Origin: Thermoguttaceae bacterium
Lineage (GTDB): Bacteria; Planctomycetota; Planctomycetia; Pirellulales; Thermoguttaceae
DNA length: 64,000 bases
Direction: 5' to 3'
NCBI GenBank assembly: GCA_017441605.1
Contig: JAFRXD010000057.1
Span: 1-64,000, forward strand
A program made the position numbers and the translations under genes. Every line of letters begins with the position of its first letter. Positions within the stretch are counted from its first letter, which is position 1. Shown here one piece after another: positions 1 to 64,000 of the stretch. Below the pieces are notes generated by a model. The model worked only from the letters and a program-made list of their open reading frames with translations, was not told where the DNA came from and searched no databases.

Positions 1-370
1 ACTCGCTTTCGCTCGTCGACGTCGACAAAACTATTTCTTTGTAGTGTGTGATACTACGCCACTCTTGCGTTTTCACCTGGATGTTAAATATCTCGCCGCC
101 CCACTCGACCCTCTCGGGATCTCGCAAAAGCGACGGGGCTATTCTAGCCTTTTCCCGTCGATCGTCAAGAGGCGTTCCAAAATATTTTCAAAATTTTTCC
201 AATCGAGTTCCGCAGGCCAAGCGTCCTCTTTGTTCGCCACTCGTTAAACCGCGAAAAAGGTCTTGTCGCGAGCGGCCAAAAAGGCTAATCTCCCCCTCGG
301 CGCGCTCCGCGGTTTCCATGGGGCGCGCCGAGGTCTCGAACTCAAATCAAAGCGCGAAAGGAGCGCCAAA
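1..370. other. Window start, no supported gene
   Basis: No open frame here has both a plausible ribosome binding site and protein-like composition. The overlapping frames are rich in Arg and Ser and look like shadows. The last few bases hold the ribosome binding site (aaaggag, 357-363) of the gene starting at 371. No convincing promoter was found. Confidence 0.5.
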
Positions 371-1351
371 ATGGCGAAACGCGTCGACGAACAAATCGCT
401 CCTTGGGAGGACGACTCTTCCGCGACGGTCGCTATCGACCCGACGGAACCCGCTCCGCTCTCGGAGTTTGACGAATTCGCGTCCCCGGATCCCTGGGACG
501 CGACCGAGGACGACGTTCCGTTGGCTCCGGAAAAAGAGCCGCTCGTGGACGAAATAGCGTCGGAATTCGTGGGATTCTGGAACGCGCTCGTTAGTAAAAC
601 CAACTGGGAAAAAGGAAAAGTAATCCATTCTTGGCGCGTTAAGTTGATCGACGCCGGGGTTCCTCGCCGGATATATTCCGACGAGGCGATCGCCAAGCGG
701 ATCGGGAACGTGTCGCCGCAGCACGTTGGTCGTTTGCGCCGCGTTTACGAGCGATTCGGTGAAAGCGAGCCGTCCGCCGAGCTCTATTGGAGCCATTACC
801 AAGCGGCCCTCGACTGGGAGGACGCCGACGTCTGGCTTAAGAAGGCGGCGGAAGAAAAACTATCGGTCGCGCAAATGCGAATCGATCGCTGGGAAAAAAC
901 CGGCGCAAAGTTGTCGCACAAGCCTAAGGAAGAGGACATTGTCGATTCCGAGCGCGACGAGGACGTCAATCCGCGCAACGACTCCAACTCGACCTCGTTC
1001 GACTCCGACGATTCCGTCTCCGGTAAAGAGGCGATCTTAGCGGGGGACGACGACTCTAAGAAGAAGTCCAAGAAAAAGAAGGGCGCGAAAAACGACCAAA
1101 ACGCCCCGCTGGGAGAGTTCGCGGGAGACGCCGAGCCTTGGGAGGCGAGCGCCGAGACCTTTCGCACACCGGAAGTACTCGAGGCAATTTCGAAGCTCGA
1201 TCCCCTTCCCGACGACTTGGCCGACGCGTTCGAGACTCTAAAAGTCGCGATTCTTTCGCACAAACTCGCGGGATGGGACGACGTCCAACCCGTTCAAATC
1301 GCCGCGTATTTCAGCGAATTTAAACGCTTGCTCGTGTCCGAAGAAAAATAG
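371..1351 (+). CDS. Hypothetical acidic protein with HTH-like central region
   Basis: A 326-residue protein of unknown function. The start was chosen at 371 because aaaggag lies 8 nt upstream; an in-frame TTG at 263 has no such site and adds an Arg/Lys-rich stretch. The N-terminal quarter is acidic. The centre (about residues 55-175) looks folded and includes a helix-turn-helix-like stretch (SDEAIAKRIGNVSPQHVGRL). A low-complexity acidic and Lys-rich linker follows (about 185-245, with KKKSKKKK), then a short helical C-terminus. There is no signal peptide, so the protein is probably cytoplasmic. It ends 2 nt before the next gene, suggesting co-transcription. A DNA-binding or phage/plasmid-like adaptor role is only a guess. 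Confidence 0.7.
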   Translation: MAKRVDEQIAPWEDDSSATVAIDPTEPAPLSEFDEFASPDPWDATEDDVPLAPEKEPLVDEIASEFVGFWNALVSKTNWEKGKVIHSWRVKLIDAGVPRRIYSDEAIAKRIGNVSPQHVGRLRRVYERFGESEPSAELYWSHYQAALDWEDADVWLKKAAEEKLSVAQMRIDRWEKTGAKLSHKPKEEDIVDSERDEDVNPRNDSNSTSFDSDDSVSGKEAILAGDDDSKKKSKKKKGAKNDQNAPLGEFAGDAEPWEASAETFRTPEVLEAISKLDPLPDDLADAFETLKVAILSHKLAGWDDVQPVQIAAYFSEFKRLLVSEEK

Positions 1352-1353
1352 CG

Positions 1354-3744
1354 ATGAGACGATCCGCCTCGGGATTGGAGCGCGCGATTCTTGGAATCGC
1401 GCTTTTGCTGACGCTCGCGACTTCTTTTGCGAGCGCGGGTTGCGCGACCCTTTTGGGCTCGCGGCGCTTCAACGCGGCGGACGTTCGCTTTTCGCTCGAC
1501 CAACCGAGCGGTCCGACCCCGAGTCAAAGCGCCAGTCAAACCCTGAAAGCGTACGACGTTCCAAAACGCGGGTCTCTGGAAGATCTCGACGCCCTTCGCG
1601 CGAAGCTCCAGGCGAAACCGACTCCGGAACTGGTCTACGCGTTTGTCGAAACCTCTTATCTTCAAGCTAGGGCGCTCGAATTAAAACGCCCGCAAGTCGC
1701 GGAGCGGCTCTACTTCGATTGCGCGATCTACGCCTATCGATACATGTTCGATCCGGCGCTGAACGCGCAAAACTCGTCGGTGTTTAACGGCCAGTTGCTC
1801 GACGCCGCCGTTCTCTACAACGGGGCGTGCGAACGATTCCTCCATCTCGCGATAAAAGAATCGGAGAACAAACCGTTTCCATTCCTCCCGTCGAGCGCGA
1901 CGCGCCTCCGTTTCGACCCCGAGGGGCGCGAGCTTTACGCGAAAATCGATCGTTGCTCCTGGCGACCGGAGGAAATCGAATCGTTCCAACTGGTCGCCGA
2001 CTGTCCCGTCGACGGCGTGTCGTTCGATTGTCTGCGCTCGGGTCTCGGAGTCCCGCTCGTCGTTAAGCGCCGACTCGCGGCGGAACACGATCGTCCCGAA
2101 GAAAAATACTATCCCGGCGGACTATGTTTTCCGCTGACCGCGCTCCTGGTTCCCAATCCCTCGATTCCCCTCGACGCGCTCCCTCCGATCGATCCAAACG
2201 CCCGATTCGACTCCCAAAGGGAGGCGGAAGCGCGCGCGACCCTCCTCCTGTGCGACCCCTTCCAACAAGCAAAAGTTAAACTGGGAGGACGCGACGTCTT
2301 GCTGGAAACGGACATAACGACCCCGCTGGCGTACTTCCTCAACGAGAAAAGCGAACTCAATCGCAAAGGCGCGAAAAAGGGATTGTTGCGCCCGGACGAT
2401 ATGTTCGAAAAAATCCAGACCGACGTCCCCTCGCGCGAACGAACCCTCCAAGGGCTCTATATGCTCGAGCCTTACGACCCGAACAAAATCCCGGTCGTAA
2501 TGACGCACGGGCTCGGCTCGTCCCCCTCGACATGGCTCGACATGTACAACGCCCTTCGAAACGCCTCGGAAATTCAAAACGCCTATCAATTCTGGTTTTA
2601 TTTCTATCCAACGGGGCGTCCGTTCTGGGTCTCCGCCGCTCAGTTGCGCGCCGAATTGAACGACCTCCGCGACGCGGTCGATCCCGATCGCTCCGAACCG
2701 ATGCTCGACCAGATGGTTCTCATTGGGCACAGCATGGGAGGGCTTATCTCCCGAATGCAAGTCCAAGACTCCGACGATAAAATTTGGAAACGCATTTCGT
2801 CGACCCCCTTCGACGAAATCGACTTGGACGACGACGCTCGCGACGAGGCGCGCTCGCAGTTCTTCTTTGAGCCGAACCCCTCCGTCAAACGCGTCGTTAC
2901 GATCGCCTCCCCGTTCGAGGGAAGCGATTTCGCCAACAATTTCACGCAGTGGCTGGCGGAGCGCGCGATCGCTCTCCCGCAAAAGGCGACCAGAGCCCTG
3001 TCGAACCTCGCGCGCAGGAATCGAGGTCAAATCGACGACCCGACCCTCCTCGAAACGAACACAAGCGTCGATTCCCTTTCCCCGAAATGCCCGATCTTCA
3101 AAGCGCTCGACGAGTGCGAAATCCCGCCCGACGTCGCGTTGAACAATATCGTCGGGGTATTGCCGAACCTCGCGAATCGTAAAATCGCGCCGAAAAAAAC
3201 CGACGGGGTCGTCGAGTTCTGGAGTTCGCATCGCGACGACGTCGAAACCGAGCGCGAAGTCTCCGCCTCGCACACGAAAGTCCATATGCACCCCGCGACG
3301 ATTCTCGAAGTCAAGGAGATTTTGTCGCGCCATATAGTCGGCGCGCGACGCCAAGTCGCGAGCGGGATTGCGCCGCCGCCCCGACCGCAGAATTTCGATA
3401 ATCGTCCCGCCGTGGATCTGCTCCCGCATTACGACCCGCTAAAAGACGAAGATTACCCCGTCGACAACGCGTATCGGCCCGAAGAAAACCGTCGGTCGAG
3501 CGATAGTTATCAATCGGGCAAAAGCTACCGACCGGACGAAGTCAATCGACCAAGCGACGGTTATCTACCAAGCGACGAATACCGGTCGAACGAAGGATAT
3601 CGACCAAGCGGCGGATACCGGCCAAACGAAGGATATCAACCGAACGGCGGATATCGACCAAGCGACGGATACCAACCGAACGAGGGCTATCGAACTCCGG
3701 ACGGTCCTCCGTTGACGTTCCCGCCAGAACTCGACCTCCGTTGA
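1354..3744 (+). CDS. Lipase-like alpha/beta-hydrolase lipoprotein with repetitive tail
   Basis: A 796-residue predicted lipoprotein. Its signal peptide ends in the lipobox SAGC (Cys30), so it should be membrane-anchored outside the cytoplasm. The N-terminal 350 residues resemble no family I can name. An alpha/beta-hydrolase domain follows, with the oxyanion strand VVMTHGLGSSPSTW and the nucleophile elbow GHSMGG (Ser460), as in triacylglycerol lipases and PGAP1-like esterases; a late SHTKVHMHP segment may carry the catalytic His. The last ~90 residues are a Tyr/Pro/Gly/Asn-rich tail built of six-residue units (GYRPNE-like). It lies 2 nt after the upstream gene. The substrate is unknown. The hydrolase call is solid and the lipase specificity is inferred. 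Confidence 0.85.
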   Translation: MRRSASGLERAILGIALLLTLATSFASAGCATLLGSRRFNAADVRFSLDQPSGPTPSQSASQTLKAYDVPKRGSLEDLDALRAKLQAKPTPELVYAFVETSYLQARALELKRPQVAERLYFDCAIYAYRYMFDPALNAQNSSVFNGQLLDAAVLYNGACERFLHLAIKESENKPFPFLPSSATRLRFDPEGRELYAKIDRCSWRPEEIESFQLVADCPVDGVSFDCLRSGLGVPLVVKRRLAAEHDRPEEKYYPGGLCFPLTALLVPNPSIPLDALPPIDPNARFDSQREAEARATLLLCDPFQQAKVKLGGRDVLLETDITTPLAYFLNEKSELNRKGAKKGLLRPDDMFEKIQTDVPSRERTLQGLYMLEPYDPNKIPVVMTHGLGSSPSTWLDMYNALRNASEIQNAYQFWFYFYPTGRPFWVSAAQLRAELNDLRDAVDPDRSEPMLDQMVLIGHSMGGLISRMQVQDSDDKIWKRISSTPFDEIDLDDDARDEARSQFFFEPNPSVKRVVTIASPFEGSDFANNFTQWLAERAIALPQKATRALSNLARRNRGQIDDPTLLETNTSVDSLSPKCPIFKALDECEIPPDVALNNIVGVLPNLANRKIAPKKTDGVVEFWSSHRDDVETEREVSASHTKVHMHPATILEVKEILSRHIVGARRQVASGIAPPPRPQNFDNRPAVDLLPHYDPLKDEDYPVDNAYRPEENRRSSDSYQSGKSYRPDEVNRPSDGYLPSDEYRSNEGYRPSGGYRPNEGYQPNGGYRPSDGYQPNEGYRTPDGPPLTFPPELDLR
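3544..3696 (+). repeat. 18-bp in-frame tandem repeat
   Basis: Degenerate 18-bp units (encoding GYRPSG, GYRPNE, GYQPNG, GYRPSD and similar) run through the 3' end of the hydrolase gene. The units at the 3' end are most alike, suggesting recent expansion. Confidence 0.75.
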
Positions 3745-3768
3745 CCTTCTCCTTCGAACTCCTATAAT
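3741..3768 (+). promoter_or_regulatory. aroA promoter
   Basis: TTGACC (3741-3746), a 16-nt spacer and TATAAT (3763-3768). The -35 box overlaps the stop codon of the hydrolase gene. A hairpin GCGCCG/CGGCGC (3781-3797) followed by gtttt lies just after the expected start of transcription and could attenuate or protect the transcript. Confidence 0.7.
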
Positions 3769-3830
3769 AATTGGGAAAACGCGCCGACAGACGGCGCCAA
3801 GTTTTCCTCGGTCCGTTATAGGAGCGATCC

Positions 3831-5150
3831 GTGCCGACTCCAGATTCCGTTTATCGCGTTCGCGTCTCCCGTTTGACCGCTTCCGAGGCGACGCCCCCCG
3901 GCTCGAAAAGCCTCACCAATCGCGCCCTAATTCTAGCCGCTCTCGCCAAAGGGGAATCGATCCTCTCCGGAGCGCTCGACGCGGAGGACGTCGACGTCAT
4001 GTTCGATTCCCTGCGCGCTCTTGGAGTCGAGGCGACGCGAGACAAGACGCGTCGAATTATTCGCGTCCAAGGCGTCGACGGCGCGTTTCCGAAACAAAGC
4101 GCCGAACTCTACGTCGGCAACAGCGGCACGACCGCGAGATTTCTGACCGCCGCGCTCGCGTTCTCCGAGACCGGGATCTACAAAATCGACGGAAAACCGC
4201 GCATGCGCGAGCGCCCCGCCGGAGACTTGATTCGCGCGCTCCAAGATCTCGGTCGCGACGTTCGCGCTCTTCTCGACAACGAGCGCGTCCCGCTCGAAAT
4301 TCGCGGCAAGGCGACCGACGACGGCGAGCCGATCGTTTGTAAAATCGCCGCCAACGCGTCGAGTCAATTTCTCAGCGGTCTTCTTATGGCGGCCCCGACG
4401 TTCAAGCGAGAAATGACCGTCGAAATCGACGGCGAGCTCGCCTCGCGCCCCTACGTCGAAATGACGCTCGCGGTTATGCGCGCGTTCGGAGTCGACGTCG
4501 AGGCGAGCGCCGATTTTCGGCGATTCTCGGGCTTTCGCCGCGGGCGTTATCTCGGGCGCGAGTATCAAATCGAGCCGGACGCGAGCGCGGCGAGCTACTT
4601 CTTCGCGCTTCCGGCGATTCTCGGGGGCGAAATAACGATACGCGGCCTGTCTAAAAACTCGTTGCAGGGGGACGTCGGGTTCGTCGATCTGCTCGAGCGA
4701 ATGGGCTGCGAGGTTCGTCGCGAGGATAACGCGACGACCGTGGCGCGCTCGCTCGACGCGCCCCTGCGAGGTATCGACGCCGACATGAACGCGATCCCCG
4801 ACGTCGCGCAAACCCTCGCGGTCGTCGCGCTCTTCGCCGATTCCCCGACCTCGATTCGCAACGTCGCGAACATGCGGCTCAAAGAAACGGACCGCCTCGC
4901 CGCCGCCGCGACCGAGCTCCGAAAACTCGGCGCCAAAGTCGAGGAGCGCCCCGACGGTCTGACCGTCGACCCGACAAAACGCGAGTTAAACGGCGCCTCG
5001 ATCGCGACCTACGACGACCACCGCATGGCGATGAGCTTCGCGCTCGCGGGATTGCGAATTCCCGGGGTCGTTATCGAGAACCCCGAGTGCGTCGCGAAGA
5101 CCTATCCGGAGTTCTTCGCCGATCTGGAACGAGCGACGAGCCCCGTTTAG
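3831..5150 (+). CDS. aroA: 3-phosphoshikimate 1-carboxyvinyltransferase (EPSP synthase)
   Basis: Cytoplasmic enzyme of the shikimate pathway that joins phosphoenolpyruvate to shikimate 3-phosphate. The 439 residues match the usual length. Family motifs occur in order: SKSLTNRALILAALA near the N-terminus (Lys26 binds substrate), VGNSGTTARFL, DGKPRMRERP, RLKETDRL, and DDHRMAMSFALAG near the C-terminus. The start is a GTG preceded by ataggag. It has its own promoter and is followed by a separate promoter for the Rpn gene, so it is probably monocistronic. Confidence 0.97.
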   Translation: MPTPDSVYRVRVSRLTASEATPPGSKSLTNRALILAALAKGESILSGALDAEDVDVMFDSLRALGVEATRDKTRRIIRVQGVDGAFPKQSAELYVGNSGTTARFLTAALAFSETGIYKIDGKPRMRERPAGDLIRALQDLGRDVRALLDNERVPLEIRGKATDDGEPIVCKIAANASSQFLSGLLMAAPTFKREMTVEIDGELASRPYVEMTLAVMRAFGVDVEASADFRRFSGFRRGRYLGREYQIEPDASAASYFFALPAILGGEITIRGLSKNSLQGDVGFVDLLERMGCEVRREDNATTVARSLDAPLRGIDADMNAIPDVAQTLAVVALFADSPTSIRNVANMRLKETDRLAAAATELRKLGAKVEERPDGLTVDPTKRELNGASIATYDDHRMAMSFALAGLRIPGVVIENPECVAKTYPEFFADLERATSPV

Positions 5151-5166
5151 TCGAAGTTTCGCGCGC

Positions 5167-5195
5167 TTGACGACCGTTTTTAAGCCGGGTATAAT
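5167..5195 (+). promoter_or_regulatory. Promoter of Rpn-family gene
   Basis: TTGACG (5167-5172), 17-nt spacer, TATAAT (5190-5195), about 33 nt before the start codon of the gene at 5229. The same -35 hexamer and spacing precede the other Rpn gene at 35320. Confidence 0.75.
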
Positions 5196-5228
5196 GAAAA
5201 GCGTTCGTCCCATTTTAAGGGAACCGCA

Positions 5229-6416
5229 ATGAAGAACCCAAAAAAGAGCCGCCCGTCGGACGACAACGCGAACCGCGAGAACCTCGACTCCGAGAAGAGT
5301 GTTTTTTCCTCGAGCAAATCGGGCGAGAAATACTCTTCTCGCCACGACGAGTTCTTTAAAAGATCGGTTGGAAACGAGCGTTTTTGTCCGGAATTTATGG
5401 CGACCACACTGCCGTCGGAGTTCGGTCAAGTTTTCGATTTTCCGCGCCTCCGCAAGGCGCCGACCGATTTTTTCCCCCCGATGCGAGGGGCGGTTCGGTC
5501 CGATTTAACCCTGTTCGTCCCGATCAAGCCGGAGTTTGCCCAGAACCGAACCGTCGGATCCCAAAGCGACGCGGTCGTTACCCTGATCGTCGAGCACAAA
5601 GCGCAAAGCGGCTCGTTCGAGGACGCCCACACCGTAGCTCAAGCGGGTCTGTACGCCTTCGCCGCGAACTACCAACGGGTCGTCCAGAGGATAAGACCGT
5701 TTTTGAGCCCGATCGCGGCGATCGTTTACAACGGTTCCAATCCCGATATCGATCATTTCGCGTTTGGGGAGCATTTTTCGCTCCCGGAGAAATTGGCGCT
5801 TTGGCAAATCGGTTGGACGATACCCTGCGTCAACCTGACGCGCCTGTATCTGGACAATAAGATCGTCGGTTCGCCGGTCGTTCAGTCCTTGTGCCTCGCG
5901 ATGGGGGCCGCAGGGTCGGGGGAACTGCAGAACGATATAGGGCTCCCTTTCGACCCGCTGCGCCGCGTCGACGACTGGGACGACCCCGTTTACAGAGATT
6001 ATTCCGAAGCGCTTGTCGTTTACATCGAGAGAGAAACGCGCGAGCGGGGTTGTCCCGTTTCTTGGGACAGGCTTAACGAAGCCGCGAAAAGAGGCATTCC
6101 TCGGAAAGTGAGAAGCGAGATGAAAAAGTTGTTTGATCTGGGAGTAGAAAGAGGCGAACTTCGAGGAGAGCGCAGGGGAGAGCGCAAAGGATCTCTCAAC
6201 GCCGCGTTCGACAGCGTTCAAGAATTTTTAACAATGCGATATGGATCCGAATCCGACGCGTTGTTGCAAAAAATAAAGAAAGTAAAGGACTTATCGGTTT
6301 TGAAAGCGATTCGACGCCTATCGTTCGGTTCCGATGTCCTCGAGCAAATCGAACGCGGCGTCGATCAAATCCTCGAAGAGAATCCGAACGCGACCCGACC
6401 TCCAAGGACGCGCTAA
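5229..6416 (+). CDS. Rpn family recombination-promoting nuclease / PD-(D/E)XK transposase-like protein
   Basis: A 395-residue member of the Rpn (YhgA-like, transposase_31/PD-(D/E)XK) family, DNA endonucleases reported to promote RecA-independent recombination. The nuclease core is visible: SDLTLFV (Asp92), then after a gap LIVEHKAQSG (Glu122-x-Lys124). The C-terminal region carries the typical charged linker (LRGERRGERKGS) and a helical tail (roughly residues 320-385). The N-terminal 45 residues are polar and probably disordered. It has its own promoter. The tail resembles those of the Rpn gene at 35538 and the fusion at 36990. Only one nuclease domain is seen and no terminal inverted repeats, so it is not a conventional insertion sequence. 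Confidence 0.85.
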   Translation: MKNPKKSRPSDDNANRENLDSEKSVFSSSKSGEKYSSRHDEFFKRSVGNERFCPEFMATTLPSEFGQVFDFPRLRKAPTDFFPPMRGAVRSDLTLFVPIKPEFAQNRTVGSQSDAVVTLIVEHKAQSGSFEDAHTVAQAGLYAFAANYQRVVQRIRPFLSPIAAIVYNGSNPDIDHFAFGEHFSLPEKLALWQIGWTIPCVNLTRLYLDNKIVGSPVVQSLCLAMGAAGSGELQNDIGLPFDPLRRVDDWDDPVYRDYSEALVVYIERETRERGCPVSWDRLNEAAKRGIPRKVRSEMKKLFDLGVERGELRGERRGERKGSLNAAFDSVQEFLTMRYGSESDALLQKIKKVKDLSVLKAIRRLSFGSDVLEQIERGVDQILEENPNATRPPRTR

Positions 6417-6607
6417 GAAGCGGTTTTCAGCGTCTCTCCGCGACTACGAATCCCCCAAAGGACGTTAAGGCGCGGTTTGCGGAGCGGCGAGGGCAAAATA
6501 CAACAAAGTCGGTTCGACCGACTCCGCTTCGGCGGGCGATCGAAATTTCCTAGCGCGAGTCGGGCTTTACCTCTCGCGCGCAAGTTTAACCCGTAAGAAA
6601 GACTCAA

Positions 6608-7873
6608 ATGAGCGACTTAATCCTTTACCACGGCGGTCGAACCGAACCGGTTTGCCGCGCGATCCCCTCGGACCAAATCGACGAAACCATGAAGAAAGCC
6701 GCGACGCTAACGAAAGTTCCGGTAAGCGACGCGGACCTGTCGACCGTATATCGCTGGGGCGACGGCGGATTGACCCCCACGATGGGGCCGATGGACTCCG
6801 AGACCTTCTATCGCGTTCTCGACGAATCGGTTATCGAATACGAGGGCAAAAAATACGCCTGGACGATTCCTCTCTCGTTACCGGTAACCGAGGAACTCGC
6901 CAAGTCGCTCAAGACGGGTCAAGAAGTCGCGCTGGTCAACGGAACGGAAGACGACGAAAAGATCGTCGCGACCCTCGAAATCTCCGATATCTTCCCGTGG
7001 GACAAGCCTCGCTACCTAAAGTCCGTCTATCTGACCGAGCGAACCGATCACCCGGGCGCCGACATGGCCCTCGTCAACGACGCCGACAAGACCTATCTAC
7101 TCGGCGGGGTCGTCAACGTCTTCCCGCAAAAGAAGAACCCCGCGTTCGGCAAATACGTCCTTTCCCCCAAAGAGGTTCGCGCCTATATCGCCAAGCGCGG
7201 CTGGAATCGCGTCGTGGCGTTCCAAACGCGCAACCCGCTGCACCGCGCCCACGAGTACGCCCTCGTGCACGGTCTGGAAACCCTTATGCGCGCCGGATAT
7301 AACGCCGGAGCGTGCCTCAACCCGCTCGTCGGCGAGACGAAAGGGGACGACGTCAACGCGGAAATCCGCATGCAAACCTACGAGAAACTCATCGCCGAGC
7401 GCGCCCTTGGCGAGGGCGACTCCGACGTCGAGCTTTGGAAAAAACTCGGCGAAGAGGTTCCCGATCGCGTCTTCCTGCTCGGGCTCGATATCAAAATGTT
7501 CTACGGGGGTCCGAAAGAGGCGGTCATGCACGCCATCTACCGCCAAAACTTCGGGTTCACCGACATTATCATCGGGCGCAAGCACGCCGACGCCCCCTAC
7601 AAAGACGGCACGGCGATTTGGGGCGATTTCGACGCCCAAGAGATCTTCTCGAACCTTAACGGCGACCTGCAAGAGAAGCCGCTAAAGGTCGGTTTCGCCG
7701 CCTACTACGAATCGATGGGCCGCGTCGATCTCATGGAGAACCACAAGGACGAAAAGCCCGTCTTCATCTCCGGAAAAGAAGTTCGCGCCACCCTTAAACG
7801 CGGCGAGCAAGTCGATCCGCGCATTATGCGCCCAACGACCTCCGCGATTCTCGCGGCCGCGATGAAACAGTAG
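6608..7873 (+). CDS. sat: Sulfate adenylyltransferase (ATP sulfurylase)
   Basis: Forms adenosine 5'-phosphosulfate from ATP and sulfate, the first step of sulfate activation. This is the monofunctional ATP-sulfurylase type (421 residues), not CysN/CysD. Visible motifs: [15 protein letters not shown] (residues 205-219, the HxxH nucleotide-binding loop), GRKHADAP (323-330) and [11 protein letters not shown] (387-396). No APS-kinase domain is attached, and no other sulfate-reduction gene is in the window, so assimilatory and dissimilatory roles cannot be separated. The 190-bp upstream gap contains a 7-bp inverted repeat (agtcggt/accgact, 6507-6523) of unknown role. The start is preceded by gtaagaaag, a moderate ribosome site. 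Confidence 0.95.
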
Positions 7874-7903
7874 TCGTCGCGATCCTTTAGTCGTCTCTTA
7901 TTC

Positions 7904-7927
7904 GCGGAGGGGCGCTCGCCTCTCCGC
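7904..7927 (+). terminator. Possible terminator after sat
   Basis: A 10-bp stem with one G.U pair (gcggaggggc / gcctctccgc) and a 4-nt loop, 31 nt after the sat stop codon. The T-tract is poor, so termination is uncertain. Confidence 0.35.
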
Positions 7928-7985
7928 TCGTTCCTTCGATCGCCGTTCGCGCGAATCCTCTACTCGCAGTAAAAGAGCCTCGACA

Positions 7986-8588
7986 ATGAACTCTAAACGC
8001 AGCTTCGTTTTGGGCGCGATCGGCGCCGGTTTTCTCATTGGTCTCGCCTCCGCCGCGTTCTGCCGACTCGAAAAGCCGCTCGGCGCCGCCCTCTTCGGGC
8101 TCGGTTTGCTCGTCGTGCTAATCGAGCAACTCTGGCTCTTTACCGGTAGGATCGGATACCTTAATCGCGAAAACTACAAATCGGTTCTCGCGTGCCTTCC
8201 GTTCAATATCCTCGGCGCGGCGTTTTGCGCGATTCTCGCCGTCTGGGCGTTCGGCTCGGATCTCGGCGCGGTCGCGGTCGCGGAGAAGAAGCTGGCGCTC
8301 CCGCCGTTGCAAGTCTTTGTTCGCGCGATGTTTTGCGGATTCTGTATGGTCACGGCGGTCGAGTCGTGGAAAAAGGCGAACTCTACCTGGGGCGTCCTGC
8401 TCTCGGTCTTTATCTTCGTGGCGTCGGGATTCGAGCACTGTATCGCCGACGTCTTCTATCTCGTCGCGGGAAGCTCGCAATGGGCTAGCGTCGCTCGCTT
8501 TATCGGAATCGCGATCCTCGGAAACGCCTGCGGATCTCTCTTACTCAAGGCGTTTTTGCCCGACGCCCCCAAACCGACGGCAAAATAA
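7986..8588 (+). CDS. Formate/nitrite transporter-family membrane protein (short)
   Basis: A 200-residue polytopic membrane protein with about six hydrophobic segments. It resembles the FNT (FocA/NirC) family of pentameric anion channels: LFTGRIGYL near residue 52 corresponds to the conserved LFTGN region, and ASGFEHCIADVFYL near residue 146 is the family signature GFEHSVANMF. It is shorter than the usual 250-280 residues, the N-terminal helix region being reduced. It overlaps the next gene by 1 bp (TAATG), so translation is coupled to the NimA-like gene. The anion carried (formate, nitrite, hydrosulfide) cannot be read from the sequence; the upstream sat gene makes a sulfur link conceivable. 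Confidence 0.8.
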   Translation: MNSKRSFVLGAIGAGFLIGLASAAFCRLEKPLGAALFGLGLLVVLIEQLWLFTGRIGYLNRENYKSVLACLPFNILGAAFCAILAVWAFGSDLGAVAVAEKKLALPPLQVFVRAMFCGFCMVTAVESWKKANSTWGVLLSVFIFVASGFEHCIADVFYLVAGSSQWASVARFIGIAILGNACGSLLLKAFLPDAPKPTAK

Positions 8589-9121
8589 TGACGAAACGCC
8601 CTATGCGTCGCGCCGAGCGAGAAATCGTCGATCCGGACGATATCGAGGCGATTCTAAAGCGCTGTCCCGCGATGAGAATCGCGATTCCGACCGACGACTT
8701 TCCCTACGTCGTCCCAGTCAATTTTGGATTCGCTCGCGACGGCGACCGGTTCGTCTTTTACTTCCACTCGTCCCGCTTCGGACGCAAGGCGGAGCTGCTT
8801 GAAATCGACAGAGCCCAACGCGTCGGACTAGAGTTCGATCGCGTTTTGGGCGTCGGATCGACCGGCGAATTAACCAATCCTTGCGCTTGCTCTTGCGCTT
8901 ACGAAAGCGTCGTCGGCGAGGGAATCGTTTCCCGAGTCGAAGGCGACGAAAAAAAACGCGGCCTCGACGCGCTTCTTCGCGCCGTCGGGTTCCTCGGAGA
9001 TATTCAATACGACGCTCGAATTTTCGACGCGACCAACGTTTATCGAATCGACGTCGTTTCCATTAGCGGCAAGCGAAACGCGACCGTCGTTTCGCCCTAT
9101 TCCAAAGGAGATCGATTATGA
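8588..9121 (+). CDS. NimA-like pyridoxamine 5'-phosphate oxidase-family flavoprotein
   Basis: A 177-residue protein of the split-barrel FMN-binding family that includes 5-nitroimidazole reductases (NimA). Family features: start MRRAEREIVDPDDIEAIL, the strand PYVVPVNFGF, the FYFHSSRFGRKAELL segment and the C-terminal IDVVSISGKRN. The conserved His is in FHSS. Such proteins bind flavin or heme in the cytoplasm and reduce small molecules. Cys293-type features do not apply here; Cys residues cluster at PCACSCAYESV. It overlaps its neighbours by 1 bp upstream and 4 bp downstream (ATGA), indicating one translationally coupled operon. The substrate is unknown. Confidence 0.85.
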   Translation: MTKRPMRRAEREIVDPDDIEAILKRCPAMRIAIPTDDFPYVVPVNFGFARDGDRFVFYFHSSRFGRKAELLEIDRAQRVGLEFDRVLGVGSTGELTNPCACSCAYESVVGEGIVSRVEGDEKKRGLDALLRAVGFLGDIQYDARIFDATNVYRIDVVSISGKRNATVVSPYSKGDRL

Positions 9122-12100
9122 AATTAACGCCGATCGTCGGCGCTCTGTCGATTTTGCTCGCGTCCTGTTGGACCGCGCTCGCCGTCGAGAAATTCCCAAC
9201 GCGCGGAAATCTCAATTTGGACGGCGTTTGGGAATTCGCGCTCGATCCCGAAAACGTCGGCGAAACGAGTGCCTGGTTCTCTCCCGACGTCTCCCTTCCC
9301 TCGGACCTTCCCGAGGGCTCCGCTCCGAAAGAGCCCGGCAAAATCGTCGTCCCGGGCATTTGGGACGCCCAAGGTTACGGCGCTCCCACCAATAAAGTCA
9401 AGCACAACTTCGTCGGCAAAGGTTGGTACAAAAAAGCGATAACAGTTCCCGCCGATTGGGATAAGAACGACTCGATCTATCTAACCCTAGGCGGCATATC
9501 CCGTTCCGCGAAAGTCTGGATCGACGGCGAGCAAGTCGGCGAGGAAGTCGTCGGCTGCATCGGGGCCCACGAGTTCAACGTTTCCGAGTTCCTTAAACCG
9601 GGCGCCAAGGCGACGATCGCGATTCGCGTCGACTCCTCCCAAAACTGGGCGATCGACCCGTTGCTCGGCGCCGCTTCCCTCAACGACTACCTCGAAATCA
9701 AATGGGGCGGGCTGTGGGGCCACGTCTGGCTCGAATCGCGTCCCAAAACGCGCCTCGACTCTATTTATATCCGAACCGAGCTCGAAAAAGGCTACCTCGA
9801 AGGCTCGACCCGAGCGATCTGCCTCCTCGACGCGACGATCCTCGACGAAGCGAAGTCGAGCGACTTCTCCGGCGCCCTGACCCTGGAAATTTTCGACGCG
9901 CGAGGCGATAGCGTCGCGACCAAATATCTGCCGATCAAGAACCTCGATCTATCGACCGGAGAAGCCGTCGTCGCGCTTTCCGTCGGAATCGCCGACGCCA
10001 AATTGTGGAGTCCCGAGTCCCCCTATCTGTACGAGGCTCGCGCGACCTTCCAACCCGACGGCGCTAAAAAAGACGTTTGCGAAACCCGTTACGGCGCCCG
10101 CGAGATCAAATTCGACGGGAATAAAATCCTCTTGAACGGCGAGCCTTACTACCTGCGCGGCTACGGCGACGACCACATCTACCCGATCGAATTCTCCATG
10201 CCGACCGACGGCGCGATGTACCGCGAGCGACTCGAGATCATCAAGTCGTTCGGCTTCAACCATTGCCGCCACCACAGCTGCGTCTTGCCCCACGAGTACT
10301 ACGACGCGTGCGACGAGATCGGCATGCTCCCGAACGCCGAAATGCTCCTCGGCTATCCGCAGCAACTCCCGGGAGAGGGCGACCTTTGGAAGCGCAACGT
10401 CCCCGCCGGAACCGACCCCAAACCCGCCCTCGACACGATCAAATCCCGCTGGGCGCAAGTCGTTAAAGAATACCGAAATCACCCGTCGATCTTCGCGTGG
10501 GTCGGCGGCAACGAACTGTGCATGCTGAATTGGGATCGCTGGCTCGCCATGCCCCTCGGTCCGGAAATGAAAGAGATCGCGAAGAAACTCGACCCCGCTC
10601 GGTACTTTACCGACTGCGACGGCGACTTCCTCAACGAGTACAAAGCCCGAGGCGGACGAGAAGCCGAGGACTTCTACTCGATCCTCTTCGACGAATGGTC
10701 CAACCCCGTCCTGAACCAAAACAAGTTCAAGACCGACGCGGTCTTCGACAAGCCGGCTATTTCCCACGAATCGGGCAACTTCCTCACTTTTTCTCGTCAG
10801 GATCAAGTCGCGCTCTTCGAGAACAGCAATTACAAGCCGTTCTGGATGGTCGACGGAAAAGAGAAATTGGAGAAGCTCGGGCTCGCCGACGAGGTCGAGG
10901 CTTGGGCTAAGGCGTCTGAAAAGCTCTACTTGCTCGAGCACAAAAGCAACGTCGAAAGCGCGCGCAAGAATCCCGATTTGTCCGGATACCACTGGTGGTT
11001 GATCCAAGACTACTGGACCACCTCGAATGGAATCGTCGACCTCTTCTTCCGTCCCAAGTCCATTCGCCCCGAGGACATAACCCCGTTCAACGCGGAACTT
11101 GTTCTGCTCCAAGACGGACTAGATTTCTCCTATCGTTCCGGAGACTCCGTAGAAATCTCCCCGACAATCTCCAACTACTCCCGCGGAACCAAGAAAGGCT
11201 CCATGCGCTGGTCCTTCTCCCTCGGCGACTTGACCCCCGCGCGCGGCAAGATCGACGTCCCGAGCGCTCCAAACGGTCAATTGACCGCGCTCGACAAAAT
11301 CGAGTTCGTTTGCCCCGACGTCGACAAGCCGACTAAAGCGACCTTCCGACTCGATTTCTACGCCCTCGACGGCACAAGCCGCGCCAACTCCTGGACGACC
11401 CTGCTCTTCCCGAAGGAAATCGCCCCAACGACCCAAAAGCCCGTCTACGCCGACGAGACCGCGATTCGTTTCTTCCCCGAGGAATGGGGCGTCAAATCCT
11501 TAACCGGCTTGAAGGGCGACCTGCCGACCGACGCCGTCTACGCCGTCGCCTGGGCGACCCCCGACGTTATCAAGGCGGTCGAGCAAGGCGCGGGGCTACT
11601 ACACTTCGGCGCGTCCCAATTCCTCGGCTCCCTCCCGATGCGCTTCCAGCAAACCTGGTGGAAGGCGGGCGACTCCGATACCCAAAATAACACCGGAACT
11701 TACGTCTATCCCGACTCGTTCGTCGCCGACTTGGCTCCAGACGCCTTCTGCGGCGCCTCTTGGGCGTCGCTCCTCGACGGGGCGCAGAAGTTCAGCCTCG
11801 AAACTTCGCAACCTCGCCCGGAAATCGCGGTTCGCGCGCTTTCGAGTTTGGTTCGGGTCCAAGATTCCGCGATCCTCTTTGATTTCAAAGTCGGAAAAGG
11901 AACAGTCGTCGTCTCCGGCTTAAACTGCGAAATCCTGCGAGAAGACGGAAGTGGCGCCGAGAACTATACCGGAAAAGAAACGGTTAAGAATCCCTCTCTC
12001 GCGAACCTTTGCGTCCTCGCGCGCTCGATCGACTTGGCGGCGAACGGAACCTCCTCGAACGTCCAATGGGATCCCGAGTTCCTCGTTCCGCCCGTCAAGG

Positions 12101-12771
12101 TTCCCGAAGGCTTCTCGCTGGGCCTCGAGCGAATCGTAACGTTCGCCGAAACCGGAGTTTGGAATTCCTATCGCGATATGACGCAAGGGGTTCCCAACTG
12201 GGTGTGCCGACAAAACCAAGTCGGCAAAGAGGTCGTCTGGAAGACCGCGATCGTTCCGACGACCGACGCCTCGACCGTCTCGTTCCTCTTCGCGGGGGCG
12301 ACCGGGTACGCTTCCCAGCCCAAAACCGCAGGATTCGCGCTCTCATTTAACGGGGCCGAACTATTAACGTTCGACGTCGTCGAGACCTTCGACGGAACGA
12401 GCGAGTTCGTCTGGAAGAGCCCCGACGGAACCGCCGCCCTCAAATTCGTCGCCAAAACCGAGCTCTCCGGCAACGACAAATACGGCGTCTTCGTCCTGAC
12501 CGTTCCAAGCGCGCTCGTCAAACCGGGCGTCGCCCAGGAAATCGCGGTCAAATCGCTTGGCGAGGGAAGTCCGCGCTGGTTCGGCGTTAATTTGTACTCC
12601 GATTTCTCCGATATCGAGTCTCTAACGCCACCCGAGACGAACCCGGTTCCCGAGCCCGTCGTTGAACCCGCCGCCGAGGAAAACGCGGAGACGACCGAAG
12701 CGACCGCGCCGGTCGAGGAGCAGACTCCCGAGGCGACCGAGCCCGCGCCGGAACCCGCCGCAAAGTCGTAA
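9118..12771 (+). CDS. Secreted glycoside hydrolase family 2 protein
   Basis: A 1217-residue exported glycosidase with an N-terminal signal peptide (ending near ALAVEK). Family 2 architecture is visible: sugar-binding jelly-roll domain (about 25-210, with VPGIWDAQGYG and KGWYKKAI), immunoglobulin-like domain (to about 320), then a TIM barrel. The acid/base Glu is in WVGGNELC (Glu466) and the likely nucleophile in SHESGNF (Glu551). The layout after the barrel (large Ig-like and lectin-like domains) resembles exo-beta-glucosaminidase, mannosidase or galactosidase subtypes. The C-terminal ~45 residues are a Glu/Pro/Thr/Ala-rich tail. It starts 4 bp inside the NimA-like gene. It probably degrades polysaccharide outside the cytoplasm; substrate is unknown. 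Confidence 0.9.
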   Translation: MKLTPIVGALSILLASCWTALAVEKFPTRGNLNLDGVWEFALDPENVGETSAWFSPDVSLPSDLPEGSAPKEPGKIVVPGIWDAQGYGAPTNKVKHNFVGKGWYKKAITVPADWDKNDSIYLTLGGISRSAKVWIDGEQVGEEVVGCIGAHEFNVSEFLKPGAKATIAIRVDSSQNWAIDPLLGAASLNDYLEIKWGGLWGHVWLESRPKTRLDSIYIRTELEKGYLEGSTRAICLLDATILDEAKSSDFSGALTLEIFDARGDSVATKYLPIKNLDLSTGEAVVALSVGIADAKLWSPESPYLYEARATFQPDGAKKDVCETRYGAREIKFDGNKILLNGEPYYLRGYGDDHIYPIEFSMPTDGAMYRERLEIIKSFGFNHCRHHSCVLPHEYYDACDEIGMLPNAEMLLGYPQQLPGEGDLWKRNVPAGTDPKPALDTIKSRWAQVVKEYRNHPSIFAWVGGNELCMLNWDRWLAMPLGPEMKEIAKKLDPARYFTDCDGDFLNEYKARGGREAEDFYSILFDEWSNPVLNQNKFKTDAVFDKPAISHESGNFLTFSRQDQVALFENSNYKPFWMVDGKEKLEKLGLADEVEAWAKASEKLYLLEHKSNVESARKNPDLSGYHWWLIQDYWTTSNGIVDLFFRPKSIRPEDITPFNAELVLLQDGLDFSYRSGDSVEISPTISNYSRGTKKGSMRWSFSLGDLTPARGKIDVPSAPNGQLTALDKIEFVCPDVDKPTKATFRLDFYALDGTSRANSWTTLLFPKEIAPTTQKPVYADETAIRFFPEEWGVKSLTGLKGDLPTDAVYAVAWATPDVIKAVEQGAGLLHFGASQFLGSLPMRFQQTWWKAGDSDTQNNTGTYVYPDSFVADLAPDAFCGASWASLLDGAQKFSLETSQPRPEIAVRALSSLVRVQDSAILFDFKVGKGTVVVSGLNCEILREDGSGAENYTGKETVKNPSLANLCVLARSIDLAANGTSSNVQWDPEFLVPPVKVPEGFSLGLERIVTFAETGVWNSYRDMTQGVPNWVCRQNQVGKEVVWKTAIVPTTDASTVSFLFAGATGYASQPKTAGFALSFNGAELLTFDVVETFDGTSEFVWKSPDGTAALKFVAKTELSGNDKYGVFVLTVPSALVKPGVAQEIAVKSLGEGSPRWFGVNLYSDFSDIESLTPPETNPVPEPVVEPAAEENAETTEATAPVEEQTPEATEPAPEPAAKS

Positions 12772-12799
12772 CCAACGCGTTTATAGCGCGTTAAATACC

Positions 12800-12837
12800 T
12801 CGGCGCCGAGACGAAAAAATGTCTCGGCGCCGATTTT
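12800..12837 (+). terminator. Rho-independent terminator of the GH2 operon
   Basis: Perfect 13-bp stem (tcggcgccgagac / gtctcggcgccga) around an 8-nt A-rich loop, followed by tttt, 28 nt after the GH2 stop codon. Confidence 0.85.
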
Positions 12838-13153
12838 GCGCTCGACGAGACAATCGGGCATTAAAATTCGGCCGTGATCGCCTTCAAATCCATCGTTAGC
12901 CGTTATCCCCACTTCTAAACAACCGTTTCCTTATATTCGCTAAATACGGCAAAATCGAAGTTTCCTTTTTTCACTCCCTTCTCTCGCTATCCGCAAGCGC
13001 GCCGACGACGCCCAAACAATCGAGGATTCCAAGACTTGTCTTAACGTCCCGCGCTAGAAACGTCTCGCGGAGCCCTATTGGAAAGAAGAACGCCTTCGGC
13101 GCTTCCGCGCGCGGAAGCGCGAAGGTATCGTCTAGCTATAATGGGCAGAATAA
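12838..13153. other. Intergenic region with palindromic REP-like elements
   Basis: No gene is supported. It contains a perfect 20-bp palindrome at 13100-13119 (arms cgcttccgcg/cgcggaagcg). A related copy of the right half, with a 12-bp palindrome at 13241-13252, lies just outside the esterase stop codon. Both share cgcgcggaagcgcgaa, suggesting a short dispersed repeat. Confidence 0.4.
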
Positions 13154-13181
13154 AACCGCCGTCCTAGACGGGACGGCGGTT
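13154..13181 (-). terminator. Terminator downstream of the esterase gene (minus strand)
   Basis: An 11-bp stem (aaccgccgtcc / ggacggcggtt) with a 6-nt loop. Read on the minus strand it is followed by TTTTATT. It lies about 90 nt beyond the esterase stop codon. Confidence 0.75.
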
Positions 13182-13268
13182 CCAAAAAGGGAGCTCCGAC
13201 CCCAAGAGCCCGATTCGCAATGCGAACCGGTAGTTCGCCTTTCCGCGCGGAAGCGCGAACAAAAGCGC

Positions 13269-14165
13269 CTACGGCGCGGTAACCTTCGCGCTTTCGGGCG
13301 CTTCGACGAACCCGAGCGTCTGGAGCCACTCGTAGACGCGCTGCGGGTACTTGCGAATCGGGGCGTCGGGACCGCAGTTAAAGAACGCGTGGTTCGCGAG
13401 CGCGTAAATGTGGACTTCGCAAGGAACGCCCATCCCCTTGAGCTTCTGATAGACCTTCATCGAGGCCATCGCGGAGTAACCGTCGCCGTCGCCGTGAATA
13501 AGGCACAACGGACAGGTCTTTTCGTCGAATTTGAAGTCGTCGACCAGTTCCGCGTCGACGCCTTTGCCGGCGTTCTCGTTATCGACGCCGTCGGTCAGGG
13601 CGTAGGCGGGATAGACCGGAATCGCGAAATTGACGTTGCAGGGGAGCTTGTCGATATCGTCGACCGGATCGTAAGTCTCGACCGTACTGGAAGTCGCGCA
13701 CATAAGGCACAGGTGCGAACCGGCGGAGAATCCCATTTCGCCGATCTTGTTCGGGTCGATATTCCATTCCTTCGCCTTGGAGCGAACGATGCGAACGGCG
13801 CGCTGGACGTCTTGCCAAGCGGCGTAGTGTTTCGGAACCCCGGGACGGCGCGGGGTTCGGTACCACAGCATAACGACCGCGATCCCCTTCCCCAAGAAAT
13901 AATCGCGCGGCGCGATCCCCTCGACCTCGTACGCGACCCCGTTGTAACACCCGCCGCAACTAATAATGACGCAGACGTCGGTCGTCTGGTTCTCCGGGCG
14001 CCAGAATTCGAGGCGCGGGACGTAGTAGGCGCCCTCCCCTTGGTACTGCTCCGGTTTGTCGCCGGGCGGGGTCGACGGCCAAAGAGGGATCTCGTCGAAA
14101 GCGAGCGAAGAACCGGTCGCGACGAGCGCGAGCGCGAAGAACAAAACAAGATCGCGAAATTTCAT
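13269..14165 (-). CDS. Secreted alpha/beta-hydrolase (esterase, BD-FAE/acetylxylan-esterase-like)
   Basis: A 298-residue exported hydrolase. The signal peptide ends near GSSLAFDEIP. The core has the oxyanion segment ISCGGCYNGVAYE, the nucleophile elbow GFSAGS (Ser147), an acid in IHGDGDGYS (Asp226 or Asp228) and His259 in LANHAFF, so the Ser-Asp-His triad appears intact. The oxyanion signature is CGG where many relatives have HGG. This layout fits BD-FAE-type and acetylxylan-esterase-like enzymes that remove acyl groups from plant polysaccharides. It follows lpxI by 30 nt on the same strand and could be read from the lpxD-lpxI transcript, although the functions differ. It sits tail-to-tail with the GH2 gene. 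Confidence 0.88.
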   Translation of the reverse strand: MKFRDLVLFFALALVATGSSLAFDEIPLWPSTPPGDKPEQYQGEGAYYVPRLEFWRPENQTTDVCVIISCGGCYNGVAYEVEGIAPRDYFLGKGIAVVMLWYRTPRRPGVPKHYAAWQDVQRAVRIVRSKAKEWNIDPNKIGEMGFSAGSHLCLMCATSSTVETYDPVDDIDKLPCNVNFAIPVYPAYALTDGVDNENAGKGVDAELVDDFKFDEKTCPLCLIHGDGDGYSAMASMKVYQKLKGMGVPCEVHIYALANHAFFNCGPDAPIRKYPQRVYEWLQTLGFVEAPESAKVTAP

Positions 14166-14195
14166 ATCGTTCCTCCGAAAAATGGGTTCCAGTAA

Positions 14196-15149
14196 TTATT
14201 CCGAGCCGGTCGACGACGCGAACCCGACCGCGAGCCGCCGATTGGCGAACGCCGTCAACTCCGACTCGAGCGCGGGGTCGCCGATATCTTCTTCCAGTAG
14301 CGCGACGATCGAGATCCGATGCTTGTCGGCGTACGCGATCGCCTCCTCGGCGTCGAGAAAGAGAGTCTTGCGCGCCTCGACCGCCAGAACCGAAGCCCCC
14401 GCCTCGACCATCGTCTTAATCGTCCCGATTCCGAACGTCGGCACGTCGAACCGCATGTCCTGATTCGGTTTCGCGACCTTAACGACCGTGAAATTCCCGC
14501 TCTTGCACAGTTTCCCGGCGCGACGTATCGCCTCGTCGGTGCCCTCGATCGCCTCGACCGCCAGAACCGCGCGATTCTTGACCGAAACGCTCTGACCGAC
14601 GTCCAAGCGGCCCATTTCCCGCGCCAAATTCCAGCCAAAAAAGACGTCCTGCAGCTGCGCCGCAGTCGGCGCGCGCTTGGTGATCAATCTGCGTTCCACG
14701 AGCAACTCCGGCGCGAAAAAGGTTCCTGGCAACATAGTTACGCCGCGATTTTCAAAGGCGCGGCACACGGCGTCGAGCAGCGAGTCGTCCTTGCAGTCCG
14801 ACTTGCGCGCGAGAAAAAAGGGCGCGAAGACTTTGATCGTATAGAAGTCGGGAAACTGTCGCCAAATAAAGAGCGGGTCGAAGAGACGTATTTTGTGAAT
14901 TTTCCCGGCGAGGGTCGCGTAACGAACGCCGTGCCGACGAAAGAATTTGGTCGCCCACCCGAACTTGCCCAAACCTCGAACGACAAAGACGTCGCAAATC
15001 TCGGCGAGAACTGGATCGGCGTGGTCCCGAACCCCCATGCAGACGACCTCGTACCCCGCCTTTTTGAGGGCTTTAGCGAGTATGACGGGATAGCGCCCCC
15101 ATCCGGCGACAAGACCGACGCGCTTGAAGTCGTTGGGTATTTGGGTCAT
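14196..15149 (-). CDS. lpxI: LpxI family UDP-2,3-diacylglucosamine diphosphatase
   Basis: A 317-residue member of the LpxI (DUF1009) family, which hydrolyses UDP-2,3-diacylglucosamine to lipid X in lipid A synthesis in bacteria lacking LpxH. Diagnostic segments are VGLVAGWGRYPVILAKAL at the N-terminus, the KIHKIRLFDP region, and the C-terminal KVAKPNQDMRFDVPTFGIGT and VLAVEARKTLFLD blocks. It lies 22 nt after lpxD, consistent with its role. A cggag ribosome site precedes the start. The enzyme acts at the cytoplasmic face of the inner membrane. Assignment is strong because both sequence and context agree. Confidence 0.93.
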   Translation of the reverse strand: MTQIPNDFKRVGLVAGWGRYPVILAKALKKAGYEVVCMGVRDHADPVLAEICDVFVVRGLGKFGWATKFFRRHGVRYATLAGKIHKIRLFDPLFIWRQFPDFYTIKVFAPFFLARKSDCKDDSLLDAVCRAFENRGVTMLPGTFFAPELLVERRLITKRAPTAAQLQDVFFGWNLAREMGRLDVGQSVSVKNRAVLAVEAIEGTDEAIRRAGKLCKSGNFTVVKVAKPNQDMRFDVPTFGIGTIKTMVEAGASVLAVEARKTLFLDAEEAIAYADKHRISIVALLEEDIGDPALESELTAFANRRLAVGFASSTGSE

Positions 15150-15171
15150 CGTCGCGACTCCGAGCGAACGT

Positions 15172-16230
15172 TTACCGGCGCTCCAATTCTTCGAGGCGCT
15201 TGGTCAAATCGGCGACTTCTTTCTTCAGCGCTTTGAACTCTTTTTGAGTTTCGGGCAATTTCGCGAGCGCGACCTGCTTGCGCATCTGCTCCTTTTCGGG
15301 GGTCGCGGGAATCCCGACGATTCGCGCGCCCTCGGGCGCGTCGCCCATTACGCCCGCCATCGCGCCGAGCACCGCCCCGGTTCCAATCGTCACGTGGTCG
15401 CGCACCCCGACGCGACCCGCCATTACGACGTAATCGCCCGTCTCAACGCTACCCGCCACTCCGGAGCTAGCGCAAATCAAATTCCGCCGACCGAGCCTGC
15501 AATTGTGCGCGATCATAACGTGGTTGTCGATCTTCGTGCCCTCGCCGATCTTGGTCGAATCGTACGCGGCTCGGTCGATCGTGGCGCAAGCGCCGATCTC
15601 GACGTTGTCCTCGATTACGACGTTTCCGTACTGAGCCGAAAGAACGTGCTCGCCGGTCGACGAGTCGTAACCGAATCCGTAAGCCCCGATTACCGCGTTC
15701 GCGTGAATCAGGCAGTTCGAGCCGACGACGCAGTTCTCGTAAACGACGACGTTCGGAAAGAGCGTCGTCCCGGCCCCGACTTTCGCCCCCGCCAGCAGAA
15801 CGACCCCGGAGTGCAGAACGGCGCCGTCCCCTATTTGACAATCCTCTCCGACGACGGCGAACGGCGCGATCGCGACCCCCTCGCCGAGCTTCGCGGAAGG
15901 GGCGACGTTCGCCAATTCGGAAACGCCCTTCGCGACTAGATTTTCGCGCCGCGGACGAAAGAAGGCGGCGATTTTATTGAACGCCCTTTTCGGGTCGTCG
16001 ACGAGCAGAACGCCAAATCGCTCGGGCGGAAGAACCGTCGCGCTCGAAGGAACGACGACGGCGCGCGCCTTCGTCGCGACGGACCAGTCCAATTTTTCCG
16101 GCTTTTCGGCGAACGTTACGCAAGTTTCGTCCGCCGCGCGCAGTTGCGCCGCGCGCTCGACGAGGCAATCTCGACCCTCGGGGACGATTCCCCCCGTCAA
16201 TTCCGCCAATTTCGAAAGCGCCGTCGGCAT
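15172..16230 (-). CDS. lpxD: UDP-3-O-acylglucosamine N-acyltransferase
   Basis: Adds the N-linked acyl chain to UDP-3-O-acylglucosamine in lipid A synthesis. The start at 16230 (MPTALSKLAELTGG) was chosen because gaggag lies 10 nt upstream and the family begins this way; a longer frame adds 12 unrelated residues. The N-terminal domain (1-100) binds the uridine moiety. From about residue 105 a left-handed beta-helix of hexapeptide repeats runs to about 300 (IGDGAVLHSGV, VGSNCLIHANAVIG), with the likely catalytic His in DNHVMIAHNCRLG. The C-terminal ~45 residues form a charged coiled coil (FKALKKEVADLTKRLEELE). It is the first gene of the lpxD-lpxI pair. Confidence 0.96.
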   Translation of the reverse strand: MPTALSKLAELTGGIVPEGRDCLVERAAQLRAADETCVTFAEKPEKLDWSVATKARAVVVPSSATVLPPERFGVLLVDDPKRAFNKIAAFFRPRRENLVAKGVSELANVAPSAKLGEGVAIAPFAVVGEDCQIGDGAVLHSGVVLLAGAKVGAGTTLFPNVVVYENCVVGSNCLIHANAVIGAYGFGYDSSTGEHVLSAQYGNVVIEDNVEIGACATIDRAAYDSTKIGEGTKIDNHVMIAHNCRLGRRNLICASSGVAGSVETGDYVVMAGRVGVRDHVTIGTGAVLGAMAGVMGDAPEGARIVGIPATPEKEQMRKQVALAKLPETQKEFKALKKEVADLTKRLEELERR

Positions 16231-16285
16231 TGAATCGCGCTCCTCGGAAACGTTTCTCAAACGCAATCGTCGAAACTAAAAGAAA

Positions 16286-16325
16286 AGCCGTTTCCGACAA
16301 GGGCGCTCCTTGCCGAACAACGGCT
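16286..16325 (-). terminator. Terminator after rpsT (minus strand)
   Basis: Nested hairpin on the minus strand: outer arms AGCCGTT/AACGGCT, an inner stem around ggcaagg/cccttgtc, then TTTTCTTTT. It lies about 60 nt after the rpsT stop codon and separates rpsT from lpxD. Confidence 0.75.
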
Positions 16326-16386
16326 CGCGCTCGTCGCGCGCCCGGGACGATTCCCGACCCGAAACCGCGCGACGCCCAAACGCGGC

Positions 16387-16668
16387 TTACGCGCTCGCTT
16401 TTTCGCTCTTGACCTTAACGATCAACTTCGCCAGACGCGACTTTTTGCGAGAGGTCGCGTTCTTGTGCCACAGCTTCTTGTTGGCGGCGCGGTCGAGGGC
16501 GCTGCAAACGGCCGGGAAAAGAGCTTCGGCGGCGGCGACGTCGCCGGTCCGAAGGGTCTTGATCAGGTTCTTAATGCGATTGCGAACGACGGAGCGACCG
16601 GCGCGATTGCGCTCGCGACGGACGGCGTTTTGACGTTGTCTTTTCTTTGCGCTTTGAATGTTTGGCAT
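16387..16668 (-). CDS. rpsT: 30S ribosomal protein S20
   Basis: A 93-residue very basic protein that binds 16S rRNA early in 30S assembly. The sequence follows the family: MPNIQSAKKRQRQNAVRRERN at the N-terminus, then RSVVRNRIKNLIKTLR, then the NKKLWHKNATSRKKSRLAKLI block (each under 22 residues of family-typical helix). It is monocistronic, with a strong terminator downstream and a 318-bp gap upstream. The ribosome site is weak (aaaagaacc). Confidence 0.97.
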   Translation of the reverse strand: MPNIQSAKKRQRQNAVRRERNRAGRSVVRNRIKNLIKTLRTGDVAAAEALFPAVCSALDRAANKKLWHKNATSRKKSRLAKLIVKVKSEKASA

Positions 16669-16803
16669 GGTTCTTTTGAAACTTCTTCTGGAAACTGCAA
16701 TTTTTCAAAACGGCGCCGCAATATTGGGCGTCGTTCCCGCGAGATCCCGAATTTTTTCGTTTTGTTGGAAAAAACCCGTTTCGCCGTCTCTAATTTTCGA
16801 AAA

Positions 16804-16828
16804 AAATTTCTTTTTTTCCAAGAAATTT
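16804..16828 (-). terminator. AT-rich hairpin between the TPR gene and rpsT
   Basis: On the minus strand, arms AAATTTCT/AGAAATTT with a 9-nt loop precede eight T residues. It lies about 160 nt beyond the TPR gene stop. This is the only clear signal in the 318-bp gap (16669-16986), which otherwise is AT-rich and presumably holds the rpsT promoter. Confidence 0.4.
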
Positions 16829-16986
16829 TCCCCGCGACGCGAGAACCGGCTAGGAATCTCGAAATCGTCGGATCGTCTCGAAACGAGGAACGAATCGCGC
16901 CGTTCCCCGCGTTTTCTCGACGAAACCGCGCCCCGCGCTCGCCTTGCGCTTTCTAGCGCCTCGTCGCGAGCGCGACGCGAAAAATT

Positions 16987-18333
16987 TCATTTTCCATTAT
17001 GCATCTTATTTGCGATTTTGTCCAGTAGCCCCCCGACGTCTTTATAAGAAAAATCGATCGCCGCGAGCTGGTTCGCGTAGTCGTCCGCCTTTTTCAAGTC
17101 CTCGAGCCCGAGCGAAAGCCTCGCTCCGTAGTAAAGCGCCTTCTTGATGTCCTCCCCGGTCTTGTCGAGGGTCGCGATCGCTTGGTCGTAGTGAGTAAGC
17201 GCGAGCCGGTATTGCTTGATCTGCTGGAAGCACTGCGCCAGCGCGAGCAGGCATTGCCCGGTGATCGCCGCGTCGGGCTTCGCCGTCTGAAACTCGGCGA
17301 TCGCCTCTTTGAATTGCGAGCGATGCATATAGAATTTGCCCAATTCGAAGTGCAGCGAGCAGTTGGCGGGGGATTTTTTCAAACGGAACTGAAGTTGCTC
17401 GAGGGTCTTCTCGTCGAAGATTTTCTGTTGTTCGGCGAATTTTTGTTTGATCGCGTCGGTCGGTCCCTTCTCGTAGAGATCTTTGAGGCGCGACATTTCG
17501 TCGCGAGCGCGGATTTTCTGCGCGTCGAGCAATTGGTCGTAGAACATTTCGTCCTCGGGGAAGACTTTGAGCGCGCGCTTGCACGCGTCCTCGACTTTGC
17601 GCATGTTCCCCTTCTGATAGAAGTGGTCCGCGAGCTCCGCGTAGGCGTCGCGATCCTGCGGATTCTTGCGCAGGCGCTTCTCGATCTCGTCCTCGAACGA
17701 GAGCTTTTCGCGCGGTTCGTCCCCCTCTTCCTCGGCGTCCTTCGCCCCGCCCTTCGCGCCGTTCATACGATTCATCGTCTTTTCGAGCAAAAGATCGCTG
17801 ATCTTCTTCGACGCTTCCTCGTCCTTTCCGCCCGTCGCTTTGTCGATGCGGCTCCAGCAAGCGAGCGCGTCGTCGATCTTTTTGCGCTCGCCCAACTCGA
17901 CGGCGGCGATTCGATTGATTTCCACGTCGTCCGGCTCGCACGTTACCGCGTGCTTCAGATAGGCGAGCCCCGCGTCTTCGAGATCGTCCTCGAGACACGC
18001 CATTCCCATCGCGACAAACGCGCGCGCGTCCCACGGGTCTTTTCGCAATTTGGCGACGCCCTCTTTCATTTCCGTTTCGAGGTCTTTCGCCTTGCCGATC
18101 GGAACCGTTTTCTTGGGGAGACCAAATCCGAAGCCCTTCTTCTTCGGCGCTCCGAACTTCTTGCGGAGATTGACGATCAGCGAATTCATGTACAATAGAT
18201 TGGAAGGGTCGCCGATCACGCAGGTCGAGAACATCTCGGTCGCGTAATCGAGATCCCCGATTTGCATTTTCTGATTGCCGTACTCGAAGCATTGCTGCAA
18301 ACGAGCTCGCTTTTGGTCTGAAATCTCGCGCAT
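16987..18333 (-). CDS. Tetratricopeptide-repeat protein
   Basis: A 448-residue helical protein built largely of TPR-like units. The start at 18333 (MREISDQKRARLQQ) was preferred; the frame continues 33 codons further upstream to 18432, but that stretch is Arg-rich and not family-like. TPR-type patterns include ARAFVAMGMACLEDDLEDAGLAYL (spread over residues ~105-130), RDAYAELADHFYQKGN and SLHFELGKFYMHRSQFKEA. A Glu/Asp/Gly-rich linker near residues 190-220 separates two repeat blocks. No signal peptide or membrane segment was seen. Such proteins are scaffolds; no partner is indicated by the neighbours. Confidence 0.85.
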   Translation of the reverse strand: MREISDQKRARLQQCFEYGNQKMQIGDLDYATEMFSTCVIGDPSNLLYMNSLIVNLRKKFGAPKKKGFGFGLPKKTVPIGKAKDLETEMKEGVAKLRKDPWDARAFVAMGMACLEDDLEDAGLAYLKHAVTCEPDDVEINRIAAVELGERKKIDDALACWSRIDKATGGKDEEASKKISDLLLEKTMNRMNGAKGGAKDAEEEGDEPREKLSFEDEIEKRLRKNPQDRDAYAELADHFYQKGNMRKVEDACKRALKVFPEDEMFYDQLLDAQKIRARDEMSRLKDLYEKGPTDAIKQKFAEQQKIFDEKTLEQLQFRLKKSPANCSLHFELGKFYMHRSQFKEAIAEFQTAKPDAAITGQCLLALAQCFQQIKQYRLALTHYDQAIATLDKTGEDIKKALYYGARLSLGLEDLKKADDYANQLAAIDFSYKDVGGLLDKIANKMHNGK

Positions 18334-18511
18334 TTTCACGTCTCTCGCGGGTTCGATTCTCGTTAGGTCCCGAAAACGAACCTCTCGCGCGCGACGCGAG
18401 CGCGTCGCCGCGAAAAATCCGTTCTCCGTCAATTATAATCCGGTCCAAACTCTTTTTCAACCGCCGCGCGCTCCCTTTTCATTTTTTTTGACGGCCGACT
18501 GAAATAAAAAA

Positions 18512-18534
18512 AGAACCGTCGGAAAAACGGTTCT
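18512..18534 (-). terminator. Terminator of the LolA/LolB-like lipoprotein gene (minus strand)
   Basis: 8-bp stem (agaaccgt / acggttct, extendable by A-T pairs) with a 7-nt loop. On the minus strand it is followed by TTTTTTT. It is 45 nt past the stop codon. Confidence 0.85.
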
Positions 18535-18578
18535 TTAACTATTCGAGAAATAGCGACGAGAAAACCGGGCGACTCGCG

Positions 18579-20144
18579 CTAGTAAGACAAGTCGGGAAAA
18601 TCGAGAGAAGGCGCGTCCGAGGCGGGATCGCTCGGAAAATCGGAATCGTCGCTCAACGGGTCGAAGAGCGGATCGGGGGCGGTCGGCGCGGGCGTTTGGA
18701 CGACCGGAGGCGCGACGGCGCTTGAGCTTTGCGCGGGATATTTCGACGCGACCGGAGGCGCGAGCGCCCCGGTTCCCGCGGTTTGCGAAGGATAATCGGA
18801 CGCGACGGGAGGCGCGAACTTCGGGGCGCGCTCGACGGCGTAAGACGTTTGCGGAACGCTCTCTTGGCGCTCCGCGGCGGGAGCGCTCGAGGCGGGCGCG
18901 GGATCGGGAGGCAACGCGACGATGCGGGTTTCGCCGCTCAATTTGGAACCGGACGTCGATTCGGGAACGACCCGATACGAGTCGAGCGTCGGCTTCTCGT
19001 TGGCGACCTCGTCGTCGCTCGGGAACGGAACGACTCCGGCCCCGGATTCGACCGGAGCGCTATAAGTGGGCGCGGGGGGAACGGGAGTCGTCTTGTACCG
19101 CGTCGCGTCGACCGTGTTCGAGCCTTGTAAGGAGGGATTATCGGGAGCGATCGGAGCCGCCTGGGCGCTCGCGGCGGGGGCCGGGCTTTCAACCGGCGGT
19201 TCCGACGAAGGACTCGGCGAGCTTGGGGTCGCGGGCGCGACAGGGGTCGTTCCGGTCCCCGAAAGATCGACCGTTCGCGAGCCGACGTCGGTCGGAGGCT
19301 CGAACGCCATTAGTTTGCCCTCGTCGTTGATTACCGGATCCGCGAGATCTACCTCGAAGGTCGTTTCCGCGACGGGGCAATAGATTTCCAGTTTCCTCGG
19401 CAGAACGACGCCCTCGTCTTCCAAATACTGATGTTCTTTGCACTTAACGGTAACGACGGTTCGTCCGTCGGGAGCTTGGACGTCTTGACGATAGATCGCG
19501 GCGGTGAGCGGTTTAAAGCAGATTCGCTCGGTGTAAACGCCGTCGGGACGGGGACGTTTCACCCTAATAAAGTAGTTCCCGTCGTCGATCGGGCGAGGCC
19601 CGTCAACGACGTCGTTTTCGTTAACGCGAACGTACCCGAGCGCCTCGGGAAACCAAGAGGGATCGACCGGAAACGCCTCGGAAAGGTAGCTGTCTCGGAA
19701 TCGGTCGTTCGCGCAGGTGTAGACTTTGTCGTCGCCCCCCAATTTGTTCCAGAACCAGAACGTTTGCCCGTCCGTGCCGCAGTCGATCACGCGACCGCCC
19801 ATTAGGGACGACGAGCCGACGAGGCGGAATTTGTCCTCGCGCAAAAAGCTAATCGAGCAGTTGGCCGTGCCGGGCTCGTCGCGAACCCCGACCCGACCGT
19901 TCGAAACGCGAATCGATCGGATTTTTTCCGTGTTCGCGTTGACCGCTTGAATGAAATCGGTCGAAGAGGGATTTTCCCCGATGACCTTGGGCAAATTCGC
20001 TTTCGGGGTCGAGGAACAACCGAGAGAAAGCGAAAAGAGCGCGATAAAAAGCGCGAGCGCGAACCAAGAGCGCGACCGAAGGACCTCCCGTCCGAAAAGG
20101 GTCGTCGCTCGTCGCTCGCCGGTTCGATAATCTAACGCGGGCAT
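18579..20144 (-). CDS. LolA/LolB-like lipoprotein with Pro/Ser/Ala-rich tail
   Basis: A 521-residue predicted lipoprotein: a basic N-terminus, a hydrophobic stretch, and lipobox SLGC (Cys43). Residues about 55-280 look like a beta-rich LolA/LolB-type fold, with NTEKIRSIRVSNGRVGV, KFRLVGSSSLMGGRVIDCG, TFWFWNKLGG and LPRKLEIYCPVAE. This fold carries lipoproteins or lipids across the periplasm. The C-terminal 230 residues are low-complexity Pro/Ser/Ala/Val with repeats such as APPVASKYPAQ and APPVASDYPSQ. A role in outer-membrane lipoprotein handling is inferred from fold resemblance only. It is probably transcribed alone. Confidence 0.75.
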   Translation of the reverse strand: MPALDYRTGERRATTLFGREVLRSRSWFALALFIALFSLSLGCSSTPKANLPKVIGENPSSTDFIQAVNANTEKIRSIRVSNGRVGVRDEPGTANCSISFLREDKFRLVGSSSLMGGRVIDCGTDGQTFWFWNKLGGDDKVYTCANDRFRDSYLSEAFPVDPSWFPEALGYVRVNENDVVDGPRPIDDGNYFIRVKRPRPDGVYTERICFKPLTAAIYRQDVQAPDGRTVVTVKCKEHQYLEDEGVVLPRKLEIYCPVAETTFEVDLADPVINDEGKLMAFEPPTDVGSRTVDLSGTGTTPVAPATPSSPSPSSEPPVESPAPAASAQAAPIAPDNPSLQGSNTVDATRYKTTPVPPAPTYSAPVESGAGVVPFPSDDEVANEKPTLDSYRVVPESTSGSKLSGETRIVALPPDPAPASSAPAAERQESVPQTSYAVERAPKFAPPVASDYPSQTAGTGALAPPVASKYPAQSSSAVAPPVVQTPAPTAPDPLFDPLSDDSDFPSDPASDAPSLDFPDLSY

Positions 20145-20289
20145 TGGACGTTGGACTCTGAAAAGCGTGCGTAACGAAGCGCCCCCGCGCCGACGATCTC
20201 CGCGTCGACGCGCCTCGCCGTCCCGACAAGTCGAGGCGCTTCGGGAACTATAGCGTTTTTCGAGACCGCGCTCAAGAGCGATTCGGGAG

Positions 20290-20997
20290 CTATCTCCCCA
20301 AAGTCGCCCTCGCGGCGCTCGCGGCGGCTTCGGCGATTTCCGAATAGTCGAACGCCAAGAAGGTCGCGTCGAGCCGAGCCTGCGGGTCGATAGCGGACGG
20401 CTCGCGCCGCGGGCGCTCCGGCTCCGGTTCGGGCTCCTCGTCGCGCGCGGTTTCCGGAAGCGCGGCGCTGGGATCTTCGATCAGCTCGATTAGTCGCGCT
20501 TGGACTTCCTCGATTCGCTCCGGGGACATTTCGACGACCGGAACCGAGTACCCGATCTCGTTTCTTGGAGAATAGACGTAGATCGAATCGGCGTTTTCCG
20601 ATGCGGAGCGGAACGTCGCGTTTTCGTCGTAGTCAAAGCGCAAGACGCGTCGGCGCGCGAGCAGGAGCGCGAGAACGTACCGCAGCGCGGCTTGGTCGGG
20701 CTTGTCGGCAAGCGAGACGAAAAGCGCGGTCAGCGCCTCGTTTGGCGCGAGCTTAGGCTTGTTCGCGGCGTCCTCGTCTCGAACGATCGTCGACCATCGC
20801 GCGAGCACGTTTTTCGGTCGAGATCCGGACCGCCAAGCGGCGGCGCAAACGTCGCGGCGCTTAACGGCTCCGTCCTCTTCGTAGAGGGTCGAATAGATCT
20901 TTTCGCCCGGGACGAAAGGTCGCCCCGTCTCCGCGCAGCGGCGACTCGGCTTGGGAGAGGCCTCGGGCGCGAAAGAAGTCGTTTCGGAGGAATTCAT
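20290..20997 (-). CDS. Hypothetical protein
   Basis: A 235-residue protein I do not recognise beyond a planctomycete-type conserved hypothetical. The start at 20997 (MNSSETTSF) was chosen because the upstream 54 codons of the frame are Arg/Phe-rich and unlike coding sequence. The N-terminus contains a short CAETGRPFVPGEKIYSTL motif, which resembles a small zinc-ribbon or start of a UBP-like segment with Cys residues (CAETG, DVCAAAW). A helical middle (LTALFVSLADKPDQAALRYVLALLLARRR) and an acidic, Pro/Glu-rich linker follow. No export signal was seen. It lies divergently from tRNA-Leu. Confidence 0.65.
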   Translation of the reverse strand: MNSSETTSFAPEASPKPSRRCAETGRPFVPGEKIYSTLYEEDGAVKRRDVCAAAWRSGSRPKNVLARWSTIVRDEDAANKPKLAPNEALTALFVSLADKPDQAALRYVLALLLARRRVLRFDYDENATFRSASENADSIYVYSPRNEIGYSVPVVEMSPERIEEVQARLIELIEDPSAALPETARDEEPEPEPERPRREPSAIDPQARLDATFLAFDYSEIAEAAASAARATLGR

Positions 20998-21131
20998 TTT
21001 GGTTCTTCGTCCTCGTAAAAAAGACGCGCGACAACGCGTCGCGCCGAGGCGATCATAACCATCTTTCACGGTCGAGCGCAAGAGCAAATCGCCGAACGGA
21101 CAAAATTGGCGAAATTTTGGGCAATACCCCC

Positions 21132-21159
21132 TTGCGAAAAACCGAGCGTCGAGTATCAT
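21132..21159 (+). promoter_or_regulatory. tRNA-Leu promoter
   Basis: TTGCGA (21132-21137), 16-nt spacer, TATCAT (21154-21159), 33 nt before the mature tRNA 5' end. Confidence 0.55.
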
Positions 21160-21192
21160 AAACAGCAGTCGCGGGAAATTGCGACGACGCTC

Positions 21193-21276
21193 GCCGGACT
21201 GGCGGAATAGGCAGACGCGATGGATTCAAAATCCATTGCCCGCAAGGGCGTCCCGGTTCGACTCCGGGGTTCGGTA
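21193..21276 (+). tRNA. tRNA-Leu (anticodon CAA)
   Basis: An 84-nt cloverleaf with a long class II variable arm. The acceptor stem pairs GCCGGAC with GTTCGGT (two G.U pairs). The anticodon loop is TTCAAAA, giving CAA, which reads UUG leucine codons. The T arm is cccgg-ttcgact-ccggg. The discriminator is A, and CCA is not encoded (ctt follows). A terminator lies directly downstream. Confidence 0.95.
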
Positions 21277-21280
21277 CTTT

Positions 21281-21315
21281 AACCCGGCGCGGTTTCGCGT
21301 CGGGTTTTTTCTTTT
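21281..21315 (+). terminator. Terminator of tRNA-Leu
   Basis: 11-bp stem with one G.U pair (aacccggcgcg / cgcgtcgggtt), 4-nt loop gttt, then ttttcttttc. It starts 4 nt after the tRNA. Confidence 0.85.
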
Positions 21316-21380
21316 CTTGGGATTTCTTGGGAAAAACGCGATTCGCTCTTTTCGAGACTCGATTTTTTTTGAAACGGCGC

Positions 21381-21386
21381 TATAAT
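21381..21386 (+). promoter_or_regulatory. -10 box upstream of dapA
   Basis: A TATAAT hexamer 63 nt before the dapA start; no good -35 hexamer is visible at standard spacing. Confidence 0.4.
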
Positions 21387-21449
21387 GTCGGCGAGTCGCG
21401 CGCGAACGAAAGCGCGATCAAAGCGGTTCATTTTTGCGAAAGGACGGCG

Positions 21450-22346
21450 ATGAAAACTAGGGCGGACGATTTTTCCGGCTTGACCGTTGCGATGATAACC
21501 CCTTTTAAGGGAGACAAAATCGACTTCGACGCGCTCGAGGAACAAATCGAGTTCCAAATCGCGGCGGGAACGACGGCGCTCTCGCCGGTCGGCACGACCG
21601 GGGAATCCCCCACGCTAACGCACGAGGAGCACCGAGCGGTCATCGAGAAGACGGTTCGTTTCGTCGCGGGTCGCGCCAAGGTGCTCGCGGGGGCGGGGTC
21701 CAATAGCACCGCCGAGGCGCTGTCGCTGGCGCGTTTCGCGGAAAAAGCGGGGGCTGACGCGCTGCTCGTCGTCGGGCCGTACTACAACAAACCGACCCAA
21801 GAGGGTATGTACCAACATTTTAAAGCGGTCGCCGAAGCGGTCGGGGTTCCAATCTGCGTCTACAACGTGCCGGGTCGAACCGGGCGCGCGATCGACGTCG
21901 ACACGATCGTCCGGCTCGCCGAGTTTAAAAATATCGCGATGGTCAAAGACGCGACCGGCTCGATGGAGTCGACGTCGGGAATCGTCGCGCGAACCGATCT
22001 CACGGTTCTCTCGGGAGACGACGGGCTCACCCTTCCCTTTATGGCGCTCGGAGCTCGCGGGGTTGTCTCGGTCGTCGGGAACTTCGCGCCGCGCGATCTG
22101 GTCGCCCTTTGCGCCGCGATGAACGCGGGAAAACTCGACGAGGCGCGAGCGCTTCACCAAAAGCTCCTGCCCCTGAGCCAGGGAATTCTCTCCCTCTCGA
22201 CCAACCCGATTCCCGTCAAGAAGGCAATGCAACTGCTGGGTCGCGACTCCGGCGAAATGCGCTTGCCAATGACCGAGCTCGCTCCGGAACCAACCGCGAA
22301 GCTGAGGCAAATGCTCATCGACTACGGTCTGAATCCCGTCGCCTAA
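21450..22346 (+). CDS. dapA: 4-hydroxy-tetrahydrodipicolinate synthase
   Basis: Condenses pyruvate with aspartate semialdehyde in the lysine/diaminopimelate pathway. The start at 21450 (MKTRADDFSG) has an aaagga site 8 nt upstream; the 41 extra codons of the open frame upstream are not conserved-looking. At 298 residues it is of normal length. Motifs: SPVGTTGESPTLTHEE (45-60), Tyr138 in CVYNVPGRTG (136-145) and the Schiff-base Lys166 in AMVKDATG. It heads the run dapA-ruvA-ruvB-panC, with 21- and 25-nt gaps to ruvA and ruvB. Confidence 0.97.
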   Translation: MKTRADDFSGLTVAMITPFKGDKIDFDALEEQIEFQIAAGTTALSPVGTTGESPTLTHEEHRAVIEKTVRFVAGRAKVLAGAGSNSTAEALSLARFAEKAGADALLVVGPYYNKPTQEGMYQHFKAVAEAVGVPICVYNVPGRTGRAIDVDTIVRLAEFKNIAMVKDATGSMESTSGIVARTDLTVLSGDDGLTLPFMALGARGVVSVVGNFAPRDLVALCAAMNAGKLDEARALHQKLLPLSQGILSLSTNPIPVKKAMQLLGRDSGEMRLPMTELAPEPTAKLRQMLIDYGLNPVA

Positions 22347-22367
22347 CGCTATCGCGAGGAATCGGTT

Positions 22368-22997
22368 ATGATCGTCAAAATTACCGGAAAACTAGTCGAG
22401 CTTCAAAACGAGCGCGCGATTATCGAGGCGGGGGCGTTTCAGTACGAGACGCTCGTCCCGGAATTTACGCGTCGGCAATTGCAAAGCGAACTCGGCAAAA
22501 CCGTCTCGCTCCACACGATCGAGTACATCGACGGGAATCCGACCCAAGGACGCTTGACCCCGAGATTGATCGGTTTTTTGACGGAAACGGAGCGCGAATT
22601 TTTCGAGCTGTTCTGCAGCGTCGACGGAGTCGGCTCGAAAAAAGCGCTTCGCGCGATGGTTCGTCCGGTTCGCGAAATCGCGGCGTCGATCGAGGAGCAA
22701 GACGTCAAGTTTCTCTCCCAACTTCCCGGAATCGGTCCGGCGACCGCCGAGCGGATCGTCGCCAAGCTGCGCCGCAAGGTTCCGAAGTTCGCGCTAATGG
22801 TCGCCCGACCGGGCGATCCCGACGGCGCTCCGGAACAAGCGCAAGACGCGGTCGCCGAGACGTTCGAGGCGCTGATCAGTTTGGGGCACTCCGAGGCGGA
22901 GGCGCGACGGTTGATCGATTCGGTTCTCGAAACGAGCAAAAAGAAGTTCAAAGACTCCTCGGAGTTGATTCAAGCCATCTATATGAACAATCGTTGA
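22368..22997 (+). CDS. ruvA: Holliday junction branch migration protein RuvA
   Basis: The 209-residue DNA-binding subunit of the RuvAB branch-migration motor. It has an N-terminal OB fold ([16 protein letters not shown]), two helix-hairpin-helix motifs ([13 protein letters not shown] and [13 protein letters not shown]) and the C-terminal helical domain ([18 protein letters not shown]) that contacts RuvB. It lies 21 nt after dapA and 25 nt before ruvB. Length and motifs are standard. RuvC is not in the window. Confidence 0.97.
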
Positions 22998-23022
22998 GTC
23001 GAACGAGGGTCAAGGAGGTCCG

Positions 23023-24120
23023 ATGGCCAAACAAGCGATCTATTATTCGAGTCGCGAAACCGACGGCGACGACGGAGATTCTCGCGTCGAGCAAGCGGAA
23101 GCGACCGCCTACTTCGACTCGTTCCGCGATCCCGGACGCGAGTCGCGCGAGGAGGATCTCCTGCTCCGCCCGAAGCGCATGTTCGATATGGTCGGTCAGC
23201 GCGCGGTTTACGACCGAATCGAAATCGCGGTCGAGGCGGCGCGCAAGCGAGGCGAAACGCTCGGGCACATTCTGTTCGACGGTCCCCCGGGCCTGGGAAA
23301 GACGACCTTCGCGACGTGCATTCCTCGCGAGCTCGGGGTCGAGTTCCAAATCGCGAACGGGGCGACGATGCGCGCGCCCAAAGATATCGTTCCGTATCTG
23401 ACGAACGCGCAAGAGGGCTCCGTGCTCTTTATCGACGAAATCCATCGAATGCAGAAGACGGTCGAGGAGTTCCTCTATCCGGCGATGGAGGACTTTAGGA
23501 TCGACGTCGTAATGGGCGAGGGAGTCAACGCGCGCACCCTCAACATCCCGCTCAAACCGTTCACGCTCATCGGCGCGACGACGCGAACCGGCTTGATCTC
23601 CGCGCCGCTCCGCGACCGGTTTCAAATGCATGAGCATCTCGACTTTTACTCCGACGAGGAGTTGACCGAGATCGCCAAGCGCAACGCGGTCAAACTAAAG
23701 TTGGAGCTTGACGAGGAGGGCGCCTACGAAATCGCGAGACGAAGCCGAGGAACCCCGAGACTCGTCAACAACAGACTGCGCTGGGTTCGCGACTACGCGG
23801 ACGCGAAGGCGGACGGGGTCGCGTCGACCTCGGTGGTTCGCGACGCGCTCGAAATGCAGGGAATCGACGAAATAGGGCTCGACGCGCAAGATCGCAAAGT
23901 CCTCGAAATTATATACAGAGTCTTTCAAGGGGGTCCGGTCGGATTGGACGCGGTGGCGCGCACCCTAAACGTCTCCCCCGACTCGCTCGAAGACGAAGTC
24001 GAGCCGTTCCTGCTGCGGAGCGAGTTACTCGCGAGAACCCCGAGGGGCAGGCGCTTGACTAAAAAGGGGTTCCGACACATCGGGGTCGAGCCGGACTCAA
24101 ACTCTTTCTTCGACTTTTAA
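23023..24120 (+). CDS. ruvB: Holliday junction branch migration ATPase RuvB
   Basis: A 365-residue AAA+ motor that drives branch migration with RuvA. Walker A is GPPGLGKT (87-94), Walker B is VLFIDEIHR, sensor 1 is in LIGATTRTGLISAPLRDRF, and the C-terminal winged helix contains GPVGLDAVARTLN. The N-terminus carries about 40 extra acidic residues before the family core (LRPKRMFDMVGQR). It follows ruvA by 25 nt; an aaggagg site is clear. Confidence 0.97.
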   Translation: MAKQAIYYSSRETDGDDGDSRVEQAEATAYFDSFRDPGRESREEDLLLRPKRMFDMVGQRAVYDRIEIAVEAARKRGETLGHILFDGPPGLGKTTFATCIPRELGVEFQIANGATMRAPKDIVPYLTNAQEGSVLFIDEIHRMQKTVEEFLYPAMEDFRIDVVMGEGVNARTLNIPLKPFTLIGATTRTGLISAPLRDRFQMHEHLDFYSDEELTEIAKRNAVKLKLELDEEGAYEIARRSRGTPRLVNNRLRWVRDYADAKADGVASTSVVRDALEMQGIDEIGLDAQDRKVLEIIYRVFQGGPVGLDAVARTLNVSPDSLEDEVEPFLLRSELLARTPRGRRLTKKGFRHIGVEPDSNSFFDF

Positions 24121-24183
24121 CGCGGGCGACTCGTTTCGAGCCTTTTTCGCGCGACAAAAAACAAGCATTGCGGAGCCTTAACA

Positions 24184-25056
24184 ATGGCGGAAGAAGTTCT
24201 TAAACCGTATCTTGTAACCGATCCCCAAGAGATGAGCGAGCGGCTTGACGCGCTTCGAGCCCAGGGCAAGAAGATCGGGTTGGTGCCGACGATGGGGGCG
24301 CTGCACTTGGGGCATCTCAGCCTCGCGCTCGCGGCGAAAAACGAGTGCGACGTCGTCGTCGTTTCCGACTTCGTGAACCCGACGCAATTTGCGCCGAACG
24401 AGGATTTCGACAAGTATCCCAGAGCGCTCGACGCGGATCTGTCGCTGCTCGCTAAAATCGAGACCGACTTCGTCTTCGCGCCCCCCGCTTCGAAAATGTA
24501 CCCGAGCGGGTTCGACGCGAGCGTCCATGTCGGAGGAGTCTCGAAAATTCTCGAGGGCGCGTTCCGTCCGACGCATTTCGACGGCGTTTGCTTGGTCGTG
24601 CTAAAACTCTTCAACATAACGCGCGCCGACATAGCGTACTTCGGTCAAAAAGACTACCAACAAGTCGCGGTCGTTAAGAAGATGGTCGCGGATCTGAACG
24701 TCCCGACGAAAATCGCGATGCGCCCGATCATTCGAGAGCGCGACGGGCTCGCGATGAGCAGCCGCAACAGTTATATGACGGACGACGAGCGAAAACAAGC
24801 GCTCGTTCTCAGTCGCGCGCTCGACGCGGCGGAGGAATTGATTAAAGCCGGAGAGCGGGAATCGAGCGTCGTTTACGACAAGATGCGCGAGATTATCGCG
24901 ACCGCTCCCGACGCGAAGATCGACTATATTCGAATCGCGGATCCCGATTCGCTACTGGAAATGGATCGAATCGCGGGAAACGTCGTTATTCTAGAAGCGG
25001 TTCGAATCGGAGCGACGCGCTTAATCGACAACAAACTAATCGAGCGCAAGAGCTAG
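24184..25056 (+). CDS. panC: Pantothenate synthetase
   Basis: Joins pantoate and beta-alanine using ATP, the last step of pantothenate synthesis. At 290 residues it has normal length. The family signatures are VPTMGALHLGHLSL (the HIGH-like ATP-binding loop), VSDFVNPTQF, YFGQKDYQQVAVVKKM and RERDGLAMSSRNSYM (the KMSK-like loop). It lies 63 nt after ruvB and may share the dapA transcript. PanB and PanD are not in the window. Confidence 0.97.
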   Translation: MAEEVLKPYLVTDPQEMSERLDALRAQGKKIGLVPTMGALHLGHLSLALAAKNECDVVVVSDFVNPTQFAPNEDFDKYPRALDADLSLLAKIETDFVFAPPASKMYPSGFDASVHVGGVSKILEGAFRPTHFDGVCLVVLKLFNITRADIAYFGQKDYQQVAVVKKMVADLNVPTKIAMRPIIRERDGLAMSSRNSYMTDDERKQALVLSRALDAAEELIKAGERESSVVYDKMREIIATAPDAKIDYIRIADPDSLLEMDRIAGNVVILEAVRIGATRLIDNKLIERKS

Positions 25057-25140
25057 CGCGTTTCTCAAAAGGGCGAGCCAACGCGAGAACCAGAATCGTC
25101 GCGTCGGCTCCAATTCGTCTCGCCGCGATTCAAAGCGCGG

Positions 25141-25174
25141 CGCGAGGGTCAATTAGACGCGAGGGTCAATTAGA
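25141..25174. repeat. 17-bp perfect tandem duplication at a stop codon
   Basis: cgcgagggtcaattaga occurs twice back to back (25141-25157, 25158-25174). The right copy contains the stop codon of the VOC-family gene; the left copy keeps a spare one. Confidence 0.8.
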
Positions 25175-25493
25175 ATCGTTGCATCAGTTCGATTCCAAGC
25201 CCGTCGTATTCGACGAAGGCGCATTTGAGCCCGGGGGCGGCGTCGAACGGTTCGACGAGGACTTTGAGCCCCTTCATCGCCTCTTCTAGATCGTCGCACT
25301 CGTAAGCGACGTGGGCTCGTTTCTGAAGGATCTCGGGGAACGGGCTTCCCTCTTCAAAGTTCAACCACTCGACGGCGTAGGGCTCGTCGTTGAAGTCGTT
25401 GATGCGGACTTTGCACGCTTCCAAGTAAATCGGCAGTTCGCGATCGTCGCAGGGGATTCCAATATGGCTGAAACGCAGACCGGGTTTTAGCAT
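25170..25493 (-). CDS. VOC (glyoxalase/dioxygenase-like) family protein
   Basis: A 107-residue small protein of the vicinal-oxygen-chelate type, made of the betaalphabetabetabeta unit pair: RFSHIGIPCDD at the N-terminus (metal-ligand His in SHIGIP), AHVAYECDDLEEAMKGL in the middle, and AFVEYDGLGIELMQRF at the end (Glu of GIELMQ as a typical metal ligand). The start at 25493 (MLKPGLRF) excludes 37 Arg-rich upstream codons. The reaction and substrate are unknown. It is a standalone gene placed tail-to-tail with panC. Similar planctomycete proteins are simply called VOC family. Confidence 0.75.
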   Translation of the reverse strand: MLKPGLRFSHIGIPCDDRELPIYLEACKVRINDFNDEPYAVEWLNFEEGSPFPEILQKRAHVAYECDDLEEAMKGLKVLVEPFDAAPGLKCAFVEYDGLGIELMQRF

Positions 25494-25651
25494 CGCAATT
25501 CTCTTTCTCGCAAGTAATAAAAAGGCGACCCGCCGCCGACGCCAAATAGGGCGCTCGCGGCGGGACGTTTCCAAACGGAGCGTCGAAATCGGGCGACTCC
25601 TCAATCGGGAGGGGTCGCCCCTCGGCTCGCGGTCGCGCTAGACGCGCTCAA

Positions 25652-26359
25652 TTACGGATGGGCGACGGGGTTGGTGAACTTGAGCCCGTCCATACTGTGG
25701 TAGCACGCGTACTCGGTAACGATGGCGCCGTCGTTTCCGGCGATCATGAAGTGAGGCGCGGCGACTTCGCCAAGTCGGTCTTGATCGCCGACTTGCATGA
25801 ACTTGAATTGGTAGCAGTTGATCGCTTTCGCTTCAAGCTGGCTCTTGGGAATGAGCGCGAGGGCTTGCGGATCGTTGGGATTTCCGCCTTTCGAGAAATT
25901 GAAGATGCTGCCGTAGCGAACTTGCCAAGACTCGTGTTTCGCCGGGAGCCCTTCGGCGGCTTCGTGACGGTGTTCGGGGATCATTTGCCCGGGAAGGAGG
26001 TAGATGTCGTGCCCGAAATAACGGAATTCTTTATCGTTAAAGAAGAAGATACCGCCCATGCCGACGTGTTCGAAATCGCCGAGGCCAAAGTCGGCGACCC
26101 AGAAATTCGGGTTGGCGCGAAGGGAGTCCGCGAGGGAGTAACCCATCTTGGCGAACATATCGTAGTAGGCTTCGAACGCCTTGTCCTGCTGGAAAACTCC
26201 GTCCTTGTAATAATCTTTATTGGTGTACTTCATAGGGCTCTCAACTTTCGATTCGGTTTCCAAAGCGACGGGTTTCGCGACGGACTCGTCGGCAAAACTC
26301 GCAAAACCAAGACCGGCGACGCCGCCGACCATCGCTTTTAACGCGTCTCTTCTGCGCAT
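25652..26359 (-). CDS. Tat-exported cupin-like protein (possible sugar isomerase-like)
   Basis: A 235-residue protein with a twin-arginine type leader (MRRRDALKAMVGGVAGLGFA), so it is probably exported folded. The start at 26359 was chosen because the leader begins there. The core has a probable cupin metal site: PEHRHEAAEGLPAKHESWQVRYG supplies two His, a Glu and a further His, followed by a second cupin-like segment (AAPHFMIAGNDGAIVTEYACYH). This pattern resembles D-lyxose ketol-isomerase-type cupins, but the resemblance is weak. It is exported, unlike those isomerases. No neighbour clarifies its role. Confidence 0.65.
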   Translation of the reverse strand: MRRRDALKAMVGGVAGLGFASFADESVAKPVALETESKVESPMKYTNKDYYKDGVFQQDKAFEAYYDMFAKMGYSLADSLRANPNFWVADFGLGDFEHVGMGGIFFFNDKEFRYFGHDIYLLPGQMIPEHRHEAAEGLPAKHESWQVRYGSIFNFSKGGNPNDPQALALIPKSQLEAKAINCYQFKFMQVGDQDRLGEVAAPHFMIAGNDGAIVTEYACYHSMDGLKFTNPVAHP

Positions 26360-26617
26360 TGACACAACTCCTCGCCGCGTCGACTCGACTCCAAAGGAGG
26401 GAGGACGACGCGGCATAGCTCTCGTTTCGCTCGCGTATTCTTAACGGCGCCGCGAACGGTTCGCCGACCGCGTTGACGCCGGGACGCCAAGGCGCTATAC
26501 TTGCGTCGCGCGGCGCGAACGAGGGGGAAACGCCCCCGGAGTTAAGTATATTGCGCTCGATTCTCGTTTGCAAGCGCTTTTTAGATTTTTCCCGACGTTT
26601 TTATTTTTTTCGATAAA

Positions 26618-26977
26618 ATGACGCCGCCAAAACAAAACTCGCCCTCCGACATAAGCGCCTCCGAAATCGCGGAGGAGCTCGGTTCCCTCCAACTTGAAAA
26701 ACGCCCCGAAGGGGTTCTTCTCCCAATCAAAGCGAAACCGGGCGCCGGGCGCAACGAAATACGCGGCGTTCAGGACGGCGCGCTCAAAGCCGCGGTAACG
26801 CAAGTTCCCGAAAAAGGGAAAGCGAACAAGGCGATTCTCGAGCTTCTCGCCAAGACCCTGAAACTCCGAAAATCCCAAATCTCGCTCGTCTCGGGCGACG
26901 CGGCGAGCCAAAAGGTTTTTCTCGTTTCGGAAATCGACGTGGACGAATTGCGCGCCAAGATAGCCGACGCGCTGTGA
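26618..26977 (+). CDS. DUF167 (YggU) family protein
   Basis: A 119-residue conserved protein of unknown function. The domain (residues about 30-105) matches the YggU/DUF167 family: LLPIKAKPGAGRNEIRGV, then ALKAAVTQVPEKGKANKAIL, then KSQISLVSGDAASQKVFLV. The N-terminal 25 residues are an extra polar segment. There is no visible Shine-Dalgarno sequence; an A/T-rich run lies directly before the ATG, so the transcript may be leaderless. It is unlinked to its neighbours. Confidence 0.9.
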   Translation: MTPPKQNSPSDISASEIAEELGSLQLEKRPEGVLLPIKAKPGAGRNEIRGVQDGALKAAVTQVPEKGKANKAILELLAKTLKLRKSQISLVSGDAASQKVFLVSEIDVDELRAKIADAL

Positions 26978-27092
26978 GTCGCGACAATTCCTCTTTTCGC
27001 TACAAACCGTCGAGAACGATTTAAAAATAAGTAAAATAGAGAAAATACAAAGATTGTTTTTGTTCGCGACTTTTCATCGAGGAATTCCTTGT

Positions 27093-27098
27093 TATAAT
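27093..27098 (+). promoter_or_regulatory. -10 box upstream of the LRR lipoprotein gene
   Basis: TATAAT, about 150 nt before the LRR gene start, in an AT-rich stretch (27000-27110) after the DUF167 gene. No consensus -35 at 16-18 nt, so the promoter call is tentative. Confidence 0.4.
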
Positions 27099-27250
27099 CT
27101 AGAGAGCCGTTCGAGTTTTTTGTCGGAGCGCGCGAAATGGCGCGGCGCAAAAGGCTCGAGCGCCCAACCGATCACAACGGCGCGAGCCGCGAACCGAGCG
27201 TCTTCGCGGTGGACGAATCGCGCGTCGGCATATTAGGAGCATTGAGCGAT

Positions 27251-28774
27251 ATGAACTATTTGACCAAATCGACGAGCGCGCTCGTCTTGGCTTGTTGCGT
27301 CTCGGTTCTCGCGGGTTGCGGTAAGAGCGCCGCGCCGAGCGGAACGAAACTTACCTATAAGATGGACTCGATTCCCGCGTCGGCGATCGACACGTCGCAA
27401 CAAACGATGGAGCAAGCGAAAGAGAAGCCGGATCCGAATATCGAGACGCTGGCTCGCGCTTACGACGAACGCCACGCGAAGCCTTCTCGTCCCGCGGTTC
27501 GGCTCGCCGCGCCGACCAAGCCCGCCGCTCCCGCCGTTGAACCGCCGCTCGCCGCCAAAGAAGACATCGACAAGGCGAAGGCGCGCGTCGCCGAGCTTCG
27601 CGGTTCGGTCAAGACCGCGAAGAACGGCGCTATCACGGGTCTGACGATCGAGTCCGCCGACGCGACCGTCGAAGATATGGCGCTTTTCGGCAAGCTCCTC
27701 GATTTGGAGTCGATCTCCTTCCTTGGCGCGAATTTCAACGACGAATATCTCGCGCAATTTAAGGATCTCAAGAAGTTGACGTCCATAACGGTTCAAAACT
27801 CTGGCATAACCGGCGCTTCTTTGGAAACGTTCGCCGCATATCCGGAATTGAAATCGCTCGATATTCGCCGCGACCTACAACTTGAGAACAAAGACCTCAA
27901 GGTTCTCGCGAGCGCTCCCAAATTAGAGAACCTAGCCCTTTACTACAACGGTTTCTCCAACTTCGCCGTTAAAAACGTCCAAACGTCGCAAACGATCAAA
28001 TCGCTCGACTTGCGGGGATGTCAAAACGTCGACGACGGTTGTTGCCGATATCTGATCGAAATGCCGGCGCTGGAGGAGGTTTACTTCCGCTTCCTCATTA
28101 GCGACGACGGAATAGAGAAGCTCTCCGCGGCGCCCAAGCTAAAGTTTATCGAGCTTCAAGACTGCGCCGTAACTAACGCTTGCGCCGAGTCGCTCGTCAA
28201 GTTCCCCGCCCTGACCGGTTTGCGCGTCTTCCGCAGCAAGTCGTTCGACGACGGCGGCGTTCAAGGGCTCGCGGGAATCAAGCTCGAACGCCTCGAACTG
28301 CGCGACCTAAACGTCTCGAACGACGGCGTTCTGGCGCTCAAAGATATGTCGACCCTTAGAAACGTCGAGCTTTCGGAGCTCGGCAGCGTCGACTCCGAAG
28401 CGCTCAAGACGGTTCTCGGTTCGTGGAAAAATCTCGAATCGCTTTGGCTCTTCTCGATGGCGACCAACGACGACGTGGTCAAGACGATCGTCGCGAGCGA
28501 GCCAAACCTTAAGAACCTGACGCTTCGCGCTTCCGTCGGCGAGCTGAGCGACTCGACCCTCGAGGAACTGACCAAACTGCAAAACCTCGAATCGCTCGAT
28601 TTGCGCGAAAACGCCGGTTTTACGCTCGACGGTTTCAAGAAACTCGCGAATATCAATTCGCTTCGCAAGCTCTATATTAAAGGCACGGCGCTCGGCGACT
28701 CCAACCAAGCCGCCCTCGACGCGCAAGCCGAGATGAAGAAAGTCAATCCGAAAATCTCGTTCTCCAATAACTGA
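27251..28774 (+). CDS. Leucine-rich-repeat lipoprotein
   Basis: A 507-residue lipoprotein. The start at 27251 (MNYLTKSTSA) has a taggag site; the longer frame adds 38 basic residues. The signal peptide ends with lipobox LAGC (Cys23). After a Pro/Ala-rich linker (about 30-115) comes an array of leucine-rich repeats of about 24 residues through to the end (LKKLTSITVQNSGITG, LKSLDIRRDLQLENKDL, LESLDLRENAGFTL). The protein should sit on the outer face of a membrane and bind a partner through the LRR surface. No enzyme domain is present. Such LRR lipoproteins are common in planctomycetes. Confidence 0.9.
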   Translation: MNYLTKSTSALVLACCVSVLAGCGKSAAPSGTKLTYKMDSIPASAIDTSQQTMEQAKEKPDPNIETLARAYDERHAKPSRPAVRLAAPTKPAAPAVEPPLAAKEDIDKAKARVAELRGSVKTAKNGAITGLTIESADATVEDMALFGKLLDLESISFLGANFNDEYLAQFKDLKKLTSITVQNSGITGASLETFAAYPELKSLDIRRDLQLENKDLKVLASAPKLENLALYYNGFSNFAVKNVQTSQTIKSLDLRGCQNVDDGCCRYLIEMPALEEVYFRFLISDDGIEKLSAAPKLKFIELQDCAVTNACAESLVKFPALTGLRVFRSKSFDDGGVQGLAGIKLERLELRDLNVSNDGVLALKDMSTLRNVELSELGSVDSEALKTVLGSWKNLESLWLFSMATNDDVVKTIVASEPNLKNLTLRASVGELSDSTLEELTKLQNLESLDLRENAGFTLDGFKKLANINSLRKLYIKGTALGDSNQAALDAQAEMKKVNPKISFSNN

Positions 28775-28803
28775 CGCTTTTTCGCGAACTTAATCGAATC
28801 GAG

Positions 28804-28835
28804 AGACCTCGTCGCGCTCGCGGCGAGGTCTTTTT
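28804..28835 (+). terminator. Terminator of the LRR lipoprotein gene
   Basis: 8-bp stem (agacctcg / cgaggtct) with a partly paired cgcg/cgcg interior, followed by tttttcttttc, 30 nt after the stop. Confidence 0.8.
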
Positions 28836-28927
28836 CTTTTCGCGCGAACAAAAAGCGCGTCAAAACCTACAAAATCAAGTTTTAACTAAAAAAAGCGAAC
28901 AAAAATAAGAAAACGCGAACGCGAACG

Positions 28928-28956
28928 TTGCCCCCGCGATTTATTTTTCGTATAAT
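28928..28956 (+). promoter_or_regulatory. Promoter of oxidoreductase/HEAT cassette 1
   Basis: TTGCCC (28928-28933), 17-nt spacer, TATAAT (28951-28956). Identical in design to the promoter of cassette 2 (32150-32178). Confidence 0.85.
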
Positions 28957-28964
28957 TCGAGAAA

Positions 28965-29011
28965 CGCGGATTTGGGGTCGACAAGCTCGCGAACCGACTC
29001 GCGGATCCGCG
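28965..29011 (+). promoter_or_regulatory. Structured leader of cassette 1
   Basis: Arms CGCGGAT/ATCCGCG (28965-28971, 29005-29011) enclose an inner GTCG/CGAC stem. Cassette 2 has a hairpin at the same place with different bases but preserved pairing. Downstream, accgcgaacgtcaaaaagg is nearly identical in both and includes the ribosome site. Confidence 0.6.
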
Positions 29012-29051
29012 CTCCCAACATTATTGACCGCGAACGTCAAAAAGGACAACG

Positions 29052-30311
29052 ATGAACGTCGAGCGAACCAGACTTAACCGACGCGCGTTTTTGAGAGCGT
29101 CGGCTTGCGCGATATCCGCGCCGCTCGCTATGCCGAGCGCAATTTTCGGCTTTAACGGAGGCGTCTCTCCCAGCAACAAAATCAACGTTTTTCACGTCGG
29201 CATGGGAGTTCGCGGCAACCAGGTAATGGAAATCTTTTTAGACAATCCGAATTACCGGGTCGTCGGAACTTGCGATTGCATGAGAAATCGCGCCGAGAGC
29301 GGGGCGGCGAAAGCCGACGCCCATTACGGAGACAAAGGAACCGCGATTAGCTATTACTACGAAGAGGCTCTGGAGCGCCCCGACGTCGACGTAATCTGCT
29401 GCGCGTGCCCGGACCATTGGCACACTAAGATCTCGGTCGAGGCCTGCCGGGCGGGGAAAGACGTCTACTGCGAAAAACCGTTGACCCTCACCCTACAAGA
29501 ATCGCGACTAATCGTCAAGGCGGCTCGAAAATACAATCGGGTCTGCACCGGCGGAAGTCAGCGCGTTATGGAAGATTACGGCTCTATCGCGCCGATTCTC
29601 CAAAGCGGCGCGATCGGCGAGGTCAAGGAGGCGCTCGTGGAGGTCGGCGGACCTCCGATCCCCTGCTATTTGCCGGAGCAGCCGATTCCAGAAGGTCTCG
29701 ATTGGGATCGCTGGCTCGGTCAGGCGCCCTACGCGCCCTACAACGAGGGTCGCTACACGGGGTTCTACGACAGCGGCTGGCGGCGCTACAGCGAGTACGG
29801 AACCGGGTTCCTCGCCGACTGGGGCGCGCACAAGTTCGCCGCGGCGCTCTATTGCGTCGGATTGGACCTCGAAGAGCCGGTCGAAATCACCCCGCCGGGT
29901 TACGACGGAAGTCCTTACGCGATCGCGACCTACAAAAACGGGTTCAAAATCTATCACATTTGGAACGGACCCGACGATCACGATATGACGTTCAAAGGAA
30001 CCGAGGGCGAATTCGACGTCCGATATTCCAAATTGAAACCGTTAAAGCAAGTCGACGTCAGACGCTACGCCGGAGGCGCGACGACGATCGCGGACGACTT
30101 CGCGTTCTGCGTTCGCCATCGGGCGCGCCCGTTCCAAGATTTCGCCTACGCCGCCAAAGCCGCCGCGCTCTGTCAGCTGTTCGCGATCTGCCACAAACTG
30201 GGTCGAAAACTCCAATGGGACGCCGAGAATTGTCGATTCGTCGGCGACGAGGAGGCGAACCGCCACGTCGCGCGACCCCAGCGCGCGCCCTACGCGATTC
30301 CCTCCGTTTGA
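29052..30311 (+). CDS. Tat-exported Gfo/Idh/MocA-family oxidoreductase (cassette 1)
   Basis: A 419-residue NAD(P)-dependent oxidoreductase of the glucose-fructose oxidoreductase family. A twin-arginine leader (LNRRAFLRASACAISAPLA, Arg10-Arg11) indicates export of a folded, cofactor-bearing enzyme. The Rossmann fold begins NKINVFHVGMGVRGNQ (43-57), and the catalytic EKP motif is CEKPLTLT (Glu141-Lys142-Pro143). The C-terminal half is the family's beta-sheet domain (WDRWLGQAPY, LADWGAHKF). It probably acts on sugars in the periplasm. It is followed after 60 nt by the HEAT gene, and the whole pair is duplicated from 32275. Confidence 0.93.
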   Translation: MNVERTRLNRRAFLRASACAISAPLAMPSAIFGFNGGVSPSNKINVFHVGMGVRGNQVMEIFLDNPNYRVVGTCDCMRNRAESGAAKADAHYGDKGTAISYYYEEALERPDVDVICCACPDHWHTKISVEACRAGKDVYCEKPLTLTLQESRLIVKAARKYNRVCTGGSQRVMEDYGSIAPILQSGAIGEVKEALVEVGGPPIPCYLPEQPIPEGLDWDRWLGQAPYAPYNEGRYTGFYDSGWRRYSEYGTGFLADWGAHKFAAALYCVGLDLEEPVEITPPGYDGSPYAIATYKNGFKIYHIWNGPDDHDMTFKGTEGEFDVRYSKLKPLKQVDVRRYAGGATTIADDFAFCVRHRARPFQDFAYAAKAAALCQLFAICHKLGRKLQWDAENCRFVGDEEANRHVARPQRAPYAIPSV

Positions 30312-30371
30312 ACCAACTTTTCATCGCTCGACGCTCGACGCGAAAAGCGATTGACATATTAGGATAGTTTT

Positions 30372-32078
30372 ATGACGATTTCTTGGAAACAGATCGCGCT
30401 CGGGGCGGTCGCGGCGCTATTCGTCGCGGCGGCGAGCGCCTCGTTCGGACAAAGCCCCGCCGAAAAATTGGCGGAATGTCTCCCCAAAATGGCCGCCGAG
30501 GACTTGGCGAACGAAGAGCAAGTTCTCGCGATGGAAGCGGCGAACAACGCTTGGGAGACCTACTTCCTGCGGGACTGCGCCAAATCGAAAGAGCTCCGAG
30601 CCGAGTCCCTTAAGGCGACTTGCGACGCGCTCGAGTCCGACGCGCCCGTCCTCGTTAAAGAGCGATTGCTTCGGCTCTTGCAATGGGCGGGAGACGACAC
30701 TTGCGTCGACGTTGTCGCGAAGTTTTTGGACTCCGACGAACCGGCGCTGGTCGACGCCGCCGCGCGAGTTCTCTCGCAAATCCCGACCGAAAAGGCGCTC
30801 GCCGCCCTGCGAAAAGACCCCGTCAAATTCGCGCCCTATATCGACGCGCGCGACGTCGACGTTTCAATCGGCGGCGAATCGGAGCTTCCCGAGTCGGCGC
30901 CTTGCGTCTCGGACGCGGAGTTCGACGCCTATATGGCGGCGTTCGACCAAATGTCCGACGACGACAAAGCGAGAGCGCTCTGGGCGGTTCGCGTCCGCAA
31001 CGCGGCGAAATATCTCGACCTGGCGATCGCTAGCGCGCAGTCGGAGAACCCCGATGTCAAACGCGCCGCGCTGTTGGCGATCGAAAGAATCGGGAGCGCG
31101 GCTCAGTTCGAGCTTCTCTATAAAGGGGTAAAGGAATTCGATCGCGCGTTCTGCGCTCGGGTTATGCAAAACGTCGTCGGGGACGACTTCGACAAAGCCG
31201 TTCTCGAGGCGATCGCGAAAGAGACGGATCCCGAGAACCTCGTCTCCTTGGCGGAAATCGCCGCCGGACGATACGAAACCGAAGCCGCGAGCCTCCTGCT
31301 CGCGCTCGCGAAAAAGCCCGACTGCCCCGTCCGATTGGCGCTGCTGACGATCGCGGAAAAAATCGCGACTCCGGACGATTTCGACGACTTCGTCGACGTC
31401 GCGCTCGCGGTCGAGGATCGAGCGGAGCGAGATCGCGCGGAACAAATCGTCGCGCGACTCTGCGAAGGGGACGCGTCTCCGGTAATCGCCAAAATCAATC
31501 AAGAAAACGGCGCTCGGCTCTTTTTGCTCATCGGTCGCATCGGGGGCGACGCGGCGCTCGCGCAGGTCGATCGCGCCCTAAAATCGGGCGACCCGAACGC
31601 GGTCGCGATCGGTGCTCGCGCGCTCTGCAACTGGCCGAGCGCGGTCGTTTGGGAGCGACTGCTCTCCGCCGCGAAATCGGAGACGCTTCCCGAATCTCTT
31701 AGAATTCAATCGCTTCGCGCGTTCGTCCGGGTAATCTCCCTTCCCGACGACCGAGACGAAATCGATATGACGGGTTTGGAGAAACTGGATTGGCTTAAAA
31801 AAGCGTTCGATCTCGCGACGCGGGACGAAGATCGCGCGTGGGTTCTCGAGCGAGTCGGATCGGTTCGCGAACCGGAATCGGTCGAGTTCGCGCTCCGCTT
31901 CGTCGACGACGAAAAGCTGTCGTCCCGAGCGATCGAGACGATTCTCGCCCTGGGTCATCACACCTACCTGCGCAAACAAAACAGGGAGCTCTTCCTCAAG
32001 GCGCTCGACGTCGCGATCAAGAAGGGCGACCCCGGCCAATACTACCGCGCCGAGGGGTACTTGACCAATATGCGCTAA
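30372..32078 (+). CDS. Secreted HEAT-repeat protein (cassette 1)
   Basis: A 568-residue exported protein. The signal peptide ends near ASASFGQS. The rest is helical with HEAT-like repeats (VDVVAKFLDSDEPALVDAAARVL, QSENPDVKRAALLAIERIG, RVMQNVVGDDFDKAVLEAI; each about 31-37 residues). HEAT arrays form protein-binding scaffolds; no catalytic motif was seen. It is the second gene of the cassette, so a working link with the exported oxidoreductase is likely. Its paralog at 33595 aligns end to end with the same length. Confidence 0.88.
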   Translation: MTISWKQIALGAVAALFVAAASASFGQSPAEKLAECLPKMAAEDLANEEQVLAMEAANNAWETYFLRDCAKSKELRAESLKATCDALESDAPVLVKERLLRLLQWAGDDTCVDVVAKFLDSDEPALVDAAARVLSQIPTEKALAALRKDPVKFAPYIDARDVDVSIGGESELPESAPCVSDAEFDAYMAAFDQMSDDDKARALWAVRVRNAAKYLDLAIASAQSENPDVKRAALLAIERIGSAAQFELLYKGVKEFDRAFCARVMQNVVGDDFDKAVLEAIAKETDPENLVSLAEIAAGRYETEAASLLLALAKKPDCPVRLALLTIAEKIATPDDFDDFVDVALAVEDRAERDRAEQIVARLCEGDASPVIAKINQENGARLFLLIGRIGGDAALAQVDRALKSGDPNAVAIGARALCNWPSAVVWERLLSAAKSETLPESLRIQSLRAFVRVISLPDDRDEIDMTGLEKLDWLKKAFDLATRDEDRAWVLERVGSVREPESVEFALRFVDDEKLSSRAIETILALGHHTYLRKQNRELFLKALDVAIKKGDPGQYYRAEGYLTNMR

Positions 32079-32149
32079 CGAGGCGTCGACGAAAAACCTC
32101 GAGGGCGCGTTTGTCCGAAAAACAAAAGAAAAATTTTTCGAGCGAAAAG

Positions 32150-32178
32150 TTGCCCCTAAGATTTGTTTATTGTATAAT
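32150..32178 (+). promoter_or_regulatory. Promoter of oxidoreductase/HEAT cassette 2
   Basis: TTGCCC (32150-32155), 17-nt spacer, TATAAT (32173-32178). Confidence 0.85.
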
Positions 32179-32187
32179 TCGAGAATC

Positions 32188-32233
32188 GCGGGTTCGGACG
32201 TCGGCGCGCTCGCGAAACGACGCGCGAACCCGC
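32188..32233 (+). promoter_or_regulatory. Structured leader of cassette 2
   Basis: Outer arms GCGGGTTCG/CGAACCCGC (32188-32196, 32225-32233) and inner CGTCG/CGACG (32199-32203, 32218-32222). Bases differ from copy 1 but pairing is kept in both stems. Confidence 0.65.
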
Positions 32234-32274
32234 TTCCCCAACTTTATTAACCGCGAACGTCAAAAAGGACAACG

Positions 32275-33534
32275 ATGAACATCGAGCGAACCAGACTCAA
32301 TCGCCGCGCGTTTTTTAGAGCGTCGGCTTGCGCGATTTCCGCGCCGCTCGTTATGCCGAGCGCAGTTTTCGGCTTTAACGGAGGCGTCTCTCCCAGCAAT
32401 AAGATCAATCTGTTCCACATTGGTCTGGGAAATCGCGGCAACGAGCTTCTCGGAGGCTTCTTGAGCAACCCGAACTACCAAGTGCTCGGAGTTTGCGACT
32501 GCTGGAAAGAGCGAGTCGACCGCGCCGCCGACCGCGTCAACAACCGCTATCGCAACGACGCCGCCGCGAAGTACGCCCATTACGAGGACGTTCTCCAGCG
32601 CTCCGACGTCGACGCGATCTGCTGCGCGTGCCCCGACCACTGGCACGCGAAAATCTCGATCGAAGCGTGCCAAGCGGGCAAAGACGTTTACTGCGAAAAG
32701 CCGCTCACCCTCACGCTCGAAGAGACTCGCCTGATCGTCAAGGCGGCTCGAAAATACAATCGCGTCTGCACGAGCGGAAGCCAGCGCGTTATGGAGGATT
32801 ACGGCTATATGGCGCCGATCCTTCAAAGCGGCGCCATCGGCGAGGTCAAAGAGGTGTTCGTCGGGGTCGGCGCGCCTCCGATTCACTGCTACTTGCCGGA
32901 GCAACCGATTCCGGAGGGGCTCGATTGGGATCGCTGGCTCGGTCAAGCGCCCTACGCTCCGTTCAACTACGAGCGCTGCTCCGGGAACTACGGGGGCGGG
33001 TGGCGTCGCTACGGCGAGTACTGCACCGGTTTCCTCGCCGACTGGGGCGCCCACAAATTCGCGGGCGCGCTTTACGATCTCGGGATGGATCTCGAAGAGC
33101 CGGTCGAGCTGCTGCCACCCGGCTACGACGACTGCCCCTACGCGCGCGCGGTCTTCAAGAACGGGGTCAAGATGTACCACGTCTGGAACGGTCCCGACAA
33201 CTACGACGTCACCTTCAAGGGAACCGAAGGGGACTACGTCCATCAGCAAACCAAGCTCAATCCGATCAAGCCGGTCGACGTCCGTCGCTACTCCGGCGGG
33301 GCGACGAACATCGCCGACGATTTCGCGTTCTGCGTTCGCAATCGGCTGCGCCCGTTCCAAGATTTCGCGTACGGCGCGAACGCGGCGGCGGTTTGCCAGC
33401 TGCTCGCGATCGTCCACAAACTCGGGCGCCGCTTGCAGTGGGACTCCGCGAACTGCCGTTTCGTCAACGACGACGAGGCGAATCGCCACGTCCGTCGCCC
33501 GCAGCGCGCCCCCTACGTTATCTCCGAGGTTTGA
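32275..33534 (+). CDS. Tat-exported Gfo/Idh/MocA-family oxidoreductase (cassette 2)
   Basis: A 419-residue paralog of the 29052 gene, of identical length. It keeps the twin-arginine leader (LNRRAFFRASACAISAPLV), the Rossmann start FHIGLGNRGNELLGG and the EKP motif (CEKPLTLTLE). Differences concentrate in the region just after the Rossmann glycine loop (NWGLNNRYRNDAAA-like in this copy, EWGVRGNQVME-like in copy 1 are simplified descriptions of this divergence) and in the middle of the catalytic domain (for example FNYERCSGNYGGG here against YNEGRYTGFYDSG), so the two enzymes may differ in substrate. The HEAT gene follows after 60 nt. Confidence 0.93.
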   Translation: MNIERTRLNRRAFFRASACAISAPLVMPSAVFGFNGGVSPSNKINLFHIGLGNRGNELLGGFLSNPNYQVLGVCDCWKERVDRAADRVNNRYRNDAAAKYAHYEDVLQRSDVDAICCACPDHWHAKISIEACQAGKDVYCEKPLTLTLEETRLIVKAARKYNRVCTSGSQRVMEDYGYMAPILQSGAIGEVKEVFVGVGAPPIHCYLPEQPIPEGLDWDRWLGQAPYAPFNYERCSGNYGGGWRRYGEYCTGFLADWGAHKFAGALYDLGMDLEEPVELLPPGYDDCPYARAVFKNGVKMYHVWNGPDNYDVTFKGTEGDYVHQQTKLNPIKPVDVRRYSGGATNIADDFAFCVRNRLRPFQDFAYGANAAAVCQLLAIVHKLGRRLQWDSANCRFVNDDEANRHVRRPQRAPYVISEV

Positions 33535-33594
33535 GCCGCGGATTCCACCGTTCACAAATCAACGCAAACGCGTTCTAAATATTAGGATATGTTT

Positions 33595-35301
33595 ATGACG
33601 TTCTCTTGGAAACAATGCGCGATCGTCGTCGTCGCGACGGCGATCGTCTGCGCGGCGACCGCGTCGTTCGGTCAAAGCGCCGCCGACAAATTGGCGGAAT
33701 ACCTCCCGAAAATGGCGCCGGAGAATATGGCGGACGAAGGTCAAGTCCGCGAGATGGAAGCGGCGCAACAAGGCTGGATGAATTACTTTCTGCGCGACTG
33801 CTCGCAATCGAAAGAGCTCCGCGCCGAGTCGATCAAGGCGACTTGCGACGCCCTCGAAGCCGACGCGCCGACCGTCGCCAAAGCGTGGCTACTGAATCTC
33901 TTGCAATGGGCCGGAGACGACTCCTGCGTCGATTGCGTCGCGAAATTCCTCGATTCCGACGAGCCGACCCTCGTCGACGCTTCCGCGCGAGCCCTTTCTC
34001 AAATCCCGACCGAAAAGGCCCTCAAAGCGCTCCAAAAAGACCCCGAAAAGTTCGCTCCCTATATAGATAGCCGCGAGCGCGACAAGACCGTCGGCGTCGA
34101 GACCGAGCTTCCGCTCGCGTTACCCTACGTCTCCGAGGGCGATTTCGACTCCTATATGAAGGGTTTCGACGCGCTGAGCGACGATGACAAAGCTCGCGCG
34201 CTCGGCGCGGTTCGCGTCCGCAAGGCGAAGAAATACGTCGACTTGGCGGTTAAAAGCGCCGCGTCCGACAATCCCGACGTCAAGCGCGCGGCGATCCTCG
34301 CGATCGAAAAGATCGGAAGCGCGGCTCAATTCGACGTTCTCTACAAAGCGATGGCGGACTTTGATCGCGGGTTCTGCGTCCGCGTTATGAAGAACATTGT
34401 CGGAGACGACTTCGACAAGGCGGTCGTCGACGCGCTTAAGAAAGAAAAAGACGGCGCGAACATGGCGTCGCTAGCGGAAGTCGTCGGGGGACGCTACGCC
34501 AAGAGCGAAGTCGGAACTCTCCTCGCGCTCGCGAAGAAGGACGACTGCCCCGCGCGCCTCGCGCTCATAACCGCCGCCGAGCAAATCGCGACCAAAGACA
34601 ATATCGACGACTTCCTCGACGCCGCGCTCGCCATCTCCGACCGCGGGGATCGCGACCGCGCCGAGCAAATCCTCTCGCGCCTCTGCGAAGGGGACGCCTC
34701 CCCCGTGATCGCCAAAATGACCAACGCCAACGGCGCGCAAATCTTCCCGATCCTGGGTCGCGTCGGCGGGGACGCGGCGCTCGAGCAAATCGACCGCGCC
34801 GCGAACTCGAACGATTCCAACGCGGTCGCGCTCGCGGTTCGTTCGTTCTGCAACTGGCCGAACGCGGTCGTTTGGGAGCGCCTACTTAAAGCGGCGCAAA
34901 GCGACGCCCTTCCCCAAGGTCTGAAGGTTCAAGCGCTTCGCGCGTTCGTTCGCGTCGTTTCGCTCCCCGACGATCAAGACGGAATCGACATGTCCGGCAA
35001 AGACAAGGTCGCAAATCTGAAGAAGGCGTTCGAACTCGCGACCCGCGACGACGAGCGCGCGTACGTTCTCGAGCGCGTCGGCTCGGTTCGCGAGCCGGAA
35101 TCGGTGGAGTTCGCGCTGCGATACGTCGATACGCCCGCGCTGGCCGGCAAAGCGCTCAACGCGATTCTCGACGTGGCGCACCACGACTATATGCGCAAGC
35201 AGAACAAGGAGCTCTTCCTGAAAGCGCTCGACGTCGTCATCGAAAAGGGCGACCAAGGGCAAAAAGAGCGCGCGCAAGGGTACAAGAGCAATATCCGCTA
35301 A
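33595..35301 (+). CDS. Secreted HEAT-repeat protein (cassette 2)
   Basis: A 568-residue paralog of the 30372 gene. The start at 33595 (MTFSWKQCAI) matches the paralog's start and length; an ATG 6 nt upstream (MFM...) is in frame but lies in what is leader in copy 1. It has a signal peptide (to about ASFGQS) and HEAT-like repeats to the C-terminus, for example VDCVAKFLDSDEPTLVDASARAL and SDNPDVKRAAILAIEKIG. No catalytic residues are apparent. The shared ribosome site tattaggat precedes both copies. Confidence 0.88.
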   Translation: MTFSWKQCAIVVVATAIVCAATASFGQSAADKLAEYLPKMAPENMADEGQVREMEAAQQGWMNYFLRDCSQSKELRAESIKATCDALEADAPTVAKAWLLNLLQWAGDDSCVDCVAKFLDSDEPTLVDASARALSQIPTEKALKALQKDPEKFAPYIDSRERDKTVGVETELPLALPYVSEGDFDSYMKGFDALSDDDKARALGAVRVRKAKKYVDLAVKSAASDNPDVKRAAILAIEKIGSAAQFDVLYKAMADFDRGFCVRVMKNIVGDDFDKAVVDALKKEKDGANMASLAEVVGGRYAKSEVGTLLALAKKDDCPARLALITAAEQIATKDNIDDFLDAALAISDRGDRDRAEQILSRLCEGDASPVIAKMTNANGAQIFPILGRVGGDAALEQIDRAANSNDSNAVALAVRSFCNWPNAVVWERLLKAAQSDALPQGLKVQALRAFVRVVSLPDDQDGIDMSGKDKVANLKKAFELATRDDERAYVLERVGSVREPESVEFALRYVDTPALAGKALNAILDVAHHDYMRKQNKELFLKALDVVIEKGDQGQKERAQGYKSNIR

Positions 35302-35319
35302 CCCCCGCGCCGCGATTAG

Positions 35320-35348
35320 TTGACGTCGAAGGCGAATCGGAGTATAAT
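35320..35348 (+). promoter_or_regulatory. Promoter of second Rpn gene
   Basis: TTGACG (35320-35325), 17-nt spacer, TATAAT (35343-35348). The -10 box sits in the centre of an 11-bp inverted repeat (see next entry). Confidence 0.8.
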
Positions 35349-35360
35349 GCTCCGGTTCGC
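35332..35360. promoter_or_regulatory. Inverted repeat around the -10 box (possible operator)
   Basis: Arms gcgaatcggag and ctccggttcgc (one mismatched pair) flank tataatg. The position fits a repressor site, or a hairpin at the very start of the RNA. Confidence 0.5.
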
Positions 35361-35382
35361 TTTTTTACTGGAGGGAGCGAAA

Positions 35383-35537
35383 ATGGCGAAAAGACCCGAG
35401 AAACGATCGACCGAGAGCGAGGCGAAAACCGGAGCCAAGGCGAAAGTTAAAAGCGATGCTAAAGGGTCCAAGTCCCGAGTTGGCGCCGCAAGTCGGCCCG
35501 AGCGCGCGAAAATGCTCTTTTCGACCCCGCGGCCGCC
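35383..35537 (+). pseudogene. Displaced 5' part of the Rpn gene
   Basis: Encodes MAKRPEKRSTESEAKTG and a basic stretch in frame 1, behind a strong ribosome site (ggagggag). The next frame (0) opens only after a TAA at 35460 and holds the homologous start region (ALFDPAAALPPPNRDF). Joining them requires a -1 shift around the gcgaaaatgctcttttcgac segment. Confidence 0.6.
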
Positions 35538-36668
35538 TTGCCGCCCCCGAATCGCGATTTTACCAACGACGAGCTCGAATCGCTGTCGAAAGCGATGGAT
35601 CGGGCTCTCGGAAAAAGGCGAGTTTGGTGGGGAATTCACGATCTCTTTTTCCGATATATGCTAATGGATCGGGATTTTTTGATCGACTTTCTCCTAACGC
35701 TCGCTCCGGGATTGGACGAAGAGCTCGACGTTCGTCGTCTGGGAATGGCTCCGAGCGTTCACATCGACCAAGGTTTCGCCCAAAACATATGCGACATAGT
35801 GTGTCAAATCCCGTTTCGCGATACGCGACGGGGGGTAAAAACGGTGGCGCTCGTCTTGGAGCATAAAGCCCAGAGCGGCGGGTTCCACGATAAGCGGCTG
35901 GCGACTCAACTAACGCGCTACGCGATCGACGAATCGGAGCGCGTCGCCAAGGAAACCCCCGACCAATTGGAAACGCCCCAAGCGATTGTTATTGTCGTCT
36001 ATACGGGTCGCGACGAATTTTTCCGACCTCGACCTTGGAGCGATTTTTACAAACCGATCGAGTTTTGCAAGAATTCCGCGATCTCACCCGAGTTTCCTTG
36101 TTTCAATCTTACCAAACTATTCCTCGAGGGCAAACTAATCGGTCCTCCTCACATTGTCGCCTTCGCGACCTCGATGGCTTGCGCGGGCAAACGAAAAATT
36201 CGAGAGTATCGCGACAAGATACTGGCGGCGTTTCGAACCGTCAAAAGGTTCGACGCAAAAGTTTGGGGACGACTAAAGGCGATCGCGCTCTACGCCTCGA
36301 TGGTCTCGGAAAACTCCAAAGAAAGGCTGACAGAACAAGAAGTCGAGGAATTGCTTGAAAGCGCCAGCGAAAACGACGGCGTTAGAAAGGAACTAAGAAT
36401 GAGTTTTTTTGATAGAATTCGAGCCGAGGCCGAAGCTAGGGCCGAAGCTAGGGGCGAAGCTAGGGGCGAAGCCAAGGGCGAAGCCAAGCGTCTGCTCAAA
36501 TGCGTCGCGATTCAATACGGGCAAATCGCCGAACCGATCGACAAAGCGATTCGTTCGATCGACGACGAAAGCGTTTTGGACAAGATTACCGAATTGCTTT
36601 TCAAAACAAAATCCCGCGCAAAGTTCGAGCAAGGCGTCGCCCAACTACTCCCCGCGGCCGCGCGCTAA
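35538..36668 (+). CDS. Rpn family nuclease, 5' end out of frame
   Basis: A 376-residue open frame of the Rpn/PD-(D/E)XK family. Core residues are present: NICDIVCQIPF (Asp86 in this numbering) and LVLEHKAQSGG (Glu108-x-Lys110). A charged repeat linker follows (AEARAEARGEARGEAKGEAK, 295-314 roughly) and then the helical Rpn tail (RLLKCVAIQYGQ to the end). The only start in this frame is a TTG with no ribosome site. A good promoter, ggagggag and ATG at 35383 lead into another frame that runs to a stop near 35664. Thus the true gene probably began at 35383 and a -1 change between about 35500 and 35537 broke it. Confident of family, uncertain whether active. Confidence 0.75.
   Translation: MPPPNRDFTNDELESLSKAMDRALGKRRVWWGIHDLFFRYMLMDRDFLIDFLLTLAPGLDEELDVRRLGMAPSVHIDQGFAQNICDIVCQIPFRDTRRGVKTVALVLEHKAQSGGFHDKRLATQLTRYAIDESERVAKETPDQLETPQAIVIVVYTGRDEFFRPRPWSDFYKPIEFCKNSAISPEFPCFNLTKLFLEGKLIGPPHIVAFATSMACAGKRKIREYRDKILAAFRTVKRFDAKVWGRLKAIALYASMVSENSKERLTEQEVEELLESASENDGVRKELRMSFFDRIRAEAEARAEARGEARGEAKGEAKRLLKCVAIQYGQIAEPIDKAIRSIDDESVLDKITELLFKTKSRAKFEQGVAQLLPAAAR
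36429..36488 (+). repeat. 12-bp tandem repeat in the Rpn linker
   Basis: Five in-frame units of gccgaagctagg type (gccgaagctagg x2, ggcgaagctagg, ggcgaagccaag x2), encoding AEAR/GEAR/GEAK. Such length-variable linkers are typical of Rpn proteins. Confidence 0.85.
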
Positions 36669-36706
36669 TCTCCCTCGCGAACTCCTTTCCTTCGTTGATT
36701 TCCCCC

Positions 36707-36976
36707 TTCGCAACGCTCGACGCGAAAGTATGGGCGCGCCTAAAAGCGATCGCGCTCTACGTCTCGACGCCCTCGGAAAACTCCAAAGAAAGGCCGATGG
36801 AACAAGAAGTCGAGGAATTACTCGAGGGCGCGAGCGAAAACAAAGGGCTCCGAAAGGAACTGAGAAGGCGTTTTTTTGATAGACTTAGAGCGGAGAGCGA
36901 AACCGGACGCCCGCTCAAACGCGTCCCTTATCTATCGTCTAACCTATTGCGCGACAAGCGCTTGAAACCCAATTAA
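36707..36976 (+). pseudogene. Fragment of an Rpn-family gene
   Basis: A partial second copy of the Rpn segment found at 36240-36430. It matches DAKVWARLKAIALY, ENSKERPMEQEVEELLEGASENKGLRKEL and RFFDRLRAESE, then loses similarity and stops at 36976. It has no start signal, nuclease core or tail. It probably arose by local duplication followed by loss. The open frame from 36500 that contains it is otherwise noise in the other Rpn frame. Confidence 0.8.
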
Positions 36977-36989
36977 AGAAGACCGAACA

Positions 36990-37790
36990 ATGAGCCCGTT
37001 TGACCGTACAAAAGAGGAGTTATACGCCGAAGGACTCAAACTAGCGCGCGCCGAAATAAAAGCCGAGGGAAAATCCAAAGAATACGTCGAGGCTTACGTC
37101 AAAAGTTTCGCGAAAAGTTACGTTATCGGCTTTTGGAAGGGAGTCGCCAAAGCGCTAAGCGACGCCGCGTCCATAAGGTATAAGCAAATCTCCAAGTCCT
37201 TAGTCAAGGCGATTCTTTCGACCGACGACAAAACCCTCTTGTCCAAAATTTCCGACGCGTTGGACGCGAACGAATCGTTCGCCGACTTCGAAAAAGCGGT
37301 CGCGCCTTTAATCTTGCCCCAAATTCGCCCCGCGACCGAAGAGGACGTCGACAAAATCCCCGGTTTCATCAAAGGGATTGCCGAATACGAAAAGATGACC
37401 GACGAGGTCGTCGTTACCGAGGACATGCTCCGCGACTGGCTCTTCGTCAAGGGAATCGCCGAGGTAATTTTCGTTCTTATGAACGGCAAAGAGGTCGGAT
37501 TCGCGCTCTTTTTCCCGAACTACTCCACGTTCCTAGGGCGCGGCGGACTCTATCTCGAAGATCTCTTCGTCCTCCCGGATTTTCGCGGCAAGGGATGCGG
37601 CAAAGCCCTTCTGAAACGCCTCGCGCAAATCGCCGTCGAGCGAAACTACGGACGGGTCGAATGGCGCTGCCTCAAATGGAACCGTCCGAGCATCGATTTC
37701 TATCGTTCTCTGGGCGCGATCGAGCTAAAAGAATGGACGACGTTCCGATTATGCGGAGACGCGATCCCCAATTTGGCGAATCGAGACTAG
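36990..37790 (+). CDS. Rpn-tail/GNAT acetyltransferase fusion
   Basis: A 266-residue chimera. Residues about 1-50 are charged helix. Residues about 50-110 (VAKALSDAASIRYKQISKSL, then DDKTLLSKISDALDANESFA) match the C-terminal tail of the Rpn gene at 35538. From residue 111 the protein is a GNAT acetyltransferase: IRPATEEDVDKIPGFI, GLYLEDLFVLPDFRGKGCGKAL (acetyl-CoA motif near 199-204) and WNRPSIDFYRSLGA. These segments closely resemble spermidine/spermine N1-acetyltransferases. It sits directly after the Rpn fragment and has only a weak ribosome site. Known: GNAT enzymes acetylate amines. Inferred: the Rpn tail was captured by local recombination. It may acetylate polyamines, or be an unproductive fusion. 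Confidence 0.85.
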   Translation: MSPFDRTKEELYAEGLKLARAEIKAEGKSKEYVEAYVKSFAKSYVIGFWKGVAKALSDAASIRYKQISKSLVKAILSTDDKTLLSKISDALDANESFADFEKAVAPLILPQIRPATEEDVDKIPGFIKGIAEYEKMTDEVVVTEDMLRDWLFVKGIAEVIFVLMNGKEVGFALFFPNYSTFLGRGGLYLEDLFVLPDFRGKGCGKALLKRLAQIAVERNYGRVEWRCLKWNRPSIDFYRSLGAIELKEWTTFRLCGDAIPNLANRD

Positions 37791-37809
37791 CGGCGCCCCT
37801 TGTCGGGGA

Positions 37810-37837
37810 TTGACAAAAACGACGATTTGCGTAGAAT
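37810..37837 (+). promoter_or_regulatory. Promoter upstream of the Na/Pi cotransporter
   Basis: TTGACA (37810-37815), 16-nt spacer, TAGAAT (37832-37837). If used, the leader is about 380 nt long. Confidence 0.65.
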
Positions 37838-38223
37838 AGCGAGCGTCGAGTCGGGTTTCCCGGCTCCCAAAGGGTTCGCGTTTTCGCGCGCGAAGAGCGT
37901 CGCCCGCGTTCCCGTTCCTCGCGTTTTATTCGCAATATGATCGCGTCGAAAATCGTTGCGTTTTCCTTGCAAACGCCGCGCGCTCCCTCTCCGAGGGCGC
38001 CTCGGTTGGCGGGCGTTTTTGTCCGAGGGCGCGACCCCGGTCGCCTCGAATTCGCTCCTCGGCTCTCTTTCCGCAACCTTCTCTCTTCCACAGTTCTCTC
38101 TTTTCGCCCTCTTTCGTTGTTCGGCTTCTTCTTTTCGACGCGCGCCGACAATAATTCGCGATCCTCGGTTCCAACGTTCGATTTGCCCCCAAACGACGCC
38201 CATTCCATTGGAGATCCCTCGCA
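37838..38223 (+). other. Long leader without a supported gene
   Basis: Between the promoter and the Na/Pi start codon there are several short frames but none with a ribosome site and protein-like content. A frame from 37937 overlaps the transporter start and is Ser/Arg/Phe-rich. It could hold a regulatory RNA, but no known riboswitch class was recognised. Confidence 0.45.
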
Positions 38224-40443
38224 ATGAAACGATTTGCCCTCGACGCTCCGTTCCGAAAAGGAAGTAACGCGGCGCGCTCCCTCGGCGCCGTCGCGACCTC
38301 CGCGCTCGCCCTACTGGCGCTCACGCTCGGCTCCGTCGTTTTCGTTCGCGCCGGAGGAGGCGATCCGCGAGCGCTCGCCGAGGACGAGCCGCGAATCGTC
38401 GAGTCGACCGAATCGGTCCCGGTCGTTCCCGACGCCGAGTTTCCCGAGGAGCCCGCGGTCAAGAACTCCGACGTGCCGGTCGGCTGGATTCCCGACCTGC
38501 GCGTTCTCGCCGGAGCGCCGACCGCGACGGTCGATCTGAGCGAGTGCGAGCGAAAGTTCCGAGCGCAAAACAACTTCGACGCGAAGGCCCAAATCGAGTG
38601 GAGCCTCGTCCAAAATTCGAAGCCCGACGTCGCCGACGTTAAAATCGTCGGAGACAAACTCTACGTCCATTGGAAAGAGGGCGCGATCGGCTCGACGAAA
38701 ATCGTCGCGCAAGCGACGCAAGTCGGAGACGAAACCCGAAGAGCCTCCGCCGCGTTCAACGCGGAAACTTGGGCCCCGAACTATCTGCAGATCGCGATGG
38801 CGGTTCTCGGAGGGCTGGGGCTTTTCCTCCTCGGCATGAAGAATATGTCCGACGGTCTGACCGCGATCGCAGGCTCCCGCTTGCGACGGCTCATCTCCCT
38901 CTTCACGAACAATCGCTTCCTCGCGGTCGGCGTTGGGATCGTAACCACGACCCTTCTCCAGTCGAGCTCCGCGACTTCCGTAATGACGATGGGATTCGTC
39001 AATAGCGGGCTAATGACCCTCAAACAGGCGATGGGCGTGATTATCGGCGCGCACATTGGAACGACGACCACGGGCTGGCTCATCGCGTTCAAAGTCGGGG
39101 CGCTGGGCCTGCCGCTGCTCGGGCTCGCCGCGATGACCCTGATCTTCGTTAAGCGCGAGAAAGTCCGGAACTTCGCGACTTTCGCGCTCGGCTTGGGAAT
39201 GATTTTCTTCGGGCTAGAAGTTCTAAAGCAGGGTATGTCGCCCCTTTCGGATCTTCCGCAGTTCGGCGCGTTTCTCCAATCGTTCGCCGCGAGCGGCTCG
39301 CTCGTCAACGTCGGAAAGTGCATTTTCGTAGGCGCGGTCGTCACGATGCTCGTCCAGTCGTCCGCAGTAACCCTCGCGCTGGTCATTACGCTCGCCACGC
39401 TCGGCACGATCGACCTCAATTCCAGCGCCGCGATCGTTTTGGGAAGCAACGCGGGAACCACGATCACCGCCTGGCTCGCGTCCCTCGGCTCCGACTCCAA
39501 CGGTCGTCGCGCCGCCTACTTCCACATCTTCTCCAACGTCTTTGGCGTCCTGTGGTTCTGGCCCCTCTTTTTCGTCGTCCTCATGCCTCTCGTCCACAAA
39601 ATCGGCGCCATGTGCGGCATGACGACCGACGTCTCCAAAATCGCCCTCACTCACACGATCTTCAACGTCGGCAACACGATCGTGCTCCTGCCCCTGATCG
39701 GACCGATCTCCCGCGTTCTCAATCGCTGGGTGAAAGACGATTCCTCCCCGAAGAAGAAGCAGTCCGCGACCGGGCTCGAGGCGTTCGTCAACGACGAGCC
39801 GGTCATTGGGGTCGAGCGCTCTCGACTCGAAGTCCAGCGCATGTTCGTCGACTGCCGCAACTTGTTCTTCAATCTGTCGGAACTGCAAAAGAACCAGTTC
39901 GAGGACGAGACGCTCGTCGAAAAGTCGTTCCAACTGGAGCAAGTTCTCGACGACGTCCAAGACGAAACGATCGATTTCGTCTCCAAATTGACGACGAAAA
40001 CGTTCTCCGCCGACCTCGCGAGCTCCGCCCGAGAACAGATTAGGCTCGCCGAGGAGCTCGAAACGATCGGCGACTACCTCGTCGGGGTTCTCAAATCGAA
40101 TCTGAAACTAAAGAACGCGGGACTTTCCCTTCCCGAGGCGATTCGCGAGAAATCGGTTAAATTCCTCGGCGACGCCTTGGAGTCCCTGCAATGGCTCGAA
40201 ACGAGCTTCGAGCGACGCCGCCACGGTTCCCTCGTTGGGCGCATGGTCGAGCGTCGCGCCGTCTGCGTTAAGCAAATCAAAGCCGCTCGAGACACGTTTG
40301 TCCAGGAAATGTTCGAGCAAAAGTGCGACCCGCTCGTGATCGTCGCCGTCGACTATCAGCTCAACGCCTGGCGAAGAACCCACGAGCATTTGCTCAATAT
40401 CGCCGAGGCGATGGAACTGCCCGGTCAAACCTCCAAGAGATAG
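38224..40443 (+). CDS. Na/Pi cotransporter family protein with PhoU-like domain
   Basis: A 739-residue membrane protein. After a basic N-terminus and a hydrophobic segment comes an extracytoplasmic beta-rich domain (about 100-180, with LHV-like strands FRAQNNFDAKAQIEWSLV and KLYVHWKEGAIGSTKIVAQA). From about residue 185 are the two inverted NptA/PNaS repeats with signature QSSSATSVM and, in the second repeat, VQSSAVTLAL, each preceded by GxGxxTT-type helices. The C-terminal ~190 residues are PhoU-like helices (QLEQVLDDVQDETIDFVSKL). It should import phosphate with sodium. The extra N-terminal domain is unusual for the family. Regulation by PhoU-like sensing is inferred. Confidence 0.9.
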   Translation: MKRFALDAPFRKGSNAARSLGAVATSALALLALTLGSVVFVRAGGGDPRALAEDEPRIVESTESVPVVPDAEFPEEPAVKNSDVPVGWIPDLRVLAGAPTATVDLSECERKFRAQNNFDAKAQIEWSLVQNSKPDVADVKIVGDKLYVHWKEGAIGSTKIVAQATQVGDETRRASAAFNAETWAPNYLQIAMAVLGGLGLFLLGMKNMSDGLTAIAGSRLRRLISLFTNNRFLAVGVGIVTTTLLQSSSATSVMTMGFVNSGLMTLKQAMGVIIGAHIGTTTTGWLIAFKVGALGLPLLGLAAMTLIFVKREKVRNFATFALGLGMIFFGLEVLKQGMSPLSDLPQFGAFLQSFAASGSLVNVGKCIFVGAVVTMLVQSSAVTLALVITLATLGTIDLNSSAAIVLGSNAGTTITAWLASLGSDSNGRRAAYFHIFSNVFGVLWFWPLFFVVLMPLVHKIGAMCGMTTDVSKIALTHTIFNVGNTIVLLPLIGPISRVLNRWVKDDSSPKKKQSATGLEAFVNDEPVIGVERSRLEVQRMFVDCRNLFFNLSELQKNQFEDETLVEKSFQLEQVLDDVQDETIDFVSKLTTKTFSADLASSAREQIRLAEELETIGDYLVGVLKSNLKLKNAGLSLPEAIREKSVKFLGDALESLQWLETSFERRRHGSLVGRMVERRAVCVKQIKAARDTFVQEMFEQKCDPLVIVAVDYQLNAWRRTHEHLLNIAEAMELPGQTSKR

Positions 40444-40578
40444 GGTTGGGGAGCGTCCGGTTGGATAAACGCCCCGCCATAGATCAAGCGCGCTTCCGTT
40501 CAAACGCGAACTCATCGGATCCGCCGATCGAATAAAGCGGAAACGAAAAGAGAATCGCGCCCAAATTTGAGAGATCGC

Positions 40579-40608
40579 AAAAAAAATCTCGACGCGCGAG
40601 CGTCGAGA
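40579..40608 (-). terminator. Terminator of the minus-strand lipoprotein gene
   Basis: Perfect 9-bp stem (TCTCGACGC / GCGTCGAGA), 4-nt loop. On the minus strand it is followed by TTTTTTTT. It lies 28 nt past the stop of the gene ending at 40637. Confidence 0.9.
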
Positions 40609-40636
40609 CCAAAAAGGTTCGGGGAACAGCGCCGAC

Positions 40637-41119
40637 TCAAACGCCAATCGAGGCGGGAGCCGTTTCTTTGGAGGAATCGAATTCGAAGTCGGCTTCTTTC
40701 GTACCGCCTTTGGGGACGTCGAAGCGCAACTCGCCGCTATTTGCCCTGGGGGGTAATTTGTAAGGGGGCTCCTTTGCGACGGTTTGCCCTTCGATAGGAT
40801 TCTCCTCGGCGTCGGGATCGCGCCAAGTAAGATAGACGACGTACGGTCCGGGCACGGCGCCTTTCTTTTTCTTTTCCGCTAGGGAAAGAGAATACTCGCC
40901 GTTTTGATCGGTAAGCCCGATCGCGACGGGAGGCACTTCCAGGGCCTCCGAGGCCGACTGAAAAACGACGCGAATATTCTCGGCGGGAACGCCGTCGACG
41001 ACAATCTTTCCGGAAACGTCGACCACGCGAGGACCGCACCCCGCGCACATCGCCGCCGAGATCAGAATCGAGGCGAGAAATAACAAGCGAAAGCTTTTGT
41101 TTTCGTTATGGGAGGTCAT
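40637..41119 (-). CDS. Lipoprotein with transthyretin/carboxypeptidase-regulatory-like domain
   Basis: A 160-residue lipoprotein. The start at 41119 (MTSHNENKSF) has an aggag site. Lipobox CAGC gives Cys28. The rest is one beta-sandwich (VVDVSGKIVVDGVPAENIRVVFQ, DQNGEYSLSL, VPGPYVVYLTWRDP), like the domain found next to DUF1559 genes in planctomycetes. It follows the DUF1559 gene by 40 nt on the same strand; the divergent pair at 42846/43995 repeats this arrangement. Role unknown, probably surface or pilin-associated. Confidence 0.85.
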   Translation of the reverse strand: MTSHNENKSFRLLFLASILISAAMCAGCGPRVVDVSGKIVVDGVPAENIRVVFQSASEALEVPPVAIGLTDQNGEYSLSLAEKKKKGAVPGPYVVYLTWRDPDAEENPIEGQTVAKEPPYKLPPRANSGELRFDVPKGGTKEADFEFDSSKETAPASIGV

Positions 41120-41159
41120 GACGTCAATCTCCTGCGCTTCGAGAAACGCGAATCTCAAA

Positions 41160-42248
41160 TTACGGCATTTGCGTTGTCTGTCCGTCGGCGATGGCGCACA
41201 GATTCCCCCAAACGCCGATATCGAACGGTGGATTGCCGGATCCTTTCCAGCCCGTCCCGACATTTATATTTTCGGAAATGAAATGAACGGAACCGTCGCA
41301 GAACGTCGAATTCATTCCCCCGGCGTGATAAGCGCCCGACGACCTACCGCAAAAATAGGTGCTCTGGGGAGCGGCGAGACCGCACGTGTCGACGCACAGT
41401 TGCCACTGATGGGACTTGAGGGTAGCGGCTTTAGGGCTACACGTGTAGATATGATTCGCCGCGACGCCCGACCAAAAAGTAGTCCGCCGCGGCATTTCTT
41501 TAGGAAGGTGATGTTCCGTAAAAATCGCGGTGTTCGACGTTCCGTCGGTAACGGCGGCGAGGGTATCGAAACTCAAGCCGTACTTAACGCCGTCCGCGCC
41601 AGTTACGGTTCCTAGGTGAACGGTGTGTATCGCGCCTCGCAAGTTCCGGCGATTGGACGCGCCGTTGTCGTCCCACCACCAAGTGCCTCCAGTGTTCGCC
41701 CCTCCCACCGCGCGATAAGAGGACGTATAAACCTCAAACTTTGTGTAGTTGCTATGCCCGTCGTCGGTGGACGGAAGCATTTGCTGCCCCGCCCCGGGAT
41801 CGCTCGGACACTCGTAAATCGGCATTCTTAGCCTAGCGAGGGTTTTATTGAGCCCTTGATTCATCGCGTTGACGGATCCCTTCGTTTCGTTCGCCAATCC
41901 CGCCGCTCCAAAGTACATCGCGTACGCCTGCTGCTGTTCGAGATAAGGCAGGAGGGACACGCCCCACATCGAATACCAGCGCCAAAGACTCGCGGTCGAG
42001 TCGCCGGTGTTGCGCATCACCGCGCCGGCCGGCAACGTCTTTTGAACGTCGGCGTAGTTCAGCGCGGCAAGCCCGAGTTGTTTCATTTTGTTGGAACACT
42101 GCATGCGCCTAGCCGCCTCGCGCGCCGCTTGAACGGCGGGGAGAAGGAGCCCGATCAGAATCCCGATGATCGCGATGACGACCAAAAGCTCGACGAGGGT
42201 AAAACCGATTCTCTTTCCCCGACGTCTTCGATTTGAGGTTAGGTTCAT
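41160..42248 (-). CDS. DUF1559 pseudopilin-like protein
   Basis: A 362-residue protein of the planctomycete DUF1559 family. The start at 42248 (MNLTSNRRRRGKR) has a cggag site. It begins with a type IV prepilin leader and methylation/cleavage motif ([34 protein letters not shown]), so the mature N-terminus is a hydrophobic helix that anchors or assembles in the envelope. The C-terminal beta-rich domain ends with the family's histidine/glycine motif (HAGGMNSTFCDGSVHFISENIN). Its function is unproven; a role in surface pili or secretion is inferred from the leader. It is the first gene of a pair with the lipoprotein at 40637. Confidence 0.95.
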   Translation of the reverse strand: MNLTSNRRRRGKRIGFTLVELLVVIAIIGILIGLLLPAVQAAREAARRMQCSNKMKQLGLAALNYADVQKTLPAGAVMRNTGDSTASLWRWYSMWGVSLLPYLEQQQAYAMYFGAAGLANETKGSVNAMNQGLNKTLARLRMPIYECPSDPGAGQQMLPSTDDGHSNYTKFEVYTSSYRAVGGANTGGTWWWDDNGASNRRNLRGAIHTVHLGTVTGADGVKYGLSFDTLAAVTDGTSNTAIFTEHHLPKEMPRRTTFWSGVAANHIYTCSPKAATLKSHQWQLCVDTCGLAAPQSTYFCGRSSGAYHAGGMNSTFCDGSVHFISENINVGTGWKGSGNPPFDIGVWGNLCAIADGQTTQMP

Positions 42249-42458
42249 TTTATAACTCCGCAAATGGGTTATTTTGAGAGATTCTCTCCGCGGACGTCTC
42301 GTTTTCGGAAGGAAGAACAATTGGCGACAACGGAGCGAGGAACCAAGCCGATCGCGCAAAAAATCGCCTCCCGTTGTTAACCGTCAATAAGCAACTCTAC
42401 GGCGGGCTCAAAACGGCTCGGGAAGGGATCGAATCTTAACGACGCGCTTACAAAACTT

Positions 42459-42487
42459 ACTGTAGCGCCCTCGAAAGATATTGTCAA
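42459..42487 (-). promoter_or_regulatory. Minus-strand promoter of the DUF1559 pair
   Basis: On the minus strand, TTGACA (complement of 42482-42487), 17-nt spacer, TACAGT (42459-42464). It is about 210 nt before the start codon at 42248. Confidence 0.7.
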
Positions 42488-42730
42488 TTGTTTTGCGAAA
42501 AGATTCTTCACAAATTTTGAGAAAAAACGTTTTTTGGTCGACGCGCTTCTCAAAGTCTATTGTCGTCTTCGCAAGTAGACGAGAATTGGAACCGGACAAG
42601 GCGGGCAACGAGGGACAACCCCCAACGCTAACGGTCGTAACGAGCGAACCGCATAGAAGGGTAAACGGGACGACAGTCCGCGAAAGATTATCTAATTTCT
42701 CAAAAAAAAGCAAAAAAGGGCTCGCGCCTC

Positions 42731-42759
42731 TTGCGAACGCGTCGCCGCCAAATTATAAT
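42731..42759 (+). promoter_or_regulatory. Promoter of the plus-strand DUF1559 pair
   Basis: TTGCGA (42731-42736), 17-nt spacer, TATAAT (42754-42759), about 87 nt before the start at 42846. The gap between the two promoters (42488-42730) contains no supported gene. Confidence 0.75.
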
Positions 42760-42845
42760 GGAATTTGCGAGTCGTAACGGTCGCGATTCGCTCAGTTTTT
42801 GTTCGTATATTTTTGACGTTTTTAAATTCGTTATTGGAGACGCAA

Positions 42846-43907
42846 ATGAGAAACTTGGCCAACTGGGAGACGGGTAAGGAACGCAAGGGCTTTACCCTTG
42901 TCGAGCTCCTAGTCGTCATCGCGATTATCGGAATTTTGATCGGGCTCCTTCTCCCCGCCGTTCAAGCGGCGCGCGAGGCGGCTCGCCGCATGCAGTGCAC
43001 GAACAACCTCAAGCAGTTCGGCTTGGGCTTGCACAACTACCACGACGTTAATAACGCGCTGATGGCCGGAACCAATGGCGCGAACGGTTTCACCTGGGCG
43101 TACAAAATCCTGCCTTTCATCGAACAGGCTCCGCTTTATCAAACGATCGACTGGAATCCGCCGACCTACGCCGGGACGACCAACAACTCGATGGTCTTTA
43201 ACCAACAGAACCGCGTTTCGACCTTCTCCTGCCCGAGCGACAACCCGAAGGCGGTCGTTCCCGACAGCGACACGACCGCGGCTTATCGCGGTCGCTACCT
43301 CGGAAACTACCTCGTGAGCGTCGGTAGCACCGCGTGGTACGACACGATCGGGGTTGAAATCGGTCAAAACTGGTGGGTCGAGAAATTGGACGTCAACGGC
43401 TACGCCGAGCACCACGGCGCGTTCTTCGGCGGTCACTATCAATCGGGCTCGCACGGAACCTATCAAAACTTTTCTTGCGCGATCGACGGTCTCTCCAACA
43501 CCGCCATTATGAGCGAAATTCTGATCGGTCAATTTGGTCAATCCTCCCCGACGGGCAACGCTCGCCAAGACACCCGCGGCGTTTTCTGGCGCGCCTGCTT
43601 GACCCCGTTCTACACCCACTACAACACTCCGAACTCCACTTATCCCGACAAGATGCTTTACGACTACTGCCGTTGCGTCAATAAGCCGGAGCTCAATTTG
43701 CCTTGCCAAGACTACCGTCTGCGAATCGCCGCCTCCAACGGCACCGAACAGGACGTCGCGTGGGTCGCGGCTCGCTCTCGCCACTCCGGCGGCGTCAACT
43801 GCTGCTACGGCGACGGTTCCGTCAAGTTCGTTAGCTCCAACGTCGACGCGACAATTTGGCGCGCGGTCGGATCGACTCAAGGCGGCGAGAACGTCTCGCT
43901 TCCGTGA
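42846..43907 (+). CDS. DUF1559 pseudopilin-like protein
   Basis: A 353-residue member of the same family as the divergent gene at 41160. The start at 42846 ([13 protein letters not shown]) has a ttggaga site. The prepilin leader and helix ([18 protein letters not shown], then [14 protein letters not shown]) match the paralog. The C-terminal part ends with [22 protein letters not shown], the family signature. It is followed by a terminator and then its partner lipoprotein gene (43995). Envelope location and pilin-like assembly are inferred from the leader. Confidence 0.96.
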
Positions 43908-43939
43908 TCGGCTTAATTTTGGAGTCCGCTTAACACCCG

Positions 43940-43979
43940 AGGCGGCGAGTCGCGACGCGCGAGTTCGCCGCCTTATTTT
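43940..43979 (+). terminator. Terminator between DUF1559 and lipoprotein genes
   Basis: 9-bp stem (aggcggcga / tcgccgcct), 16-nt loop, then tatttt. It might only attenuate, letting the lipoprotein gene receive partial readthrough. Confidence 0.65.
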
Positions 43980-43994
43980 GTATCGAGGAACACA

Positions 43995-44453
43995 ATGAAA
44001 AAAACGCTACTGTGCCTTTGCCTTCTGCTAACGCTCGTCGCCTTCGCGACCGGCTGCGGCAAAGAGAAGCGCTGCGCCCTATCCGGCGCCGTTACCTCCA
44101 ACGGTCAACCGGTTCCGGAAGGCGTCGTCAACTTCATTCCGGAAAATCCGGATCCTTCGAAAGGCGTCGTCGCCGGTTCGTGCGCGATTACGAACGGAAC
44201 CTACGCGATGGGTCCCAAAGACGCCCAACTGCTTCCCGGTAAATATAAGGTTGTTGTCAACGCGTCCTCGACGATTCTCAAGAGCACCGGCGAAGTCATC
44301 GACCCCTACGACGTCAAAGACGGCAAGGTCGCTCCCGAAGCGGTCGATTTCGTCGATCTCGTCCCGCCTAAATTCGGGAAAGAGTCCGAGCTCTACGTCG
44401 AAGTCGGCAACCAGTCCAAAATGACGTTCGATATCAATATGGTCTCCGAATGA
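43995..44453 (+). CDS. Transthyretin-like lipoprotein
   Basis: A 152-residue lipoprotein with lipobox ATGC (Cys21). The body is a beta-sandwich of the carboxypeptidase-regulatory type: LSGAVTSNGQPVPEGVVNFIPE, GTYAMGPKDAQLLPGKYKVVV, then a C-terminal acidic tail. It is the counterpart of the lipoprotein at 40637. An aggaa site precedes the start. Function unknown; probably an envelope partner of the DUF1559 protein. Confidence 0.88.
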   Translation: MKKTLLCLCLLLTLVAFATGCGKEKRCALSGAVTSNGQPVPEGVVNFIPENPDPSKGVVAGSCAITNGTYAMGPKDAQLLPGKYKVVVNASSTILKSTGEVIDPYDVKDGKVAPEAVDFVDLVPPKFGKESELYVEVGNQSKMTFDINMVSE

Positions 44454-44483
44454 CCCTCGCGCCGTTTGGAGTCTAGCGCCAAC

Positions 44484-44518
44484 GAGCGTCTCCGTTTGGG
44501 AGGCGCTCCGCTTTTTTT
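44484..44518 (+). terminator. Terminator before the first PIN-like gene
   Basis: 10-bp stem with one G.U pair (gagcgtctcc / ggaggcgctc), 5-nt loop, then ttttttt. It is 31 nt after the lipoprotein stop. A covarying copy occurs before the second PIN-like gene. Confidence 0.85.
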
Positions 44519-44576
44519 ACCCGTTTCGTTAACTCGTTTTGTTTATACGCTTTTCAAAAACCTTTAACGCGACAAA

Positions 44577-44590
44577 CCTTGAAAACAAGG
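44577..44590 (+). promoter_or_regulatory. Conserved hairpin before PIN-like gene 1
   Basis: ccttgaaaacaagg, a 5-bp inverted repeat around aaaa, directly followed by the ribosome-like ggag. It is identical in sequence before PIN-like gene 2 (46054-46067). Confidence 0.55.
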
Positions 44591-44620
44591 GGAGTCTTTT
44601 CTGTTGATTTATGCAACTCA

Positions 44621-45859
44621 ATGGAATCAAGAACTTTTTACCTCGTCGATTACGAAAACGTTAGAGACGCTGGAATATCGGGAGGAGGAGTCAAATCTAA
44701 CGACCAAGTCTACTTGTTCGCGTCCGCCGGTTCCGGCGTAAACTTCAACTCGCAGAAACTTTATTCGTACGGACTAAAACATATAAATCAGGTTCTGTCC
44801 CCCTCGCTCGATCAATGCGTCGATAAATTGATCTTGGCGTATTTAGGTTACTTTATGGGGACGGAAGACCCTTTGACCAAATACGTTATCATAAGCAAAG
44901 ACAAGGGGTTCGATCCCGCTATTGAGATATTGAAGGGGTTAAGAAACGTTTCGATAGAACGAAGAGAACAAATCGCCCCCGAAAAAACGACCGCTAAAAA
45001 ACAAGATCCGGAACCGTCTTCAAAAACGGCGGCGAACAAACCGGACGCGCAACCCAAAAAAGCGACGGCGGAGTCTCCGGCTAAAACGAAGGAAAAGCCG
45101 GAAGCGAAAGCGCCCGAATCTCGCGTCGCTCCCATGACCCAATCGGAGTTCCACGTCGCGGTTCAAAGAGCGCTCGGCGAAAAGAAGTTTCCTCCCAACG
45201 AAGCCGGACCGATCGCCTCGACGCTCAATAAGTTGTACAAAACGCCGGAGTTTCCGAACAACGTCAAAAGCGAGTTGAAAGAGCGCTTTCCCAATTACAA
45301 TAAAATTTTCCAGGCGATTTACCCCGCCATAAGGGAGTACAAACAATCCGTCGAAGCGTCGGGGCAGTCGACCCCGCCTCCAACGGAAAAGCAAGAGGCG
45401 CCGGTCGCAAAAGCCGAGGTCTCGGAAATCAAACCGCCGCCCAAACCCGAATCGGCGCCTAAGCTAGAAGAGCCGGTCGCGAAAGTCGAGCCTCCGCGAG
45501 CGGTTCCCCAACCCGCGCCGGATCCCAAACCCGCGCTCGAGCGGCAAGTCCCGGAAGCCAAGATTGCGGAAGTCCCGAAAGTCGGCGACTCGCTGAGCGC
45601 GATCAAGCAAGATCTAAGCGCCGCGATCCACAAGGTCTTGGCGTCGTCGAACAACTACGAGACGCCAAGAGTCGGCAAAATCGCCAAGGCGATATGCGCG
45701 CGCTGCGGTCAAGACAACTTTTTAACCGTAGTGTTGAACGATTTGAGGGCGATCGACGAAGACGGGATCAATATGTTTTCGCTCATCGTCAATCCGGTTT
45801 TGATCGGGGCGCAAAGACGCGTCGAACAATTGAAGGAATCGGATCCGAGTTACCTCTAA
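44621..45859 (+). CDS. PIN-like domain protein, copy 1
   Basis: A 412-residue protein. The start at 44621 (MESRTFYLVDYENV) was chosen because the PIN-like fold begins there and the paralog starts the same way; the frame opens 14 codons earlier. Residues 1-110 form a PIN-like (NYN/PIN_7-type) domain with acidic residues at VDYENV (Asp10), DQCVDK (Asp64, Asp68), SKDKGFDP (Asp94, Asp98), arranged as in RNase-type PIN proteins. Then a Lys/Ala/Pro-rich linker, a small helical domain (about 175-260), a Pro-rich linker and a C-terminal helical domain (about 330-405). No export signal. It sits in a duplicated pair. Inferred: a nuclease, probably acting on RNA. Confidence 0.8.
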   Translation: MESRTFYLVDYENVRDAGISGGGVKSNDQVYLFASAGSGVNFNSQKLYSYGLKHINQVLSPSLDQCVDKLILAYLGYFMGTEDPLTKYVIISKDKGFDPAIEILKGLRNVSIERREQIAPEKTTAKKQDPEPSSKTAANKPDAQPKKATAESPAKTKEKPEAKAPESRVAPMTQSEFHVAVQRALGEKKFPPNEAGPIASTLNKLYKTPEFPNNVKSELKERFPNYNKIFQAIYPAIREYKQSVEASGQSTPPPTEKQEAPVAKAEVSEIKPPPKPESAPKLEEPVAKVEPPRAVPQPAPDPKPALERQVPEAKIAEVPKVGDSLSAIKQDLSAAIHKVLASSNNYETPRVGKIAKAICARCGQDNFLTVVLNDLRAIDEDGINMFSLIVNPVLIGAQRRVEQLKESDPSYL

Positions 45860-45963
45860 TCGCCGGTTCCTCGGAAGAAACAATCGCGCGTCCCGTCCCA
45901 AAGACGCGCCGTCTCAAAACGGTTTTCAAAAGGTTTTCGCGCCGTTTGGAAACCAACGTTAAC

Positions 45964-45995
45964 GAGCGTCTCCGTTTTAGAGACGCTCCGTTTTT
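45964..45995 (+). terminator. Terminator before the second PIN-like gene
   Basis: 9-bp stem (gagcgtctc / gagacgctc), 7-nt loop, then ttttt. Relative to the copy at 44484 the paired bases differ but pairing is kept. Confidence 0.8.
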
Positions 45996-46053
45996 AAAAC
46001 CGTTTCGTTAACTCGTTTCATTTAGTCATTTCAAAAGCCTTTAACGCGGCGAG

Positions 46054-46067
46054 CCTTGAAAACAAGG
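46054..46067 (+). promoter_or_regulatory. Conserved hairpin before PIN-like gene 2
   Basis: ccttgaaaacaagg followed by ggga, identical to the element at 44577. Confidence 0.55.
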
Positions 46068-46097
46068 GGAGCCTTTTTATAAGCCTATGCAACAATA

Positions 46098-47189
46098 ATG
46101 AGTTCCAAGACAATCTATCTCGTCGACTTCGAGAACGTTGGCAACGCCGGATTATCTAGCGAGGGAGTAGAATCTAACGACAGTCTTCGCTTGTTCAGTT
46201 CGGATCTAGCCAACGCCAAGATTGATTACAAAGCGCTAAGTTCTTTCAAGGGCGACGTTCATAAACCAATCGAGACGCCCTCCGCCGATCAATGCGTTGA
46301 CAAAACGCTTTTGGCGTACCTCGGCTTTCTCATCGCTTCGGAAGAACCGACGACAAAATTTGTCATTGTAAGCAAGGACAAAGGGTACGCGCCAGTCGTC
46401 AAAGAGCTAAAAAAGCTAAAGAACGTATCGATCGAATTAAGAGCGTCAATCTCCGGTAAAGAAGTTCCGGCGAGCGCTCCAAAAGCGGCGAAGAAGAAAG
46501 TTGTCGCTTCGACCAAAACCGCGACGGCAAAAAAGACGGTTAAAAAGAAAGCGACGAAAGCCGTCAAAAAAGCGGCGGCGAAAAAAGTCAAAACGCCGCC
46601 CCCAACTCCCAACCCGAAAAACCAATTTAAGAAGGATATTAAAAAGGCGTTGGCGAAAGCCAAATACTCGGACGCCCAAGTAACTCAGTTCGTTTCCTTC
46701 TTTTGTAGCCTTCTTCACCAGACCGGACTATCGAATCTTCAGGACGCTAAAAGCAAACTGAAGAAGAAATATCCCGCGCAGTACGAAAAGCTCTTTCAAC
46801 TCGTCAACCCGGCTATTGAGAAACTGAAAAAAGCGTCTTCCCAAACTAAGACAAAACAAAAGAAGTCAGGCTCTTCGACAGAATCGAAAGCCGCCGTTCC
46901 CAACCCGCCCGTTCTCAACAAAAAGAGTATGGGAAAAATTAGAGACGATCTTAATAAAGCGATATATAGTAAGCTCGGTTCGGAAGGTTTCTCGGTTCCA
47001 AGAATCGGTAAAATAGCTAGTATTGCGCTCGCTCAAATCGCCGAGCCAAACTATTTACAAAAAATTTGGGCGGCTTCGCAAAAAATCGACGATCCGGACG
47101 CTAAAAAAATGTACGAACTTATTAAACCTCTCGCTAGAGAAACGCGAAAAAAGATCGACCAATCAGGCTCCGAGTCGAACCAAACCTAA
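46098..47189 (+). CDS. PIN-like domain protein, copy 2
   Basis: A 363-residue paralog of the 44621 gene with the same three-part layout. The PIN-like domain begins MSSKTIYLVDFENV. Acidic positions Asp10, Asp64, Asp68 and Asp94 are kept, but SKDKGYAP has Ala98 where copy 1 has Asp98, so activity may be altered. A strongly basic linker (Lys/Ala/Thr rich) replaces the Pro-rich one; helical domains at about 170-255 and 275-355 correspond to copy 1. Base composition is more AT-rich than neighbours, a possible sign of transfer. A 3-codon frame ATG-CAA-CAA-TAA overlaps its start. Confidence 0.8.
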   Translation: MSSKTIYLVDFENVGNAGLSSEGVESNDSLRLFSSDLANAKIDYKALSSFKGDVHKPIETPSADQCVDKTLLAYLGFLIASEEPTTKFVIVSKDKGYAPVVKELKKLKNVSIELRASISGKEVPASAPKAAKKKVVASTKTATAKKTVKKKATKAVKKAAAKKVKTPPPTPNPKNQFKKDIKKALAKAKYSDAQVTQFVSFFCSLLHQTGLSNLQDAKSKLKKKYPAQYEKLFQLVNPAIEKLKKASSQTKTKQKKSGSSTESKAAVPNPPVLNKKSMGKIRDDLNKAIYSKLGSEGFSVPRIGKIASIALAQIAEPNYLQKIWAASQKIDDPDAKKMYELIKPLARETRKKIDQSGSESNQT

Positions 47190-47228
47190 ACTTCGCGCCG
47201 CCCTCCCTTTGAATCAAAGCCAAACGCC

Positions 47229-47870
47229 ATGAAGAACGGAAAACGCCCGGATCCGAACGCGATTCACCCGATCCCGGGTTACGACAAGGAGATCTACGTC
47301 AAGCCGACGATCTCGAATCCGAACGTCGTCGTCGGGGAATTCACCTATATCGCCGACGACGATTTCGAGAGCCATGTAACGCACTTTTACGAATGGCTCG
47401 GGGACAAGCTGATTATCGGCAAGTTCTGCCAAATCGGGTCTGGGGTCGAGTTCGTTATGAACGGGGCGAACCATCAAACGAGCGCGGCGACGACGTTTCC
47501 GTTCTTCTCGCTAGAGGGCTGGAGCGCGGATCCCCCGGCGCTATCGGATCTTCCGTTCAAAGGGGACACGGTAATCGGCAACGACGTCTGGATCGGGCAG
47601 AACGCGGTCGTCCTTCCCGGGACGCGGGTCGGGGACGGGGCGATTATCGGCGCGAACGCGGTCGTCGGGGGCGTCGTCGAACCCTACGCGATCGTCGTCG
47701 GGAATCCGGCGCGCGTTCTGCGAAAACGCTTCGACGTCGAGCTGATCGACCTGTTGCTTCGATTTCAATGGTGGAACAAAGAGATCGACGAAATCGACCG
47801 TCTTATTCCCCTGTTGACGAATAGCGACTTAGAAACGGTAAAGCGCGAGCTAAAACGGCTTTTAAACTGA
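47229..47870 (+). CDS. Vat/CatB-type hexapeptide acetyltransferase
   Basis: A 213-residue xenobiotic acetyltransferase (left-handed beta-helix trimer). Signature pieces are PNVVVGEFTYIADDDFESHVTHFYEWLGDKLIIGKFCQIGSGV, GANHQTSAATTFPF (catalytic His in NHQT) and the C-terminal IGNDVWIGQNAVVLPGTRVGDGAIIGANAVV. This matches streptogramin A or chloramphenicol acetyltransferases (Vat, CatB). It may modify a native compound rather than an antibiotic. It lies 39 nt after the PIN-like gene on the same strand and converges on kptA. Confidence 0.9.
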   Translation: MKNGKRPDPNAIHPIPGYDKEIYVKPTISNPNVVVGEFTYIADDDFESHVTHFYEWLGDKLIIGKFCQIGSGVEFVMNGANHQTSAATTFPFFSLEGWSADPPALSDLPFKGDTVIGNDVWIGQNAVVLPGTRVGDGAIIGANAVVGGVVEPYAIVVGNPARVLRKRFDVELIDLLLRFQWWNKEIDEIDRLIPLLTNSDLETVKRELKRLLN

Positions 47871-47884
47871 CGTTTCCGTCGCGC

Positions 47885-48430
47885 TCACTCCGTCTCGATC
47901 CTCGACAAATACCGCGCGGGAACGCGTTTCGTTAGCCAAACGCCGTTGGCGGAGAGAAAGAACTCGACCCCGTCCTCCGTCATCCTTTTGGCGTCGACTT
48001 GAAAGACGACGGGCTTTCCATGTCTTTTGCCGACGAGGGTCGCGGTCGCGACGTCGGGGGACAAATGAACGTAGAGCCTCGACTTGGGAATCAGTCCCTC
48101 GCCGAGGATCGCTTGGGCGTATTTCTCGCCGGTTCCGTGAAATAGGACGTCGGGGGGCGCGACTTTTTGCAACTCGACGTCGACGGGAACGGAATGTCCC
48201 TGATTGGCGCGAATTAGAGTTCGATCGTCGTTAAAGGAATAGCGTTGTTTGCCGTCCGCGCGGACGATCTCCTCCAACCGCTCCATTGTCAAGGGATAAG
48301 TCTTATTGACTCCGGCGATCAGTTCTTGGACGTCCGCCCAACCACGCTCGTCCAGGGAGATCCCGATCGTCTCCGGTTTATGCCGAAGAATCAACGCGAT
48401 AAATCTACTAATTTCAAGATCGGAAGCCAT
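47885..48430 (-). CDS. kptA: RNA 2'-phosphotransferase (KptA/Tpt1)
   Basis: A 181-residue enzyme that transfers an internal 2'-phosphate of RNA to NAD+, removing it from spliced or damaged RNA. Family residues are visible: SRFIALILRHKPETIGISLDERGWADV, ADGKQRYSFND, RTLIRANQGHSVPVDV, LFHGTGEKYA, and HLSPDVATATLVGKRHG. The likely catalytic Arg/His/Arg set is thus present. It lies 14 nt from the acetyltransferase, end to end. RNA repair after PIN-type cleavage is a possible context, not shown. Confidence 0.93.
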   Translation of the reverse strand: MASDLEISRFIALILRHKPETIGISLDERGWADVQELIAGVNKTYPLTMERLEEIVRADGKQRYSFNDDRTLIRANQGHSVPVDVELQKVAPPDVLFHGTGEKYAQAILGEGLIPKSRLYVHLSPDVATATLVGKRHGKPVVFQVDAKRMTEDGVEFFLSANGVWLTKRVPARYLSRIETE

Positions 48431-48677
48431 TGTTTTTTCTCCGTTTTATCGAGGGGCGCCCCGGCGAGTCGCTCCCGCTCGACGGGGCTTAACCGATTCC
48501 GTTTAGGAAATATTGCTCGTCCCGTTCGCGGTCCCTTGATTATTCGATATGTCCATACTGTCGAAACGCCCTCTCCGGCGTCGTTTCGTTATCGGCGTTA
48601 ATAACGACGGGAGGAGCGCTTGGACAATCGCGAAGTTCATTATACTCGCTTGCGCGCCGTTCCGGAAGGCGACGCGC

Positions 48678-50069
48678 TTATTTGCGGATTTTTCGAAGAA
48701 CGGAGGCGTATTTCAATTTTTGCGCCGCCTTGCCGATCGGATAAGACAGGACGCCGGACGCCAAACCGACGATCCGCGCGTATTTCCAATCAATAAGAAA
48801 TCCAATCAGAGCAACGGCGGCGACGACAATAGCCCAATACGCGAACAGAAATCGCGCGCTCGCTTTATTCAACTCGGCGACGACGTCGATTCCGTTCGAG
48901 GCATGGGGGGCGCTCTCGATAAACTCCGCCGCTCCGGCGGGGCCCGGGCAGGAGCGAAAATCGGCGCTAACCGCTTCGGCGGCCTTGCCATAGGCGGGGT
49001 CGCTCAGGATCTTCAGGACGGCGGCCCGGACGCCGCGGGCCGAATCGTCGGTTAAAAGCGCGCCCGCGCCAAACTCCATAACTCTTCTCGCCACCGCTCT
49101 CTGCTCGCTCGTCTGGGGGTAGAGGACCATCGGCGTCGCCATATACAAACTCTCGGAAACGCCGTTCATGCCGCAGTGCGTAATAAACGCGCTAGTTCTA
49201 GAGAGAACGTCGAGCTGATCGACGTAGGGAAAAACTCGAACGTTGTCGGGGAGCGCCCCCAACGACTCGCGGTCTATAGCGTTCCCGCAAGAAATAACGA
49301 CGTCGACGTCCAGATCCCGCAACGCCTCGACGCATTTGGCGTAGAAATCGGGTCTGTCGTTAATAACGGTCCCCAGAGAAATATAAACTAACGGGCGCTC
49401 CCTCGTTTTATCGGGAACGGCGGTTGAAAACACGGAGGGTCCCACGAACGCGTAGCGGTCCGAAAAGCTATCCGCGTAGGGCTGAAAACGCCGCGACGCA
49501 TAGACGACGCTATCGGTCCGATTATCGCTTTGCACCAGAGATAAAAGCCCTTTGACGCGATAGCCGCGCGGCTCGAGCTTTTTCAGCTCCCTCGACATTC
49601 TCGGCGTCCCGAGGATTATGTCCGCCAGCTCTTTGAGCGAATGTCTCATATACCGGGACGACAACTGATTAAAGGCGAACGCGCTGGTGGAAACAACCAT
49701 CGGGACGCGGCGCTTCAGCGCGCTCAGTTTTCCCCAGAAGCAAACGGAATCCGTATATACGACGTCGGGCTTGAAGCGCTCAAACTCTTCGTCGAGAAAG
49801 TCGGTCATACGGAGCGTAATCCGGAAGTCTATCATCGTCATTTCCGTAGTGGACGCGCTCTTCAGCCCGCGCGCTTCCCGATCCGAGAGTTCCCACAGAA
49901 ACTCGTCGCAGGAGACAAATTCCGCGCCCGTTGCGACGATTTCGGCTTTAAACCGGTCGAACGAATAGAACCTAACCCTATTCCCGCGCTTCGCCAGTTC
50001 GGCGACGACCGGGAGCATTGGATTTGTGTGCCCGCGCGCGGGAATGCAGAAACAAGCTATTCTTTTCAC
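48678..50069 (-). CDS. MGT-family glycosyltransferase with C-terminal membrane segments
   Basis: A 463-residue glycosyltransferase of the UDP-dependent GT1/macrolide type. The N-terminal Rossmann fold starts MKRIACFCIPARGHTNPM; the C-terminal donor-binding site is THCGMNGVSESLYMATPMVLYPQTSEQ, the family signature (His within THCG). Residues about 415-455 carry two hydrophobic segments, so it is membrane attached. It overlaps the upstream AbrB-like gene by 4 bp (ATGA), so it belongs to one operon controlled by that regulator. The acceptor is unknown. Related enzymes inactivate macrolides or make glycolipids. Confidence 0.88.
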   Translation of the reverse strand: MKRIACFCIPARGHTNPMLPVVAELAKRGNRVRFYSFDRFKAEIVATGAEFVSCDEFLWELSDREARGLKSASTTEMTMIDFRITLRMTDFLDEEFERFKPDVVYTDSVCFWGKLSALKRRVPMVVSTSAFAFNQLSSRYMRHSLKELADIILGTPRMSRELKKLEPRGYRVKGLLSLVQSDNRTDSVVYASRRFQPYADSFSDRYAFVGPSVFSTAVPDKTRERPLVYISLGTVINDRPDFYAKCVEALRDLDVDVVISCGNAIDRESLGALPDNVRVFPYVDQLDVLSRTSAFITHCGMNGVSESLYMATPMVLYPQTSEQRAVARRVMEFGAGALLTDDSARGVRAAVLKILSDPAYGKAAEAVSADFRSCPGPAGAAEFIESAPHASNGIDVVAELNKASARFLFAYWAIVVAAVALIGFLIDWKYARIVGLASGVLSYPIGKAAQKLKYASVLRKIRK

Positions 50070-50284
50070 GCGTTGTCTCCGTCTCGGTCGTCAAAAGCGA
50101 TCCCGAACAATTCCGCGAACGCTCCTTTCGGGGGAATGGCGATCCCGCGCTTCTCGTCGCCAAGAAGAAGCAGGACGTCGCCGGGCTTGATTCCAAAGAT
50201 CTCGCGAGCCTGTTTCGGTATAACGATTTGCCCTTTTTCACCAACGGTGGCGGTCCACGCGTATTGTCCTTTCGGCGTTTTCAT
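50066..50284 (-). CDS. AbrB/MazE/SpoVT-family DNA-binding protein
   Basis: A 72-residue swapped-hairpin DNA-binding protein. The family core is VGEKGQIVIPKQAREIFGIKPGDVLLLLGDE. Such proteins bind DNA as dimers, often their own promoter. The start at 50284 has a taggag site. Its last codons overlap the glycosyltransferase start by 4 bp. No toxin of the MazF type accompanies it, so it is more likely an operon repressor than an antitoxin. A near-perfect operator-like repeat sits over its promoter. Confidence 0.92.
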   Translation of the reverse strand: MKTPKGQYAWTATVGEKGQIVIPKQAREIFGIKPGDVLLLLGDEKRGIAIPPKGAFAELFGIAFDDRDGDNA

Positions 50285-50300
50285 TGTTCAATCTCCTATA

Positions 50301-50327
50301 AGTATGATTTGTACAACTAATCATACT
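50301..50327. promoter_or_regulatory. Inverted repeat, probable autoregulatory operator
   Basis: Perfect 9-bp arms agtatgatt / aatcatact separated by 9 nt, covering the -10 box and the expected transcription start of the AbrB-like gene. The position fits autorepression. Confidence 0.7.
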
Positions 50328-50348
50328 TTCTTTGCGCGAATATGTCAA
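50320..50348 (-). promoter_or_regulatory. Promoter of the AbrB/glycosyltransferase operon
   Basis: On the minus strand: TTGACA (complement of 50343-50348), 17-nt spacer, TATGAT (50320-50325). It is the closest to consensus in the window. Confidence 0.85.
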
Positions 50349-50357
50349 GGGGAAAGA

Positions 50358-50393
50358 AAAAAAGAGGGCGGGCGCTTTTCCGACTGCCCGCCC
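50358..50393 (-). terminator. Terminator of guaA (minus strand)
   Basis: 8-bp stem (gggcgggc / gcccgccc). On the minus strand it is followed by tctttttttc. It lies 44 nt after the guaA stop and only 10 nt before the next promoter's -35 box. Confidence 0.85.
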
Positions 50394-50436
50394 CTTCAAG
50401 CCATTAGGGACAATTTGACGCGTTTTAAAAAGAGGA

Positions 50437-51996
50437 TTATTCCCACTCGATCGTTGCGGGGGGTTTGGAGCTAATATCGTAAACAACGCGATTGACGCCC
50501 GGGACTTCGTTGATAATCCGCGAGGAAATAACGGCGAGGACGTCGTAAGGGAGACGGCTCCAGTCGGCGGTCATAAAGTCGGTGGTGGAGACGCAGCGCA
50601 CGGCGACGGCGGAATCATAGGTCCGCCCGTCTCCCATCACGCCGACGCTTCGCGCCGGAGTCAGCACGGCGAACGCTTGCGAGGTCTCGCGATACAGCCC
50701 GGCGCGCTTGATTTCCTCGACGACGATCGCGTCGGCGGCGCGCAGCGAAGCGAGGCGTTCTCGCGTTACCTCCCCGAGACAGCGCACCGCGAGCCCGGGA
50801 CCCGGGAACGGGTGGCGCCAGACGAACTCCTCGGGCAACCCCAGTTCGACCCCGACGCGTCGAACGTCGCTCTTAAAGAGCTCGCGCAGCGGCTCGATCA
50901 ACTCGAATTCCAGATCGTCGGGGAGCCCTCCGACGTTGTGGTGCAATTTGATGACGGCGGCTTGTCCTCCTTTTTTCCCGCCGCTTTCGATGACGTCGGG
51001 ATAGATCGTGCCTTGCGCGAGGAACTTCGCGCCGTCGATCTTCTTCGCCTCTTCGGAGAAAACGTCGATAAACGTTTTGCCGATGATTTTGCGCTTTTCT
51101 TGAGGGTCGGAGATCCCCGCGAGGGCGTCGAGGAATCGGTTCTCCGCGCGCGCGACGACCAAATTAAAGTCGAAATTGTCGCGAAACGCGTTTTCCACGT
51201 CCTCGATCTCGTTTTTGCGCATCATTCCGTTGTCGACAAAAATGCAGGTCAAGCGCGATCCGATCGCGCGAGAGACGAGCGCCGCGACGACCGTTGAGTC
51301 GACTCCGCCGGAAAGCCCGCAAACGACCCGATCTTCCCCGACTCGCGCCCGAATCGAGGCGATCGCCGTCTCGACGAAATTCTTCGGCGTCCAACTCCGC
51401 GACGACCCGCAAATCGATCCGACAAAGTTCGCGATAATCTTGCCCCCTTCGACCGAATGGACGACCTCCGGGTGGAACTGAACCCCGTAAAAATTCGCCT
51501 CGGAGCATTGAACCGCGGCGTTCGGGCAGGTCGGGGTCGAAGCCAGAACGACAAACCCCGGCGGGAGCGCCGCGACCTGGTCCCCGTGGCTCGCCCAGAC
51601 CCGGGTGGGCGAACCGATCCCCGCGAAAAGCGCGCATTCCTTCCCCTCGCTCGTTAGGGTCGACTCGGCCGGTCCGTACTCGCGCCGCTCCGCGCGCTCG
51701 ACCGTCGCGCCCAAGGCGGCGCAGGTCGCCTGCATCCCGTAGCACACCCCGAGAACCGGGACGCCTAACTTAAAGATTCGCGGATCGACCTTGGGCGCGT
51801 CGGAATCGTTGACGCTGGAAGGTCCCCCCGACAAAATAATCCCGATCGGGGCGCGCGAGGCGAGCTCTTCGACCGAAATATCGCAGGGAACGATTTCGCA
51901 GTACGTTTGATTCTCGCGAACGCGCTGCGCCAGCAGCTGGACGTATTGCGAGCCAAAATCCAAAACGAGGACGATCTCTCGCTCGGTTCGTTTCAT
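50437..51996 (-). CDS. guaA: GMP synthase (glutamine-hydrolysing)
   Basis: Converts XMP to GMP with glutamine and ATP. The 519 residues contain the class I amidotransferase domain with catalytic Cys85 in GVCYGMQ, His175 and Glu177 in QFHPEVVHS, then the ATP pyrophosphatase domain with the PP-loop [10 protein letters not shown] (around 227-236), and the dimerisation domain ending IEWE. Length and order are normal. It is transcribed alone, bounded by a terminator. Confidence 0.98.
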
Positions 51997-52105
51997 TGAG
52001 TCAATCCTATATTATGTCGAGAAGCTCGGGACGCCTTACTCGACGTCGTTGTTCGCGCTCCGCTCGTCTTGGGGCGGATCTCAATCTAGGGATTTACATT
52101 GCGGA

Positions 52106-52957
52106 TTATTCTTGCGCGTCAAAGTCGGGAGCCCACGCTTTGAAACTCGCGATCTGTTCCGGAGTCCCATTGTAGTAGCGCTCGTTCTTGTCCAAGGCGG
52201 CGATCTTCGCCATTTCGCCTTCAGTCAAGGCGAAATCAAAGAGATCGAAGTTTTGGCGAATATGGTCGGGGTTGCGGGAACCGGGAATGACAACGTTTCC
52301 GCTCTGGACGTGCCAGCGAAGAGCGATCTGCGCGCTCGTTTTGCCGTATTTCTCCGCAAGTACCGCGAAGACGGGCTCTTCCAGCAGTTTCTTATCGCCG
52401 TGTCCCAATGGATACCAAGCCATCGTCGCGATTCCATATTTCGACAACGTCTTCTTTAATTCTGTTTGCGGGTAGTAAGGATGGGCTTCCACCTGAACCG
52501 CTTGCGGTTTGATTTCCGCAAAGTCGACGAGCTCTTCCGTCATTCCCGGAAAAATGTCAAAATTGGAGACGCCAATAGCGCGAACCTTACCTTCCCTCGC
52601 GGCTTTCTCGACGTTGCGATAGCCCTCGCGCCAATTGTCGGTCGGCTGATGAAGGAAAAGCAAGTCGACGTAGTCGACGCCAAGTCGGCGAAGAGCGTCG
52701 TCGGTCGCCGTTTCGCTTTCGTAGACGGAAGGCCATAACTTAGTGACCAAGAAGATCTCTTCGCGCGGGACGCCGGAAGCCTTGATCGCGCGCCCCACTC
52801 CTTTTTCGTTTAGGTAGGCGTTCGCGGTATCGATCAAACGAACGCCGTCTCGAAGGGCGGTCTCGACCGCCGCTTGCGCTTCCGCCGGAGTAAAAGTGTA
52901 AACGCCGACGCCGACCATTGGAATCCGCGTTCCGTTATTCATCGGGAAATAGTCCAT
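52106..52957 (-). CDS. Aldo/keto reductase
   Basis: A 283-residue NADPH-dependent reductase of the AKR superfamily. The start at 52957 (MDYFPMNNGTRIPMVG) has an aggag site; the longer frame adds 73 unrelated residues. The catalytic tetrad is visible: Asp43 and Tyr48 in IDTANAYLN, Lys73 in VTKLWP and His103 in LLFLHQP. The family end signatures GVSNFDIFPG and VIPGSRNPDHIRQNFDLF are present. It resembles 2,5-diketo-D-gluconate reductase-type enzymes. The substrate is unknown. Confidence 0.95.
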   Translation of the reverse strand: MDYFPMNNGTRIPMVGVGVYTFTPAEAQAAVETALRDGVRLIDTANAYLNEKGVGRAIKASGVPREEIFLVTKLWPSVYESETATDDALRRLGVDYVDLLFLHQPTDNWREGYRNVEKAAREGKVRAIGVSNFDIFPGMTEELVDFAEIKPQAVQVEAHPYYPQTELKKTLSKYGIATMAWYPLGHGDKKLLEEPVFAVLAEKYGKTSAQIALRWHVQSGNVVIPGSRNPDHIRQNFDLFDFALTEGEMAKIAALDKNERYYNGTPEQIASFKAWAPDFDAQE

Positions 52958-53498
52958 AACGCGCTCCTGTTTAGTTAAGGAAGAGGTCTCGTTAGGCGAA
53001 CAACGCTCAAACTCGCGAGCGAAAGACTCGAACAAGTCGGGATCGTTGTCGCGACGGTAAAAACCGACCGTTGGCCGCTCGACAAAACTCGCGAGGCGCC
53101 GAAGGGCCGAATAAACTCGCGACGGCGCGTCAAATGCCGAGCGCGACCAGATTGTAGCGCCTTTTGACGATTGCAAAATCCCCCTCGAACTATCTAAAAA
53201 ACGAGACTCGCGCTTTGCGACGACTCATTGAAAAGACTTTGCGGTTTTTAACGAACAAACGCGAAAACGCGGGAAAAAAATGAGACTTTTCACTGAAACA
53301 AACGGTTCTCGCGCGGCGATAAATCAGACGCGGCGCTATAATAACGAATAGCGTCGCGAAGCGCGCTTCGAACGGAAAATCGGAAAATTCCGATTTTTTT
53401 TCGCGCAACAATAATCGCGACCCCTTAGTGGGGCGAAAGCGCGGCAGAGGAAGTCGCGCGAGCCCGGAAAAAGCTAAGGTCGAACAAAGGACAGTCCC
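52958..53498. other. Intergenic region between diverging genes
   Basis: A 541-bp gap between the AKR gene (leftward) and the orphan gene at 53499 (rightward). It is AT-rich around 53190-53410. A TATAAT (53337-53342) points rightwards with a poor -35, a possible promoter for 53499. No gene is supported. Confidence 0.5.
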
Positions 53499-54233
53499 AT
53501 GAAAACCGCGCGTCGTCAAGCCAGTCGCTCCACTTTCCGCGCCGTCGCCCTGCGAACGGTCGCCGCGACTTTCTGCTTCGCGATCTTCTGGCAAGCGGCT
53601 CTTTGGGTCTCCTCGTTCGACCGTCCCTCGCAAGTCGGATTCCTCGCCAACTTTTCGAGCGCCGTCGTCGAGTTCGACGGGGCTCGTCTCTCCGGCGACG
53701 GTCGTCGGTTCGACGCCGAGGGCGAGCTTCTCGCCGTCGAAAAGGTCGCCGAGATTGCGACGACCGGGGCCGAAATCGTCGACGAATCTTCCGACGCCGA
53801 CAAGGACGCCATCTTCGCCTGCGACGAGCCCCTGCCGATCGCAGAATTCGCCGACGAGCCCGTCCAACTCGCGGTCGTCGGCTCTCACGCCAGCGACGAG
53901 CAGTGGCGCGAGGAGACCAAGCTCCGCGAGCGAGCGCCTCTGTCCTACGCCAACTCCGACGTCGCCGACGTCGACCGCAAGTTCGAAATGATGGTCGACG
54001 ACGCCCTGTCGTTCGAGGCGACCGGCGAGTCGACTCGATTCATCGCGGAGACGGGCGCCGCGAGCGACTCCGGCTCGTCCGTCGCCCAAGCGAGCGCGCT
54101 GGTTCCCCAACTCGGATCCGACCTCAAGGTTCCTTCCCTCGCCTCGAACCGCTCCGCTAGCGGGGCGCGTCGCGGGGGTCTGCGAAGAGGCGCGACTCCC
54201 GGTTCCGGCGTCGCGGTCGCGATCGTTCGTTGA
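53499..54233 (+). CDS. Orphan membrane-anchored or secreted protein
   Basis: A 244-residue protein I do not recognise. It has an Arg-rich N-terminus and one hydrophobic segment (about 18-37: AVALRTVAATFCFAIFWQAAL), so it is membrane-anchored or secreted. The rest is acidic, rich in Glu/Asp/Ala with few structural features, and ends in a Gly/Arg-rich patch (ARRGGLRRGATPGSG). An aaagga site precedes the start. The opposite strand also has a long frame, but it has no ribosome site and the protein is less plausible. Followed by a terminator. No function proposed. Confidence 0.65.
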   Translation: MKTARRQASRSTFRAVALRTVAATFCFAIFWQAALWVSSFDRPSQVGFLANFSSAVVEFDGARLSGDGRRFDAEGELLAVEKVAEIATTGAEIVDESSDADKDAIFACDEPLPIAEFADEPVQLAVVGSHASDEQWREETKLRERAPLSYANSDVADVDRKFEMMVDDALSFEATGESTRFIAETGAASDSGSSVAQASALVPQLGSDLKVPSLASNRSASGARRGGLRRGATPGSGVAVAIVR

Positions 54234-54248
54234 TCCTTAAAAGAAAGA

Positions 54249-54286
54249 CGCCGCGCGAAGAGCGATCCTCGCGCGGCGCGTCGTTT
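54249..54286 (+). terminator. Terminator of the orphan gene
   Basis: 10-bp stem (cgccgcgcga / tcgcgcggcg), 10-nt loop, then cgtcgtttt. A second weaker hairpin with tttta follows at about 54298-54340. Confidence 0.75.
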
Positions 54287-54472
54287 TGCGCGAGAGTCGT
54301 CGCGCGGAGGGCTTCCTTCGCGCGGCGCGGTTTTATTTATCAAAGGAACGATCGACGCGTTTCGGCGCTCGATCGCAATTTGCGAGACGGTCGAGACGCG
54401 CGAACGCGGCGCGCTTCTTCCCTCGCGCGCCCAATCCCAAACCAATTCACCTCGTTAGCCTAAAGGACTCGC

Positions 54473-55903
54473 ATGAAAAAGAACGCAATGTCGTCTCCGG
54501 TCGCGTCCGGCCTTCCCCGGCGCGAATTCCTGCGCGGCGCGGCTCTCGCCGCGGGCGCGATCGCGACCCCCTATTTCTCTCTCCCGACGGAGCGCTCCGT
54601 AAGCGCCCAGGCGCCGAGCGATCGGCTGCGGCTCGCGGCGATCGGGGTGGGCTCTCGAGGCGCGGCAAACCTCTCCGAGTTCAACGGCATGACCGACGTG
54701 GTCGCGATTTGCGACCTCGACTCGAAATACGGTCTGGAGCGGGTCTTGTCGAACCCTCGCGTCGGCAAGAAGAACGGGGACGAGGTCGTTCCTCCCGACG
54801 CCTACGACGACTATCGACGCGTTCTCGACCGGGACGATATCGACGTCGTTTCGATCGGCGCCCCGGACCATTGGCACACTAAGATCGCGATCGAGGCGAT
54901 GCAGTCGGGAAAACACGTTTTCTGCGAAAAGCCGCTAACCCTGACGCTCGAGGAAAACCAACTAATTCGCGCCGCGCAAAAGAAATACGGCAAAGTCTTC
55001 CAAGTCGGAACGCAACAGCGCTCGATGAAGGGGCAGTTTATGACCGCGGCGGCGATTATTCGCAAAGGCTTGCTCGGCAAAATCGAGCGAACGACCTGCA
55101 TCGTCGACCAAGGCCGACTCTCCGGCGAGATTCCCAAATGCGACCCGCCCGCGACGCTCGACTGGGAGCGCTGGCAAGGTCAGGCGCCTTTGCGCGACTA
55201 TATCTGGGAAAATCGAACCGAGTTTTTCTCAGCCGACAATTTCGGCCAGGGTCGCGGGCACCTCCTTTTCCGATGGTGGTTCGACTACTCCGGAGGTAAA
55301 ATCACCGACTGGGGCGCGCACCACGTCGACTCGGCGCTCTGGGCGCTCGGACGGCAGTCGATCGGATCCGGTCCGGTCTCTTTCGACGGCTCCGACGCGA
55401 CCTTTATCGTCCCCTACAAAGACGGGTATCCGACCCAAGACAATATCTACAGTACCCCGATCACCTTTAACGTCCGGTGCAAGTTCTCCGACGGAACCGA
55501 GTTCGACGTCGTTAGCGACGCCAAGGACGGCAACGGAATCCTCTTCGAGGGAACCAACGGTCGAATCCACGTCAATCGCGAGCGAATCGCGGGCAAGCCG
55601 ATCGAGGACGGAATCGCCTCCGAGCTGACCCAAGAAGACTTCGACGCGCTCTACAACGGCAAGCCGATCGAAGGCCACAAGCAAAACTTCCTCCGCTGCG
55701 TTCGCGAAGGGGGCGTCCCGGTCTCCAACGCCGAGGAGAACGTCCTAGGCATGAACGTCTGCCACTTGGCGAACATCGCCTGCCGCCTCAAGCGCGAGAT
55801 CAAGTGGGATCCGACCGAGGAAAAGATCCTCGGCGACGAACAAGCCGCGTCGTTCTTCTCGCGGGAACAGCGAAAAGGCTACGAACTGCCAACGTTAAGC
55901 TAA
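54473..55903 (+). CDS. Tat-exported Gfo/Idh/MocA-family oxidoreductase
   Basis: A 476-residue oxidoreductase of the same superfamily as 29052 and 32275 but from a different branch. The leader is PRREFLRGAALAAGAIAT (Arg16-Arg17). The Rossmann motif is LAAIGVGSRGAANLSEF (54-70); the EKP motif is CEKPLTLTLE. The core includes WERWQGQAPL and WGAHHVDSALWALG. Length is above the 420 typical of the other two, with an extra C-terminal portion. It is followed by menA after 19 nt. Likely periplasmic sugar or inositol oxidation; the substrate is unknown. Confidence 0.93.
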   Translation: MKKNAMSSPVASGLPRREFLRGAALAAGAIATPYFSLPTERSVSAQAPSDRLRLAAIGVGSRGAANLSEFNGMTDVVAICDLDSKYGLERVLSNPRVGKKNGDEVVPPDAYDDYRRVLDRDDIDVVSIGAPDHWHTKIAIEAMQSGKHVFCEKPLTLTLEENQLIRAAQKKYGKVFQVGTQQRSMKGQFMTAAAIIRKGLLGKIERTTCIVDQGRLSGEIPKCDPPATLDWERWQGQAPLRDYIWENRTEFFSADNFGQGRGHLLFRWWFDYSGGKITDWGAHHVDSALWALGRQSIGSGPVSFDGSDATFIVPYKDGYPTQDNIYSTPITFNVRCKFSDGTEFDVVSDAKDGNGILFEGTNGRIHVNRERIAGKPIEDGIASELTQEDFDALYNGKPIEGHKQNFLRCVREGGVPVSNAEENVLGMNVCHLANIACRLKREIKWDPTEEKILGDEQAASFFSREQRKGYELPTLS

Positions 55904-55922
55904 CGGAAAGCGCGATAACGCC

Positions 55923-56879
55923 ATGCCCGATAAGTCCGACTCCCCGGTCGCCGCGAAGCGACCGAGCGCCCTTGGCGCGTGGTTCCTCGCCGCGCGCCCT
56001 AAAACGTTGCCCGCCGCCTCGATTCCCGTCGTCGTCGCCCTGGCGCTCGCTTGGGGCGACCTCGCGACCGGACGCGTCGAAACGACGAGCGGCAAGTTCT
56101 TGTGGATCCCCGCGATCTGCTGCTTCCTCTTCGCGTTGCTCGCGCAAATCGCGGCGAATTTCGTCAACGACTACGCCGACTTCAAAAAGGGATCCGACGG
56201 CGCCGAGCGAATCGGACCGGCGCGCGCCGTCGCCTCCGGATGGATCGCGCCTAAAACGATGCTCCTCGCGACGTTCCTAACCCTTGTCGTCGCGTGCGGC
56301 TTCGGGCTCGCGACGATCCTCTACGGGGGGTGGAAGTTGGTTTTCGTCGGAGCGCTAGCCTGCGTCTTCTGTCTCCTGTACAGCGCGGGTCCCCTACCCC
56401 TGGCCTATATTGGGCTCGGGGACGTTCTGGTCGTCTCGTTTTTCGGTTTCGTCGCCGTCGCCTTTACCTATTTCCTTCAAGCGCAACGAATAACCCTCGA
56501 CGCCGCGCTCGTCGGAATCGCGATCGGATTCGCCGTCGACAATATCCTCGTCGCCAACAATTATCGGGATCGGGACGAGGACCGCGCCAATCGGAAATTC
56601 ACGTTAATCGCGATCTTCGGCGAGCGATTCGGGCGATATTTCTACCTCGCGAACGGATTGATCGTCGTCGCTCTCCTGTCTTTCGTCGCAAATCGGCGGG
56701 GCGACTTGCTCAATACGCCAACCCTGGGCGCGCTCGTCGTTTACTTGGCCCTTCACCTGAGCGCTTGGCGAACCCTCGCCAAAATCCGCTCCGGCCCGGG
56801 GCTCGTTCGCGTCCTCGCGTTAAGTTCCAGAAATCTCGTCGTTTTGGGAGTACTCCTCGCGTTCGCGCTCGTCGAATAA
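55923..56879 (+). CDS. menA: 1,4-dihydroxy-2-naphthoate polyprenyltransferase
   Basis: An integral membrane prenyltransferase of menaquinone synthesis. The 318 residues contain about eight hydrophobic segments. The two aspartate-rich motifs are seen: ANFVNDYADFKKGSDG and DNILVANNYRDRDEDRANRKF. This places it in the UbiA family, MenA type. It starts 19 nt after the oxidoreductase, so the two may be co-transcribed. The rest of the menaquinone genes are not in the window. Confidence 0.93.
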   Translation: MPDKSDSPVAAKRPSALGAWFLAARPKTLPAASIPVVVALALAWGDLATGRVETTSGKFLWIPAICCFLFALLAQIAANFVNDYADFKKGSDGAERIGPARAVASGWIAPKTMLLATFLTLVVACGFGLATILYGGWKLVFVGALACVFCLLYSAGPLPLAYIGLGDVLVVSFFGFVAVAFTYFLQAQRITLDAALVGIAIGFAVDNILVANNYRDRDEDRANRKFTLIAIFGERFGRYFYLANGLIVVALLSFVANRRGDLLNTPTLGALVVYLALHLSAWRTLAKIRSGPGLVRVLALSSRNLVVLGVLLAFALVE

Positions 56880-56936
56880 GCGCGGCGTTCCTCGCCTTCC
56901 TCGTTCCCTCGCTCGACCGTCCTAAGGAGAAAAAGA

Positions 56937-57842
56937 ATGTCGACGCGTTACTCGTTCCTTGGAACAGCCTTTTTGACCCTAATCCTCGCCGTCTCGCTCG
57001 GCTGCTCCGAATCGACCGTTCCGCAAGAGCCCGCCGCCGAGCCGGAATCTCCCCCCGCCTCTCCGTTCGACGCGACGCGGTTCCCCGGAGGTCGAGAAAC
57101 GCTAACGATCGAAGGGGTCGAGTTCGCGTTCCGATACTGCCCCGAGGGAACCTTTATTCAAGGAGCGTCGGAGGGCGAGGGACTCAAGCTCGATCGCGAG
57201 CGCCCCGCGCGGAAAGTTACGATATCCAAAGGGTTTTGGCTCCAGGAGACCGAAACGACCCAAGCGCAGTGGACCGCGGTCGCCGGGTCGATTCCAAGCG
57301 GTTTCCAAGGGGAGAATCTCCCCGTCGAGAGCGTCTCTTGGAACGACTGCCAGGCGCTCGCGGGATTATTGAACGACTCCGGCGTCGCCCCCGAGGGCTG
57401 GGAATTCTCGCTTCCGACCGAGGCGCAGTGGGAATACGCCTGCCGCGCGGGGACGACGACCGCCTATTTTTGGGGCGACTCTCTAAACGGGGACCGCGCC
57501 AACTGCAACGGTGAAGCGCCCTACCGTTCGACGACTCGCGGTCCCTCGCTCGGGAAAACCCAACCGGTCGGTTCCTACGAGCCGAACGCATGGGGACTTA
57601 GCGACATGAACGGCAACGTCTGGGAATGGTGCAAAGACGCGTTCGACGCGAAGTTCTATCAAAAGCGCTCCGCCGACGATATCGACCCGGAAAACGACGC
57701 CGAGAGCGCGGTTCGCGTCGAGCGCGGAGGGAGTTGGTACGAACCCGCCGCAAGTTGCCGAGCCGCGTCCCGAAACGGCGCTCCCGCCGCGACCAGAAGC
57801 AACGCGATCGGCTTCCGACTCGCGCTCGTTAAGAAGGGGTAG
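56937..57842 (+). CDS. Formylglycine-generating enzyme (SUMF1)-like lipoprotein
   Basis: A 301-residue lipoprotein with lipobox SLGC (Cys23), so it is outside the cytoplasm. The SUMF1 domain starts near residue 55: FAFRYCPEGTFIQGAS, ISKGFWLQETETTQAQWTAV, VSWNDCQALAGLLN, LPTEAQWEYACRAGTTTAY, LSDMNGNVWEWCKDAF and VERGGSWY, ending GFRLALVKKG. These are the family's structural blocks. In true FGEs two active Cys convert a sulfatase Cys to formylglycine; here the final Cys pair (SCRAASRNGA) needs checking. Many planctomycete relatives are regulatory or binding proteins. A possible sulfatase partner is not in the window. Confidence 0.9.
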   Translation: MSTRYSFLGTAFLTLILAVSLGCSESTVPQEPAAEPESPPASPFDATRFPGGRETLTIEGVEFAFRYCPEGTFIQGASEGEGLKLDRERPARKVTISKGFWLQETETTQAQWTAVAGSIPSGFQGENLPVESVSWNDCQALAGLLNDSGVAPEGWEFSLPTEAQWEYACRAGTTTAYFWGDSLNGDRANCNGEAPYRSTTRGPSLGKTQPVGSYEPNAWGLSDMNGNVWEWCKDAFDAKFYQKRSADDIDPENDAESAVRVERGGSWYEPAASCRAASRNGAPAATRSNAIGFRLALVKKG

Positions 57843-58518
57843 CGAACTCAAGGGATCGTCCCTTCGACAACTCTGGGGCTTGAAGAAAACGAGCGTCAAG
57901 GCGATCGTTAGCGCCGCGGGGCGGGAGAATCCTCCTAGCGCCCGCGCGCGGGGCCGACCGAAAGACAAAAAGTCCCAATTTCTCTAAGAATCTCAATCTT
58001 TGCGAAAAGGCGATCTCCAATGTCGCCCTCTTTTTTACTCGCAATTCTTTTCTCAACAACTTATTAGAACGTTATTATTAAAACAAGCAAAACCGAACCC
58101 AAAGACGCGGGTTCTCGCGCGGTCAAAAAAAACGACTATAACGGTTGTTTCGGTAAAAAATGTCAATTTTAGACCGAGCGGTATTGATAAAACCTCGCTA
58201 AACGGCATACTAGAGACTAGGAAAAGGAAGGGTTCGCATCGACGAAAAACGCGGGTTTTGTCGCGAACCTTTCGTTTCAACGATTATCAAACCATTGTCA
58301 ACGGCGACGTCGACGGCCTCTTTTAGCGTTTCCAAAGCGCGAAAAGTTGGTAGAAACGTTCGTCAAAACGGGGAGATCGAGCGGGGATTCGGGGAAATTT
58401 TCTCTTCGCTTCTCGATTTCGCCTAAACGCAAGCCGTCCTCGAACGCGTCGACCGTTCGCGAGAGCGAGTAATCTCTCGGGCGCGTCGGGGACAATAACC
58501 AACGATAAGGATTGACTA
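57843..58518. other. 676-bp gap with AT-rich segment
   Basis: No supported gene. Part 57990-58330 is AT-rich relative to the surroundings and includes an ORF (58000-58326) that has no ribosome site and looks like noise. Two related elements, acgcgggttctcgcg (58105) and acgcgggttttgtcgcg (58249), may be short repeats. Promoter for the 58519 gene is not identified. Confidence 0.5.
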
Positions 58519-59886
58519 ATGAAGAAACTTGGCGCTTTGTTGTTGGCGTCCGCGCTCTTTGGGCTCGGGCTGCTCGACGCCCAACCGGCCGCCGCGGACT
58601 GCGGCAAGATGATGGTCGTGTACTACGTCTGGCCCTCCCCGCCCCCTCCGCCGCCGCGACCCCTTCCGCGCTGCTACGTCCCGCCGACTCAGCCGAGACC
58701 CCAGCGTCGGCAAACCGTTCATTTCCAGAACGACGTCGCCAATTCCACGTGGCAAAACGCCGGACGAGACGCGAACAACGTTACGATCGTCAACAACGGC
58801 AATCTCTCGTTCAACTCCCCGGCGCCTCTCAAGCCGCCCAAGGGGCGCGAAAAGTTCGACGGGTTCAACCCGATGACCCCGATCGACGGACGCGACTACG
58901 ACGCCAACGACTCGTCCAATAGTTCCAGTATCAACTACAGCCAGTGGTTCCAAAACGGGGACAACAACGATTCCAACGTCAACGTTGGGAACGACAACCA
59001 AGTCGCCGCCGACAATCAAATCGCCGCGGTCGACCCGGTCAATAGCGTTACCGGTTTCTCGATGGGGCCCGACAACGCCTTCACCGAACCGGAACAACAA
59101 GGCGTTCTGGCGTGGAACGGTCGCTCCGACGACGCGGGAGAGGAACTCCTGATTCTCTCGACCAACGAGGGAACGACGACCGGTCAAGCGACCGCGATGC
59201 TCAGCGTCCTGCCCCTACCGGGCGCCCCGATCTCCGTCGAGCGAGCCAGTCTCCAGAGCTTCGTTACCGCCAAAGCCTTGCTGCAATCGAAGTTGCCGAG
59301 CAGCATGGACGCGGAGGGCATGGGCGTCGTCCTCGAGACGAAAATCGGCTCGCACAACATTTTCGTGTGGGAAGTCGAGAGCTCCAGCGATTTCCAAGGG
59401 AAAGTTCAGAGCTACGTCGCGGACAAATACGGCGGGAAAGCCGCCGCGGTCATTACGCAAAACACCGTTAAGGTCATCGAGCAGTACCTGAAGGAAGGTT
59501 TCCGCTACTTCGCGTTCGACCTGACGATCGTCGAAGGGCAAAACTCGACGAAAGAGGCGATCGCGTATCGGTTCAAGTCGAAGTACGCGTACTTCCCGCT
59601 CCGCATTAGCCAAATCGGGGGCGTCAAGAACACGCTCGTCGACCTGGTCGTCCTGACCCCGAAGATGGAGCTGACGTTCACTCAGCGCTCCGCGATCCAA
59701 GGGAACGACGATACGTTCGACGTTTTCGGACCGGTCGATTTCAGCGCCGCCGAGCTTAAGACGATCGACGACTCGGTCGCCAACTTCTTCCGGGGCGCGC
59801 CTTCGGTTCAAGCGAGAAGCATGTCCTTCTCCTCGGACAGTATGGACGCCTACCAGAACGACTTCGAAGTCGTCGCCAAAAAATAA
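58519..59886 (+). CDS. Secreted DUF2330-like protein with Asn-rich domain
   Basis: A 455-residue exported protein with a signal peptide (to about QPAAADC). Residues 35-60 are Pro/Tyr-rich; residues 75-180 are Asn/Ser/Asp-rich with short repeats (NNVTIVNNGN, NYSQWFQNGDNN, NVNVGNDNQV), reminiscent of curli-like or other beta-rich repeats. From residue about 190 the protein is DUF2330-like: QQGVLAWNGRSDDAGEELLILST, LPLPGAPISVERASLQSFV and later YVADKYGG, GFRYFAFDLTI, KYAYFPLRISQIGG. DUF2330 proteins are exported proteins of unknown function. It is the first gene of a run of exported proteins with a paralog at 59915. Confidence 0.75.
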   Translation: MKKLGALLLASALFGLGLLDAQPAAADCGKMMVVYYVWPSPPPPPPRPLPRCYVPPTQPRPQRRQTVHFQNDVANSTWQNAGRDANNVTIVNNGNLSFNSPAPLKPPKGREKFDGFNPMTPIDGRDYDANDSSNSSSINYSQWFQNGDNNDSNVNVGNDNQVAADNQIAAVDPVNSVTGFSMGPDNAFTEPEQQGVLAWNGRSDDAGEELLILSTNEGTTTGQATAMLSVLPLPGAPISVERASLQSFVTAKALLQSKLPSSMDAEGMGVVLETKIGSHNIFVWEVESSSDFQGKVQSYVADKYGGKAAAVITQNTVKVIEQYLKEGFRYFAFDLTIVEGQNSTKEAIAYRFKSKYAYFPLRISQIGGVKNTLVDLVVLTPKMELTFTQRSAIQGNDDTFDVFGPVDFSAAELKTIDDSVANFFRGAPSVQARSMSFSSDSMDAYQNDFEVVAKK

Positions 59887-59914
59887 CCCAAATCGATAGC
59901 CTAGCGAGACAACG

Positions 59915-61252
59915 ATGAACAAATCAACGAGTCGCGGCGCTTTGGCGCTCGCCTTTACCTTGTGTTGCGCCTCCCTTTTGGGATTCGACGGTCGCGTTCC
60001 GATCGTCGGGGGCGCGAAAACCGAACCCGGCGCGACAGCGAGCGAAAATCTCCAATTCGCCGTCGATCCGTTTGAATCTCGCGAGCGCGCGACGGAACTC
60101 GACCCCGCCCTCTTCTGGGAAAACTGGAGCGAGCACGAGTCGATTCCGTCCGCGGACCAAGCGAGCTTCGCTCGTCCCGCCTTAACTCCGGACGCCGCGT
60201 CTCAAAGGCGCGGCTCCCTGCTCCTCGAAGTCGACGCGATCGTCGTTTGGAACGGTCGCGAAGACGAGGGAGGCCGAGAGCTTATCCTCTTCCAAACGAA
60301 AGAAAAACCGTTGGCGTCCCCCGCCGAGGGAGCGAGCGACGCCTCGCTCGGAATCCTGCCGCTGAGCGGGAAGCCGATTCGCGTCGCGCGCGCCGGAGAC
60401 GATTTCGTCAATTTGAAAAACGCCTTTTCGCGCAAATACGCGAACAAACATAAGCAAGACTTGATCGCGCCGGGCGAGGTCTACGACTACCCCGAGCGCG
60501 CCCCCTATTGCGCCTTCGTCGTCGAGTCCGAGAACGCGAGCGCGCTCGTCGCCTCGGCGAGCCAATCGATTTCGGAGCTATTCCCCGGCGCGAAACTCGC
60601 GTTTGGTAAAACCGACGAGGCGATTCTCCAATCCTATTTCGACGCGGGAATTCGCCATTTCCTGCTCGACGTCTTCGACTACGAAAAGAAAGACGACTAC
60701 TCTTATATTAAGACGCCGCTGTCGGTCGTTTTCGAGTCCCCAAAACTGTTCGTTCCTTTCGGGATCGAAAAGATCGGCGCGGTCGCCGGAAGCGACCCGG
60801 TCGTCGTCGATATGCTCGTCCTAACCCCGGGCAGAGTCAAAATTCCCGAGGGCGCCGAGCCGCCAACATCCTTCGACGTCTTCCCGAACCTCAAAGTCGA
60901 TCCGCCAATGGCGCTCTCGCTCGAGGAGCTGAAAAAGCAAGCCCCCGAAGTCGCGAAGTTCTGCGAGGAAAACGGGCTGACGACCCTCGTCGTTCGCAAT
61001 ATGCTCGGGGACGCTCTCGAGAGCGATCTTACGTTCGTCGGAGATCCTGAAGCCGACGCGGGGAAACCCGGGGCGGCGACGGGGAGCTCCGAATCGGAGG
61101 CGAAACCGGTCGAACTCGGCGAAGAACCGGTTCCCGCGAACGAGGCGAAACCGGCCGCGACTAAGACCGAGGCGCCCAAACCCTCGAGCTCCAAAGCTCC
61201 GGCGCCGAAGGCCGCCGCGAAAGCGCCTAAAACCCAATCGCCGAAAAAATAA
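59915..61252 (+). CDS. Secreted DUF2330-like protein with Pro/Ala/Lys-rich tail
   Basis: A 445-residue exported paralog of the 58519 protein, starting 28 nt after it. The signal peptide ends near SLLGFDG. The DUF2330-like region includes DAIVVWNGREDEGGRELILFQT, PLSGKPIRVARAG and GIRHFLLDVFDYE, FESPKLFVPFGIEKIG. The Asn-rich domain of the first paralog is absent. The C-terminal 75 residues are a Pro/Ala/Lys/Glu tail (APAPKAAAKAPK). Function unknown; probably acts with its neighbour outside the cytoplasm. Confidence 0.75.
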   Translation: MNKSTSRGALALAFTLCCASLLGFDGRVPIVGGAKTEPGATASENLQFAVDPFESRERATELDPALFWENWSEHESIPSADQASFARPALTPDAASQRRGSLLLEVDAIVVWNGREDEGGRELILFQTKEKPLASPAEGASDASLGILPLSGKPIRVARAGDDFVNLKNAFSRKYANKHKQDLIAPGEVYDYPERAPYCAFVVESENASALVASASQSISELFPGAKLAFGKTDEAILQSYFDAGIRHFLLDVFDYEKKDDYSYIKTPLSVVFESPKLFVPFGIEKIGAVAGSDPVVVDMLVLTPGRVKIPEGAEPPTSFDVFPNLKVDPPMALSLEELKKQAPEVAKFCEENGLTTLVVRNMLGDALESDLTFVGDPEADAGKPGAATGSSESEAKPVELGEEPVPANEAKPAATKTEAPKPSSSKAPAPKAAAKAPKTQSPKK

Positions 61253-61364
61253 TCGACGCGCCGTCCGATTCCGCGCTGCGCCCAAACGGCTCGCGGCGCG
61301 ACGAATCGCCGTCGCTCCCCCATCGCCATCTATCGAAACGACGCTCGCGTCGATCGCAACTCAA

Positions 61365-62405
61365 ATGAAACTAACGCGTTTATTCTTCATTCTTATCGCG
61401 TCGATCGCGACGTCGGTCGCTTTCGCGCGCGGGGCGGATCCGACGCCTCAAACCTCCTCCGCGACCCAAACCGAGAAATCGGACTGGGAACCGAAAGACC
61501 CCGCCAAGGCGAGCGTTCTCTTCGTCTTGGAAACGCCCGCCGAGGGCGAGCCGCACCGCGCGCAATGCGCCGAAATCGCGCGGCGGAAGATCGAGTCGTT
61601 CGCGACCGCGCTGAAAAAATCGGCGCCGGGCCAAATTAAGGTTTCGGCGCTCTTCGGCGACCAAACGACCGCCAAAGACATATGCGCCGCGTGCAAGGCG
61701 TATTCCGACGAGCTCGGTCCGAACGACGCGCTGTTCGTTTACGTTTTCGCGCCGAGCGTCTCGCTTGCGAACAACGGTCGAGTCTATAACGGAATCGCGC
61801 CTCGCGCGCCCTCGTCGCTCAATCCGGAGCCGGAGAAACACGGGGTTCTTCGGCGAACGATCCGGAAGCATATGTCGACGCGCGCGCATCGATTGGAGGT
61901 TCTGTTGGTCGACGTTTGCCCGAGCTTCGCGCTCTCGACGCGACGCGCCCTATTGGACGAGGGGCCCGCGGAGGAGGTCTCGACCGACTTCTCCTATTTT
62001 GCGCGGTTTCTCCTCGAAGGGGAGGGATTCCTCGATCTCTCGTCGTCGCGTCCGAATCGCGCCGAAGCGCTCGACGAGCCGGTCGCTTGGATTCCGCTGG
62101 AGGCGCAAGCGAAAGAGACCGCGACGCCAGAGCTGTTCGCGAAACTCGCGAGCGACCGCCTCTCCGGAACGCTTTTCCTTAACGCGTTCCTCGACGCCGC
62201 GAGCGACGCGCGCTTTACCGACGCCGACCTAACCCCGGACGGGTTCGCCGTCGCCCTCGAGTCCTCGATGAAAGAGCGCGAAAAACGGTTCCGAGAAGTC
62301 TTCTTCGGCGAGCGGTTCCAAACGTTGACGCGATTCGATCGCCGCGCCGCCGAAATCGTCTTGAAGAAGGACCGATCCGAACAACCCCAAGCGCCCGCTC
62401 AATAA
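61365..62405 (+). CDS. Secreted caspase-like pseudoprotease
   Basis: A 346-residue exported protein paralogous to the next gene. The signal peptide runs to about AFARG. The fold segments line up: RRKIESFATALKK, DALFVYVFAPSVS, RLEVLLVDVCPSF. In the active paralog the first of the last two reads FVYILCHGG with catalytic His129; here Pro130 stands in that place. Cys185 is kept. Thus a caspase/metacaspase-fold protein that should lack protease activity. The start at 61365 has no clear ribosome site. It lies 16 nt before the active copy, suggesting an inactive partner or regulator. Confidence 0.8.
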   Translation: MKLTRLFFILIASIATSVAFARGADPTPQTSSATQTEKSDWEPKDPAKASVLFVLETPAEGEPHRAQCAEIARRKIESFATALKKSAPGQIKVSALFGDQTTAKDICAACKAYSDELGPNDALFVYVFAPSVSLANNGRVYNGIAPRAPSSLNPEPEKHGVLRRTIRKHMSTRAHRLEVLLVDVCPSFALSTRRALLDEGPAEEVSTDFSYFARFLLEGEGFLDLSSSRPNRAEALDEPVAWIPLEAQAKETATPELFAKLASDRLSGTLFLNAFLDAASDARFTDADLTPDGFAVALESSMKEREKRFREVFFGERFQTLTRFDRRAAEIVLKKDRSEQPQAPAQ

Positions 62406-62421
62406 CGCGTTGGAGAAAACG

Positions 62422-63522
62422 ATGAACATCCGAACAAAACTGCTTTTGACGGCGCTGGTTTCACTATTCGCGCTCGCGTTTTCCTCGTCCGCCTCGGCGC
62501 AGGCTCCCAGAACGAAAGTCTATATGCTCTTCGTCTGGGGAACTCAAACGACCGAAACGCGCTCGATGGTCGAGCTGAGCCAACGCCGAGTCGAGTCCGC
62601 GTTCGAGAAGCCCGCCGACGAGTACGCGAAAGATCCGCGCAACTATTGCGCGCAAGGGAGGCTCTCCTATTTCCGCGAGAAGTTCGTCGCGGAAATCGCG
62701 ACTCTCTCCGGCGCGAACGCGTCGCCGATCAATATCAAAAATAAGTGCGAGGAACTCGCCGCGAAAGCGGGATCGAACGACGCCGTGTTCGTTTATATTC
62801 TTTGCCACGGCGGGGTGGTGGCGGGTCGGGACGGTAAAAAGCGCCACGGGCTGTCCCCTATCGCGGACAGCGTCAAGGACTTGGACATGCTCCACAAGGG
62901 AATCGCGCGCGACACGATTATGAAGGCGATTAGCTCCAAGCCGCACCGGCTCGACGTCCTAATCACCGACGCCTGCTCCGTTCCGTTGCCCTCGCAACTG
63001 CAAAACGTGGTTCCCAAACAAAACCCGGGCGTTAGAGCCTCGGCGCTTCCGTATCTGGCGAAATTCCTAATCAACGCGGAGGGGACGGTAAACGTTAACT
63101 CCTCGCGTCCCGAAACCCCGACGAAAAACTCCGAGGAAGCGATGGGGCTCGATTCGCCCAACTGGCGAACCCCGCCCTCCGGCGACGTCGAGCGCTTCGA
63201 GTACGAACGATTTGCCGGCACGGTCTTTACCAACGCCTTTCTCAAACTCGCGATCGACGATTCCGATTACGACCCGGAGAACGGTTGGTCCCCGGAGCAG
63301 TTCTTCGTCGACTTGCGCGAAAAGCTCGACGAACAGTACGGCGAGACGCTCTCCCACTTGCGCGAGAACAGCATGCTCGGCGCGATTTCCAAATTCAAAA
63401 AACAACGAACCCAAACCCTAACCCGGTTCGTCGCCGATAGTTTGCCAAACCCCGACGATTTGAACTACTCCTCGCGACGAGGATCCCAACGATCGGGCGG
63501 CTCGAACTCCGACTCGTTTTAA
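62422..63522 (+). CDS. Secreted caspase-like (peptidase C14-type) protease
   Basis: A 366-residue exported protein. The start at 62422 (MNIRTKLLL) has a ttggaga site; a TTG 12 nt upstream is less likely. The signal peptide ends near SASAQ. The caspase-type dyad is visible: FVYILCHGG (His129) and LDVLITDACS (Cys185), spaced 56 residues as in metacaspase-like enzymes. Segments NDAVFVYIL, KPHRLDVLITDAC and RFAGTVFTNAFL give the beta-sheet and p10-like region. The paralog upstream lacks the His. Substrate preference (Arg/Lys or Asp) is unknown. Export is notable, since caspase homologs are usually cytoplasmic. Confidence 0.85.
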   Translation: MNIRTKLLLTALVSLFALAFSSSASAQAPRTKVYMLFVWGTQTTETRSMVELSQRRVESAFEKPADEYAKDPRNYCAQGRLSYFREKFVAEIATLSGANASPINIKNKCEELAAKAGSNDAVFVYILCHGGVVAGRDGKKRHGLSPIADSVKDLDMLHKGIARDTIMKAISSKPHRLDVLITDACSVPLPSQLQNVVPKQNPGVRASALPYLAKFLINAEGTVNVNSSRPETPTKNSEEAMGLDSPNWRTPPSGDVERFEYERFAGTVFTNAFLKLAIDDSDYDPENGWSPEQFFVDLREKLDEQYGETLSHLRENSMLGAISKFKKQRTQTLTRFVADSLPNPDDLNYSSRRGSQRSGGSNSDSF

Positions 63523-63530
63523 CTTCGACT

Positions 63531-63577
63531 CGCTCGACGAGCGCTTTCCGCTTCGTCGAGCGCGCCTTTATTATTTC
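63531..63577 (+). terminator. Terminator after the caspase-like gene
   Basis: Arms cgctcgacga (63531-63540) and tcgtcgagcg (63553-63562) with a 12-nt loop, then cgcctttatt. It splits the caspase gene from the 63600 gene. Confidence 0.75.
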
Positions 63578-63599
63578 CCCCTCTTGATAAGGAACTCCA

Positions 63600-64000
63600 A
63601 TGAACAAATCGATTTCCCTCCTCGCGATCCTATTCGCGCTCGCGCTGGCGACTTCCGTCCAAGCGCAAGACTGCTTCCCCTCTTGCGACGAGCCGGTCGC
63701 CGACCAATGTTTCGCGCCGCGCTTCTTCGCGCCGCGTTGTTTCGCCGCGCGTTGCTTCCGAGCGCCGGTCGCTTGTTGCGAGCCTTGCGCGGTTCGTCCT
63801 CGCTTGTTCCTAGGGCTTCGCCATAGAGCGCTTTGCGAGCCGGTTTGCGTCCCATGCGCCCCCGCTTGCGCGCCCGAGTTCGCCGCGCCCGTCCCGGTCG
63901 TCGAGCCCGCGCCCGCGCCGGTCCAAGAGCCCGTCCCCGCGGTCGAGCCCGCGCCCGCCGCGCAAGAGCCCGCCCCGGCGCAAGCCGCCGAACCCGCGCA
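63600..64000 (+). CDS. Cys-rich secreted protein with Pro/Ala/Glu tail (partial)
   Basis: The gene runs off the window. At least 133 residues are seen. Signal peptide MNKSISLLAILFALALATSVQ, then a Cys/Phe/Pro-rich block (residues 25-95, with repeats FAPRFFAPRCFAARCFRAP) and a Pro/Ala/Val/Glu tail (VVEPAPAPVQEPVPAVEPAP). Such Cys-rich and PAE-rich secreted proteins are common in planctomycete envelopes. A ggaactcca site precedes the start (ribosome aagga). Disulfide-linked cell wall protein is a guess. The last gene of the exported cluster. Confidence 0.7.
   Translation, partial: MNKSISLLAILFALALATSVQAQDCFPSCDEPVADQCFAPRFFAPRCFAARCFRAPVACCEPCAVRPRLFLGLRHRALCEPVCVPCAPACAPEFAAPVPVVEPAPAPVQEPVPAVEPAPAAQEPAPAQAAEPA

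What the first reader, a model, noticed from the sequence alone, without database searches (positions are those of the whole stretch)
58519..64000. Cluster of five exported proteins combining DUF2330-like and caspase-like pairs
Five same-strand genes all encode exported proteins: two DUF2330-like paralogs, two caspase-like paralogs (one with dyad, one without His) and a Cys-rich protein cut by the window end. Gaps are 28, 112, 16 and 77 nt. Exported caspase-like proteins beside a duplicated unknown fold suggest a system acting in the periplasm or at the cell surface. Families are known; the combination and any function are inference.
Basis: partly seen in the sequence, partly recalled or inferred. 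Interest (0 to 1): 0.72.

Follow-up and report, generated by a model that had tools for sequence, protein, structure and literature searches.

The report
Bacterial caspase genes with P35-like partners
A gut planctomycete carries a conserved cluster of exported caspase-like proteases next to proteins predicted to have the fold of baculovirus P35, a virus protein that blocks caspases, which suggests a bacterial caspase-plus-inhibitor module that nobody appears to have described.

Summary
In detail: five same-strand genes with signal-peptide-like N-termini, two DUF2330-like and two caspase-like (one intact His/Cys dyad, one without His), at the stated coordinates. The cluster is not chance. A diverged second copy lies on another contig, and a caspase-domain gene is adjacent in 17 DUF2330-like loci from two planctomycete families; the other loci are mostly short contigs. 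In two genomes a DUF2330-like and a His-less caspase-like domain are fused in one polypeptide.

The new result is the fold. An AlphaFold2 model of the DUF2330-like domain (pLDDT 87) matches baculovirus P35/P49 caspase inhibitors best in both structure libraries searched: VIA Z 12.6 to P35 over 219 residues, next fold 9.6; the first five viral hits include four named P35/P49. Its most variable segment is the helix-to-strand loop where P35's reactive loop should fall. Most type I members keep a cysteine near the mature N-terminus, as P35 keeps Cys2. Serpin genes, another inhibitor class, adjoin three such clusters.

Best reading: an exported caspase-like protease held in check by P35-fold partners. 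Fold and association are shown; inhibition is inferred. P35 sequence homology is not detectable, and the DUF2330 arrays examined elsewhere lack caspases.

The parts
58519..59886 (+). Gene 1 (P0001, 455 aa): type I DUF2330-like protein; signal peptide, N/Q/P-rich linker, P35-fold domain
58597..58608 (+). Residues 27-30 (D-C-G-K) just after the predicted AAA signal-peptidase site; Cys28 would be the second mature residue
   Evidence: cleavage site read by eye
59062..59880 (+). P35-fold (DUF2330-like) domain of gene 1, residues 182-454
59293..59343 (+). Candidate reactive-site loop of gene 1, residues 259-275: low-pLDDT, most variable block of the family, between the first helix and the next strand
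   Evidence: equivalence to the P35 loop is inferred from collinearity
59915..61252 (+). Gene 2 (P0002, 445 aa): type II DUF2330-like protein, without the N-terminal Cys
60224..61042 (+). P35-fold (DUF2330-like) domain of gene 2, residues 104-376; same clade as the A domains fused to pseudo-caspases in G133 and G144
61365..62405 (+). Gene 3 (P0003, 346 aa): exported caspase-like pseudo-enzyme, His replaced by Pro130, Cys185 kept
62422..63522 (+). Gene 4 (P0004, 366 aa): exported caspase-like protease with intact dyad
62806..62808 (+). Catalytic His129 codon of gene 4
62974..62976 (+). Catalytic Cys185 codon of gene 4, in a D-A-C-S motif (Asp two residues before Cys)
63600..64000 (+). Gene 5 (P0005): exported Cys/Pro-rich protein, cut by the window end (146 aa, to 64040); Cys-rich exported genes also flank several related clusters

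Best explanation
The cluster encodes an exported caspase-like protease (gene 4) with a catalytically dead paralogue (gene 3) and two partners (genes 1 and 2) of the DUF2330 superfamily, whose core has the predicted fold of baculovirus P35. The most likely mechanism is that the P35-fold protein, after export, docks on the active site of the neighbouring caspase-like enzyme through the loop after its first helix and blocks it, possibly as a cleaved pseudosubstrate stabilised by its N-terminal cysteine as in P35. The type II protein and the dead caspase form a second, regulatory pair that has become one polypeptide in some relatives. Shown: gene content, caspase fold, P35-like fold of the model, conserved adjacency, fusions, loop variability, N-terminal Cys, serpins in sister clusters. 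Inferred: binding, inhibition, cleavage, the role of the pseudo-caspase, cell location and substrate.
For: Fold of the DUF2330-like core: Foldseek top 7 PDB hits all P35, including the caspase-8/P35 complex; VIA Z 12.6 to 1p35 over 219 residues, model 8-276 on P35 8-300, next unrelated fold 9.6; first five BFVD hits are P49, an entomopoxvirus protein, an apoptotic suppressor protein, P35 and P35/P49-like. Caspase fold of the partner. Adjacency at 17 loci, nearly all same strand with gaps of 270 nt or less, in two families (G532 is family f16). Fusions A-caspase in G133 and G144. Serpins next to the clusters in G532, G149 and G028. The helix-to-strand loop is the most variable block, 14-38 residues long. 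Mature N-terminal Cys in type I and many canonical DUF2330 proteins; P35 Cys2 traps the thioester with Asp87 (PMC7863939). AcP35 also inhibits the bacterial protease gingipain-K (PMC3375223).
Against: No sequence-level match to P35: PF02331 finds nothing over cut-off in ten genomes and the A profile finds no PDB sequence up to E 10. Related folds (Ost1, M1 aminopeptidase N-terminal domain) score Z 8-9.6, so the fold alone does not prove inhibition. Canonical DUF2330 arrays in other planctomycetes have no caspase gene nearby, so caspase binding cannot be the function of the whole superfamily. No conserved Asp or other obvious P1 residue in the loop. The N-terminal Cys is absent from type II and some type I members. 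No complex was modelled and no assay exists.
Confidence: 0.55

Rival explanations
1. The P35-fold proteins are substrates or surface scaffolds processed by the caspase-like protease, not inhibitors. The shared fold is a general binding or structural module, as in the Ost1 and M1 aminopeptidase N-terminal domains.
For: Long N/Q/P-rich linkers and exported location; superfamily-level fold matches to Ost1, M1 peptidases and inter-alpha-inhibitor heavy chain; DUF2330 arrays without caspases elsewhere.
Against: P35/P49 stand clearly first in two libraries; serpins in the same clusters point to inhibition.
Confidence: 0.25
2. A secreted toxin-immunity pair: the caspase-like protein is an interbacterial effector and the P35-fold proteins (and serpins) are exported immunity proteins.
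For: Protease beside tandem candidate inhibitors, rapid divergence, patchy distribution (19 of 119 genomes of the family), duplicated cluster in one genome.
Against: Ordinary signal-peptide proteins with no delivery or toxin-sorting domain found by Pfam, PADLOC or NCBIfam; no target known.
Confidence: 0.1
3. The genes are merely neighbours that share an export route, with no physical interaction.
For: Planctomycetes carry many exported proteins and many C14 genes; no expression data.
Against: 17 adjacent loci, two fusions, two families; chance estimate below 1e-30 under a crude per-gene frequency.
Confidence: 0.04

Closest known systems
Baculovirus/entomopoxvirus P35/P49 caspase inhibitors (MEROPS I50, Pfam PF02331)
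   Same: Predicted fold over the whole domain (Z 12.6); a variable loop after the first helix; Cys near the mature N-terminus in type I; encoded beside its presumed target, a caspase-fold protease.
   Different: Bacterial and exported; no detectable sequence similarity; long linker between N-terminus and core; no Asp-type cleavage site evident; inhibition untested.
DUF2330 (Pfam PF10092)
   Same: Profile-profile probability 98.3%; some members of the A family pass the Pfam cut-off; shared N-terminal Cys after the signal peptide.
   Different: Window proteins fall below the Pfam cut-off; canonical DUF2330 loci examined have no caspase neighbours.
Prokaryotic caspase homologues / orthocaspases and metacaspases (Peptidase_C14, PF00656)
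   Same: Caspase fold, His/Cys dyad in gene 4, D-x-C motif; dyad loss is already known to be common in planctomycete metacaspases (64% intact, PMC3501461).
   Different: A diverged subfamily below the Pfam cut-off, exported, coupled to P35-fold proteins and sometimes serpins; no such coupling is mentioned in that survey (terms inhibitor and P35: 0 hits).
Serpins (PF00079)
   Same: Protease-inhibitor genes occur in the same clusters in G532, G149 and G028.
   Different: Not found in the window genome; unrelated fold.

Membership tests
P35/P49 caspase inhibitors (I50) | P35 fold | tested here: met
   Predicted model only: VIA Z 12.6, rmsd 4.2, 219 residues; BFVD top hits P49/P35
P35/P49 caspase inhibitors (I50) | Match to Pfam PF02331 by sequence | tested here: not met
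   No hit over cut-off in ten genomes; no PDB sequence hit to E 10
P35/P49 caspase inhibitors (I50) | Caspase-cleavable reactive-site loop after the first helix | tested here: inconclusive
   A variable, low-confidence loop lies at the collinear position, but no conserved cleavage motif
P35/P49 caspase inhibitors (I50) | N-terminal Cys that protects the thioester | tested here: inconclusive
   Present at mature position 2 in gene 1 and most type I members, absent in gene 2 and some others
P35/P49 caspase inhibitors (I50) | Inhibits a caspase | not testable with these tools
DUF2330 (PF10092) | Score over the Pfam cut-off | tested here: not met
   14.7 and 13.4 bits against 24.7 for the window proteins; met by relatives in G041, G034, G425 and G177
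DUF2330 superfamily | Profile-level homology | tested here: met
   hhalign 98.3%, E 2.2e-14 over 182 columns; control 0.2%
Caspase / Peptidase_C14 | Caspase fold | tested here: met
   Listed Foldseek and VIA matches all caspase fold, Z 13.9; relatives pass PF00656
Caspase / Peptidase_C14 | His/Cys catalytic dyad | tested here: met
   Gene 4: His129, Cys185; gene 3 fails (His to Pro) and is a pseudo-enzyme
Caspase / Peptidase_C14 | Proteolytic activity | not testable with these tools
   Needs assay

The most novel reading that the evidence does not exclude
DUF2330 is a large bacterial family of P35-fold protease inhibitors with a conserved N-terminal cysteine, from which, or from a common ancestor with which, the insect-virus P35/P49 caspase inhibitors arose. 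Planctomycetes use one branch to control their own exported caspase-like proteases, alongside serpins, in a bacterial protease-inhibitor network.
Probability: 0.3. Interest if true: 0.92.

Novelty: new variant of a known kind. Interest (0 to 1): 0.8.

Why it matters
A P35-fold protein encoded next to, and fused with, bacterial caspase homologues would give bacterial caspases their first dedicated partner of this kind. It offers a structural hypothesis for a whole unknown Pfam family (DUF2330, named in no paper of the searched library) and makes both the origin of P35 and the control of bacterial caspases directly testable with two small exported proteins.

Tried and rejected
Pfam, NCBIfam and PADLOC on the window proteins: no curated family reached, so a known defence system is not supported. 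P35 Pfam model and A profile against the PDB by sequence: nothing, so the link to P35 rests on fold only. Idea that P0003 and the fused pseudo-caspases are orthologues: rejected, since the tree places P0003 beside P0004 and the fused domains elsewhere, so His loss happened at least twice, while the partner A domains do group (0.98 support). Idea that all DUF2330 proteins pair with caspases: rejected, none near the canonical arrays examined. Serpin in the window genome: none found. Literature: DUF2330 in 0 papers; no paper found combining P35 with bacterial caspases or bacterial homologues; the library holds open-licence papers only, so this is weak evidence of absence. Two scripts/calls failed for trivial reasons.

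Full report
Observation. The fifth ends at 64040. I call genes 1 and 2 'A' (DUF2330-like) and genes 3 and 4 'B' (caspase-like). Two more C14 genes follow beyond the window (contig positions 64062-65042 and 65130-66608).

Family assignment. The A proteins score below the Pfam cut-off for DUF2330 but are homologous to canonical DUF2330 proteins at profile level (98.3%, E 2e-14; control 0.2%). The B proteins have no Pfam hit, yet their profile and model match caspases, paracaspases and metacaspases first and foremost, and relatives pass PF00656. Gene 4 keeps His129 and Cys185. Gene 3 has Pro for His and keeps Cys. An Asp two residues before the Cys is conserved in nearly all B proteins; from general knowledge of metacaspases and MALT1 this suggests basic rather than Asp specificity (inference).

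Conservation. The same genome has a second, diverged A-A-B-B set on contig C16, again followed by a C14 protein, this one fused to an FGE-sulfatase domain. A occurs in 19 of 119 genomes of the family. A caspase-domain gene is adjacent, or fused, at 17 A loci, nearly always on the same strand. Most remaining A loci are cut by contig ends. One locus is in another family of the order (G532). A crude chance estimate is below 1e-30; relatedness of the genomes makes the true figure larger, but fusions and two families make chance untenable.

Fusions. In G133 a 670-aa protein holds A (110-380) and B (422-663); G144 has a truncated equivalent. In both, the fused B lacks His (Arg or Lys) and keeps Cys. 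G133 also has a separate type I A and an active B next door, so its set of domains equals that of the window. The fused A domains group with gene 2 (support 0.98), while the fused B domains do not group with gene 3. Type II A has therefore become associated with dead caspases at least twice.

Fold of A. The AlphaFold2 model of the gene 1 core, built from 19 relatives, has mean pLDDT 87 and pTM 0.88. In the PDB the first seven Foldseek hits are P35, including the caspase-8 complex. VIA-align gives Z 12.6 over 219 residues, collinear from residue 8 to the end; the next different fold is 9.6, and Ost1 and M1 aminopeptidase domains follow at 8-9. In the viral library the first five hits are P49, an uncharacterised entomopoxvirus protein, an apoptotic suppressor protein of a nucleopolyhedrovirus, P35 and P35/P49-like. 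Genome context was not used in these searches, so fold and caspase neighbours are independent lines of evidence that agree.

Features shared with P35. P35 is cleaved by caspases at Asp87 in a loop and stays thioester-bound, protected by its N-terminal Cys2 (PMC7863939; PMC3375223). In A, the collinear region is the loop between helix 67-79 and strand 101-106 of the model. It has pLDDT near 60, the highest sequence entropy of any block, and length 14-38. A Lys or Arg just before the following [I/V]-G is common but is also found in members without caspase neighbours, so it is only a weak candidate P1. The mature N-terminus of type I A is D-C-G-K after an A-x-A site, conserved although a long variable linker follows; canonical DUF2330 proteins also often start with Cys. 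Type II A and some others lack it.

Serpins. In G532 the order is A, caspase, serpin with gaps of 33 and 14 nt; in G149 it is caspase, A, serpin; in G028 a serpin follows an A fragment; G042 has a serpin beside a B gene. Serpins are protease inhibitors, some of which block caspases (CrmA, PMC7863939). This recurrent company favours an inhibitory role. No serpin was found in the window genome itself.

Mechanism. I commit to: exported caspase-like protease held by P35-fold partners. Confidence that A inhibits or dedicatedly blocks B is about 0.55; that it does so by the full P35 thioester mechanism about 0.3. The substrate is unknown. Cys/Pro-rich exported genes flank several clusters and could be envelope substrates (speculation).

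Limits. Gene calls in relatives are from my own caller on draft genomes. Fold similarity does not show function. The canonical DUF2330 arrays examined lack caspases, so any inhibitory role there would need other targets, and the fold of canonical DUF2330 proteins was not modelled here.

Noticed in passing
L194:1-15381 (G000:C62:22000-37380): A giant ORF of about 5,100 aa with a C14 caspase domain and an N-terminal ...EPLEDRQLL... surface-type motif.
   Followed up: partly
L050:14969-16864 and L057:5588-8626: Caspase plus FGE-sulfatase fusion proteins directly beside A/B clusters.
   Followed up: partly
window 56937-57842: FGE-sulfatase-domain lipoprotein-like gene just upstream of the cluster, echoing the caspase-FGE fusions elsewhere.
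   Followed up: no
L051:9063-10043 and 10131-11609 (just beyond the window end): A second dead/active C14 pair: the first lacks both dyad residues by eye, the second keeps them.
   Followed up: partly
L177, L178, L179, L180: Tandem arrays of DUF2330 genes in other planctomycete families, mature N-terminus often starting with Cys, no caspases nearby.
   Followed up: partly
L062:985-1923: An archaemetzincin (M54 metallopeptidase) gene overlaps the end of an A gene of the short subtype.
   Followed up: no
L053:2-697, L054:18031-18555, L056:2276-3013, L057:14258-15217: Exported Cys-rich proteins immediately upstream of the caspase gene in four clusters of the genus.
   Followed up: no
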